From Spirochaetaceae bacterium (GTDB taxonomy: Bacteria; Spirochaetota; Spirochaetia; WRBN01), in the NCBI GenBank assembly GCA_009784515.1, contig WRBN01000004.1, positions 1 through 40,754 of the forward strand: 40,754 nucleotides of DNA. Reading direction: 5' to 3'. Every line of letters begins with the position of its first letter. The stretch's first letter is position 1. Below the pieces are notes generated by a model. It did not search any database, was not told the origin of the DNA, and worked only from the letters and a program-made list of their open reading frames with translations. The position numbers and the translations under genes were made by a program. Below, piece by piece: positions 1 through 40,754 of this stretch.

Positions 1-50
1 ATAACCCTGTGGTATCTAACATTTTTTACTCCTTAAATGTAAATAATTGA

Positions 51-141
51 TAACTGAAAGGTGAAAACTGAAAGTGGATAGCTTTTTAATTCTTAATTTT
101 CATCTTTCACCTTTCACCTTTCACCTTTCATCTTTCAGTTA
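51..141. repeat. 7-mer tandem repeat inside a long imperfect hairpin
   Basis: Five consecutive 7-base units, CTTTCAC three times, then CTTTCAT and CTTTCAG, run from 104 to 138. Units of the reverse complement (CTGAAAG, GTGAAAA, CTGAAAG) lie at 54-74. The arms 51-74 and 118-141 are complementary at 21 of 24 positions, and the outer 10 bases match exactly (TAACTGAAAG / CTTTCAGTTA). The loop of about 43 nt is AT-rich. It does not look like an intrinsic terminator, because no T-run follows. It could be a small dispersed intergenic repeat or MITE-like remnant; the window holds only this copy. Confidence 0.75.
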
Positions 142-452
142 CCACTACTCAATTATGGGTTACTGTTTTTTCACTTGAGGAGAAAGTTTAATTTTTTTGA
201 TATTTTTTAAGGTTGGTTTGATAGGATAAAATTGCTAGACTAGCTAGCCATCTATAAATACTGTTGAGACTATAAAGGGATAGTTACCCTACTTATCACC
301 TATCTTTACTTTTGTGGCTAAATAGCTTATATTAAAGATGTTTTAACAAACAAAACCAAAGACGCTTAAATAAGTTATTACCTAATTAATAGGCTAAGGT
401 CGCTATAAATAGCTCTTTAAGCCGATTTATTAAAGTAGTTGTAGGAGTAATT
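142..452. other. Gene-free leader region upstream of the 453 gene
   Basis: No open frame, tRNA fold or riboswitch that I can recognise lies here. The stretch is AT-rich and has several short direct and inverted motifs, for example around 235-250 (CTAGACTAGCTAG). A 14-base segment at 275-288 (AAGGGATAGTTACC) recurs inverted at 32230-32243. A good ribosome binding site (GTAGGAG) ends about 6 nt before the ATG at 453. I could not pick a convincing -35/-10 pair. Confidence 0.5.
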
Positions 453-2252
453 ATGGACGAAAACTCGTTTGATAACCTAGTTAAAGATATATCAGTTGAA
501 GAACGCAAAGACCTTTCGGAGAAAATCGGCGAAAGCCTTAGTTTAAGCGAGCCGGTTATCCCTAAGGCTTTTTATTGCGATAAAGCTATCGTAAGTAACA
601 CCAGCCAAGCCGCCGAAATAAACCGGTTTTTACGGCAAGAATATGCTAAGTTTCGCTTCTTTAAACGTTTAGCCATTGGTTTTCAGGTTACTTTTTTAAA
701 AAAAGATAAACAATTAATGATTATGCAGGCCGTTTTAGATAATTTACGCCGGCATATAGAAGAAGGCGGTTATTTTGTCGATTTTGATAGTAATAACTTT
801 ACCGCTAAATTTGCCAAAGAACTTTATCAGCTATCTAACCTTTGTCGGCCGCTTAGGGCCGCCTTTATTAAAATTTGGCGCGATAACGCCACCCTTAATT
901 TAGTGCTAAGCAATTTTTTACAAAGCAGCAAAGAAGAAAGCCTTAACCGTTTTACCGTTTACACCTTTGCCACCAACGAACAGCTATTAGAGGCTTATTC
1001 TAAAAGCAACGATATTAACGATGTACGCAAAGTTATTTTACGCGGTATTAAAAATTATACCGATAGTATACCCGAATCGCATTTTAAAACTATCCGTAAA
1101 AATATTCTGCCTTTTTATTATGTTCAAAGGTTAATTACCTTTAATTACAACGATATTTTTGCTTTATTCGGCACAAAAGTTAGCGGCATAAACGAAAACG
1201 AACACCCGCATTTTAACCCCGCCCCTATCAGTATGGCTTTTAATAATGTCATCAAATTTAACTACTATTTAGTTATGGCTACCAACTTACAATTTACTAA
1301 AGAGATAGCCTCTACCCTTTTTAGGGCTTATTTCGTAAGCGAAGGTTATCCCGAAGACGAACTGCACACTTTAATAGAAGAAAAAATAAAGCAATTGGAT
1401 ACGCTTAGTAAAGGTATCGCTAAATTTAACGGCCGGGTTTACCTTAACGATATAATTGCTTACTACCAAAGTAATCCTCTTTATAAAACCGTGATTGAAC
1501 CCGTACGGCTCGATTTAAAACAGTTTTATAATAATTCGCTAAAGTTAATGGTGTTTGATAATTTTAACGATATAATACAGGAACTAAGGCTAGCTTTTAT
1601 CGACCAAGAGGTGGTAACCATCTTTAAAAACAAACCGTTGACGACCCTTAATTACTATGTATCTTTAAATGACGAAAATTGGCCTAAAGATAAATACCCT
1701 CAATTTAAACATGGCAAAAGTTTAATGCTTATGTACAATTTTTTAAAAGATTGGTACAAAAGTAACTTATTAATTGTAACCAACTTAATTAGCGCCACAG
1801 TTTTAGCTAAAGCCCCAGCTTTACAAGGTAAAATAAACGAATTTAAAATTAAATTTAGTGCGGTAGAGGATAAAATTAAACGGTTTGATAACAGCTTAGC
1901 CCCCGAAACCGAAGCCGGCCAAAGCTTAACTACCTTTAAAAGAGATATAAACGAAGGAACGGCCTCGCCCAAATTATTTAGAGCCTTTATTAACCAGCGC
2001 GATACCGAAGCCTACGAACTATTTCTAGAGGCCTTAGCTATTTTTGATGAATTTAGTAGGTTTACCGTTGCTAAGGTAACTAAATCGCCCACAGAATCGG
2101 TGCGTATGGCCTTAACCGGCTTTTATGCCGGCTTGTCGCGCGAGTTTCCGTTAGGCGAGGTTATTAACAACAACTTAACTACCATAAATAATTTTACGCA
2201 AATGTGTAAAGAGCTTATTGCCTACGAAAGTATCGATGAAAAAGCTTCTTAG
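453..2252 (+). CDS. Conserved spirochaetal hypothetical protein (DUF5312-like?)
   Basis: A 599-residue soluble protein without a signal peptide or membrane segment. It is rich in Asn, Phe and Lys and looks largely alpha-helical. I do not recognise catalytic motifs. From memory it resembles a spirochaete-restricted family of unknown function (DUF5312), but I could not check this. The ATG at 453 follows GTAGGAG at good spacing, so the start is well supported. The stop overlaps the next gene's start by 17 bases, which suggests translational coupling with the membrane protein downstream. Confidence 0.75.
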   Translation: MDENSFDNLVKDISVEERKDLSEKIGESLSLSEPVIPKAFYCDKAIVSNTSQAAEINRFLRQEYAKFRFFKRLAIGFQVTFLKKDKQLMIMQAVLDNLRRHIEEGGYFVDFDSNNFTAKFAKELYQLSNLCRPLRAAFIKIWRDNATLNLVLSNFLQSSKEESLNRFTVYTFATNEQLLEAYSKSNDINDVRKVILRGIKNYTDSIPESHFKTIRKNILPFYYVQRLITFNYNDIFALFGTKVSGINENEHPHFNPAPISMAFNNVIKFNYYLVMATNLQFTKEIASTLFRAYFVSEGYPEDELHTLIEEKIKQLDTLSKGIAKFNGRVYLNDIIAYYQSNPLYKTVIEPVRLDLKQFYNNSLKLMVFDNFNDIIQELRLAFIDQEVVTIFKNKPLTTLNYYVSLNDENWPKDKYPQFKHGKSLMLMYNFLKDWYKSNLLIVTNLISATVLAKAPALQGKINEFKIKFSAVEDKIKRFDNSLAPETEAGQSLTTFKRDINEGTASPKLFRAFINQRDTEAYELFLEALAIFDEFSRFTVAKVTKSPTESVRMALTGFYAGLSREFPLGEVINNNLTTINNFTQMCKELIAYESIDEKAS

Positions 2253-4374
2253 TTTATTTTTATTAATCTTATCGTCTTTTGCTTATGGCCTTACAGCAGA
2301 TGAGTGGCAAAGTTTAAGGGCGCACGAAAACCGTGCCGAAGGCTCTCCCGGCGAAGTTTACACGCTGGCCGTCATTAGGGCGGTGGCTAACCGCCTTAAC
2401 CTGCATGTAAATGAACGCCGTTTTACCGAGCTGGATAACTTTTTTTCTTACTCGGCTAACCTCGAAATTTATATTACCGGTCTATCGGCCGACGAAGTTA
2501 TTTATGCCGTACCGCTCAACAATCCTACGGCCTCGCTGGCGCCGGCGCTTATTTTATTGCAAGAGATGGCCGGCGGCGAAACACCTGTGGTAGGGGCACG
2601 CTTTTTATTTTTAGGGGCTGAAAAAGGCGATCAAGCAGCTTACCCCATAGGCAGCCGGCAATTTTTACAAAGTTATGCCCCCTTTGGTACAAGTGCCGTC
2701 ATCTATCTCGATTTATTAAGCCCCAGCTTGCCTATTAATTTAGCCGCTCAAGGCAACTATATTACCCCTTTATGGGCTTTATATTTAGCCCGCCAAGCCT
2801 TAAGTAATGCCGGCCTAAATTTTACCTTACCCAATAACCGGTTAGCTGCTATCCGCAGCAATTTTTTTACCGATAACCATATAATTGATAACTACCATAA
2901 TTTAAATTATAGTGCGGTACTCTTAAGCACCGCCCTTAATGCAAATATAACCGAAGCAGCCCATGAAGAAGAATGGGCCGCCAATTTAGCTTTAGCTTTA
3001 TACCGGCAGCATTTAAGCCTAAACGAAGTAAACACCCGGCGCGATATTAACTACCTATTAGCCGCTAACTTTTTTATTAGTGAAACCGTTTATATCTTTA
3101 TTTATTTAGCCATTATTTTTATTATGCTTACTTTATTAAAACCTAGCCATTTTAAGGTAGGTTCGTACCTCAAAGCTACCATTAAGTATGGCGGCGAGTT
3201 TTTATTACTGTTTTTGCTTTTATTTATCTTTTTATTTTTGGCCACTTTTTTCATTAAAAATTTATTATTACTTAAACAAAGCGACGAGTTTTGGCGGCAT
3301 CAGCCTTTATTGTTTATGGTGGTTAAGCTTGGGTTTGCCGTTTTCTTTACCAACACCAGCTTTAGGGTGGTACGTTTTTTAGGCTTAGCCAACTCGCCAC
3401 GTCTTTATAATTCGGCGGCTTCGTTATTGGTTATCATTAATTTAATTATCTTTACCTTATGGAACATTACTTTCGGCCTTGTTTGGTTATGGATGGTGGT
3501 AACTTTGGCCATTTTTAACCGTGTAAAACACTCTAATTTAGCCGAACTGCTAATAGTTGTTTCTTATTTACCTTTAACTTATGTTTTTATCGTTTTTTTT
3601 ATTACCCCGTTTTTTAATATCGCCGAGCCGCTGTTGTTTTCGCCTATTTGGGGTAATTTATTTATATCTTTAGTTATTTTTCCTAATTTACTTATGGCTT
3701 TAAGTATTTATCATAAGCAGCGCAGTTTGCAGAAGCGGCAGGCTTACCAAAACTTTTTTTCTTTTGTTTTTTTACCATTAGTAGTTATAGTAACTTTTTT
3801 GTTAATTTATAATTATGTTCCTTACTCCCGCGGCGAGCCGCAGCCTATCTTAGTTATTTTAGAAGAAGAGGTAAATATTAACCGCGCTACCCTGCGTTTA
3901 TTAAGCCCCGAACCGCTGGGCAACATCGATATAACCATAGAAGACACCCACCTTCCACTGGTAAATTTAGGCCGCAGCGCCTTAATTAACTTAACTCCCA
4001 GCACCAACTTTAGCTTACAGGCCAGTAGCGCCCCTATACTTGGCCGTAACCAAACGCAAATTAATTTATATAGCAACCGTACACCCACACGTATCGAGCT
4101 GGAGTTAATTGCCGACCGGGCTTTAGGCTCTATCGATGCCAACTACCCCATTGCTATCGGCAGCTTAGCCGAAACCCCCAATATGGCCACCATCTTTATT
4201 GGTAAAAACCCGCCTATGCCTTTGCAGCTAAATTTAATCCACGAGCGCGGCCTTAACTTTACTTTACAAATTACCGCCTTTTTTGCCGATACTTTTGTAG
4301 AGGCCCCGCCGCGTTTTAATTTAACTAAAGAGCATCAAGTTAGCCAAACTTTGCCGGTTGTTATCAGCCATTAG
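2236..4374 (+). CDS. Membrane protein with degenerate M28-peptidase-like domain
   Basis: I place the start at ATG 2236 rather than 2218, because the protein then begins with a clean signal sequence (MKKLLSLFLLILSSFAYG); it is 712 residues long. Residues of about 20-265 look like an M28 zinc-aminopeptidase fold: a segment VGARFLFLGAEKGDQ aligns with the family pattern FLGAEExG. The usual His/Asp ligands in the preceding strand are replaced (AVPLNNPTAS) and the Glu-Glu pair is Glu-Lys, so catalysis looks lost. About eight membrane segments follow (roughly residues 280-540), then a beta-rich C-terminal domain. The architecture, M28 domain plus a multi-helix membrane part, recalls eukaryotic ERMP1-like proteins; this comparison is an inference. 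Function unknown. Confidence 0.65.
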   Translation: MKKLLSLFLLILSSFAYGLTADEWQSLRAHENRAEGSPGEVYTLAVIRAVANRLNLHVNERRFTELDNFFSYSANLEIYITGLSADEVIYAVPLNNPTASLAPALILLQEMAGGETPVVGARFLFLGAEKGDQAAYPIGSRQFLQSYAPFGTSAVIYLDLLSPSLPINLAAQGNYITPLWALYLARQALSNAGLNFTLPNNRLAAIRSNFFTDNHIIDNYHNLNYSAVLLSTALNANITEAAHEEEWAANLALALYRQHLSLNEVNTRRDINYLLAANFFISETVYIFIYLAIIFIMLTLLKPSHFKVGSYLKATIKYGGEFLLLFLLLFIFLFLATFFIKNLLLLKQSDEFWRHQPLLFMVVKLGFAVFFTNTSFRVVRFLGLANSPRLYNSAASLLVIINLIIFTLWNITFGLVWLWMVVTLAIFNRVKHSNLAELLIVVSYLPLTYVFIVFFITPFFNIAEPLLFSPIWGNLFISLVIFPNLLMALSIYHKQRSLQKRQAYQNFFSFVFLPLVVIVTFLLIYNYVPYSRGEPQPILVILEEEVNINRATLRLLSPEPLGNIDITIEDTHLPLVNLGRSALINLTPSTNFSLQASSAPILGRNQTQINLYSNRTPTRIELELIADRALGSIDANYPIAIGSLAETPNMATIFIGKNPPMPLQLNLIHERGLNFTLQITAFFADTFVEAPPRFNLTKEHQVSQTLPVVISH

Positions 4375-4440
4375 CGGGCTAAAAAGACAGTTGCCCTTTA
4401 ACCTTTATTTACTTATCTTTAAAAGATAAAGGAGAACCTA

Positions 4441-4725
4441 ATGAACGAGCACCTAAAAAAAGCTAAAGAAGAAATTACCGTAGCCTATAAAGAAGGGTTA
4501 GACCAATTAAAAGCTTGTGTTAGCAAAAATAAAGCCGATATAGAGCAAAAAACAGACGAAATTTTACAAAAACTTGATGCGTTTAACCAAAAACAACTGG
4601 CCGAGCTTAAAGATGTAAGCGGCGAAGAGCTAACCAAACTTAAACATTTTAGCGCCGAAAAAACCGGACAGCTTAAAAAAGCCGGCCACGATTTATTACA
4701 AAAATTGGCGGATAAAACGCAATAG
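4441..4725 (+). CDS. Small lysine/glutamate-rich coiled-coil protein
   Basis: A 94-residue, highly charged protein made almost entirely of heptad-like helix, with recurring Lys-Ala-Glu/Asp blocks and one Cys near residue 26. There is no signal peptide. The start has a strong ribosome binding site (AAAGGAG, about 7 nt before ATG 4441). It lies 66 bp after the membrane protein gene and just before a terminator, so it may be the last gene of that unit or have its own promoter. It resembles apolipoprotein-like or phasin-like helical proteins only in composition; no function can be assigned. Confidence 0.7.
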   Translation: MNEHLKKAKEEITVAYKEGLDQLKACVSKNKADIEQKTDEILQKLDAFNQKQLAELKDVSGEELTKLKHFSAEKTGQLKKAGHDLLQKLADKTQ

Positions 4726-4741
4726 TTTTATATTAAAAAAC

Positions 4742-4776
4742 AACTCCACCGGTAAGGGGAGTTTATTTGTTCTTTT
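4742..4776. terminator. Bidirectional intrinsic terminator
   Basis: The stem AACTCC (4742-4747) pairs with GGAGTT (4758-4763) around a 10-nt loop. On the plus strand a T-rich run follows (TTATTTGTTCTTTTT). On the minus strand the hairpin is followed by GTTTTTTAATA. It sits between convergent genes ending at 4725 (+) and 4782 (-), so it probably serves both. Confidence 0.8.
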
Positions 4777-4781
4777 TCAGT

Positions 4782-5978
4782 TTATTTGCTCTTAGTGGTA
4801 AAACGTTTAGCAAATAGTTCGCTATGGTCGCCCATGTATTTTAACTCGTCTAAATATTGCTCAAGAAGCTGGCTTTCGCCAGCTTCTAACTTCAGACTAC
4901 CTGCTAAATTACAACTTTTAAGGCTAAGCAAAGCTTTTCCCAGCAATTTTTTAGCCATTAAAAAGCCGTTATCCTGTTTATTAATTAATTTACAATAGTT
5001 ATATAACATTGTGCGCGACATTAAAAAGCTGGCAGGGTTTAAAAATTTATCACTATTGGTAAGTAAATCGCTTAAAATTTTGTTGGTTAAATAACTTTCG
5101 TTTAAAGTGTTGTTAAGCAGTAACAAATGAGGTAAGTTAGCTTCTAATTGCTGTAAATTATGGCAGCTTAAAAAATCGGTTATAGCTAACTGGCTGTTAA
5201 GGTTACTCAATGGGCCGGCAGCGGCCGGCAAACCGGTTAAGGCCTTAATTAAAAGCCCTTCGCCTAGCCCGCCGCTTAAAGGGGCTTCGCAGCCCATTAC
5301 ATAACCGCCAAAGCTGGTATAACTAATTAACAAAATAACTAAGGCATTAAAAATGCTGTTATCTTTGTAATTATTGGGCAATAGGTAGTTGGTACCGGCC
5401 AGCATATCGGCTAATTTACTATAATTTAACAAAACATTGTAACGGTAAATGTTCTCGGCATAACCAACTACCACACAGGCATAAAAAAGTTTGCTTAAAC
5501 TATGTTCGTTTTGAGACTCGGCAATAAGTTTATTTAAAGCATAGCTGTTTATAGAAACAAAACTTATCCCCGCTTGGTTGCATAAAAAAAGCTGCTCGGT
5601 AAATAAATAATACAACTCTTCGTGCCAGCTGCTTTGGGTAATATCGTGATTATCTGTAAAAGTTAATCTAAATTTTAGCTTATAAGTGGCTTTAAAGTTA
5701 TTTAAATAATCTAAAAAGTAAACCAGCCCATCGCTGTTTATTATAATATCTTTAAATATAAAATTAAAGATAACGCCGTCATCATAATTTTGTAAGTGGG
5801 CTAAAACCTTAAGCATTTCGTCTTTGACAAAAATTAAATAATTTTTGTTGCCGTCTTCAAAATTATCCAAAGTTATGTTATACTCAAAGTGTATTTTGCC
5901 ATAACCTAAAGTTAATCCATTTAAATTAATGGGTTTGAGTGCTTTACCAAAGGTAAAATCGTTAATATTATTATACAT
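4782..5978 (-). CDS. Hypothetical protein, probably leaderless
   Basis: A 398-residue cytoplasmic protein rich in Asn, Leu and Tyr. I recognise no family. The N-terminal half (about 1-165) looks alpha/beta; the C-terminal half is helical and Leu-rich, with a Gly/Ala/Pro segment near 225-255 (GGYVMGCEAPLSGGLGEGLL). The start codon has no Shine-Dalgarno sequence. Instead TATAAT ends 6 nt upstream of the ATG, with TAGACA 17 bp further up, so transcription should begin at or next to the A of the start codon. It is divergent from the thiN gene with only 25 bp between the two starts. It ends at the shared terminator at 4742-4776. Confidence 0.65.
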   Translation of the reverse strand: MYNNINDFTFGKALKPINLNGLTLGYGKIHFEYNITLDNFEDGNKNYLIFVKDEMLKVLAHLQNYDDGVIFNFIFKDIIINSDGLVYFLDYLNNFKATYKLKFRLTFTDNHDITQSSWHEELYYLFTEQLFLCNQAGISFVSINSYALNKLIAESQNEHSLSKLFYACVVVGYAENIYRYNVLLNYSKLADMLAGTNYLLPNNYKDNSIFNALVILLISYTSFGGYVMGCEAPLSGGLGEGLLIKALTGLPAAAGPLSNLNSQLAITDFLSCHNLQQLEANLPHLLLLNNTLNESYLTNKILSDLLTNSDKFLNPASFLMSRTMLYNYCKLINKQDNGFLMAKKLLGKALLSLKSCNLAGSLKLEAGESQLLEQYLDELKYMGDHSELFAKRFTTKSK

Positions 5979-5984
5979 GGCTAA

Positions 5985-6013
5985 ATTATAAGATAAAATA
6001 AAAATGATGTCTA
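5985..6013 (-). promoter_or_regulatory. Promoter for the 5978 gene, reading into its start codon
   Basis: On the minus strand: -35 TAGACA (6008-6013), 17-bp spacer, -10 TATAAT (5985-5990), then 6 nt and the ATG at 5978. The match to the sigma70 consensus is 11 of 12. The -35 lies inside the first codons of the divergent thiN gene. A weaker plus-strand pair for thiN overlaps it (TATACA 5972-5977, 16-bp spacer, TAAAAT 5994-5999). Confidence 0.7.
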
Positions 6014-6609
6014 CAAATGTGTTAATTTTTACAGGGGGCGAGCGGGTTTTACCGCAGCATTACCGGCCGTTATTAACTATAAATAGTTTGTTAATAGCAG
6101 CCGATAGCGGTTACCTTTACTACGAAGACGGTTTAACCTTTGATTACGCCATTGGCGATTTTGACAGTGCGCCGGCCGCTAAAGCTAAACAAATAATTAG
6201 CTACCCGCCTAATAAAGATTATACCGATACCGAACTGGCGGTGCAGCTGGCCGTTAGTAAAGGTTTTAGCCAAATATATTTAATTGGCGGTAGCGGCGGC
6301 AGGCTAGACCATTTAATGGCTAACTACCGGCTGCTTTACAGCTACCCTATTACCCAGTGGCTAACGGCGCACGAGCATATAAATGTGGTAAGCGATGAAC
6401 TTACTTGGCAAAGCCAAGAGGTTGTCTCTTTGATAGGGAATGAGGAGAGCCAAATTGCCGAATGTACAGGTTTAAAGTGGCCTCTTAACGGGCTTAATTT
6501 TGCTAAACAAAGCAGTATTAGCAACCAAACTACCGGGCGTTTTAGCCTAAAAATGGCTAAAGGTAAATTAATTGTAATACGCCCTTACAATATACCGTTA
6601 ATTTTATAA
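6004..6609 (+). CDS. thiN: Thiamine pyrophosphokinase
   Basis: Transfers pyrophosphate from ATP to thiamine, giving thiamine diphosphate, in the cytoplasm. The 201-residue length fits the family. Family hallmarks visible are an ADSGY segment (about 33-37), AIGDFDS (about 48-54), PPNKDYTDTELA (about 68-79) and GGSGGRLDHLMAN (about 97-109), which form the diphosphate and metal site. No ribosome binding site precedes the start. ATG occurs twice in a row (6004 and 6007), and a -10-like TAAAAT ends 4 or 7 nt before them, so the mRNA may be leaderless and the second ATG may be used. It stands alone between a divergent unknown gene and the MCP gene. Confidence 0.9.
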   Translation: MMSTNVLIFTGGERVLPQHYRPLLTINSLLIAADSGYLYYEDGLTFDYAIGDFDSAPAAKAKQIISYPPNKDYTDTELAVQLAVSKGFSQIYLIGGSGGRLDHLMANYRLLYSYPITQWLTAHEHINVVSDELTWQSQEVVSLIGNEESQIAECTGLKWPLNGLNFAKQSSISNQTTGRFSLKMAKGKLIVIRPYNIPLIL

Positions 6610-6666
6610 CTAAAAAAGTCGAAAAGTAAAGTAATTTGTATTAAAAAGCTAGCCGGAGTAACAAGT

Positions 6667-8817
6667 ATGGCCAAAAGAATATCTACCAAAATGTCTTTCT
6701 TACTAACTACAGGGATTGGCTCTATTGCCATCATCACCTGTATTGTCCTTATTATGACAGGCCGTTTAATTAGCCTTTCGCAAGAAAATATGCAAAAAAG
6801 TTTGGCTTCTACGGCAGCGACAACCCATGCTATTTTACAAAATTTTACCACCACTTACACCAACGTTATGTTACAGCTAAGCCGCAGCGCCGAGCTGCGC
6901 GGCTTTATGGAAAATCCCGGCAGCCCCGCCGCCGCCGCTAACTTAACGGCTTTATTAAGCGCCACCAAAGGTATTTATACCGATATAGATATTATCCACT
7001 ATGTAAACTCTAGCGGTACGGTAGTTCTTTCCTCCAGCGGTATGGGGCTTAATAATAATGTTTCTTCTGCCGCTTGGTTTCAAAGCGCTATGGGTTTTAA
7101 TATGTATATGAGCGATGTACCGTTTACTTCGGCCTTTACAGGCCGAGTTGTTACGGCGTTTGCCATTCCGGTACGCACCGGGCAGGGTCAAGGCGCTACC
7201 GGCAGCGGAGTACTCTATATAGAAGTAAATTGGCATAACTTTTTACGGCAAAACTTTGAAAATATCAGTATTGGCCAAACTGGCTACATAATGGTAGAAA
7301 ATGCCCGTACCAATATTGTAGTTGTCAACCGCGATTTTGATTTAATCGGCAACCCTAACCATAGCTTTTTACTGCCTTATTTAACCGAAATGACCGGCAG
7401 CGGCGTGGTTACCAATGCCTTTGATGGCAATGGTATTTTATTTAGTTACTATACCGCCAACATCAACCCCATGACTAGCTCGGCTAACTTTGGTATTAAC
7501 CTACCTTTATGGCGCACCATTGTAATACAAGACCGCAACGAAATTTTAGAGCCCGCTATGGCTGGTATTTTTGATGTGATAAGGGTTGGTATTGTTATGG
7601 TTTTAGTCCTGCTGGCCTTACTCTTTGTGGGTTATTTTTTAAACATAGACAGAGTACTGGGCGGCGAACCAACTTTTATTTTAGGAGCTATCGATGAAAT
7701 AATCGATAAGAATTTAGTTATTACCTCCGAACAAGAAGAATCTTTTCCTAAAAACCCTAAAGGTATTTTACGCTCTTTAATAAAGATGAACAACGATTTA
7801 GCCGGCACAATTAAACACCTTAAGGAAGTGTCGGACCACTTAACCTCCGGCAGTAACGTGATGGAAGATGGTTTTAATAGTATGCTTGATAGTAAAAACA
7901 ACATTAATGACAGCATTAATGAAGAAAAACGCATTATGGTAGATGCCCAAAAGGGAATTGAAACCGTAGAAATCAGTATTACCGAGCTAAACGGTTTAAG
8001 CGATAAACTTACCGAGCAAATAGAAAGCCAAGTAACCAGCCTTACCCAAAGTTCGGCCGCCGTTAAAGAAATGATTGCCAACATTGGCTCGATAACCGGT
8101 AATATTAAAAAACTTAACGATGGCTTTAACCATCTAAAAGAGGCCAGCAGCTTAGGCCGTGACCTGCTACTAGCAATGAGTGAGCAAATTCACGAAGTAT
8201 CTACCCAATCGGAATCGTTGCAAGAAGCCAACGAGGCTATCCAAAGTATTGCCAGCCAAACCAACTTGCTGGCCATGAACGCCGCTATCGAAGCTGCCCA
8301 TGCCGGCGAGGCTGGTAAAGGTTTTGCCGTAGTTGCCGAAGAAATTCGCCGCTTAGCCGAAGAAAGTGCCGAGCGTGCCATCGATACCGGCACAAATTTA
8401 TTACGCATTAAAGAAAGTGTAGATAGGGTAACCAACGGTAATGAAGAAGCCCAAAACTCTTTTAGTATTGTTTTAGGCCGCATTAACAACCTTAACGATA
8501 TACAGCTGCAAATTGGAGCGGCGATGACCGAACAAAACGAAGGCAGTAAAGAAGTGTTGGTAGCCATAGAAGAAATGAATAAATTATCTATCGATGTAAA
8601 AGAAACTTCGGGCGATATTAGCGGCAATCAAGATATAATTAAAGACAGTATGGCTTCTTTAAAAGAAACTGCCGTAGCTATTAATGCCGCTATTAATACG
8701 GTAGCCGACGAAACGGTTACCTTAAGCAGCCTCTTTAGCGAAAACCACGCCCAAGTGCAGCAAAACAGAAATTTGATTAAACAAATTAACGAAGAACTTA
8801 ATGGATTTAAGGTTTAA
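6667..8817 (+). CDS. Methyl-accepting chemotaxis protein (double-Cache type)
   Basis: A transmembrane chemoreceptor of 716 residues that senses ligands outside the inner membrane and controls CheA. It has TM1 at about 11-34, a roughly 270-residue periplasmic domain resembling dCache, TM2 at about 303-325, a HAMP-like linker beginning near RVLGGEP, and a long cytoplasmic coiled coil. The signalling tip is canonical ([22 protein letters not shown], about residues 535-557). There is no C-terminal NWETF-type tether for CheR. The start follows GGAG with 8-nt spacing. It lies 75 bp upstream of cheA and is probably cotranscribed with the che genes, which suggests it is a main input to this array. 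Confidence 0.93.
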
Positions 8818-8892
8818 CCCTTATAAGTTAGCGATTGCGCGGCCTTAAAAAGCGGCGGCAATTTAAAAAGGTAATGGTAAGTAAGGTAAAAA

Positions 8893-11340
8893 ATGAGCGA
8901 TTATTTTGATAGTGATGAGCTTTTAAAAGATTTTTATCTTGAAGCAGAGCAACAAGTTGAAATTTTAGAACATAATATTTTAGCTATTGAAAATGATAAA
9001 AGCGACAGCGATGCTATCGACGAAATATTTAGGGCTGCCCATACGCTAAAGGGCGGAGCAGCTACGGTACAAATGACCGAACTGGCCGAGTTTACCCATA
9101 TAGTAGAAGATTTACTCGATGCCATAAGGGCCAACAAAGTTACCATTATTACCGCTACTATCGATGCGTTGCTCGAGGCCCTCGATGTTATTAAGGCAAT
9201 GCTGGAAGAGCGTAAAAACGGCAGCATTTATAACCAAGATGTTAGCGACCTTAAAACTATCTTAAAAGGCCTTACCGCCGGCAGCACCGTGCCTTCCGCG
9301 CCGCCGGCAGCAGCCCCCGTTGCTCCTGCTCAAACCGCCGCCGCCGTTCCGCAACCCGCCGATGAAAGTCAAATTGACGGCAGTTTAGTGGCCAACAACG
9401 GCCCTTCGGCCGAGCTTACCCAAGATGATATAGAAGAAATGCAGGCGGCCCTTCCCTCCGGCGCTACTTTATATCGTGTGCGTGTAGAATTTGACGAAGC
9501 TAACCCCATGAACTCGGTAGGCGGTATCCAAGTATTTGCCAGTCTTAAAACGATAAGCCAAGTGCTGCGGACCTTCCCCGATTTTGATAAACTTTACGAA
9601 GATAACTTTTTTCCTTTTGTCGATTATTATATCGCCAGCAGCAACCCGCTTAACGAGATTGAGGCTAAAGGCTCTATCTCCGATGCTACCCTATCAATAG
9701 CGGTAAGTAATGTCAGCCAACTTCAAATAGTAGGCTCGGCTGTTCCCGCTCAACCCGCTGTAGCTGCTCCGCCGGCCATCAGTGAACCACCGGCAGCAAC
9801 ACCGCCGCCGCAACCGATAGCTGCCGCTCCGGCCGTAACGAACGAAGTAAACGACTCTGGTATAGCCAACCTGCCGCTTAACGAAGAAGAGCAGTTGGCC
9901 CGGCGGGCTCCGGCCGCCGGCTCTACTAAAGTAGAAACCACGCAAATGCTTAATGTGGATTCTAAACGTATCGATGTGCTTTTAAATTTGGTCTCCGAAA
10001 TTGTTATTACCAAAGGAGCGTTTAACCAAGTTTTAGGGCAATTAAACAATAATGTAGCCAGCTTTCAATATGTAAAAAGCACCTATAATATGGCTTTAAA
10101 GAAATTTATCGATAATTTGCCCGATTTAATTACCAATATGAACAGCGGCGAATTTACCATTAAAGATGTGCGTAAATCGGTAACCAACTCTTTTCAGGAT
10201 ATTTTCTTTGCCCTGTTAGGGTTTGAAGCCGAATTGCGCGGCGTAGAGGGTAAAATTAAAGGAGTGGCCACCGATTTAGGCCGCACCACCAACGAACTGC
10301 ACGAAAGTGTGCTTAAAGTGCGCATGGTGCCGGTAGATAAAACCTTTAAACGTTTTCCTAAATTGGTGCGCGACCTTTCGCGTAGCCTCAATAAAGAGGT
10401 GCACCTCGAAATTATTGGCGGTGAAACCGAAATGGACAAAACCGTAGCCGAAAAATTAACCGACCCTTTAATGCACTGCGTACGCAACAGTATGGACCAC
10501 GGTATCGAGCTGCCCGATGTGCGCGAGCGGCGCGGCAAAAGCCGCGAAGGCAATTTAATTTTAAAGGCCAGTAATCAGGGTAATACCGTTATCATCGAAA
10601 TTACCGATGATGGTAATGGCATCGATGTTAATGCCATTAAAGCCAAAGCCATTGAGCGCGGCATTATTAAAGAAGATAAAGTTTTAAGTAACCAAGAGGC
10701 CTTTAACTTAATGATGGAGCCCGGTTTTAGCACCGCCAAACAAATTACCAATGTTTCGGGGCGCGGTGTGGGGCTTGATGTAGTAAAGCGCTCGATAGAG
10801 GGCTTAAACGGCGAGATTAGTATTTGGAGCGAGCTGGGGCACGGCACCACTTTTACTATTAAACTGCCTTTAACTTTAGCTATTATTCAGGGCTTAATGG
10901 TGCGGGTAGCCAAAAACATTTTTGCTATCCCTATTGTCAACGTGCTGGAGAGTTTTAGGATTAAACCCAGCGAGATTAACCAGCTGGATAACTTTGAGGT
11001 ATTTAATGTGCGCGAAGATGTGGTATCTATCTTGCGTTTAAGTAAAATTTTTGGTATTACGGCCGACCCCGACCAAGAACATAATTTTATTGTAGTAGTA
11101 GGCACAGAAGATAAAAAAGTTGGCTTAATGGTAGATTCGCTTATTGGCGAAGAAGATGTGGTTATTAAACCCTTAAAAGACCAGTATGCCGCCAGTAAAG
11201 GCATAGCCGGCGCTACCATCTTAGGTGATGGTACGGTAAGCCTAATCATCGATGTGGCCGAGCTGTTGACTTTAGGCTATCAAAAAGAGCTAGAAATGCG
11301 TACTGATAACCGCCAAAGTTTAGCTTTAAATGAGGTATAA
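8893..11340 (+). CDS. cheA: Chemotaxis histidine kinase CheA
   Basis: Autophosphorylates on His and passes the phosphate to CheY. Order of domains in 815 residues: P1/HPt with the phospho-acceptor His50 in FRAAHTLKGGA; a Pro/Ala linker (about 135-165); a P2-like CheY-binding domain (about 180-285); a second Ala/Pro linker; P3 dimerisation (about 350-475); P4 kinase with the N-box HCVRNSMDHG, G1 DDGNGID, F-box EPGFST and G2 GRGVGLDVV; and P5, which is CheW-like. P3 is clearly longer than in enteric CheA (about 125 residues against about 65). An extended P3 is also a feature of Treponema CheA as I recall. A TAAGGT motif precedes the start. The stop lies just upstream of the cheW start, next to its binding site. 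Confidence 0.96.
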   Translation: MSDYFDSDELLKDFYLEAEQQVEILEHNILAIENDKSDSDAIDEIFRAAHTLKGGAATVQMTELAEFTHIVEDLLDAIRANKVTIITATIDALLEALDVIKAMLEERKNGSIYNQDVSDLKTILKGLTAGSTVPSAPPAAAPVAPAQTAAAVPQPADESQIDGSLVANNGPSAELTQDDIEEMQAALPSGATLYRVRVEFDEANPMNSVGGIQVFASLKTISQVLRTFPDFDKLYEDNFFPFVDYYIASSNPLNEIEAKGSISDATLSIAVSNVSQLQIVGSAVPAQPAVAAPPAISEPPAATPPPQPIAAAPAVTNEVNDSGIANLPLNEEEQLARRAPAAGSTKVETTQMLNVDSKRIDVLLNLVSEIVITKGAFNQVLGQLNNNVASFQYVKSTYNMALKKFIDNLPDLITNMNSGEFTIKDVRKSVTNSFQDIFFALLGFEAELRGVEGKIKGVATDLGRTTNELHESVLKVRMVPVDKTFKRFPKLVRDLSRSLNKEVHLEIIGGETEMDKTVAEKLTDPLMHCVRNSMDHGIELPDVRERRGKSREGNLILKASNQGNTVIIEITDDGNGIDVNAIKAKAIERGIIKEDKVLSNQEAFNLMMEPGFSTAKQITNVSGRGVGLDVVKRSIEGLNGEISIWSELGHGTTFTIKLPLTLAIIQGLMVRVAKNIFAIPIVNVLESFRIKPSEINQLDNFEVFNVREDVVSILRLSKIFGITADPDQEHNFIVVVGTEDKKVGLMVDSLIGEEDVVIKPLKDQYAASKGIAGATILGDGTVSLIIDVAELLTLGYQKELEMRTDNRQSLALNEV

Positions 11341-11341
11341 T

Positions 11342-13045
11342 ATGAGCGGTATAATGGCAAATAACAAAGAAAACTTAATAAACCTTGATTATAAAATGGT
11401 AACTTTTTCGCTGGGCGACAGAGATTACGGCATTAATATTTTAAGTATTAAAGAAATTCAAAAAGGAAACCGCTTTACTTATATCCCTAATGCCCCCGAT
11501 TATGTACGCGGCGTTTACAACTTGCGCGGCGAAATTATTAGCGTGGTAGATTTACGCACTTTTTTTGGTATTGCCGTTAAAAGTAAGGCCGAAAAACCGG
11601 CCGAAGAATTAATTTGCCGGAATTGCCCCGTCGAAGAAAAACAATGCGAAACCTGCCCGGTAGCTTTTGCCCAAAGCGAATTAGAAAAAGAAAAGGCCCT
11701 CAATGAATTAGCCAAAAATGAAAAAATTAATAACGCCGGCTGGCGGCGCAAAGAAAATGCGGGCAATGCCCAGCTGGAAAATATTTTAATCGCGCGTATC
11801 GGCGAAACTACTTTAGGTATTATTGTGGATAGTATTAGTAAAGTAATCAATGTCGATTCGGGCACTATTCAACAGGCTCACCCGCTTTTTGCCGATGTTA
11901 ATATTCAATATATTTATGGGATTGTCGAAAAAGAAGAAAAACTTTACATTATTTTAGATATTGATAAAATCTTTGGTAAATACGATAGCGAAAAAACCGC
12001 CGAAGGCACACCGGCCGCCGCCGTAGCCCCGCAAACCACAGCCGCTGTCCAGCGTCAGCAGGTAATTAGCGCACCGCCGGTTTACGAGGAGATAGTGCCC
12101 TATCAGCCGCCGGCCGCCGCCGAAGTTATAGAAGAAGAAGTACCTACCCCGCTCTCTAAAGATGAGCTGGCCGAACTGTTAGAGCCATTGCCTAACCAAG
12201 ATTTACCCGATGAGGCCGATAAAAGCCGCCTTTTAGCTTTAAACACAGAAGGCATAGACCCGATGGCGGCGGCGGCGCAGCTTAATACTGAGCAATTAAA
12301 AGAGCAGCTTCATAATCTAAGCGGAATTTATATTAATGATGTTAATGAAAACTGGTTTACCGAACGTGTGGCCGAGTACAACCATCAGCTGGGAGCGGCA
12401 GCTTTAAATATGAGCAGCAGCGAAGAGGCTGCCGATTTTTTAAATACTTTTTATTCGCGCTGTAGCGAAAGTTTATGGGACGACCTTTTGCTTAACGAAT
12501 TAATTAGCCTGCTGCCCGATGAAGCGGCCGATGTTTTTGATATATCTTCCGTCAACCCTAACAATAAAGGTAATATCTTTTATATTTGGAATATCGGCTG
12601 TGCCGGTGGTTACGAAAGTTATTCGGTGGCGGTAGCGGCTTTGCAAAAAAACGATAAAATAAAAGTGGTAGCCCAAGATAAAGATTTACTCAAAGTGGCC
12701 TCGGCTACCAGCTTAACGGTACCAGAACCCACCGATATATCACCTCTTTACCGGCCTTATTTAAGCGAAGCCGGCGGCAGCTGGCAATTTAGTAACGAAC
12801 TCAAAAATATGATTATTTTTGAGTACCACGATATTAACCATGCTCACAAACCACCCGGTCTTAACTTAGTAGTGGTGCGTGATGTGCTCTCGTTCTTAGA
12901 GGCTGAGCAGCAACAAAAATTATTGGACGAAATAACCCGGCTGGCAGCTAAAGGTGTTATTTTAATTGTTGGCGATAACGAAGTTATAAATAGCGATAGC
13001 TGGCAGCGGTTAGACAGCAGCCTATCGGCTTACCAAAAAATATAA
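11342..13045 (+). CDS. cheW: CheW scaffold fused to a CheR-like domain
   Basis: Couples receptors to CheA. Residues of about 15-215 form a CheW domain. It is split by a roughly 70-residue insertion that carries C92-x2-C95-x6-C102-x2-C105, a possible metal site. After an acidic/Pro linker, residues of about 310-567 resemble CheR. The SAM loop reads IWNIGCAGGYESYSVAV where CheR has GCSTGEEPYS, and the usual CRNVLIYF is VRDVLSFL, so methyltransferase activity is doubtful. CheW-CheR-like fusions are known scaffold parts of Treponema denticola receptor arrays. I use ATG 11342, because GAGG lies 6 nt upstream; the earlier ATG at 11330 lacks a site. It lies between cheA and cheX. Confidence 0.93.
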   Translation: MSGIMANNKENLINLDYKMVTFSLGDRDYGINILSIKEIQKGNRFTYIPNAPDYVRGVYNLRGEIISVVDLRTFFGIAVKSKAEKPAEELICRNCPVEEKQCETCPVAFAQSELEKEKALNELAKNEKINNAGWRRKENAGNAQLENILIARIGETTLGIIVDSISKVINVDSGTIQQAHPLFADVNIQYIYGIVEKEEKLYIILDIDKIFGKYDSEKTAEGTPAAAVAPQTTAAVQRQQVISAPPVYEEIVPYQPPAAAEVIEEEVPTPLSKDELAELLEPLPNQDLPDEADKSRLLALNTEGIDPMAAAAQLNTEQLKEQLHNLSGIYINDVNENWFTERVAEYNHQLGAAALNMSSSEEAADFLNTFYSRCSESLWDDLLLNELISLLPDEAADVFDISSVNPNNKGNIFYIWNIGCAGGYESYSVAVAALQKNDKIKVVAQDKDLLKVASATSLTVPEPTDISPLYRPYLSEAGGSWQFSNELKNMIIFEYHDINHAHKPPGLNLVVVRDVLSFLEAEQQQKLLDEITRLAAKGVILIVGDNEVINSDSWQRLDSSLSAYQKI

Positions 13046-13071
13046 CCTAACACAATTTAACAGGAGAAATT

Positions 13072-13536
13072 ATGCGAATTGACTATATCAACCCTTTTGT
13101 AGAATCGGCCTTTTCGGTAATGCACGAAATATTAGGTTGCGAAATAAAGCGAGGTGATTTATACTTAAAAGGTAAAACGCAAAGCATTTTAGGGGTAGCT
13201 ACCATCGTCGGCTTAGCCGGCAGCGTAGAGGGGCGGGTTATTTTAGATATGAAAACGAGTACAGCCTTAGCTATTGCCAGCGCCATGAACTTTGAAGAGC
13301 TAACGGTAGTGGACGATTTAGTACAAGCCACCATTACCGAGCTGGCTAATATTATTACCGGCCGAGCTGTATCACGCCTGCACGAAATGGGCTTTAAATT
13401 TGATATTACACCGCCTGCTATTATTACAGGCGAAGGTACTAAAATTCATGATGCCGGGATAGAAGCTTTAATTGTACCGCTGGAAATGCCGCTGGGTAAA
13501 GTTGAAGTTAATGTGGCCATAAAGGAAAGGGGGTAA
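13072..13536 (+). CDS. cheX: CheY-P phosphatase CheX
   Basis: Dephosphorylates CheY-P to end the response. At 154 residues it has the usual CheX length, starting MRIDYINPFVESAF, with the catalytic helix ITELANIITGRA holding the E-x-x-N pair (about residues 89-92), and a glycine-containing strand at about 40-55. It has a strong ribosome binding site (AGGAG) and sits 26 bp after cheW and 5 bp before cheY. The tight order cheW-cheX-cheY is typical of spirochaetes, where CheX takes the place of CheZ. Confidence 0.95.
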   Translation: MRIDYINPFVESAFSVMHEILGCEIKRGDLYLKGKTQSILGVATIVGLAGSVEGRVILDMKTSTALAIASAMNFEELTVVDDLVQATITELANIITGRAVSRLHEMGFKFDITPPAIITGEGTKIHDAGIEALIVPLEMPLGKVEVNVAIKERG

Positions 13537-13541
13537 TTTAA

Positions 13542-13970
13542 ATGAATGAAATACCGGGAATAGCAACAAAAGAGCCGCAAGGGCTTAAATCTGATGGTTC
13601 ATCTTATCGGGTAATGATAGTTGACGACTCTATGTTTGTAGCCAAACAAATTGGCCAAATTTTAAGCAGTGAAGGTTTTGAGGTAGTGGCCACCGTAGGT
13701 GATGGCGAAGCTGCCGTAGAGCAATATAAAATACTGCAATCTAAAATAGATTTAGTAACGATGGACATTACCATGCCTAAAATGGACGGCGTTACCGCCC
13801 TAGAAAAAATTATCGAGTTTGACCCTAACGCTAAAATTGTTATGATAAGCGCTTTAGGGCGGCAAGATTTGGTAAAAAAATCGTTAATGTTAGGGGCCAA
13901 AAACTATATTGTTAAACCGCTAGACCGTAAAAAGGTATTGGAGCGCGTGGTAAGCGTAGTACGTAACTAA
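13542..13970 (+). CDS. cheY: Chemotaxis response regulator CheY
   Basis: A single receiver domain (142 residues) that binds the flagellar switch when phosphorylated. The acidic pocket is Asp28-Asp29, the phospho-acceptor is Asp75 (VTMDITMPKMDG), the switch Ser is Ser103 (MISALG) and the conserved Lys is Lys125 (VKPL). About 20 extra residues precede the usual first strand. A strong purine-rich site (AAAGGGGG) lies before ATG 13542. It is the last che gene of the block; fliS follows after 65 bp that contain a short GCTAA/TTAGC hairpin without a T-run. Confidence 0.96.
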   Translation: MNEIPGIATKEPQGLKSDGSSYRVMIVDDSMFVAKQIGQILSSEGFEVVATVGDGEAAVEQYKILQSKIDLVTMDITMPKMDGVTALEKIIEFDPNAKIVMISALGRQDLVKKSLMLGAKNYIVKPLDRKKVLERVVSVVRN

Positions 13971-14035
13971 AAAATAAAGCTAATGCCTTAGCATAAAGCA
14001 CCGATAATTTAAAAACGGGAGAACTATTTTTAACA

Positions 14036-14467
14036 ATGTACAATAAACTGAATGCAGGGGCCTTTAATGCCTATAAAGAAACTAGGGTTAAAACAGCTAG
14101 TCAGGCTCGTTTAATTGTAATGCTTTACGATGAAATGCTTAAGCAAATCGATTTAGTAATTGAGTGCTGCGAGCAAGGCGTTAATGTAAAAGATTACGAA
14201 GTTATTAACACGGCTATTAACAAAGCTCAGAGCATTATCGGCGAACTTATGTCGAGCCTAGATTTTGAAAAAGGCGGCGATATTGCCCCAAACCTCTTTC
14301 ATATCTATCAATATTTTAATGTAGAGCTTACCGAAGCTAACTTGGCTAAAAAAGTTGGCAATTTAGTAGATGTACGCCAAATGGTAAACGATTTGCGTGA
14401 AGCTTGGAACGCTATAGACAGCAACAAGAGCGACCCTAAACAAGAGGCCATTAATATTGCCGGTTAG
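14036..14467 (+). CDS. fliS: Flagellin export chaperone FliS
   Basis: Binds the C-terminal helix of newly made flagellin and keeps it unpolymerised before export. The 143-residue protein has the FliS signature YKETRVKTASQARLIVMLYDEML near residues 13-35 and the helical pattern of the family, including an acidic C-terminal helix with DLREAWNAI. A GGGAG sequence lies upstream, but its spacing (about 14 nt) is long. The 3' end overlaps the next gene by 11 bases, which indicates coupling. It extends the chemotaxis block into flagellar assembly. Confidence 0.92.
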   Translation: MYNKLNAGAFNAYKETRVKTASQARLIVMLYDEMLKQIDLVIECCEQGVNVKDYEVINTAINKAQSIIGELMSSLDFEKGGDIAPNLFHIYQYFNVELTEANLAKKVGNLVDVRQMVNDLREAWNAIDSNKSDPKQEAINIAG

Positions 14468-14873
14468 CACCGCTACCTTAGTTAAATATCGCCTTAAACT
14501 TAATAAGCAATTAATTAATTTTAAGGCTATCAATGAAGAGCTTAACCGGCTTATCATTAACGGCCAGTTAAGCGAGGAACTGCTGGATAACCACAGCGTG
14601 TTGTTAGATGATGTACTAAACCTTAAAAAACTTATCGACACTGCCGAAGGGCAATTTAACGGCCCTTTTAGCCCCCATTACCAAAATTTAATTAAAGAAA
14701 GCGATAGCCTTTACCGGCTTAATCTTAAATTATGCGAAGAGCTTGCGGCTCTTTTTAAAGGGCGGGCAGCCGAAGTAAAAGCCTTACTTAATAACAGCAA
14801 AACGCAAGGCAATAAGGCTTATAAAAAAAATTTAAAACATAACACCCCCTTTATACTAGACATTGAAGGCTAA
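14457..14873 (+). CDS. Possible FliT-like flagellar chaperone (hypothetical)
   Basis: A 138-residue helical, charged protein with heptad-like stretches (about 10-110). The start is TTG at 14457 inside the end of fliS; AGAGG at 14443-14447 with 9-nt spacing supports it, and no ATG or GTG lies close by. Position directly after fliS, size and helical content fit a FliT-type chaperone, but I see no diagnostic motif, so the name is an inference from context. The last residues are basic and then hydrophobic (FILDIEG). Confidence 0.6.
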   Translation: MPVSTATLVKYRLKLNKQLINFKAINEELNRLIINGQLSEELLDNHSVLLDDVLNLKKLIDTAEGQFNGPFSPHYQNLIKESDSLYRLNLKLCEELAALFKGRAAEVKALLNNSKTQGNKAYKKNLKHNTPFILDIEG

Positions 14874-14896
14874 ATTAATTATTATTAATAATAGCC

Positions 14897-17083
14897 ATGA
14901 AAAAGCTAATAATAGTTATATCTCTTCTATTTTTATTGCCGCTTAATATTTTAGCGCAAGATAGGCCGCGTATTGGCCTAGCTTTGGGTGGCGGGGCGGC
15001 TTTGGGTTTAAGCCATATTGGTGTACTTAAAGTGCTGGAAGCTTACAATATCCCCATCGATATTGTAACCGGTACCAGTATTGGCTCGTTAATTGGGGCT
15101 TTGTATGCTTTAGGCTATACCGCCGCCGAAATAGAACACATTGTGGTAAACGAAATAGATTTTACCCGTATTTTAGATGACACTTTGCACCGCCGTTTTC
15201 AGGATATGGCCACCAAACTTTACAACTTTAACTCGCCGCTGTCTCTCTCTTTTGGCTATAATCGAGCCGGCCAAAGATTCAGCGGCCTTTCGGAAGCTAT
15301 CGAGCTGGAGAGTCTCTTCGATTATTACAGTTGGCCCAGCGGCCGTTTTAATAGTTTTACCGAATTTCCACGCGCTTTTGCCGCCATCACCACCAATTTA
15401 CAAACCGGCGAGGCGGTGCGCTTAACCGACGGCCCGTTAAGCGTGGCTTTGCGTGCCAGTATGGCCTTCCCTACCATCTTTACACCGGTTAGGCACAACG
15501 GTATAATTTTAAGCGATGGCGGCCTTACCCGTAACTTACCGGTAGAAGACGCCTTTGCTTTAGGGGCCGATATTGTAATTGCCATCGATTTAAACCCGCG
15601 CTTTCCCGATACCGGCAACCCCAGCATTTTTACCAGTTTAGCCGAGTTGCTGTTAAGCCAAGCTAACGAAATAAATTTAGCCCAGCGTGCCTTAGCTAAT
15701 GTGGTTATTATGCCCGATTTAAGCGATTTTGAGTTATACAGTTTTGGCCGGGCACGCGAACTTATCTTTGAGGGCGAACGCGCCGCTTTGCTGGCCATCG
15801 AGCAACTGCTACCGTTGGCGCAGCCGGATAATCAATTTGTCCTTGCGCCGCGCATATACAATGAACCGGTTTTAATAGAAAACATCGAGATAGACGGCAC
15901 AACGGCTACCGCCTTAGTTTTAAGCTACTTAAATATTAGCGCCCCAGCTTATATAGAGTTAGATACCTTATGGCCGGCTATGCGCCGCCTTAGCTTTAAC
16001 GGCCACTTTAAACGCGCTCGCTTTAACTATAGCGGTACCACCTTAATTATTACTTTAGAAGAAAATTTACCTTATCGTGTAGGCATAAATTTACGTTACG
16101 ATTCCGATTTTAGTTTAAGCGCCGGCTTTTCGCTTGGTTGGTTATCTGCCGGCAGCTGGCTAATGAACGGCCAAACCAGCTTGCTTTATCAAAACGGTTT
16201 TAAAAATGTGGGCTACTTCGGCCTTGTGTATGGCCAGCTGCATTGGCTGGAGCTTTTTAGCACGTGGTATATAAACGATAGTCTTAGGCCGCTGCCGGTT
16301 AGGCCGGCCAACGATATTGTCCCCTTAAGAAGCGAACTTAATGATTACCATATTAATTTAGGGCTAGCCGTTAATATTTCTTCTATCAGCCGTTTAGAGG
16401 CCGCCTATCGTTTAGGACATTTTTCTACCGGCCACGTACAAACACCGTTTATCGAAAAAAATTTTTTTGATGTACAAGGTAATCTTTCGGCCCTTATCTT
16501 TAGTTTTCATATCGATACCGAAAACAATGCTCACTACCCGCGCTCGGGCTTAAAGTTTAGCGCTCATAGTTACATCGGGTTAGCTCCCTTTAACGAAAGC
16601 GGCGAGTTTATCCGGCTAGATTATTTAATGCGTTATAACATTCCTTTTGCAGCCCTTAACCGCCGTTTACCGCTGCACGGCGAGCTTTCGTTTACTTTGG
16701 GCAGCAGCGGCGGTATGCTGTTTGGCGATGAGGCAGCCGCTTTGCCTTTAATTTTTGTACTGGGCGGTATGACCGGCCGTAATAACCTGCTAACTATGCC
16801 GGGTTTTGAGATAGGCACCGCTTACGGGCTATCGGCTTTAAGTTTTAACGCCGGCTTAATGTATACTATGCTCTCGCGCCTGCATATTATAGCTAAATGG
16901 AATGCCGCTTTTATCAGTTTAAACAGCCCCGATTATAATTTGTTTAACGAGCAAAATTTGTACCAAACCGCCGGCCTAAAAATAGCTATAGATTTTACCA
17001 TAGTTCGCCTTGAGCAAGGGCTTTACTGGAACATTAACCGTAACCGCCCCTATATAACTATCGTTATCGGCAGCTCTTTTTAA
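14897..17083 (+). CDS. Patatin-like phospholipase with outer-membrane barrel (PlpD/RssA type)
   Basis: A secreted lipid acyl hydrolase of 728 residues. A signal peptide (about 1-20, ending ILAQ) is followed by a patatin domain (about 24-285) with the oxyanion GGGAALG loop, nucleophile Ser61 in GTSIG and Asp207 in DGGLTRN. Next come a POTRA-like segment (about 310-375, ENIEIDGTTATALVLSYL) and a beta-barrel to the C-terminal Phe, the usual end of Bam-inserted proteins. This order matches PlpD-type (type Vd) autotransporters, so the patatin domain could be exposed or released. No clear ribosome binding site is seen before ATG 14897. It lies 23 bp after the FliT-like gene and may be cotranscribed. 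Confidence 0.9.
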   Translation: MKKLIIVISLLFLLPLNILAQDRPRIGLALGGGAALGLSHIGVLKVLEAYNIPIDIVTGTSIGSLIGALYALGYTAAEIEHIVVNEIDFTRILDDTLHRRFQDMATKLYNFNSPLSLSFGYNRAGQRFSGLSEAIELESLFDYYSWPSGRFNSFTEFPRAFAAITTNLQTGEAVRLTDGPLSVALRASMAFPTIFTPVRHNGIILSDGGLTRNLPVEDAFALGADIVIAIDLNPRFPDTGNPSIFTSLAELLLSQANEINLAQRALANVVIMPDLSDFELYSFGRARELIFEGERAALLAIEQLLPLAQPDNQFVLAPRIYNEPVLIENIEIDGTTATALVLSYLNISAPAYIELDTLWPAMRRLSFNGHFKRARFNYSGTTLIITLEENLPYRVGINLRYDSDFSLSAGFSLGWLSAGSWLMNGQTSLLYQNGFKNVGYFGLVYGQLHWLELFSTWYINDSLRPLPVRPANDIVPLRSELNDYHINLGLAVNISSISRLEAAYRLGHFSTGHVQTPFIEKNFFDVQGNLSALIFSFHIDTENNAHYPRSGLKFSAHSYIGLAPFNESGEFIRLDYLMRYNIPFAALNRRLPLHGELSFTLGSSGGMLFGDEAAALPLIFVLGGMTGRNNLLTMPGFEIGTAYGLSALSFNAGLMYTMLSRLHIIAKWNAAFISLNSPDYNLFNEQNLYQTAGLKIAIDFTIVRLEQGLYWNINRNRPYITIVIGSSF

Positions 17084-17124
17084 ATTATTGGCTAAATTAA
17101 GCTATAAAAAAATTAATGCACCTC

Positions 17125-17154
17125 TTGCTAAAGTTAGTTTTTTTATGTTATACT
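17125..17154 (+). promoter_or_regulatory. Extended -10 promoter for trpS
   Basis: -35-like TTGCTA (17125-17130), 18-bp spacer and TGTTATACT, in which TG at 17146-17147 forms an extended -10 with TATACT (17149-17154). The leader to ATG 17184 is about 23 nt and carries AAGGTG. The same pair of elements occurs before the cNMP-TPR gene at 40301-40329 (minus strand). Confidence 0.65.
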
Positions 17155-17183
17155 AAAGTTATTTAAGTAAGGTGTCAATTTAA

Positions 17184-18179
17184 ATGAACAAAACAGTTAT
17201 TACCGGCATAAAACCTACCGGCGAAGTGCACATTGGCAACTACTTAGGGGCCATTAAACCAGCCATAGAGCTGGCCAAAAAGTACAAGGCCAGCTATTTT
17301 GTGGCCGATTATCACGCCCTTAATACAGAACACAACGCAGAGAATTTGCGCCGGCAATCGCTTAACGTGGCCGCCACTTGGCTGGCCTGCGGCCTTAACC
17401 CCGATGAGGTTATTTTTTACCGCCAAAGTGATGTGCCGGAAACCTTTGAGCTTAACACCATCTTAACTAACTTTACGGCCAAAGGCCTGTTAAACCGTGC
17501 GCATGCTTATAAAGCCGCCGTTGATAACAACCGGGCCAACCACGAAGCCGATGACCACCACATTAATATGGGGCTGTATAGTTATCCGGTTTTAATGGCC
17601 GCCGATATTTTACTTTTTGACAGCAACTTGGTACCGGTTGGCCACGACCAACAGCAGCATGTAGAAATTGCTGCCGATATTGCGCAAAGTATTAATCACC
17701 TTTATGGTAAAGAGTTATTTACCGTCCCAGAACCTTACTTAACGCCGGAAGGGCAAACTATTGTAGGGTTAGACGGCCGCAAAATGAGCAAAAGTTATAA
17801 TAATGTAATCCCGTTATTTGCCGAAAGTAAACGTCTTAAAAAAATTATTAACAGTATTAAAACCAACAGTCAAGAGGTGCACGAACCTAAAGAACCGGAA
17901 GGCTGTACCATCTTTACTTTGTACCGTCTATTTGCCGGTGAAAGTGAGGTAGCCGGCTTGGCTAGCCGTTACCGGGCCGGCGGTATGGGTTGGGGCGAGG
18001 CTAAAGCGGCTTTATACGAAGTTATAGAGCGCGAATTTGCCGCTAAGCGCGAGCTTTTTAATAATTATATACAAAACCCTCACTTAGTAGAAACACACTT
18101 ACAGCAAGGGGCCGTTAAAGCGCGCTCTTTAGCTACAAATAAACTAAAACAGCTACGCAAAGCCATTGGCATAGATTAA
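17184..18179 (+). CDS. trpS: Tryptophanyl-tRNA synthetase
   Basis: Charges tRNA-Trp with tryptophan (class Ic synthetase, cytoplasmic). The 331-residue length is normal for bacterial TrpRS. The HIGH-type motif is HIGN at residues 16-19 (after GIKPTGEV), and KMSKS is at 200-204, followed by YNN. The ADxxLF segment (MAADILLFDSNLVPVGHDQ) that shapes the substrate pocket is present. AAGGTG precedes the start. glgP follows after 16 bp with its own strong ribosome binding site, so the two form an operon although their functions are unrelated. Confidence 0.97.
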   Translation: MNKTVITGIKPTGEVHIGNYLGAIKPAIELAKKYKASYFVADYHALNTEHNAENLRRQSLNVAATWLACGLNPDEVIFYRQSDVPETFELNTILTNFTAKGLLNRAHAYKAAVDNNRANHEADDHHINMGLYSYPVLMAADILLFDSNLVPVGHDQQQHVEIAADIAQSINHLYGKELFTVPEPYLTPEGQTIVGLDGRKMSKSYNNVIPLFAESKRLKKIINSIKTNSQEVHEPKEPEGCTIFTLYRLFAGESEVAGLASRYRAGGMGWGEAKAALYEVIEREFAAKRELFNNYIQNPHLVETHLQQGAVKARSLATNKLKQLRKAIGID

Positions 18180-18195
18180 AAAGGAGGCAACAACG

Positions 18196-20616
18196 ATGAA
18201 TAAATGGATAAAAGACCTTGAAAATCGCATTGAGTACGACTACTTTAAAACTTTAGGTAAAGCTACTAACGAACAGCTACAATTTGCTATAAGCCGCAAA
18301 GCTTTAAGCGAATTATGGCGTAAATGGTTAGCTACTAAAAACTTGCTTTACCGTAATAAAGTAAAGATGGCCTACTATTTTTCTGCCGAATTTTTAATGG
18401 GCCGCTGGTTAGGTAACACCCTCATTAACTTGGGCGAAGAAAAGGTTTTAAGTGAATCCTTAAAGACTATTAACATCGATTATAACACCCTAGAAGAAGT
18501 AGAGGCCGATGCCGGGTTAGGTAACGGCGGGCTTGGCCGTTTGGCTGCCTGTTTTTTAGATAGTATGGCCACCCACAACTTACCGGTAATGGGTTACGGT
18601 ATACGTTACCGTTTTGGTATGTTTGAGCAAAAAATTGTTAATAACGAGCAGATAGAATTGCCCGATAATTGGCTAAGAAACGGCGACCCCGTTGGTGTTA
18701 AACGCGATGACAAAGCCGTTAAAGTTAAATTTGGCGGCCATGTAAAAGTTAGTCAAAATAAAAACGGCGACAATATATACAGTATTGAAGGGGCCGAAGA
18801 AGTGGTAGCCACTCCCTACGATATACCTGTAATTGGCTACAAAACCGATACCGTGCTCACCTTAAGGTTATGGCAAGCCAGCAGCCCCGATGGCTTCGAT
18901 TTAAATTTGTTTCAGAACGAACATTACACCAAGGCTGTAGAAAAAGAAAACCGAGCCGAAGATATTAGTCGCGTGCTTTATCCCGGCGATAGCGGCCCCA
19001 GCGGCAAAACTTTGCGCTTAAGACAGCAATACTTTTTTGTTTCGGCCTCGCTTCAAGATATAATTGTACGTTACAAAGAAATATGGGGTAACGATATTAA
19101 AAAACTACCCGAAGCCGTTAGCGTACAAATGAACGATACGCACCCCGCCATCGCCGTAGCCGAGCTTATGCGTTTGCTCGTAGATGAAGAAGGCTTAGGC
19201 TGGGACGAAGCGTGGCAAATAACCATTAAATGCTGCGCCTACACCAACCACACCGTGTTGGCCGAAGCCTTAGAGATGTGGCCTATCGATATTTTTGCCG
19301 CTTTAATGCCGCACCACTATCAAATTATCGAAGAAATTAACCGCCGCTTTTTAGGTTATTTGCGCAGCGAATACCCTAATAATTGGCACAAGCAAGGCAG
19401 TATGTCCATCATTGGTGATGGTAAAGTTAAAATGGCTTTTTTAGCCATTGTGGGCAGCCATAGCGTTAATGGCGTAGCGGCTTTGCACACTCAAATTTTA
19501 AAAGATAAAGTTTTGCGCGATTGGTATCAGCTTTTCCCCGATAAATTTAATAACAAAACCAATGGCGTTACCCAACGCCGCTGGCTGCTTAAAGCCAACC
19601 CCGAGCTGGCAAGTTTTATTAGCAGTAAAATAGGTGAAGGCTGGATAACCAACCTTGACGAATTAACCAAATTAAAACCTTTAGCCGCTAAAGATGATGT
19701 GCTAAGCGAATTTATGCAAATAAAACGCCGTAACAAACAAAAATTAGCTAATTATATTTTAGCTAATAACGGTGTAAGTGTTAGACTAGATTCTATCTTT
19801 GATGTACAAGTTAAACGTATACACGAATATAAACGTCAATTATTAGCGGCTTTGTATGTTATTTATCTGTACCGCGAGCTAAAGGCTAACCCTAACCTAG
19901 ATATAGTGCCGCGCACCTTTATTTTTAGCGGGAAGGCAGCCAGTACCTACAAACAAGCTAAACTTATTATTAAATTAATTAACACTTTAGGTGCGGTTAT
20001 TAATAATGATACCAGCTTGAATGATAAACTTAAAGTTGTCTTTTTGGCTAATTACCGAGTGAGTTTGGCCGAAAAAATCTTCCCCGCCAGCGATATTAGC
20101 GAGCAAATCTCCACCGCTGGCTATGAGGCCAGCGGTACCGGTAACATGAAGTTTATGCTAAACGGCGCCATTACTTTAGGCACAATGGACGGCGCTAATG
20201 TAGAAATTGTGGAAGAAGCCGGCGCCGAAAATGCCTTTATCTTTGGCCTTTCGTCCGATGAAGTAACGGCGGTACGAGCCAGCTACTCGGTAGGCGAGCT
20301 GCTGGCTAAAGATGCCGAGCTGGCGCAAATCCTTGATATGCTGGTGAGCGGCCCTTTAACCGTTAATGGCGATTTTAGGGAGCTTTACAACAGCTTAGTG
20401 CATGGCGTTAATGGCAGCCCGGCCGACTATTATATGATATTAAAAGATTTTAGAAGCTATGTTAGCGCCCAAAAAACGGTGGATAGCCTGTTCCGTAACC
20501 AAGACGAATGGGCGCGCCGGGCCTTTTTAAATGTGGCTAGCGCCGGTAAATTTAGTAGCGACCGTACAGTTAAGGAATATGCCAGCGAAATTTGGAATAT
20601 AAAACCATTTAAGTAA
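18196..20616 (+). CDS. glgP: Glycogen/starch phosphorylase
   Basis: Phosphorolyses alpha-1,4-glucan to glucose-1-phosphate (GT35 family, PLP-dependent). At 806 residues it has the full family length. Visible hallmarks are GLGNGGLGRLAACFLDS near residue 107, the NDTHPA segment, RIHEYKRQ, and the PLP site EASGTGNMKFMLNGA with Lys652. It is the second gene of the trpS unit, with a strong AAAGGAGG site. A clear terminator follows at 20630. Together with galU, which uses glucose-1-phosphate, it points to glycogen use and storage. Confidence 0.97.
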   Translation: MNKWIKDLENRIEYDYFKTLGKATNEQLQFAISRKALSELWRKWLATKNLLYRNKVKMAYYFSAEFLMGRWLGNTLINLGEEKVLSESLKTINIDYNTLEEVEADAGLGNGGLGRLAACFLDSMATHNLPVMGYGIRYRFGMFEQKIVNNEQIELPDNWLRNGDPVGVKRDDKAVKVKFGGHVKVSQNKNGDNIYSIEGAEEVVATPYDIPVIGYKTDTVLTLRLWQASSPDGFDLNLFQNEHYTKAVEKENRAEDISRVLYPGDSGPSGKTLRLRQQYFFVSASLQDIIVRYKEIWGNDIKKLPEAVSVQMNDTHPAIAVAELMRLLVDEEGLGWDEAWQITIKCCAYTNHTVLAEALEMWPIDIFAALMPHHYQIIEEINRRFLGYLRSEYPNNWHKQGSMSIIGDGKVKMAFLAIVGSHSVNGVAALHTQILKDKVLRDWYQLFPDKFNNKTNGVTQRRWLLKANPELASFISSKIGEGWITNLDELTKLKPLAAKDDVLSEFMQIKRRNKQKLANYILANNGVSVRLDSIFDVQVKRIHEYKRQLLAALYVIYLYRELKANPNLDIVPRTFIFSGKAASTYKQAKLIIKLINTLGAVINNDTSLNDKLKVVFLANYRVSLAEKIFPASDISEQISTAGYEASGTGNMKFMLNGAITLGTMDGANVEIVEEAGAENAFIFGLSSDEVTAVRASYSVGELLAKDAELAQILDMLVSGPLTVNGDFRELYNSLVHGVNGSPADYYMILKDFRSYVSAQKTVDSLFRNQDEWARRAFLNVASAGKFSSDRTVKEYASEIWNIKPFK

Positions 20617-20629
20617 GTGTTTATAGGCA

Positions 20630-20657
20630 GCCTCTGTGTTTTAGCAGAGGCTTTTTT
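20630..20657 (+). terminator. Intrinsic terminator of trpS-glgP
   Basis: GCCTCTG (20630-20636) pairs with CAGAGGC (20645-20651) around an 8-nt loop, followed by TTTTTT. It lies 14 bp after the glgP stop. Confidence 0.92.
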
Positions 20658-20752
20658 AAAACGATTTATTAATTGAACCAGCCTTTTATAAGCATCGAGC
20701 GGTACTTTAAGCTTAACAATTAACCAAAAGTTAATTATTTATACATATCACT

Positions 20753-20784
20753 CTCAATCCTCTTCGCCGGCGAAAAGGATTGAG
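20753..20784. repeat. Long palindrome, 16-bp arms with no loop
   Basis: CTCAATCCTCTTCGCC is followed directly by GGCGAAAAGGATTGAG; 15 of 16 pairs match and the centre is CGCCGGCG. It starts 5 bp beyond the stop of the minus-strand RadC-like gene. On the minus strand no T-run follows it, so it is an imperfect candidate for an intrinsic terminator and could be a protein-binding or RNA-stability element. Confidence 0.75.
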
Positions 20785-20788
20785 TAGA

Positions 20789-21550
20789 TTATTTTTTGGC
20801 CAGTTCTTCCCTAAGTTTTGCTATCTCTTCCGCTTGCTTGGTAAGCAGCTGGTCTTGATTTTGAGCTATGGTTGCTAACCGGCCCATCTTTTCGGCTTGT
20901 TTCTTTAACTCTTCTTCACGTTTAGCAATAATTTCGTCTTTTAGCCTAATAACTTCGGCAACTTCTTCGGCCTCTAGGTCGGCCCATATGGCATCTTTTT
21001 CTAAGGCTTCAAATATACCTTCATCTAACATACTAATGGTTTTTAATTGCGGGTCTATCACCATGTGGTCATACACTATAATATCCAGCATGTTACCGGC
21101 ACGTATCAGTTTAGTGGTGGTATCTTTATCGGTTTTACTAAAGGGTAGCGGTTCACCGGCCGGGTGATTGTGCACAAATACGGCATAGTAGGCTTTGTAA
21201 TAAACAAAACCTCTAAAAGCTTTTAAGATGGGGAACTTTACCGAAAGTTTATCACCGGTGGCAATTAAATCTAAAAAACATAATTCAAAGTTTTCGTTAA
21301 AGCCGATGGTCCATAGGTGTTCGCTGGCGGCGTTAAAACCTTCTTCGCCTATCCGCAAAATGGCAGCCCGTTCATCGTCGGGCGGAATATGAATTTGAGA
21401 GTGAATACTGGTTTTAATGGGCCGAGCGTTATCCAGCGGTACCACTTTAAGCTCGCGGCTTAAAACGGCTTGCATTATTTTTATAATATCTTGCAAGCTG
21501 TTAAGCGGCCATTCTTGTTCTATATTAGATGGTTCTTGAGCGCTCTGCAT
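20789..21550 (-). CDS. RadC/JAB-like protein with C-terminal coiled coil
   Basis: A 253-residue protein. Residues of about 60-190 look like the RadC-type JAB (MPN) fold, with HNHPAGEP at 127-134 (His127, His129). The third ligand appears at Asp141, one residue further on than the usual HxH-x7-S-x2-D spacing, so metal binding may be altered. The RadC helix-hairpin-helix part is missing. Residues 195-253 form a charged coiled coil with two copies of a KQAEExxxL-like pattern. An AAAGGT site supports ATG 21550. It is 3 bp downstream of the tetR gene and almost surely cotranscribed. RadC-like JAB proteins have no settled function. Confidence 0.75.
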   Translation of the reverse strand: MQSAQEPSNIEQEWPLNSLQDIIKIMQAVLSRELKVVPLDNARPIKTSIHSQIHIPPDDERAAILRIGEEGFNAASEHLWTIGFNENFELCFLDLIATGDKLSVKFPILKAFRGFVYYKAYYAVFVHNHPAGEPLPFSKTDKDTTTKLIRAGNMLDIIVYDHMVIDPQLKTISMLDEGIFEALEKDAIWADLEAEEVAEVIRLKDEIIAKREEELKKQAEKMGRLATIAQNQDQLLTKQAEEIAKLREELAKK

Positions 21551-21553
21551 TAG

Positions 21554-22147
21554 TTAATTTACCTTTATATTTTTAATGGCTAACCGGATAATATTTTGAC
21601 ATTCTTCGGCGTTGGTTTTAAAAAGGGCTATCTGCAAAAGGCTGGTTTGCCCGATGGTAAATAAAAAGTTAAGCTGCTTGCTGGCGTTTTTAACAAATTC
21701 GCCTTGCTTTTCACCGTTAATTAAAACAGAGTAAATTAAGCGTTTAAATTTAATGGTACGGCGTTTGGCGTAATATTTAAATTTTTTTTCGTTACCGCTG
21801 CTACATAGCTCAAAATAATAATGTACAATAGCCCCCAGCAGCGATTTTTCGTTAAGCATCGTGGTAAACAAGCTATCTAAAATGGTAAGCAGCTGCTCTT
21901 CTTTAGCGGCAGGGCCGGCGACAATTTGTTTATAATCTTCGTACATTTTATCGGTTACATTTTTAACGGCATAATGAAAAATATCACCTTTATCGGTAAA
22001 ATATTGGTACAAAATAGGACGATTAATGCCCGAACGTTCGGCAATAAGGGCTAAGGTGGTGTCTTTTACACCTAATTCGTTAAAGATATTAAGAGCCTCT
22101 TTTAAGATAAGCTCTCTTCTTTCGCTGTGGTCAATAATTCGCGGCAT
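21554..22147 (-). CDS. TetR/AcrR family transcriptional regulator
   Basis: A 197-residue repressor-type protein. The N-terminal DNA-binding domain (about 8-52) has the TetR pattern, with the HTH in LALIAERSGINRPILYQYFTDK. The remaining helices form a ligand and dimer domain that I cannot assign. There is no ribosome binding site at ATG 22147; a promoter ends 8 nt upstream and overlaps an inverted repeat, which suggests a leaderless, autoregulated gene. The RadC-like gene is directly downstream and is the most likely co-regulated target. Confidence 0.88.
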   Translation of the reverse strand: MPRIIDHSERRELILKEALNIFNELGVKDTTLALIAERSGINRPILYQYFTDKGDIFHYAVKNVTDKMYEDYKQIVAGPAAKEEQLLTILDSLFTTMLNEKSLLGAIVHYYFELCSSGNEKKFKYYAKRRTIKFKRLIYSVLINGEKQGEFVKNASKQLNFLFTIGQTSLLQIALFKTNAEECQNIIRLAIKNIKVN

Positions 22148-22155
22148 TTTTAGTA

Positions 22156-22184
22156 TTGTTACATTTTTTTTCTAAAAATGTCAA
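22156..22184 (-). promoter_or_regulatory. tetR promoter with overlapping inverted repeat
   Basis: On the minus strand, TTGACA (22179-22184) abuts the stop of the upstream LysM gene. A 17-bp spacer leads to a weak -10, TAACAA (22156-22161), 8 nt before ATG 22147. The inverted repeat ACATTTTT / AAAAATGT (22161-22168 and 22174-22181, 5-bp gap) spans the spacer and is a plausible TetR operator. Confidence 0.55.
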
Positions 22185-23141
22185 CTAAGCGCGAGGGGCT
22201 AAATGCGGGTCGATAAAAACCCCGTTGTTAAAGACCGAAAAAAATATATCTCTGCTACGCGAGGTATTACCAAGTATGGTGCCGCTTTGTACGTTATCGC
22301 CTATGCTAACAAGTACGGTATCAAAACCGCTGTAAACATAAAAATAATTGGTGTCATGGTGTAAAATAAGCACTACATGGCCTAGTTCGCGGTAAATGCC
22401 GGTGTACATAACCGTACCCGCCACCAAAGACAGGATAGGGCTTTGGCCGTTAACGGCAATGCGCACCCCGCCTTGCACGCCGTTATTGGGCGAAACCGGC
22501 CCGCTGGCCGGCCAAGTTAAGCCATTAACTACCGGCAAAGTGGCATTGGGCCTAGTAGTAGCCGGAGTATTATTATTATTATTATTATTATTAGGCGGTG
22601 GCGTTACCGTAATGGGCGGCGGCACGGCGGTGGTAACCGGTGGTACGGCCGGTTGTTGGTTAGGGGTAACCGGCGGAGTTATCGGCGGTGATAAAGCGGC
22701 GGTATTATGAGGTTGGTTATTTTGCCGGTTAAAATGTAATACCTCACCGGCACGTAAAGGAGTACTGGCCGTACGGCCAAGTAAAGCCAGTAGCTCGGTT
22801 ACTGTAATGTTAAAGTTACGGGCTATGCTAAAGTAGGTATCGCCCCTATTAACTAAGTAAGTAGCCGGCAAGGTAGAGTTACCGGGTACAGTCTGATTGT
22901 TATTATTTTGATTTTGTGGAATAGTTAATAATAAACCCACAGGTAAATTATCTACCCTAGTAAGATTATTGCTTTGCATTATATCGGCTACAGAGACATT
23001 AAAACGGCGGGATAAGCTAAATAAAGTTTCTCCCCTCTCTAAACGGTGCTGTAATTGAGCCTGTGCATTAAAACTAGCCATACAAATAAGGGCAAAAAGT
23101 AATAGCAATTTCATAATTAATTTTTCGTCTGTAAAAACCAT
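22185..23141 (-). CDS. LysM protein with degenerate M23 (NlpD-like) domain
   Basis: A 318-residue exported cell-wall protein. A signal segment (hydrophobic core about 10-28, ending AQA) is followed by two LysM peptidoglycan-binding repeats (about 31-75 and 94-138), a Pro/Asn/Thr linker with eight consecutive Asn, and an M23/LytM-fold domain (about 205-318). The zinc ligands of active M23 enzymes are missing: the HxxxD site reads GGVRIAV, and the final HxH reads DIFFSV. This matches the inactive NlpD/EnvC type, which activates amidases rather than cutting. AAAGG, 9 nt before ATG 23141, supports this start; ATG 23114 would give a shorter signal peptide. Confidence 0.85.
   Translation of the reverse strand: MVFTDEKLIMKLLLLFALICMASFNAQAQLQHRLERGETLFSLSRRFNVSVADIMQSNNLTRVDNLPVGLLLTIPQNQNNNNQTVPGNSTLPATYLVNRGDTYFSIARNFNITVTELLALLGRTASTPLRAGEVLHFNRQNNQPHNTAALSPPITPPVTPNQQPAVPPVTTAVPPPITVTPPPNNNNNNNNTPATTRPNATLPVVNGLTWPASGPVSPNNGVQGGVRIAVNGQSPILSLVAGTVMYTGIYRELGHVVLILHHDTNYFYVYSGFDTVLVSIGDNVQSGTILGNTSRSRDIFFSVFNNGVFIDPHLAPRA
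22568..22591. repeat. ATT trinucleotide tract coding for polyasparagine
   Basis: Eight consecutive ATT-type triplets in the linker of the LysM/M23 gene encode Asn8 on the minus strand. Changes in copy number would alter the linker length without shifting the frame. Confidence 0.8.
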
Positions 23142-23303
23142 AAAATTTAACCTTTATCGTCATCTTAAGTAAAAAGTTTAGTATTTTTTTTACTTTTTTT
23201 TAAAGCGGCAAGTTTTGATTATTGGCTTTAGCTTAAAAAAGTCTTTAATTAAACATTATGCTTTATAAAATTATTAAATTTGTGTAATAATTGCAGCTTG
23301 TTA

Positions 23304-23333
23304 TTTACATAGCAATTTAAATTATGGTATAAT
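23304..23333 (+). promoter_or_regulatory. Promoter of maf
   Basis: -35 TTTACA (23304-23309), 18-bp spacer and an extended -10 TGGTATAAT with TATAAT at 23328-23333. The leader of about 23 nt contains AAGGA before ATG 23363. Confidence 0.75.
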
Positions 23334-23362
23334 ATGGCTTACAGCAAGGAATAGTTTAACTT

Positions 23363-23944
23363 ATGGAAACATTAATTTTAGCTTCGGCATCGCCGCGCAG
23401 GCAAGAGCTCTTAAAAACGGTAGGTATCCCGTTTAGGGCTGCACCCAGTAATATTGATGAAACTATTAATGAAGGCGAAGGCCCCAAAGAGGCCGCTCTT
23501 AGGTTAGCCGGCGGTAAAATTAACGCTTTTTTACAAAACGAACGCAGTATTGGCTGCCATTGGGTAATAGCGGCCGATACTTTTATTTATTTAGACGGCG
23601 CCATTTATGGTAAAGCTAATAGCCGTGATGATGCCGAGCAGCTTTTAAAAAAACTATCTATGCGCCGGCATCAGGTTTATACCGGTCTTGCCGTTTATAA
23701 TCGCGGCGAAGGCCGTACGGTAACGACGGTAGAGGTTACCGAAGTAGAGTTTTTGCGTTTAACCCCAGAAGATATAGATTGGTATTTAGATAGCGGCGAG
23801 TGGCAAGATGCTGCTGGCAGCTACAAAATACAAGGCAAAGCGCAAGTTTTTATTAAAGCCGTGCATGGCAGCGTAAGTAACGTTATGGGCTTGCCTTTGC
23901 ATAGATTATACGCTATTTTAAAAGAATTAAACTATAAATTTTAA
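23363..23944 (+). CDS. maf: Maf-family nucleotide pyrophosphatase
   Basis: Hydrolyses non-canonical or pyrimidine NTPs to NMPs, a house-cleaning role. At 193 residues it fits the family. The phosphate-binding start LILASASPRRQELL, the conserved Asp in VIAADTF (about residue 70), GKANSRDDAEQLLKKLS and the C-terminal GSVSNVMGLP motif are all present. A hairpin without a T-run (AGCGGCTT 23955-23962 / AAGCCGCT 23980-23987) lies between it and pheT, which has its own promoter. Confidence 0.95.
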   Translation: METLILASASPRRQELLKTVGIPFRAAPSNIDETINEGEGPKEAALRLAGGKINAFLQNERSIGCHWVIAADTFIYLDGAIYGKANSRDDAEQLLKKLSMRRHQVYTGLAVYNRGEGRTVTTVEVTEVEFLRLTPEDIDWYLDSGEWQDAAGSYKIQGKAQVFIKAVHGSVSNVMGLPLHRLYAILKELNYKF

Positions 23945-23954
23945 GCTAAAATAA

Positions 23955-23987
23955 AGCGGCTTTTGCTTTTAAAGTAGTTAAGCCGCT
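23955..23987 (+). terminator. Weak terminator-like hairpin after maf
   Basis: Perfect 8-bp arms AGCGGCTT / AAGCCGCT with a 17-nt loop. It is followed by CTTGC instead of a T-run, so termination would be inefficient or factor-dependent. Confidence 0.45.
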
Positions 23988-23988
23988 C

Positions 23989-24017
23989 TTGCAACATTTA
24001 CCTTAGTAAGCTATACT
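23989..24017 (+). promoter_or_regulatory. pheT promoter, leaderless type
   Basis: TTGCAA (23989-23994), 17-bp spacer and TATACT (24012-24017), then TAGTT and ATG 24023. There is no Shine-Dalgarno sequence between the -10 and the start. Confidence 0.55.
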
Positions 24018-24022
24018 TAGTT

Positions 24023-26389
24023 ATGGATATTTCGTTAAATACCTTAAAAAATTATGTAAAAATCCCCGTTAGCGCCCAACAATTAGCGGCACAACTTACC
24101 GAAGCCGTTTGTGAGTGCGAAGTAGAACATGTAAGTTACCGGCACTTAAATAAAATTATTGCCGTTAAAATTACCGCCATTCAGGCGCACCCGCAGGCCG
24201 ATAACCTAAAACTGGTAAGTTTTAGCGCCGGTCAAAACGAACAGCAAGTAGTTTGCGGCGCGCCCAATGCGGCCATTGGCCTAATTGTGCCTTATGCCCC
24301 AGTAGGGGCTACTTTAGCCAATGGTATAACTTTGCAAGCTAAAGAGATTAGGGGCATTGTTAGCAGCGGTATGCTATGCAGCGAAGCCGAGCTGGGTTTA
24401 AGCGATAACCACGAAGGCCTGATGGTACTGCCGTCCGCTGCGGTAATTGGCCAAAGCTTAAGCCAGTTATTACCCGAAGATGACATTTTAATTATCGATA
24501 ATAAATCAATCACTCATCGCTGCGATTTATGGAGCCTTGAGGGACTGGCCCGCGAGATAGCGGCTTTGTTAAATATTCCTTATCAAAATAATTTTAATCA
24601 AGACTGGACGGAGCAACAGCGGCAGCTTTTTACTAAGCAAAACTCGTTTGATATTAAAGTAAACGAAAGCGCCGCCTTAACTTATGCCGGCTTTAATGTA
24701 AGCGGGGTGGCAGCTGTACCTAGCCCCGCATGGCTGGCCGATAATTTAATGGCCGCCGGTATTAGGCCCATTAATGCTTTGGTAGATATATCTAACTTTG
24801 TGATGCTGGAACTGGGTATCCCCACTCACTTTTTTGATGAAACCGCTATTAAAGGCAGCCTTAAGGTTTACCAGTTGGATAAAGACAAACTCTTTACCAC
24901 GCTAGACGGCAAAGAGCGTAAACTTACCGCCGGTGATACCGTTATTGCCGATGAGGAAAAACCGCTGGTTATTGCCGGTATTATGGGCGGCCAAAACAGT
25001 ATGGTTAATAACGCTACCACCAACCTTTTTGTAGAGGTAGCGGTGTGGAAAGGGGAAGCCATTCGTAAGACCAGCTTGCGGCTGGGGCTGCGCACCGATG
25101 CCTCGATTAGGTACGAAAAAGCCCTTGATGTAACAAGGGTAGAGCGCAGCTTGTTGCGCTGTGCGCAGTTAATTAAACAAATCTTTCCGCAGGCTAACTT
25201 TAATGCTATAAGTTATGGCCTAAAAGGTAACTTTGAACCGTACTCGGTTAAAGTTAATTTAAGCAGATTTAATAAACTTTTAGGTTTTAACGTAGCGGCT
25301 AACGAAGCGACGGCTATTTTAGAGCGGTTAGCTTTTAAAGTTGATTTAAACGCTGATAATACTTTGCAAGTGTATCCACCTAGTTTTAGAAGCGCCAAAC
25401 ACCGGCTGCTGGAGGCCGATATTTACGAAGAATTAGGCCGTATGCTGGGGTACCACAACATAAAACCCGAACCGGCTTTGTGGCCGCTGCAAATAGAAGA
25501 TACCCCGTTAACTTTTACTTTTGAACGAAATTTAAAGGATTTTTTTAGTAGTAAAAATTTGTACGAAGTTTATACCAACCCGCTTATCGGCAGCGCTTTA
25601 CTTAACGAGGCGCAGTGGCCCAGCGAAGGTGAGCCGCTTAAGCTAGCTAACTCTATCTCGCCGGAGCACGGCTTAATGCGGCCGGCCTTAACGCCCTCTA
25701 TATTAAAGATAACTAAATACAACCAAAGTAATTACGAAAGTTTTGCCTTATACGAATACGGCCGTGCCTTTGCCGCTAACGAAACTAACTTTGCCGAAGA
25801 CCATTACAAATTGGCTTTAGCTTTGTTTAGCCGTAAAGACAACAGGTTTATAGAAGCCGTTAATTTATTAAAAACCTTTTATAAAACTTTTAATCTTAAT
25901 TTTACTTTGGTTAATTTACCTTACTTAAATTGGAATGGGCTGCACCCCTACGAAAACTTTACAATCCAAGCCGGGGGGCAAAATTTAGGCTTTGTCAGCA
26001 CCGTTCACCCATCATTATTAAATAGCTATAAAATTAAGGGCAACTTAGCGCTGGCCGAGTTAAATTTAACTAATTACCGCCAGCAAGCTAAACCTAAAGT
26101 GCAATTTAAACCGCTGAGCAAATTTCCGCACAGCACTTTCGATTGTACAGTTATTGTCAGCGGGCACGAAGCCAACTTGGTATTAGCCGTACTTAATCAA
26201 GAAACGGTACCTTATTGGCAGCAAAGTTTAATAGAAAGTGTTTTTAATTTGGCCGATGGTAACCGGGCCGTTACCATTCGCACTACTTTAGCTAGCGACA
26301 ATAAAACTTTAAATAGCGATGAAATTAAAAAAAGCGAAGATTTAATTGTCAACTTACTTGACAAAGCAGGATATAAGCTTAAAATTTAG
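24023..26389 (+). CDS. pheT: Phenylalanyl-tRNA synthetase beta subunit
   Basis: Beta chain of the alpha2beta2 enzyme that charges tRNA-Phe. At 788 residues it is full-length, with the N-terminal EMAP-II-like tRNA-binding domain (about 40-145, VVCGAPN and GVVSSGMLCS-like motifs), B3/B4 editing domain (about 200-370, RPINALVDISNFVMLELG and GIMGG), B5 domain (about 395-470), a class II-like core and the C-terminal FDX-ACB anticodon-binding domain (about 695-788). pheS is not adjacent. The gene lacks a ribosome binding site and seems to start at its own leaderless promoter. The lipoprotein gene begins 10 bp after its stop. Confidence 0.96.
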   Translation: MDISLNTLKNYVKIPVSAQQLAAQLTEAVCECEVEHVSYRHLNKIIAVKITAIQAHPQADNLKLVSFSAGQNEQQVVCGAPNAAIGLIVPYAPVGATLANGITLQAKEIRGIVSSGMLCSEAELGLSDNHEGLMVLPSAAVIGQSLSQLLPEDDILIIDNKSITHRCDLWSLEGLAREIAALLNIPYQNNFNQDWTEQQRQLFTKQNSFDIKVNESAALTYAGFNVSGVAAVPSPAWLADNLMAAGIRPINALVDISNFVMLELGIPTHFFDETAIKGSLKVYQLDKDKLFTTLDGKERKLTAGDTVIADEEKPLVIAGIMGGQNSMVNNATTNLFVEVAVWKGEAIRKTSLRLGLRTDASIRYEKALDVTRVERSLLRCAQLIKQIFPQANFNAISYGLKGNFEPYSVKVNLSRFNKLLGFNVAANEATAILERLAFKVDLNADNTLQVYPPSFRSAKHRLLEADIYEELGRMLGYHNIKPEPALWPLQIEDTPLTFTFERNLKDFFSSKNLYEVYTNPLIGSALLNEAQWPSEGEPLKLANSISPEHGLMRPALTPSILKITKYNQSNYESFALYEYGRAFAANETNFAEDHYKLALALFSRKDNRFIEAVNLLKTFYKTFNLNFTLVNLPYLNWNGLHPYENFTIQAGGQNLGFVSTVHPSLLNSYKIKGNLALAELNLTNYRQQAKPKVQFKPLSKFPHSTFDCTVIVSGHEANLVLAVLNQETVPYWQQSLIESVFNLADGNRAVTIRTTLASDNKTLNSDEIKKSEDLIVNLLDKAGYKLKI

Positions 26390-26399
26390 AGGTATGAAA

Positions 26400-27434
26400 A
26401 TGAAAAAAATTATTTTATTATTAGCGGCCGCCTTGTTTATTGTAAGTTGCGGTAACGATAATACCGTAGAGGTTTATGTGCCGCCGGCCGCCGATGAAAG
26501 TTTTGTTACGCCGGTTACCCCTATCGCCGAGATACCGGCTGCGGTGGTTATTCAGCAAGATACTCTTTTGTTTAGAGGGGTAAACGCCAACGGCGGCCTG
26601 ATTAACGGCCTTGCTTTGCCTATCGGCAGTACCGTCATTTTAGACGAAGAAACCCCGCCGCATAGTAACGGCCACGTGCGCGCCAGCGATTTAGCCAGCG
26701 GCGAATCGGGATTTATCAGCCCGCACGCCATTTTAAGACATGGCGTACTAGCAGTAGTCAATATCCCTAATGTTGCCTTAAGGCAAAATCCCGATAATAT
26801 CCGTATCGCCGATGCAACCATACCGGCTATGGCCATTGTGGGTATTGTACCAAACAGCGAACGTAACGGGTTTGTCGAGGTTAAATATATGTCGCACTTT
26901 TGGCTGCGGGTGCAAAATCACTTCATCAATTTAAACGATGTTAGTTTAAACCCTACCGACATTACTTTAGCTACTCTTTATTATTTGGCTTTAAACGAAC
27001 GTAACCCAACTTTAAGAGACCGTTATATGAACGAGGCTTTGGCGCTGGCTAACGAAAATCTTTTTAGTGCGGCGTATATTTTTGCCTTCCACGAGTTTTT
27101 ACAAAGGCCTGTCTTTAACCCTATTGCCGCCAATACCGCCAGCTTACGCGAAAGAAGCGCTACCACTTTTTTTGCCGAGCCTAACCCGTACAGCTTGCAG
27201 CTGGCCACCATCTTTACCCCCATTTTGCCTACCAGTTTAGCCAATCTTAATTTGGTAGAAGAGCTGGCCGATTTTCAGGGCAATATCTGGGTGCGCGATG
27301 CCAATTTTGGTTTTGTGCCGGCCAGTAATATTAATCTTACCTTTACGGCTCCTCCGCCTGCTCCGGCACCGGTTGCGGCTCCGCAGCCGGAAGTAACGGC
27401 GGCCGATGATGACGCACCCATAAGAGAGGAATAA
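26400..27434 (+). CDS. Lipoprotein with SH3-like segments
   Basis: A 344-residue membrane-anchored protein with a lipoprotein signal peptide: MKKIILLLAAALFIVSC, lipid-modified Cys17. ATG 26400 has AGAGG at 7-nt spacing and is preferred to the upstream ATG at 26394 or longer forms. Residues of about 60-110 and 115-170 look like SH3b-type beta domains (SGESGFISPHAIL, NVALRQNPDNI). A helical part follows, then a last SH3-like piece and an acidic Pro/Ala tail. Two bases separate it from galU. Its job is unknown; an envelope role is likely. Confidence 0.8.
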   Translation: MKKIILLLAAALFIVSCGNDNTVEVYVPPAADESFVTPVTPIAEIPAAVVIQQDTLLFRGVNANGGLINGLALPIGSTVILDEETPPHSNGHVRASDLASGESGFISPHAILRHGVLAVVNIPNVALRQNPDNIRIADATIPAMAIVGIVPNSERNGFVEVKYMSHFWLRVQNHFINLNDVSLNPTDITLATLYYLALNERNPTLRDRYMNEALALANENLFSAAYIFAFHEFLQRPVFNPIAANTASLRERSATTFFAEPNPYSLQLATIFTPILPTSLANLNLVEELADFQGNIWVRDANFGFVPASNINLTFTAPPPAPAPVAAPQPEVTAADDDAPIREE

Positions 27435-27435
27435 A

Positions 27436-28278
27436 ATGAAGGGGATAATTGTTGCCGCCGGCTATGGCACGCGCTTTTTACCGGCCACCAAAACGTTGGC
27501 CAAAGAAATGCTGCCGTTAATTGACAAGCCGGCCATTGCTTTTATTGTCGAAGAGTTTATTAACAGCGGTATTAACGATATTATTATTGTAACCAGCCGC
27601 CGTAAAAAAGTAATGGACGATTACTTTGACAGCGAGGCCGAGCTGGAGGCTATTTTTAGCCGTGAAGGGGCCGGCAAAAAGCTGGATAAAATAAAACCTT
27701 ACAAGGCTAATATTTGTTTTGTGCGCCAGCAACAAAGTATTGGCAGCGGCGATGCGTTGCTAACGGCTATGCCGTGGCTGGGCGGCGATAGCGCCGTAGT
27801 GGCTTACCCCGATGATTTACATTTTGGCGAAGTGCCGCTGGCTAAACAACTTATCCAGCAGCACAATAAAACCGGCCGCAGCGTATGCGCCGCTATGCAT
27901 GTGCCCGGTGATGTGAGCCGCTATGGGGTGCTAGGCATCGATGTTACTAAAGATAATTTAGTAACAGCTTTAGTAGAAAAACCGGCGGTAGGTACAGAGC
28001 CCAGCCATGAGGTATCGATAGGACGGTATTTATTTACCGCCGAATATTTTAAAGAATTAGAGGCCGCTTTTAAAAATTACAAACCAAGTGATGGCGAGTT
28101 TTACCATGTGTACGGCCTTACCCCTTTAATTAAAGCCGGTAAAGTTGATGCCGTGAGTTTTACCGGTAAACGCTTAGACACCGGCGAGCCGGAAGGTTAC
28201 CTAGAGGCCGTGCTGTATTATGCTATACAGCAACCTAATTATAAAGCTGTTATTGATAAAGTAATAAATAAAAATTAA
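27436..28278 (+). CDS. galU: UTP-glucose-1-phosphate uridylyltransferase
   Basis: Makes UDP-glucose from UTP and glucose-1-phosphate for glycolipid, glycan and glycogen precursors. The 280-residue protein has the nucleotide loop AAGYGTRFLPATKTLAKEMLP at the N-terminus, the YPDDL metal segment near residue 117, VEKP near residue 183 and GEFYHVYGLTPLI at about 214-226. GAGAGGA gives a strong site. It is probably cotranslated with the lipoprotein upstream, and ends in a long inverted repeat shared with the convergent cysteine desulfurase gene. Confidence 0.95.
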   Translation: MKGIIVAAGYGTRFLPATKTLAKEMLPLIDKPAIAFIVEEFINSGINDIIIVTSRRKKVMDDYFDSEAELEAIFSREGAGKKLDKIKPYKANICFVRQQQSIGSGDALLTAMPWLGGDSAVVAYPDDLHFGEVPLAKQLIQQHNKTGRSVCAAMHVPGDVSRYGVLGIDVTKDNLVTALVEKPAVGTEPSHEVSIGRYLFTAEYFKELEAAFKNYKPSDGEFYHVYGLTPLIKAGKVDAVSFTGKRLDTGEPEGYLEAVLYYAIQQPNYKAVIDKVINKN

Positions 28279-28303
28279 GGACGGTTCTTAATTTTTATTT
28301 ATT
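28263..28303. terminator. 17-bp perfect inverted repeat between convergent genes
   Basis: AATAAATAAAAATTAAG (28263-28279) and its exact complement (28287-28303) flank a 7-nt loop, GACGGTT. It overlaps the stop codons of both galU (+) and the cysteine desulfurase gene (-). The stem ends in T-rich sequence in both directions, so it can act as a bidirectional terminator. Confidence 0.7.
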
Positions 28304-29432
28304 TAATTCTTAACTTTTCTAATACCTCTTTTAGTACCGCCAGCATAACTTTTACTTCCTCTTTGCCGGTAGCTGGGCTGTACGAAAAACGCACGGCTTG
28401 TTTAGCCAGCTGTTCGCTTACTCCGGCGGTAGTTAAGGCACGCAAATCGGTTTTTTTGTTGCTGCTGCAAGCGCTGCCGGTGGAGATATAAAGGCCGTGC
28501 TCGCTCGCCATGCGTACCACTACTTCGCCGGGAAGCGGGCTAAAAGCGCAGCTAACAATATAAGGACAAAAATTTTCAGGTTTAATTAAACGCAAGTTAG
28601 GTAGGACGGTAGCCCCTAAATCTTGCAGCCCGTTTATGAGTAAATTTTCGTTATGGCGGCTTTCTTTTACATTATAGTATTTTTCTAAAGTTAAAACCAT
28701 ACCGGCGATGGCTAGTAAATTTTCGGTGCCGCTGCGATTGCCTAACTCTTGGCCGCCGCCGCCTAAAAAAGGTTCACGCCATTTTTTTTGATAAAGCAGG
28801 CCGCTGCCGCGCGGGCCACCGGCTTTATGAGCGGCCAGCACTAAACTATCGGTATCTAATTTGGTTATGTCAAAGTTAATTTTACCTAACGCTTGTGTAG
28901 CATCTACATGCAGGTGGATACGGCAGCCTTCGGCGGCTTCGTAATCCCTAATGGTGGCGGCCAGCTGGGTTATATTATTAATTAACCCGGTTTCGTTATT
29001 AAGCAGCATAATAGCTACCAGTTTAGTTTGTTTAGTCAATTTTTTTTGTAAAAGCTCGGGAGTAATTAAACCGCCGGCGGCAACTAATTCTTTAACGGTG
29101 TAACCAAAGTTTTTTAATAATTTAAAGTTTTCGTAGACGGCGGCATGCTCGCCGGCATTAAGCAGTATTTCACCTTTACTTAAATTATTAATAAAAGATA
29201 ACATTACGGCCCCATTCCCTTCGGTAGCGCCGCTGTTAAAGGTGATGGTGTGGCCGGCCACACCTAGCGCCATTGCTGCACGATTACGCAGCTCTTCAAT
29301 AAGAATTTTGGCTTGCCGCCCCAGCTGGTGGCTGCTGGAAGGATTAGCAAAGTGGCTTAAAGCTAACCGGCCGGCCTCTTTAAAGATAGCTTCATCGGGT
29401 TTAGCAGTGGCAGCGTAATCAAAATAATGCAT
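28299..29432 (-). CDS. NifS/IscS-like cysteine desulfurase
   Basis: A PLP enzyme that takes sulfur from cysteine for Fe-S clusters and thio-modifications; relatives also deliver selenium. At 377 residues it shows His96 (GEHAAVY), Asp177 and Gln180 (HVDATQALG), the PLP Lys203 (AHKAGGPRGSG) and the catalytic Cys322 in STGSACSS. It is the last gene of the minus-strand unit rlmN - RSH - nifS-like, 16 bp after the RSH gene. Its ribosome binding site is weak (AGG at long spacing). The presence of a sulfur/selenium transfer enzyme behind a gene with an in-frame TGA is suggestive only. Confidence 0.92.
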   Translation of the reverse strand: MHYFDYAATAKPDEAIFKEAGRLALSHFANPSSSHQLGRQAKILIEELRNRAAMALGVAGHTITFNSGATEGNGAVMLSFINNLSKGEILLNAGEHAAVYENFKLLKNFGYTVKELVAAGGLITPELLQKKLTKQTKLVAIMLLNNETGLINNITQLAATIRDYEAAEGCRIHLHVDATQALGKINFDITKLDTDSLVLAAHKAGGPRGSGLLYQKKWREPFLGGGGQELGNRSGTENLLAIAGMVLTLEKYYNVKESRHNENLLINGLQDLGATVLPNLRLIKPENFCPYIVSCAFSPLPGEVVVRMASEHGLYISTGSACSSNKKTDLRALTTAGVSEQLAKQAVRFSYSPATGKEEVKVMLAVLKEVLEKLRIK

Positions 29433-29448
29433 AATTTTTTAACCTATG

Positions 29449-30591
29449 TTAAGTTGTTAAAAGCTCTTTTAAGCTTTGGGCTCCCGGTAGCTTCTCTAGG
29501 GCTAAAGCTCGCTCGCAATCGGCTAAAGCATTTAAATGGTCGTTTAATTGGTAATAAGCACGAGCACGGCCTAAATAACTATGAGCGCTAATCTTTAAAT
29601 TAATACTATGGTTAAAATTATCAACGGCTTTTTGATAGTTTTGCTTTAATAGCAAACAAATGGCTAAATAGTAAAAATTTTCGGCGCCGGCTTCAATGTT
29701 TACAGCTGCTTGATAATCGGCACAGGCTTCCTCTATTTTATTACAGCTAAGATAAGCTGCTGCTCGATGACTTAACACTAAACCGCTTGTTTTAGCCGAA
29801 ATATTTTTATCGTTAAGTAACTTACTGTAAAAATTAATGGCCGCTTGATAGTGGCCCGCGTTATGAGCTTTTAGCCCCAGCAGTAAATAATTACCGGCAG
29901 ATAAATTATTTGGTAAAACTTCAAAATTTACCGTGAACAGCTCTTCGATATGAGCATCAAGGCGGCTTTGGCGCAAATTACTTTGGTTTTTTACCTCTTT
30001 TTGCTCGTTGCGTGTCTCCTGAAAAATAATATCGGCCAAAGTTAAGCTGGCATTAATAGCAGCCATTTTACGGCGCAAGTTTTGGTCTTGCGGCGCATAG
30101 CTATCGCTGTAAACAAGTTGGTGCTCTACCTCGGCCCAAGCATCTTGCAGGATAGTACGTATTTGTATTTCTATGCATAAATCGGTAAAATCAATTATTT
30201 GATATTCTTCCGGTAATTTAATAAGTAAATGAGTACTGTCATAACCAAATTCTTTAAAAGTTAAATTCATAGCTTTTCGCTCTACTTCAAGGGTTTGATA
30301 ACGTTTTTCGATAAATTCTTCCAGCAGTAAAGCTTCTCCCGAAAAGGGAACAATAAGACGCACCGCTAATAAATCGCTGCTAACCGGCATAATAGCTTTA
30401 TTATTATAATTTCCTTTTTGACACAATTTACTATAAAGACTATTTAGTTCTTTAACGCGTCCTTTATAGGTAATGGGGCTGGCAAAAAGTGATAACTGCC
30501 CTTTTAAATGCTCGATAAAGGCCTGCAAAGTTATCTCTAACTCTAAATAATATTTGCTGTAAAGGTCTTCTAGTTGTTCAAAACTAAGCAT
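29449..30591 (-). CDS. RelA/SpoT-domain protein with TPR repeats
   Basis: A probable (p)ppGpp synthetase-type protein of 380 residues. Residues of about 25-165 carry the RelA_SpoT synthetase motifs: GRVKELNSLYSK (44-55), Asp73 and Arg78 (DLLAVR), YDSTH (117-121), and EIQIRT with Glu141, Gln143 and Arg145, then His157. There is no hydrolase domain. Residues of about 215-375 contain roughly four TPR units (for example HRAAAYLSCNKIEEACADYQ), which suggests regulation by a partner protein. GGAG at 6-nt spacing fixes ATG 30591, inside the 3' end of rlmN (8-nt overlap). Activity cannot be inferred for certain; the usual YRSIH Arg is Asp here. Confidence 0.88.
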   Translation of the reverse strand: MLSFEQLEDLYSKYYLELEITLQAFIEHLKGQLSLFASPITYKGRVKELNSLYSKLCQKGNYNNKAIMPVSSDLLAVRLIVPFSGEALLLEEFIEKRYQTLEVERKAMNLTFKEFGYDSTHLLIKLPEEYQIIDFTDLCIEIQIRTILQDAWAEVEHQLVYSDSYAPQDQNLRRKMAAINASLTLADIIFQETRNEQKEVKNQSNLRQSRLDAHIEELFTVNFEVLPNNLSAGNYLLLGLKAHNAGHYQAAINFYSKLLNDKNISAKTSGLVLSHRAAAYLSCNKIEEACADYQAAVNIEAGAENFYYLAICLLLKQNYQKAVDNFNHSINLKISAHSYLGRARAYYQLNDHLNALADCERALALEKLPGAQSLKELLTT

Positions 30592-31684
30592 ACATAGCTC
30601 CTAACTGGCCGCAAGCAGCGCCAATGTCGGCCCCGCGTTCGTCACGCCAGCGGCAAACTTGTCCATCGGTAGTTAAATTTTTAACAAAATCAATTTGTTC
30701 ATCTCGGCTTGCCGGCCGATAGGGCGAGTTAGCTAAAGGGTTATAATTAATTAAGTTAACTACGCTGGGTAAATCGCTAAGGTAAGCGGCCAGCTCGCGG
30801 GCATTGTCAGTACTAGCGGTAAGACCGGCGATTAAAATGTATTCTATAAATAAATTATGCGATTTACGTTTTAAAGGCAATTCTTGTAACGCCCCTTTAA
30901 GCGCCTGCAAATTCCACTTATGATTAACCGGCATTAATTTACTACGAATATCATTATTGCTGGCAGTTAAACTAACGGCAAAACGAATAGCCCGGTAAGC
31001 TGTAGGGCTTACTACATCTTTTGGGGGAGTTTTGGCGCGCTCTATATCCATTTTAATTAAATTAGCAAATTTATTAATGTTATCAACACTGCCCACACTG
31101 CTGATGGTAATGTTGCTGGCGGCTATGTTTGGCCCATAAGGGTGAGTAAATATATCTATAGCTTTAATCACATTATCAAAGTTATCAAGCGGCTCGCCCA
31201 TACCCATAAACACAATATTTTTAATATCTTTTTTTAAAATAAATTTAGCAACCATCAGTTGTGTTACAATTTGAGCAGTAGTTAAATTAGCTTTAAAGCC
31301 TAACTGGCCGGTAGCGCAAAAGGTTCAGCCCCATTTACAGCCGCTTTGGCTGGATAGACACAACGTATAGTAACCGTGCATAGCGATAATCACACTTTCG
31401 CTAAATACATTATCTTCAAATAATAAGCTAAACTTAATATGTGTTTTATCACCAAAAATTTTATCGGGCTTGGGCAAGGCAAAAGGCAAATCGCCCTCCA
31501 GCTGCCGGGCAAAACTTTGGTTGGCCTCAAAGCCGGGATAAGCGCTCACTTTAGAGTGCGCTAAGCTATAAAGTCCTTTAAAAAAGGCTTTACTATGGTA
31601 AGCCCCTTTTTGGTAACGTTTTTCAAACAGGCTTAGCAGCTCTTGGTAGCTAAAATTTAAATTATCTATCAGCATAGCAGGCAT
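30584..31684 (-). CDS. rlmN: 23S rRNA (adenine-C2)-methyltransferase RlmN with in-frame TGA at a cluster cysteine
   Basis: A radical-SAM enzyme that methylates C2 of A2503 in 23S rRNA and A37 in some tRNAs. One 366-codon frame, the normal family length, is broken only by TGA at codon 120 (31325-31327). The cluster motif reads C116-KWG-[TGA]-TF-C123, so the TGA replaces the second [4Fe-4S] cysteine. Cys109 and Cys358 (AACGQL), the two methyl-transfer cysteines, are intact, as are GMGEPLDN, SVGSVD and the C-terminal RGADIGAACG. Upstream, TTGTCA - 17 bp - CATACT ends 7 nt before the ATG, with no ribosome binding site. The TGA may encode selenocysteine or be a mutation. If it stops translation, no functional enzyme is made. 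Confidence 0.85.
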
Positions 31685-31691
31685 AACTACT

Positions 31692-31720
31692 AGTATGGCC
31701 TAATAATAATTTTTTGACAA
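31692..31720 (-). promoter_or_regulatory. rlmN promoter, leaderless type
   Basis: On the minus strand: TTGTCA (31715-31720), 17-bp spacer, CATACT (31692-31697), then 7 nt to ATG 31684. No Shine-Dalgarno sequence is present. Confidence 0.55.
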
Positions 31721-31761
31721 GGCCGGCGGAAATTTTTATTTAATAAGTTACTTAATAGTTT

Positions 31762-32175
31762 TTATAGTACCATCAGTAAAGTGCCGACGGTAATGAGTAA
31801 AGCCCCCAGCACCACTTTTAAGCTAACGGTTTCGCCAAAAATAACTAAAGCCAGCACAATGGTGATAACGACGCTTAGTTTATCGATAGGCACAACACGG
31901 CTTACCGGGCCAAGCTGCAAAGCCCTAAAATAAAAAAGCCATGACAGCCCGGTAGCTAGCCCCGATAGGCCCAAAAATAACCACGAACGGCTGGATATAT
32001 CGTTAATGCCCTTAACGCTGCCGGTAATAAAGACCATACCCCATGCCATCACGAGTACGACGGCGGTACGAATAGCGGTAGCTAAATTACTATTGACACC
32101 TTCAAGGCCGATTTTAGCCAAGATAGAGGTTAAAGCTGCAAAAAGAGCAGCCAGCAGAGCGAAAGGTAACCACAT
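31762..32175 (-). CDS. EamA-family small transporter
   Basis: A 137-residue inner-membrane protein with a single EamA unit (about five hydrophobic helices; typical start MWLPFALLAALFAALTSILAKIGLEGVNS). Proteins of this size probably work as dimers and belong to the drug/metabolite exporter superfamily; the substrate is unknown. I start at ATG 32175. The longer frame beginning TTG at 32214 is not credible, because its first codons coincide with a -35 TTGACA and a -10 TATTAT. No ribosome binding site precedes ATG 32175, so the mRNA is likely leaderless or nearly so. Confidence 0.88.
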   Translation of the reverse strand: MWLPFALLAALFAALTSILAKIGLEGVNSNLATAIRTAVVLVMAWGMVFITGSVKGINDISSRSWLFLGLSGLATGLSWLFYFRALQLGPVSRVVPIDKLSVVITIVLALVIFGETVSLKVVLGALLITVGTLLMVL

Positions 32176-32184
32176 AATAAATAG

Positions 32185-32214
32185 ATAATACAATGTTAAG
32201 TTAAGCAGTGTCAA
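32185..32214 (-). promoter_or_regulatory. EamA gene promoter
   Basis: On the minus strand: perfect TTGACA (32209-32214), 18-bp spacer, TATTAT (32185-32190), then 9 nt to the ATG at 32175. The leader would be about 0-3 nt. Confidence 0.7.
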
Positions 32215-32350
32215 GAGGAAAATTTATAAGGTAACTATCCCTTGATAGACACCAAAAATAAAAACAATTTACTAACTCCCCTTCGTGAGCATTACGGGCA
32301 AAATCTATAATAACTAAATTTAAAAATATTAAATGCCGTACGCGCTTGCC

Positions 32351-33337
32351 CTAACGCTCGGTGCCCAAGTTGGTAACCTCGTAGTCGTAAATAAGCCAAA
32401 TACCATTATCGCCGCGCCTTAAAAACCATCTAAACTCGCGTACTTCGTTAAATTGCCGCTGGCGGTAAACTTGGCGCGTGGTAACTACGGCATTAGTCGG
32501 GGTAAAAAAGGTAGATAAAATAGTAAATTCGTAAGGAATGGTCGATAAATCCATTTCGGTAGTAACGGCCATAAGCTCGGCCCTAAAATCGGCTAACATT
32601 TGCGCCCTTACCTCGACGGCGGCAAATTGGTAACGGCGTGCTCTATCGATATTACGTAAAAATAGCTGCTCTAAATCAATGTATAAAAAGAACCTGTCCC
32701 ATTGTTCCAGCTGCCTTGCCTGTAAAGTAAAGTTCATAATTTCATCGGGCGGTAAGTTTTGCTGCTGGAGTATTTCGGGTATTTCGCTATCTAAACTATC
32801 AATAAATGTACGCCCCGGCATAAACGGGCGGATGGTTAAAGATAAACTATTAGCCTGTAAAGCATCGGCCTGCAAGGTATAATTAACTATAGGGTTAGCT
32901 ACTGCGGCCGCAGCTAAGCCGGCTTGCGGCCTAAAACTAACCCTGATAATATAATTACCGGGCTGGCTAATATCAACAAAATCGCGCAAGCTAACCTCAA
33001 AGCTATGTTCCTCGCCGCTGCGCAAGCTCTTTAGGCGGTACAGCACCGGCCGCGTTTCGTTAGAGCGGGTGCGCCTCATAAAAATTTCGGAGGGCCTAAG
33101 CTGCTGATTGGTAAGGGTAAGTACCATAATATCGACATTAAAAAATGGTTCATCGGCCAGCTGGAAGAGAAAATCTTCGGCCGACAAATTACGGATAGCT
33201 AACCTAAGTTTAATATCGGAATGCGGGTAATAAACTTGTTTATCCTGAAAACGTACGCTAAATTCAATATTATTAGCGCTTTGCGCCGCCACAGTAAAGC
33301 AGCTAAAGATAAATATAAAGAGAGCAATTTTTGGCAT
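32351..33337 (-). CDS. Secreted hypothetical protein, Ig-like N-terminal domain
   Basis: A 328-residue exported protein: signal peptide about 1-18 (MPKIALFIFIFSCFTVAAQS), then a beta-rich domain (about 22-165) with the feel of an immunoglobulin or BsuPI-like fold (NIEFSVRFQDKQVYYPHSDIKLRL), a helical middle and a C-terminal beta segment (REFRWFLRRGDNGIWLIYDYEV). It has no catalytic motif or membrane helix. It is probably periplasmic. ATG 33337 has only a weak purine site (GCGAGAA). It seems to be transcribed alone. Family unknown to me; it may be a treponemal conserved protein. Confidence 0.7.
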   Translation of the reverse strand: MPKIALFIFIFSCFTVAAQSANNIEFSVRFQDKQVYYPHSDIKLRLAIRNLSAEDFLFQLADEPFFNVDIMVLTLTNQQLRPSEIFMRRTRSNETRPVLYRLKSLRSGEEHSFEVSLRDFVDISQPGNYIIRVSFRPQAGLAAAAVANPIVNYTLQADALQANSLSLTIRPFMPGRTFIDSLDSEIPEILQQQNLPPDEIMNFTLQARQLEQWDRFFLYIDLEQLFLRNIDRARRYQFAAVEVRAQMLADFRAELMAVTTEMDLSTIPYEFTILSTFFTPTNAVVTTRQVYRQRQFNEVREFRWFLRRGDNGIWLIYDYEVTNLGTER

Positions 33338-33491
33338 TATGGTTCTCGCTTGTTAATTAACTACTATAGTAATCGGTTTTTAGCGGCTTTTTATTTAGGG
33401 TTGCCAATGTTTTTACGTAGCTGGGTAATTTAGCGGCATTAATAAAATATCCCGCTTTAATGTGCCGGTACAAAAATTTACCATATAATTA

Positions 33492-33528
33492 TTGACAAAG
33501 TAGATACTATGGTATACACTTAGTGTAT
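33492..33528 (+). promoter_or_regulatory. TA promoter with palindromic operator over the start codon
   Basis: -35 TTGACA (33492-33497), 17-bp spacer and TACACT (33515-33520), with the ATG 6 nt later at 33527. The palindrome ATACACT-T-AGTGTAT (33514-33528) covers the -10, the start site and two bases of the start codon. This is a typical place for autorepression by a ribbon-helix-helix antitoxin. Confidence 0.7.
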
Positions 33529-33790
33529 GGTAATTGAGTGGAGCGAAGAAAAAGAAGCCGTTTTAATGGAGTTACGAGGCATTTCTTTAACGTTAATTTC
33601 TAAAGAAATTAACGCCGGCAGGTACGATATAGAACCTAATCCTAGCAGAGATGGTCAAGTTTTATTTATTGTTACGTTACCTAACATAAAAAACTTAATA
33701 GGCGCCCCTGCTGTGCCAACCGCTAACGGCTATTTTTTAAAAACAGCTTATGAGTCACGTAAATTAAGTAAAGCTAGAGGAAAAAGATGA
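33527..33790 (+). CDS. Putative type II toxin (BrnT/RelE-like)
   Basis: An 87-residue basic protein. It starts IEWSEEKEAVLMELRGISL and ends with GYFLKTAYESRKLSKARG, a pattern that I know from small toxins paired with CopG/BrnA-type antitoxins (EWDEEKN... FLKTxxPSRK). Such proteins have a BrnT/RelE-like fold and are usually ribonucleases acting on mRNA; this activity is inferred. The TGA stop overlaps the next ATG (ATGA), so the pair is translationally coupled. No ribosome binding site is present; the transcript probably begins at the start codon. This is one of only two genes in the window ending in TGA. Confidence 0.75.
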   Translation: MVIEWSEEKEAVLMELRGISLTLISKEINAGRYDIEPNPSRDGQVLFIVTLPNIKNLIGAPAVPTANGYFLKTAYESRKLSKARGKR

Positions 33791-34068
33791 CAGCAGAAAG
33801 AAGAGCCGAGTTAATTAAAGAACTTGAAGAAGAAGAAAAAGAGTTACAAGAGCTTGAAGATAACGGCCATTTTGATGAAGCTTTTAAAAGGTTTAACAAA
33901 CGATTAAAAGCTGAACGCAAAGCCATTAACATTAAATTGCCTAACGATGTGGTAGACGGTTATAAAAAAGTTGCCGCCCAAAACAATATGCCCTACCAAA
34001 CTTTAATAGGCGTGGTGTTAAAACGTTACTTAGATGGCCGTATCACCCTTAACGAGCCGTTACTTTAG
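33787..34068 (+). CDS. Putative CopG/BrnA-like antitoxin
   Basis: A 93-residue protein: an acidic, helical N-terminal half (about 1-45, Glu/Lys-rich) and a C-terminal ribbon-helix-helix-like part (about 50-93) with INIKLPNDVVDGYKKVAAQ and PYQTLIGVVLKRYLDGRI. Unusually for CopG families, the DNA-binding part is at the C-terminus, as in BrnA. It would bind both the toxin and the palindrome at 33514-33528. AGAGG lies near its start within the toxin gene. Toxin-first order matches brnTA. Confidence 0.75.
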   Translation: MTAERRAELIKELEEEEKELQELEDNGHFDEAFKRFNKRLKAERKAINIKLPNDVVDGYKKVAAQNNMPYQTLIGVVLKRYLDGRITLNEPLL

Positions 34069-34127
34069 CCAAGTACCTAAAAACCGCTAAATTTGCCGTT
34101 TATTTAATAGCCAATTTAAAAAAGCTG

Positions 34128-34136
34128 TGCTATAAT
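34128..34136 (+). promoter_or_regulatory. Extended -10 promoter of the aminopeptidase gene
   Basis: TGCTATAAT, with TATAAT at 34131-34136; no convincing -35. The leader of about 66 nt contains a hairpin ACCGGC (34154-34159) / GCCGGT (34166-34171) with a 6-nt loop, and AGAGG 8 nt before ATG 34210. Confidence 0.55.
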
Positions 34137-34209
34137 TTAACAAGCTTAGCCTTACCGGCCATTTAGCCGGTTTGGGTTAATATTATATTACCGCAAAGAG
34201 GTGGTTTTT

Positions 34210-35967
34210 ATGACCGTTCCTAACCGTTTAGCTTTATTAAGAGAAGTTATGGCTAACCATAATTTGGCCGGCTATCTTATCCCTACAGACGATAGCCACC
34301 AAAGCGAATACACCGCCGAGCACTTTCAGGCGCGCGCTTATTTTTCGGGCTTTACCGGCAGCGCCGGCACTTTAGTGGTGCTAAAAGACAGCGCCGCCCT
34401 TTGGGCCGATGGCCGTTATTATTTGCAGGCCGAAGCCCAAATTGCCGGCAGCGGCATCACTTTAATGAAAGATGGGTTACCCGATACCCCTACCATTGCC
34501 CACTATTTATTGGCTAACCTCCCGGCCGCCGGCCGTTTAGGGTTAGATAGTAAAGTGCATAGTTACACCGGTTTTAATCAGCTTAAGACGGCATTAGAGC
34601 TAAAGAAAATTGAACTAATCGATGCCGATTTAACGGCCGCTTGGCCTACCCGCCCCGCTTTAGTTAATAATCAAATTTATTTACATAATTTAAATTATGT
34701 AGGCTTTAGCGCCGGCCAAAAACTCGGTCAAGTACGTGCCGCTATGGTTAAAGCCAACGCCGACGCTTATTTTATTAGCAGCCTAGACGATATAGCATGG
34801 CTTACCAACTTGCGTGGCAGCGATATTACCTATAACCCTTTCTTTTATAGTTATGCCCTCATTACTCAAGAAAGCGCTGCCCTTTTTACCAATAACCCAC
34901 TGACGGCGGAGGCCGCTAACTATTTACAAGATAACGGCTTTAAGTTAAATAGCTACGAGCAGGCAGAAGAAGCGGCCGGCCGGCTTTACGGCGCGGTTTT
35001 TATTGACGGCAGCCGCACTTCGGCGTATTTTGCCCACAAACTTTTAGAGCAAAATATTTTGGTGCAAGGCGATGAAATTATTGCCGAACTTAAAGTATGG
35101 AAAAACGAAGCCGAGCTGGAAGGCTTTAAAGAGGCGCATTTAGATGATGGGCTGGCTATGGTTAATTTTTTATATTGGCTTAACCACACCGATATAACCG
35201 GCCTGACCGAATACGACTTAGTGCTTAAATTAGAACAATTTAGAGCCCAAAGTGATTGCTTTATCGGTATGAGTTTTGCCAGCATTACCGGTATGGGGGC
35301 CAACGGAGCGATAGTTCATTATAGCGCCGGCAAAGACAACGGCGCTCCTTTAACTGCCGGCTTAATCGTGGTAGATAGCGGCGGCCAATATAGCAGCGGC
35401 ACGACCGATATTACCCGTACTTTACATTTGGGCGAACCTACCGCCGCCGAAATTTACGATTACACCTTAGTATTAAAAAGTTTAATTATGTTAAACAGCG
35501 CCGCTTTTTTTGAAGGCGCAACCGGCGCCCAGCTAGATGGTATTGCCCGTTACAGTATGTGGCAAGCTAGCCAAAATTACAATCACGGTACCGGGCACGG
35601 TTTAGGCAGCGCTTTAGCGGTGCACGAAGGGCCGGTAGGTATTAATGGTAAAAAAAGTTACGCCGTTAAAGCCGGCGCCGTTATGAGTATCGAGCCCGGT
35701 ATTTATAAAGCTAACCAATATGGTATACGGCTGGAAAATGTGGTTTACAGCGCTAAATTTAAAGAGAGCGCCGCCGGCAATTTTTTACAATTTATTAATT
35801 TAACTCTTTGCCCCTTCGAGGAAAAGCTAATTAACAAAGATATGTTAAGCAAAGCCGAGCTGGAGTGGCTGGCTAGTTACCACCAAAATGTTTACGCTAA
35901 GTTGGCTAACTTTGTGGAGCCTAAAGTACAAGAGTGGCTAAAAGAGCTTTGCCGGCCATCTTTATGA
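34210..35967 (+). CDS. Xaa-Pro aminopeptidase (M24 family)
   Basis: Removes N-terminal residues preceding proline; cytoplasmic dimetal enzyme. The 585-residue length fits the long, three-domain form with two creatinase-like N-terminal domains and a catalytic pita-bread domain. Metal ligands visible are Asp in IVVDSGGQYSSGTTDITRT (both Asp residues), His in GTGHGLG, Glu in SIEPGIY and Glu in RLENVVY. ATG 34210 has AGAGG 8 nt upstream; the GTG at 34201 overlaps that site and is rejected. The TGA stop overlaps the next start (ATGA). Confidence 0.93.
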   Translation: MTVPNRLALLREVMANHNLAGYLIPTDDSHQSEYTAEHFQARAYFSGFTGSAGTLVVLKDSAALWADGRYYLQAEAQIAGSGITLMKDGLPDTPTIAHYLLANLPAAGRLGLDSKVHSYTGFNQLKTALELKKIELIDADLTAAWPTRPALVNNQIYLHNLNYVGFSAGQKLGQVRAAMVKANADAYFISSLDDIAWLTNLRGSDITYNPFFYSYALITQESAALFTNNPLTAEAANYLQDNGFKLNSYEQAEEAAGRLYGAVFIDGSRTSAYFAHKLLEQNILVQGDEIIAELKVWKNEAELEGFKEAHLDDGLAMVNFLYWLNHTDITGLTEYDLVLKLEQFRAQSDCFIGMSFASITGMGANGAIVHYSAGKDNGAPLTAGLIVVDSGGQYSSGTTDITRTLHLGEPTAAEIYDYTLVLKSLIMLNSAAFFEGATGAQLDGIARYSMWQASQNYNHGTGHGLGSALAVHEGPVGINGKKSYAVKAGAVMSIEPGIYKANQYGIRLENVVYSAKFKESAAGNFLQFINLTLCPFEEKLINKDMLSKAELEWLASYHQNVYAKLANFVEPKVQEWLKELCRPSL

Positions 35968-36809
35968 TTATAAACAAAGCTAAGCCTTTTTTTTCGGTTA
36001 TTATCCCTGCTTATAACCGCCGGGTTTTGCTTACGCAGGCGGTAGAGTCGGCGCTGGCGCAATCTTTTAACGATTACGAAATAATTATTATTGATGACGG
36101 CAGTACAGAGGAGCAGCCAAGCTTTGATGGACTGCCCGTCAGCTATCAAAAAAGAGAGCACTGTGGGTTAGCCGGCGTTGTCCGTAATGCTGGGGCTAAC
36201 TTAGCCGGCGGCAGCTACCTTGCCTTTTTAGACAGCGACGACCTGTGGCTGCCCAATAAACTAGAGAAACAATATAAACAAATACAACAAAGTGATGACA
36301 ATACGGCCATCTTTCATTGCCGCGAAGAATGGCGGCGGAGCGATAAAGTGATAAGCCAAGCCAGCCAAAAACATCGGCATGCGGGTGATATTTTTGCCGA
36401 TGCCTTAATAAAATGTATCGTTGGCCCTTCCACAATGGTAGTTAAGACCGAGCTATTTCGGAGGGCCGGCGGCTTTAGTCAGCTGGAGGTAGCCGAAGAT
36501 TACGAGCTATGTTTAAAGCTGTTAAGTTACGGCCCGGCGGCTTATATCGATGAACCGCTGGTTATTAAGCGGGCCGGCTTTGGCGACCACTTAAGCGAAA
36601 AATATAACGAGATAGAAAGTTTTAGAATAGAGGCTTTATCTCGCCTTTATTATCACTTTGATTTTAATTACTTACACAAAACATTGTTATATAATGAATT
36701 ATGCCGAAAATTAGCCATCTACATAGCCGGCTGTTTTAAACGTGGTTTATATGATAAAGCTAAACAAAATTTAGCTAAACTTAATGAATTAGCATTAAAT
36801 ATACAATAA
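35964..36809 (+). CDS. Family 2 glycosyltransferase
   Basis: A GT-A fold transferase of 281 residues that adds a sugar from a nucleotide sugar; the acceptor is unknown. It has FSVIIPAYNRR at the N-terminus, IIIIDDGSTEE (about 40-50), the DxD-type FLDSDDLW (about 88-95) and a catalytic-base-like VAEDYELCLKLLSYG (about 185). No transmembrane helix is evident. ATG 35964 overlaps the preceding stop by four bases; the upstream in-frame start (35934) lies inside the aminopeptidase gene and is less likely. Together with galU it may supply envelope glycans. Confidence 0.9.
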   Translation: MIINKAKPFFSVIIPAYNRRVLLTQAVESALAQSFNDYEIIIIDDGSTEEQPSFDGLPVSYQKREHCGLAGVVRNAGANLAGGSYLAFLDSDDLWLPNKLEKQYKQIQQSDDNTAIFHCREEWRRSDKVISQASQKHRHAGDIFADALIKCIVGPSTMVVKTELFRRAGGFSQLEVAEDYELCLKLLSYGPAAYIDEPLVIKRAGFGDHLSEKYNEIESFRIEALSRLYYHFDFNYLHKTLLYNELCRKLAIYIAGCFKRGLYDKAKQNLAKLNELALNIQ

Positions 36810-36859
36810 GATACTTTGCAATCGAAAGATTTATAATAATTAAAAATAGCTCGTTGCTC

Positions 36860-36899
36860 TTGATTGTTTACCTTGTTTCTACTATAGTGTAGGCAAGGT
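36860..36899 (+). promoter_or_regulatory. Promoter with dyad before the Omp85-like gene
   Basis: TTGATT (36860-36865), 17-bp spacer and TATAGT (36883-36888). The dyad ACCTTG (36870-36875) / CAAGGT (36894-36899) flanks the -10 and ends just before the ribosome binding site, so it could be an operator or mask translation. Confidence 0.5.
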
Positions 36900-36906
36900 A
36901 GAGAGT

Positions 36907-38514
36907 ATGTTTAAACAAATTGTTTTGGTGTTATTTTTGCTTAATATGAGTTGGCTTTACGGCCAGCAACAACAATATATTGTTAGTCAGATTAATTTTG
37001 TTATCGAAGGCGGTTTAATGGGCGGTAACACCAGCGAGCAAGCGCTTTTAGCACGGTTAGCCCGTACCGAAGGACGGCAAGATGCCGCCAACCAACTTTA
37101 TGTAGGCCGTACCTTTACCAGCCTTAACGATTTAAACGGGCGCATAAACCATTGGCAGTGGGTGCTTAACGGCCTTAACGCCTTTCGCAGCGCCGCTATT
37201 ACGTCTCAAATTACCGGGCAAACCGATAGCCAAGGCCGCATTATGGTGCAAATAACTATTATGGCCATCGAAGACGGTAATATGCTGCTTTTGCCTTACC
37301 CGCGTATCGATTCTAACACCGGCCTTACCTTTGGCCTAAGGCTTAGGCACTTTAACTTTTTGGGCCTCCTGCGCAGCTTAGAGTGGGATTTTAACTACGT
37401 AAACAATAGTGATGGCCGCCAATTTAACAGCGATATTCGTTACCACATTCCTATTATTGCCTTTAACCGCCTTTTTACCTTAAGTTTTAACGCCGGCGGT
37501 AATTTTTATCCCGAAAATCCCGAAACCGGCAGCAACGATTTAAAACACGATAGCCGTATCGCTGCCGGCGGTATCGGCCTTGATACTTGGTGGCAGCTTA
37601 GCCAAAATATCCGTTTAAATACTTTTGTCCGCCAACAGGTAAGGGTAAATGCTACCGCCATTGATGACAGTTTTCCGGAAGCCACCGACCCCTACTTTTT
37701 AACCACTACCGTTGGGCTTACCATACCAGTACCGCTGTGGCAAACACCTATCGGCCATATTTGGTATACCTTTAATAGCGGGTTAAATATGAACTACCGG
37801 CTGGAAGACAGTATTCAGGACAGCCGGGCCGGTTATGTGCCTTGGGCAAATAACCGCCTTTCCATCTGGAATGTACAGAACATGGGTAACTTTAGGCATG
37901 GCTTTCATGCCAATGCCGGTATCAATACCAGCGTCGATTCCTCAAAGGCCCGGCGGTTTGGCCTGTGGGGCGAAGAACGTGATGGCAGCCCCGAACAATA
38001 TGCGTGGAACGTTGTTATTGACGCCACCTTTACCGGATTTACTAGGCTAAGCGAGCAATTAGGGATAAGCGGCCGCATCGGTTTTAATTACAGTATCTTC
38101 CGCGACCGTCAAGATGGTGATGAAAATTTGGGGCGTTTTGCCCGCGGTATTAGAGACGACCGTATTATCGGCGATATGCTCTTTTTTTGGAACTTAACCT
38201 TAATTAATAATGTTTTTTTATGGCAGTTTAGCGGTATTGGCGAGCTGCACGGCCATATTACCTACGATGGTATGCTGGTGCGTAACTATAGGGCCGATTG
38301 GCAAAAACCTTACAACGCTTTAGGGCTAGAGCTGGTGTACTACCCCGCTTTTTCTAACAACTTTAGGATTAGAGCCAGCATAGCCGCCGATATTGAAGGG
38401 ATAATTAATAACTCTAATATCTTCGGCGAAATTTACCGGCCAGAGGCTAACCCGCCGCGCGGTGTAGGCGGCTCGCAATTTGAGATGTTTTTTGGCTTAG
38501 AACTTCATTATTAG
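36907..38514 (+). CDS. Omp85/BamA-like outer-membrane protein
   Basis: A 535-residue exported protein: signal peptide about 1-20 (ending WLYGQ), a POTRA-like N-terminal domain (about 24-125, QINFVIEGGL... NDLNGRINHWQWVLN), then an antiparallel beta-barrel of about 400 residues ending in Tyr (MFFGLELHY). It has one short POTRA-like unit and is much smaller than BamA (about 800), so it resembles BamA/TamA-related surface proteins rather than the assembly factor itself. A -10/-35 pair and dyad precede the start. A terminator follows at 38534. Confidence 0.78.
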   Translation: MFKQIVLVLFLLNMSWLYGQQQQYIVSQINFVIEGGLMGGNTSEQALLARLARTEGRQDAANQLYVGRTFTSLNDLNGRINHWQWVLNGLNAFRSAAITSQITGQTDSQGRIMVQITIMAIEDGNMLLLPYPRIDSNTGLTFGLRLRHFNFLGLLRSLEWDFNYVNNSDGRQFNSDIRYHIPIIAFNRLFTLSFNAGGNFYPENPETGSNDLKHDSRIAAGGIGLDTWWQLSQNIRLNTFVRQQVRVNATAIDDSFPEATDPYFLTTTVGLTIPVPLWQTPIGHIWYTFNSGLNMNYRLEDSIQDSRAGYVPWANNRLSIWNVQNMGNFRHGFHANAGINTSVDSSKARRFGLWGEERDGSPEQYAWNVVIDATFTGFTRLSEQLGISGRIGFNYSIFRDRQDGDENLGRFARGIRDDRIIGDMLFFWNLTLINNVFLWQFSGIGELHGHITYDGMLVRNYRADWQKPYNALGLELVYYPAFSNNFRIRASIAADIEGIINNSNIFGEIYRPEANPPRGVGGSQFEMFFGLELHY

Positions 38515-38533
38515 TGAATAACTAAAAATTAGT

Positions 38534-38556
38534 GTTAGCAAAAGCGTAACTTTTTT
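38534..38556 (+). terminator. Intrinsic terminator of the Omp85-like gene
   Basis: GTTAGC pairs with GCGTAAC (one bulged G) around AAAA (38534-38550), followed by TTTTTT (38551-38556). Confidence 0.65.
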
Positions 38557-38564
38557 GCCGTTAT

Positions 38565-38587
38565 AGAGGTTGCCGTAAGCAACCTCT
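38565..38587. terminator. Perfect 9-bp hairpin between convergent genes
   Basis: AGAGGTTGC (38565-38573) and GCAACCTCT (38579-38587) flank CGTAA. It lies between convergent genes, but no T-run follows on either strand. Confidence 0.5.
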
Positions 38588-38611
38588 TAGCTATTAACTG
38601 TTAGTTATTAC

Positions 38612-39247
38612 CTAATTAACCTTTCTTTTATTATTAATAAACCTTTGCAGTTCGCTAATGTTATTAACAATAATTTGCTCGGGCGAAACAATCATTTTAC
38701 GCTGGCTTACATAAGCATTAAGCACATGGCGTGCAGAATCTACCGAAAGACCAGCCCAGTTGGCCACCGTCTCTACATTAACAGGGATAGCCCGTGCATT
38801 TTCGTTGGCAGATTGCGGCGGTAAACCGTCTATTAACATTAATAAAACATCTACCACCTTAGATACATCATCGTCTAGCTGTAATATTTGCAGCTGCCGT
38901 CTTTGGTCGTAAATACGTTTAGAAAATAATTTAAGCAAAGCTATACACATAGTAGGGTTATTTTTAACCAAAAGGCCAAGGTTTTCTTTGGTAAAAGAAA
39001 GCACGGTACTTTCTTCTAAAGCTATAGCTGTACTGTTACGCGGGTTATCGTTAAGGATAGACATTTCGCCAAAAAAATCACCGGCTTGTAAAATGGCTAT
39101 CGTTTTTTCGGTATCACCAATTACCCGCATCAGTTTAATGCGGCCGCCCTTGAGCATAAAAAATTTATCGCCTATTTCGTGCTCGCAAAAAATAATATCG
39201 CCGGCTTTGTAGGTTATTGCAAACCTATTTAACGAGTTACTTTCCAT
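38612..39247 (-). CDS. Crp/Fnr-type cyclic-nucleotide-binding regulator
   Basis: A protein of about 211 residues with an N-terminal cNMP-binding beta-roll (about 15-120; GEMSILNDNPRNSTAIA, the phosphate-binding-cassette position) and a C-terminal winged helix (about 160-205, ETVANWAGLSVDSARHVLNAY). Probably a cAMP-type or ligand-free transcription factor. The ligand loop has Arg-Asn-Ser-Thr, close to the Arg-Ser/Thr pair of CRP. GGAGG with 6-nt spacing favours ATG 39247; ATG 39250 is the alternative and overlaps the preceding gene's TAA (TAATG). Its regulon is not deducible here. It is coupled to the cNMP-TPR gene upstream. Confidence 0.88.
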   Translation of the reverse strand: MESNSLNRFAITYKAGDIIFCEHEIGDKFFMLKGGRIKLMRVIGDTEKTIAILQAGDFFGEMSILNDNPRNSTAIALEESTVLSFTKENLGLLVKNNPTMCIALLKLFSKRIYDQRRQLQILQLDDDVSKVVDVLLMLIDGLPPQSANENARAIPVNVETVANWAGLSVDSARHVLNAYVSQRKMIVSPEQIIVNNISELQRFINNKRKVN

Positions 39248-39249
39248 CA

Positions 39250-40269
39250 TTATCCTCCGTAAGCCTTAATAATCGGCCCTATTTTAGTCTTAAGCGGCGA
39301 ACCTTCTGCCAGTAAATCGTAAAGTTTTTTATAAAAAATTACGGCCAGCTTTTTATCGTTTAAAGCTTCGTAACTGCGCGCCATCAATAATAAGGCATTG
39401 TTAATCAGGGGGGATTCGGGATATTTAGGAAAAAACGCCGACAAGTGCTCGATAACATCTTGATATTTTTTTAAATTAAAAAAGGCCTCACTCATATAAT
39501 ATTCGCTCTGGGCCAAATATGGCTCGAAGCTTTTATCGGTTTCACGCACAATACGGCCAAACTTTAAGATACTCGGCGCATATTTTTTTTGGTCAAACAA
39601 AACCTTTGCCTCATTAAATAAAGACTCGGCCTCGCTAATAACGGCGCTGCCGGCAGCTACCACCCCTTTAATTTTAGAGTAAAAACGTTCTTCGGCATCT
39701 TCGTTGCCGCCGATACGGCTTTGCGAATATTCTATTTTAGCTTTGGCATCGCCGGCGTATTTACCGGCCGGATAAGCCTTTAGGTAACGTTTAAAACTTT
39801 CGTTACTTTGGCGGTAAAGACGGTTTTTTAAAAAATAAAGCCCCACGCTATAAAGACCGGTTTCGGTATCAACGGCATTACGCTCGTCTTTTTGGCGCAT
39901 ATAACTTTGAATTTGTTGATGCACATCACTTAATTGCTTGCTATAATTACGCAGCAATTTTAACGTAATATCGCTGTGTTTTTTAATTATTTCTTCAAAT
40001 TCGCCATAATTAAGCAAAACAATTTCGCTGGGGATTAAAGCCATCGCCGTTTCGTCTTGCGGCAAATTGCCTAAAGCGCTGCGCACACCAAAAAAATCGC
40101 CAACTCCTAAAGTACGCTTATCCCCCGATGAGTTATCATCATTTAACGAAGAAATATCATCTTGAAAGGTAATAGCCACCTTACCCGACTTTACTACATA
40201 AAAAGACGAAGTACGGTCGCCCTTAAAGTAAATAACACTATTTGTTTTATATAAAAGACTTTTGGACAC
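39250..40269 (-). CDS. cNMP-binding domain fused to TPR repeats
   Basis: A 339-residue cytoplasmic protein: a cyclic-nucleotide-binding beta-roll (about 5-125; GDFFGVRSALGNLPQDETAMA at the cassette, without the canonical Arg pair), a short helix, then TPR/BamD-like repeats (about 145-335; YAGDAKAKIEY, YPESPLINNALLLMARSYEALND). It has no DNA-binding domain. Start codon GTG at 40269; the purine site GGGCGGG lies upstream at about 10-nt spacing. Neighbouring Crp-like gene overlaps by TAATG, so the two probably act in one pathway; spirochaetes carry this pair. Ligand unknown. Confidence 0.85.
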   Translation of the reverse strand: MSKSLLYKTNSVIYFKGDRTSSFYVVKSGKVAITFQDDISSLNDDNSSGDKRTLGVGDFFGVRSALGNLPQDETAMALIPSEIVLLNYGEFEEIIKKHSDITLKLLRNYSKQLSDVHQQIQSYMRQKDERNAVDTETGLYSVGLYFLKNRLYRQSNESFKRYLKAYPAGKYAGDAKAKIEYSQSRIGGNEDAEERFYSKIKGVVAAGSAVISEAESLFNEAKVLFDQKKYAPSILKFGRIVRETDKSFEPYLAQSEYYMSEAFFNLKKYQDVIEHLSAFFPKYPESPLINNALLLMARSYEALNDKKLAVIFYKKLYDLLAEGSPLKTKIGPIIKAYGG

Positions 40270-40300
40270 GTTTTATTTTCCCGCCCTTTTAGATAGCGTA

Positions 40301-40337
40301 AGTATAACACAAAAATTATCTTTTAGCAATCGCTAAA
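40301..40337 (-). promoter_or_regulatory. Promoter of the cNMP-TPR/Crp unit with a palindrome at the -35
   Basis: On the minus strand: TTGCTA (40324-40329), 17-bp spacer and extended TGTTATACT (TATACT at 40301-40306). The palindrome TTTTAGC-GATT-GCTAAAA (about 40320-40338) covers the -35, and may be an operator or the terminator of the upstream gene. Confidence 0.65.
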
Positions 40338-40378
40338 AACGGAGGGTAAAAAATTAATAATTGGGAAGGCAAAAATTC

Positions 40379-40754
40379 TTAATTATTACTTTTTAATTCG
40401 GCCGCCTCTATCCTTTTAGCTACTTTCTCTCTAAAGCCGGCCGGAGGTTCTTCGCCGTCTAACATCTGTTTAAAAGCCCCAGTTAAATAATCCATATTAA
40501 GCCAATCTTCGTCGTCATCATTAACCGGCTTGGCCGGCTGCTTATCTTTACTCTCCGGCCTATCTTGATGATTGTTCTTATCCTCCGGCTTAGTTTTAGC
40601 AGAGCTTGGGGCGGGTTTAGCTTTGTTATTCACTTTGACCGGAGGTAACTTCATTTCGTCCTCTTCTTCCTCATCATCGGCTTCTTCTTTGGCTAAGTAA
40701 TCAAACAAAAATCTTAAAGCTTTACCATGCCGGTTATTGTAAGCTTCTTCTAAT
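40379..40754 (-). CDS. Acidic, Lys/Pro-rich hypothetical protein (5' end outside window)
   Basis: The frame is open to the window edge, so the beginning of the gene is missing; the visible part is 124 residues. It starts with LEEAYNNRHGKALRFLFDYLA, followed by a strongly acidic stretch (EEADDEEEEDE), a Lys/Pro/Ser/Asp low-complexity linker and a conserved-looking C-terminus (DWLNMDYLTGAFKQMLDGEEPPAGFREKVAKRIEAAEL). An internal TTG at 40708 should not be taken as the start. It is upstream of the cNMP-TPR gene, from which it is separated by a promoter. No function inferred. Confidence 0.7.
   Translation of the reverse strand, partial: LEEAYNNRHGKALRFLFDYLAKEEADDEEEEDEMKLPPVKVNNKAKPAPSSAKTKPEDKNNHQDRPESKDKQPAKPVNDDDEDWLNMDYLTGAFKQMLDGEEPPAGFREKVAKRIEAAELKSNN

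Follow-up and report, generated by a model that had tools for sequence, protein, structure and literature searches.

A cysteine-bearing insert in the CheW domain of a spirochaete CheW-CheRlike protein

A CheWS gene among chemotaxis genes

The window analysed here, by which we mean the whole stretch of 40,754 nucleotides from a Spirochaetaceae genome (contig WRBN01000004.1), carries a CheW-CheRlike (CheWS) gene within a run of chemotaxis genes. These genes and the features of CheWS discussed below are located as follows.

8893..11340, + strand: cheA, with Hpt, P2, dimerisation, HATPase and CheW/P5 domains (Pfam), directly upstream of CheWS
11342..13045, + strand: CheWS (CheW-CheRlike) gene, 567 aa (Pfam, homology and fold matches)
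11576..11773, + strand: insert between conserved CheW blocks, residues 79-144 (66 residues, about 58 beyond other CheWS)
11615..11656, + strand: codons of the cysteine quartet C92, C95, C102 and C105 (CRNCPVEEKQCETC)
11678..11734, + strand: predicted helix behind the quartet, residues 113-131 (AlphaFold2; block means 83 for 111-120 and 68 for 121-130)
12260..13042, + strand: CheR-like domain, about residues 307-567 (Pfam 407-552, VIA-align to 1bc5_A over 307-567, F518)
13072..13536, + strand: cheX (Pfam), downstream of CheWS
13542..13970, + strand: cheY (Pfam), downstream of cheX

A GAGG (11332-11335) lies just 5' of the CheWS start codon at 11342. The order cheA-CheWS-cheX-cheY, with frames identified by sequence likeness, is also found in the sister lineage G001, the only other genome of the family and order compared (same family, other genus).

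Pfam matches to CheW (2e-29, N-terminal) and CheR (6e-30, C-terminal) occur in one frame of this gene, the CheR SAM-binding domain covering residues 407-552. What the initial annotation called a CheW-CheR fusion is a known protein, CheWS, whose C-terminal domain is CheR-like and is reported as a SAM sensor in passages of PMC7666581 and PMC10653840. The same passages describe the T. denticola CheWS as a CheA-binding, SAM/SAH-sensing scaffold and model it within the CheA:CheW ring; in the T. denticola protein, the CheR Tyr is replaced by Phe (Y218F, in T. denticola CheR numbering) and the Arg by Trp (R79W), according to part of PMC7666581.

The window protein is like its T. denticola counterpart in domain order, in its cheA, cheX and cheY neighbours, in the Phe at the CheR Tyr position and in the residues of the SAM-pocket motif. 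In alignments, F518 pairs with the Tyr of the classical CheR of the same genome, and the pocket residues E425 and D446 are present, nearly invariant and common to classical CheR. W379, nearly invariant in 57 sequences, is aligned to a Phe beside the CheR Arg (one column off), or elsewhere in the global option, and never to the Arg. Apart from its insert, this is a typical CheWS scaffold of spirochaetes, and SAM binding and incorporation into CheA:CheW rings are predicted for it from T. denticola. What distinguishes it from the CheWS of T. denticola and other Spirochaetia is the presence of about 58 additional residues, with four cysteines, in the beta5-beta6 loop of CheW. As a separate observation, the CheWS of L192 (G001, 2203-3765) and L026 retain Tyr, so that the Y218F mark is not universal.

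The insert and its cysteines

The Pfam CheW match of the window protein is split into two pieces (best piece 19-82), and the loop between the conserved blocks is 58 residues longer than the CheWS mode. The initial annotation had described a CheW part interrupted by about 70 residues and holding a cysteine quartet within 11603-11700. The interruption is real, its length was roughly right (66 residues, 79-144), and the quartet codons fall within that interval (11615-11656). The metal-type spacing that it had read, C-x2-C-x6-C-x2-C, is likewise present: the quartet reads C92-x2-C95-P-x5-C102-x2-C105-P, that is, two CxxCP turns six residues apart. The whole protein has only two other cysteines (374 and 420). 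In the insert, E, K, A and N are abundant and 36% of residues are charged.

Cysteine accounts for 0.54% of the 12,013 residues encoded by 30 ORFs of the window, the insert's own cysteines being counted. At this frequency, the probability of at least four cysteines in 66 residues is 0.0005, and a C-x2-C-x(2,12)-C-x2-C pattern is expected 1.1e-4 times in 12,013 residues and 6e-7 times in 66, while one was observed and the other 29 window ORFs contain none. The quartet is thus well beyond chance; the margin is large, though both tests are post hoc.

We compared the insert region among 224 distinct CheWS frames from 276 loci, the window protein included. Frames were read from stop to stop and had to be at least 100 aa long with both a CheW and a CheR-like match at E <= 1e-3; identical frames and one frame contained in another were removed. 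The loci are the better matches from homology searches rather than a census of CheWS (in the profile-alignment search of genome contigs, the best 80 of 162 relatives were examined), and loci with no qualifying frame, such as 18 of the first 195 (other CheW/CheR genes, truncated or broken frames), were left uncounted. In an alignment that adds 29 other CheWS to the window protein, all 29 show an unbroken CheW domain, and only the window protein has an interrupted one. Our measure of the beta5-beta6 loop is 61 in the window protein, against a mode of 3, and among the 223 other frames it is 16 in L177 and 0-7 in the remaining 222. CheW-domain cysteines number zero in 210 frames, one in 13 and four in the window protein alone. 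Neither insert nor quartet was found in any of the 223 other spirochaete CheWS frames, which agrees with the initial annotation that canonical CheW has no such insertion and speaks against its suggestion that the feature may be known in some treponemes. The alignment check that it had proposed shows that the four cysteines are not conserved in the homologues compared, which formally goes against its reading, but the nearest homologue compared is only 41% identical.

Searches beyond these frames gave a similar picture. With the insert and its flanks as query (residues 60-166), matches were obtained in 68 of 394 Spirochaetia genomes, own genome included; within these 68, no other left-side match extended beyond residue 95 (query 36) and no right-side match started before query 81, the sole exception being a 24%-identity stretch in G304 (query 3-76) that runs through a TGA at a locus with no CheWS frame. 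A tblastn search of 72,556 plasmids with the insert returned no match at E 10. Pattern searching retrieved 55 stretches in genome contigs and 8 in viral contigs, none of them confirmed, in collections that may omit the nearest records of the window genome. Concerning the literature, no cysteine insert in CheW appears in the titles and abstract openings surveyed on CheW, CheWS, WspD and metal sites, and in the portions of PMC7666581 and PMC10653840 searched, the word "cysteine" occurs 0 times in each and "insertion" once and 0 times, respectively; PMC9788364 contained no mention of the terms looked for.

Two observations on other CheWS can be added here. The L177 protein (G443), whose loop measure of 16 compares with the mode of 3, carries no cysteine in the loop, indicating that the site tolerates length change. 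In addition, 20 of the 224 frames have a CxxC in their CheR-like half (13 CLAC, as in L018 and L226; 5 CIGC, as in L029 and L034; 1 CVGC; 1 CLVC). CIGC forms part of the SAM motif, and CLAC directly follows that motif; neither belongs to the CheW domain or has any relation to the insert.

The insert is genuine coding DNA, and its codon usage matches that of the remaining gene. Its codon log-odds are 0.594 per codon in frame, the five alternative frames give -1.28 to -0.04, and pieces of the same length from the CheWS gene have a mean of 0.457 (sd 0.118); its GC3 is 0.44, versus 0.42 for the gene, and none of its 66 in-frame codons is a stop. An insert carried by a single genome might also be an assembly artefact, in which foreign sequence was misjoined to the gene when this 129-contig draft was assembled. 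We consider this highly improbable, as 66 codons are open in frame with gene-like codon usage and GC3 and lie flush with conserved blocks on both sides, no second copy of the insert exists in its own genome at E 10, and the repeats in and around it are only short and mostly imperfect.

In searches at E 10, the insert matched only the Pfam families DUF6901 (best 0.11), FhuF_C (best 0.16) and WhiB (0.81), all of them below cut-off; FhuF_C, the best Fe-S family match, scored 12.3 bits against a cut-off of 20.5. No NCBIfam match was obtained, and the sole PDB sequence matches, TPX2 (0.73) and RBM22 (5.4), were taken as chance.

The full AlphaFold2 model (57 sequences) has a mean pLDDT of 81 and a pTM of 0.55, the CheW and CheR-like cores being mostly at about 90 or more. 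It resembles CheW 2qdl_B (VIA-align Z 19.1, rmsd 2.5, 141 aligned) and CheR 5ftw (Z 21.3, rmsd 2.5, 177 aligned), and the fold matches listed cover mainly residues 16-211 and 371-567. The modelled order is strand 64-70 (beta5), short helix 71-74, insert, and strand 146-153 (beta6). Block means of pLDDT in the cysteine loop are 55, 48 and 64, and values fall under 50 at residues 95-101 and 130-142. When the insert was modelled alone (one sequence), the score was 59 and a low-confidence helix appeared at the same place as helix 113-131 of the full model. Low model confidence also marks the long linker (about 216-290) that joins the CheW and CheR-like domains.

Origin and analogues of the insert

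The CheWS of G001 is 41% identical to the window CheWS and lacks the insert. We built a tree of 106 of the 224 frames (those of even-numbered loci plus the window and G001 frames, length-filtered, insert taken out), in which the window and G001 proteins pair as sisters on long branches (SH-aLRT 99). Because G001 and every other sampled frame are devoid of the insert, its origin is best explained by a gain on the window branch after the split from G001, a derived state. It thus looks like an add-on to a known protein that is lineage-specific as far as sampled, the nearest homologue compared being the G001 protein at the identity given above.

A cysteine motif is a feature of WspD-type CheW proteins. 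A WspD-type peptide used as query matched 20 plasmid records, of which four proteins were read. The Mesorhizobium protein has C19-x11-C31-P-x7-C40-x2-C43-P upstream of its CheW domain (86-227), and its gene lies within a CheW-CheR-CheW-kinase operon; the other three share its cysteine spacing. Thus, all four combine a CheW domain with a CP...CxxCP cysteine module, as the window protein does. They differ from it in cysteine spacing (C-x11-C-x8-C-x2-C versus C-x2-C-x6-C-x2-C in the insert), in the position of the module (N-terminal to CheW, instead of inside the CheW domain) and in operon (Wsp-like, with CheW, CheR, CheW and a CheA-type kinase, versus cheA, cheX and cheY here). The CP-x7-CxxCP module of WspD-type proteins is the nearest analogue of the insert.

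A WspD-type cysteine module, relocated or convergent, might now occupy the internal loop, a scenario that would be compatible with zinc binding and that we regard as rather unlikely. Out of 1000 shuffles, 1, 2, 16 and 2 reached the local similarity of the insert to the four modules; with the cysteines fixed, 11, 1, 30 and 4 of 1000 did so. The order is also common to both, with CP-x5 (insert) or CP-x7 (WspD-type) preceding CxxCP, and in both a stretch rich in Ala/Leu or Ala/Glu and helical-looking follows CxxCP (by look only for the WspD helicity). However, the first cysteine spacing is unlike (x2 here, x11 there), the module stands elsewhere in the protein, the similarity covers little sequence (three of the four alignments span 5-13 residues) and comes partly from the matching of CxxC, and no credible module was detected in 392 Spirochaetota genomes. 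The similarity is therefore suggestive and no proof of homology. As regards a Spirochaetota donor of the module, the weak matches obtained in 147 of the 392 genomes (E <= 1) are regarded as noise, stop codons being present inside the best two (E 0.001).

Other cysteine elements are more distant. Zinc knuckles, zinc ribbons and Fe-S turns, as a class, share with the insert two CxxC pairs with following prolines, whereas the insert has no family or PDB sequence match. CZB domains are separate helical domains with Cys and His ligands. At Pfam E <= 1, the window CheWS contains only CheW and CheR, and no CZB domain. CZB zinc domains, which are known HOCl sensors, are fused to some CheW proteins (PMC10653840; see also PMC8262984), and they resemble our case in that a metal-type cysteine element is attached to a CheW coupling protein; the element here is a small Cys4 loop inside CheW instead of a separate domain.

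Possible roles of the insert

Our best explanation, held with about even confidence, is that the insert is a putative structural Cys4 zinc knuckle near the CheA-binding side of CheW that tunes array packing. The CheW domain would have gained, in this lineage only as sampled, a mini-module of about 58 residues in its beta5-beta6 loop. The four cysteines of the two CxxCP turns would most likely bind one metal ion, probably Zn2+, which would hold a short knuckle in place on the helix that follows (113-131). In part of PMC3737408, the kinase-contacting region of CheW comprises the beta3-beta4 loop with beta4 and beta5, and since the insert exits at the end of beta5, we infer that it lies near CheA P5. 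As the loop would leave CheW beside the surface contacting P5, the module would most likely be structural, tuning array packing through a stiff contact or spacer added to the rim of the CheA:CheW:CheWS ring.

CxxC pairs with following Pro occur in many metal knuckles, and the insert offers four potential metal ligands in two such pairs. The zinc knuckle is further favoured by a quartet far beyond chance in a Cys-poor background, by an insert in frame with the gene's own codon usage, by the CP and CxxCP module near CheW in WspD-type proteins, and by the AlphaFold2 domain boundaries with a helix behind the cysteine loop. Against it stand the lack of a metal-site family or PDB sequence match, the single occurrence among 224 frames, the E/K/A/N-rich, 36% charged composition, which is like that of flexible linkers, and the low pLDDT of the cysteine loop (insert-only score 59), which makes the site a candidate only. 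Even so, a knuckle is the simplest way to interpret a pair of CxxCP turns followed by a helix. The initial annotation had also proposed a structural clamp for the fusion; the position of the insert, between the two halves of CheW rather than at the junction of CheW with the CheR-like domain, counts mildly against this.

The linker-like composition just mentioned, the low model confidence of the insert and its presence in one of 224 frames would also suit a passenger insertion, that is, a drifting, mostly unfolded Glu/Lys-rich loop with neither metal nor function, tolerated as it points to the solvent; moreover, the CheW-CheR-like linker is similarly long and of low confidence. Such a passenger is a serious rival, though less likely in our view than the knuckle, as it would have to account for four cysteines in two CxxCP turns where cysteine is so rare, and for a moderately confident helix directly behind them. 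Alternatively, the quartet could be a redox or O2 sensor (the initial annotation had envisaged a redox or metal sensor), which would bind an Fe-S cluster or form reversible disulfides and alter CheA activity via the scaffold, as a second input beside SAM. CxxCP turns do occur in Fe-S proteins, and clusters can probably be made by this bacterium, whose genome has a NifU_N gene; NifU_N was, however, found in 12 of 14 control genomes and thus does not discriminate. The HOCl-sensing CZB domains fused to some CheW proteins, mentioned above, are another point in favour of a sensor. As C-x2-C-x6-C-x2-C is unlike the classical CxxCxxCxxxCP motif and every Fe-S family match falls below the family cut-off (FhuF_C comes nearest, at E 0.16), we view this sensor as unlikely. 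Less likely still would be a scaffold acting as a two-input sensor, its CheR-like domain responding to SAM and the CheW Cys4 to metal or redox state, so that kinase activity would be changed without any receptor.

Within chemoreceptor arrays, CheW belongs to the more constrained components, and a Cys4 insert beside its kinase-binding side would show that a new module can be accommodated on this surface. If the putative knuckle does bind metal, it would provide a handle on how spirochaete arrays, with their unusual ring order, are tuned, as well as a parallel to the WspD-type cysteine module; if it does not, the insert would be a neutral loop in one lineage.

Other features of the genome and window

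Elsewhere in the same genome, contig C69 carries a CheW gene together with a 693-aa frame of CheA-like length that ends in a CheW domain (G000:C69, 491-898 and 3174-3554; L004, L005, L195); this pair is perhaps a second chemosensory cluster. In the window, four ORFs have no Pfam match at 1e-4: 2236-4374 (712 aa), 26394-27434 (346 aa), 32351-33337 (328 aa) and 36907-38514 (535 aa). The 398-aa protein encoded at 4782-5978 (- strand) matches MtaB (methanol-cobalamin methyltransferase, 1e-15) over its last 100 residues, and the rest of it has no Pfam match at the same threshold. A patatin-like phospholipase is fused to an Omp85-type barrel at 14897-17083 (+ strand), and at 29449-30591 (- strand) a RelA/SpoT synthetase domain is followed by TPR repeats.

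Follow-up and report, generated by a model that had tools for sequence, protein, structure and literature searches.

An in-frame UGA at the second cluster-cysteine position of an RlmN-like radical-SAM paralogue in a selenocysteine-decoding spirochaete: selenocysteine or nonsense mutation

Introduction

Radical-SAM enzymes form a very large superfamily, and the three-cysteine motif that holds their cluster is treated as near-inviolable. Radical-SAM proteins have nevertheless been placed among the selenoproteins: the available sections of two prokaryotic selenoprotein lists name TIGR04167 and TrsS (PMC9312934, PMC13188914). These same sections contain no case of selenocysteine (Sec) inside a CxxxCxxC cluster motif, a word search of the available text of PMC13188914 did not return RlmN, and no Sec-containing RlmN is described in the titles and abstracts covered by our text search. 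In Enterococcus faecalis, oxidants inactivate RlmN by way of its Fe-S cluster (PMC10336011), and we infer from this that an altered cluster ligand in the gene described below is of biological interest.

Here we analyse a window of 40,754 nucleotides, by which we mean the whole stretch taken from contig WRBN01000004.1 of the Spirochaetaceae bacterium assembly GCA_009784515.1. A preliminary description had noticed a TGA at codon 120 of an otherwise complete rlmN gene and had proposed that it encodes Sec or, alternatively, reflects a single-point knockout or an error.

Results

The gene and the residues that matter for its function are located as follows (homologue alignments underlie the assignment of the residues).

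30584..31684, minus strand: rlmN-like gene (divergent RlmN paralogue) of 366 codons and a terminal stop, with a single in-frame TGA inside it
31325..31327, minus strand: codon 120, the in-frame TGA, in the place of the second [4Fe-4S] ligand cysteine
31337..31339, minus strand: codon of Cys116, first cluster ligand
31316..31318, minus strand: codon of Cys123, third cluster ligand
31358..31360, minus strand: codon of Cys109, equivalent of E. coli Cys118
30611..30613, minus strand: codon of Cys358, equivalent of E. coli Cys355, the methyl carrier

Codon 120 is indeed the sole internal stop in the 366 codons of the frame 31684-30584, and its context reads C109-LSSQSG-C116-KWG-UGA-TF-C123. Alignments with 18 homologues from the same class, with 18 clade members and with E. 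coli RlmN (3RF9) all place the TGA at the middle cysteine of the radical-SAM CxxxCxxC motif, corresponding to E. coli Cys129, which bears out the arrangement C116-x3-TGA-x2-C123 given in the preliminary description. The comparison of RlmN orthologues for UGA or Cys that had been suggested there returned Cys at this position in every aligned homologue; an in-frame UGA opposite a homologue-conserved cysteine, a criterion by which selenoproteins are recognised, is therefore present in this gene. As encoded, the cluster motif is incomplete, and it is complete only if UGA is read as Sec or Cys. Both catalytic cysteines of RlmN (E. coli 118 and 355) are kept as C109 and C358, and the frame continues beyond the TGA with no further stop, as had been claimed.

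The gene had been called rlmN, a name that holds at the level of the family. The window protein scores 239.2 bits against NCBIfam TIGR00048, below the curated cut-off of 290, and 155 bits against the Cfr model TIGR04432, whose cut-off is 550. The genome has two RlmN-family genes, and it is the canonical copy, on contig C48, that carries the cluster cysteines. The window copy belongs to a separate RlmN-like subclade found in about 23 of the 395 genomes of the class; members of this subclade (loci L087-L109) coexist with canonical RlmN in several of these genomes. AlphaFold2 gave a confident fold (pLDDT 89.6) for the read-through protein modelled with Cys for U at position 120, and a Foldseek comparison of this predicted fold with the PDB returned RlmN as the best match (TM 0.83), the best ten all belonging to RlmN or to a close radical SAM methyltransferase. 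Because of the separate subclade, the score below the cut-off, the RlmN fold and the canonical copy elsewhere, the window gene is, judged by sequence and predicted structure, an RlmN-like paralogue and not the housekeeping gene that the original name implied.

The second, Cys-containing RlmN implies that the divergent paralogue is dispensable, and a knockout then has to be weighed. According to this explanation, a change of one base (TGY to TGA) recently introduced a stop that disabled a dispensable RlmN paralogue, translation ends at codon 119, and the remainder has not yet decayed. We regard it as a serious possibility, at somewhat less than even chances; the intact, Cys-type RlmN elsewhere in the genome speaks for it.

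The search for selA, selB, selC and selD proposed in the preliminary description, in which absence of selB or selC was to count against Sec, found all four genes, so missing Sec machinery is ruled out. The genome contains selA (478 bits), selB (275 bits, above cut-off), a tRNA-Sec whose anticodon is UCA (Rfam score 58 bits, with independent agreement by ARAGORN) and selD, in which an in-frame UGA likewise occupies the Sec position, here that of the GGU motif. This selD gene (L053:1478-2500, contig C3) has a hairpin with loop AGUU directly downstream of its UGA. UGA codons at Sec sites are also present in grdA and grdB of glycine reductase, as well as in a second, separate grdB-like gene (loci L085, contig C111, and L086, contig C39), making at least four other genes in the genome with Sec-UGA codons. 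Given selA, selB, selC, selD and these genes, the genome has what is needed to decode UGA as Sec. In the sister genus the UGA site is occupied by Cys, and selA and selD are missing.

UGA still serves as an ordinary stop. The two TGA stops cited from elsewhere in the window (33790 and 35967) both exist, and TGA terminates 36 of 660 genes (about 5%), which rules out its general reassignment as a sense codon. The same figure weighs against a reading of UGA 120 as another residue through a suppressor tRNA or near-cognate read-through, as does the fact that, among the tRNAs inspected, the one with a UCA anticodon was called as tRNA-Sec. Nothing direct speaks for such a reading, UGA being simply a rare stop here (5%), and we consider it highly improbable.

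A short hairpin lies downstream of the UGA, and its extended form includes a lower stem.

31297..31309, minus strand: SECIS-like hairpin GGCC-AGUUA-GGCU, 4-bp stem, loop starting 19 nt after the UGA
31290..31315, minus strand: the same hairpin with a 3-bp lower stem (31315-31313 paired with 31292-31290)

The bacterial SECIS model of PMC13188914 requires a loop of 3-9 nt, a stem of 4 bp or more, a G within the first two positions of the loop, a spacing of 16-37 and an energy of -7.5 or lower. Measured against this model, the rlmN-like hairpin fits in loop size, stem (four pairs including one G-U), position of the G and spacing, and its energy is borderline (-7.4 kcal/mol vs -7.5). Hairpins equally good follow 9.8% of the 1,363 Cys codons of the genome, and 4.4% when a G[GU] loop is demanded as well; synonymous recoding gave a background of 6.9%. 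Because about 4-10% of ordinary Cys codons match, the hairpin alone is weak evidence, and under a knockout it could be a chance structure. The hairpin GGCC/GGCU with loop AGUUA that had been put forward as weak SECIS evidence thus exists with the right geometry, and it is marginal in energy and against this background. The loop AGUU is common to the rlmN-like and selD hairpins and is rare, following 0.1-0.3% of codons, a comparison made after the fact. The strict SECIS model accommodates two of the four established Sec genes, selD and grdB, whereas the grdB-like gene fits it loosely and grdA does not; because of these last two, the model is an imperfect guide in this genome. The change R132A was also considered as one that closes the lower stem of the hairpin, and this was ruled out, some Arg codons folding equally well or better.

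Decay of the gene was rejected on three counts. Codon bias is not lower after the TGA (0.40 before, 0.48 after; genome median 0.42, long ORFs). The branch of the window copy (0.654) is like that of the sister genus (0.603), the canonical copies having 0.624 and 0.657, which suggests no clear acceleration relative to the sister lineage and counts against a knockout. Departures at nearly invariant columns number 7 of 57 in the window copy and 7 of 60 in the sister copy. Those of the window copy are, however, more radical than the sister's and include R132A and E138Q, both being losses of residues conserved in the other homologues compared; these two changes suggest weakened constraint and favour a knockout. 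Among the matches listed, neither the other 22 subclade members nor the canonical RlmN copies have a stop, which is less easily reconciled with it.

A pattern scan of 84,980 genomes revealed no true case of an RlmN with UGA at the cluster-Cys site. It gave three matches, all of them chance matches outside RlmN, so a UGA common to other RlmN genes is ruled out; IMG/VR yielded zero matches to the UGA-RlmN pattern. As a control, the Cys version of the pattern matched the RlmN loci fetched. UGA at codon 120 was therefore found in this one genome, and conservation in several genomes, a further criterion for a selenoprotein, is not seen; the uniqueness of the UGA speaks for a knockout.

In the rlmN-like gene 141 single substitutions can create a stop, of which six give TGA at a Cys and one does so at codon 120. 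A random nonsense mutation would thus have fallen exactly on a Sec-replaceable Cys (6/141) in a Sec-decoding genome, which argues against a knockout. The base rate of nonsense changes is an estimate, because 843 kb (46% of the genome) was sampled, as stretches. The approximately 660 longer genes of this sample revealed nothing comparable, again to the disadvantage of a knockout; the sole other TGA-disrupted gene noticed, at a non-Cys position, is a short Gp49/RelE-like gene, and it speaks for a knockout. This gene (L081:4643-4951, plus strand, contig C13) is a probable nonsense pseudogene that can serve as a base-rate control.

The TGA might also be a consensus or assembly error, the cell itself carrying a Cys codon. 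That the assembly is a 129-contig draft speaks for this explanation; set against it are the 40.7-kb length of the contig, the other long genes sampled, which are without comparable stops, and the low chance that an error lands on this exact codon (1/141 stop-making changes). We judge an error unlikely.

Two genes of the same strand follow the rlmN-like gene.

29449..30591, minus strand: gene with RelA/SpoT domain and TPR, downstream; there is an overlap between its start codon and the stop of rlmN (ATGCTTAG)
28299..29432, minus strand: gene for a NifS/IscS-like cysteine desulfurase, the next member of this same-strand cluster

No conserved neighbourhood of the RlmN paralogue was found within 1.5 kb in six relatives, and the RelA/SpoT-TPR plus NifS-like arrangement (28299-30591, minus strand) was not found beside the paralogue in these six. 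The gene at 31762-32214 (minus strand) encodes a 150-aa protein with a single EamA domain, half the usual size; it is perhaps a half-size transporter, perhaps a remnant.

Discussion

The rlmN-like gene of the window is intact, has UGA at a cluster-ligand position, and resides in a genome with the complete Sec machinery and other selenoprotein genes. Either explanation calls for a rare event, be it a new selenoprotein or a nonsense mutation that hits this exact codon. Sec is favoured by the hairpin, the context and the integrity of the gene: counted on this side are the machinery, the Sec genes, codon bias, branch length, the geometry of the hairpin, its AGUU loop, the 6/141 figure and the read-through fold. 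Redundancy, uniqueness and lost conserved residues favour a knockout: counted against Sec are the unique UGA, the sister genus with Cys, the -7.4 hairpin, the second RlmN, R132A/E138Q and the lack of a listed CxxxUxxC. Of the two explanations offered in the preliminary description, Sec thus gains from the Sec genes, the coding integrity and the hairpin geometry, and the knockout stays because relatives are without UGA, a redundant Cys-type RlmN is present and the SECIS evidence is weak. Of the two, Sec is slightly favoured over the knockout; the weights that we attach to Sec, knockout and sequence error are judgements, not computed posteriors.

That UGA 120 is read as Sec has, in our estimate, close to an even chance. 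In that event the SelB and tRNA-Sec of the cell would read UGA 120 as Sec, and the short hairpin 19 nt downstream would assist as a SECIS. Translation would then yield an RlmN-family radical-SAM enzyme of full length, with Cys116, Sec120 and Cys123 as the ligands of its [4Fe-4S] cluster, and the enzyme would still be active, the selenolate ligand probably altering the redox potential or the stability of the cluster. The wider proposal is that, in an RNA methyltransferase of the RlmN family, Sec provides one of the three protein ligands of the radical-SAM [4Fe-4S] cluster. Both the selenoprotein family and this use of Sec would be new, and we hold the proposal a shade more tentatively.

If Sec is verified, chemists will have a selenolate-ligated radical-SAM cluster to study, a natural Cys-to-Sec exchange, and it will follow that Sec can spread past classical redox-active cysteines. 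If instead the gene proves to be knocked out, a UGA that replaces a conserved Cys does not suffice to prove a selenoprotein, even where the genome decodes Sec.

Comparison with known systems

TIGR04167 and TrsS (NF045646) are comparable in that both are radical SAM proteins listed with Sec (PMC13188914 and PMC9312934). The motif listed there for TIGR04167 is GxxU, not CxxxUxxC, and the window protein matched neither the TIGR04167 nor the NF045646 model at E 0.01. Within its own genome, the gene shares with selD, whose UGA lies at its Sec position, an in-frame UGA and a downstream hairpin with loop AGUU; unlike it, selD belongs to an established selenoprotein family and has a stronger hairpin (-13.3 kcal/mol). 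Cfr (TIGR04432) has superfamily and motif in common with the window protein, whereas the match to its model is weaker (155 vs 550 bits) and the structural similarity lower (TM 0.71). With respect to E. coli RlmN (PDB 3RF9/5HR7; TIGR00048), the window protein is divergent, exists beside a canonical RlmN, and has UGA at the second ligand as well as R132A and E138Q; yet it is like that enzyme in its predicted fold (TM 0.83), in the CxxxCxxC spacing, in the equivalents of Cys118 and Cys355, and in the GMGEP motif.
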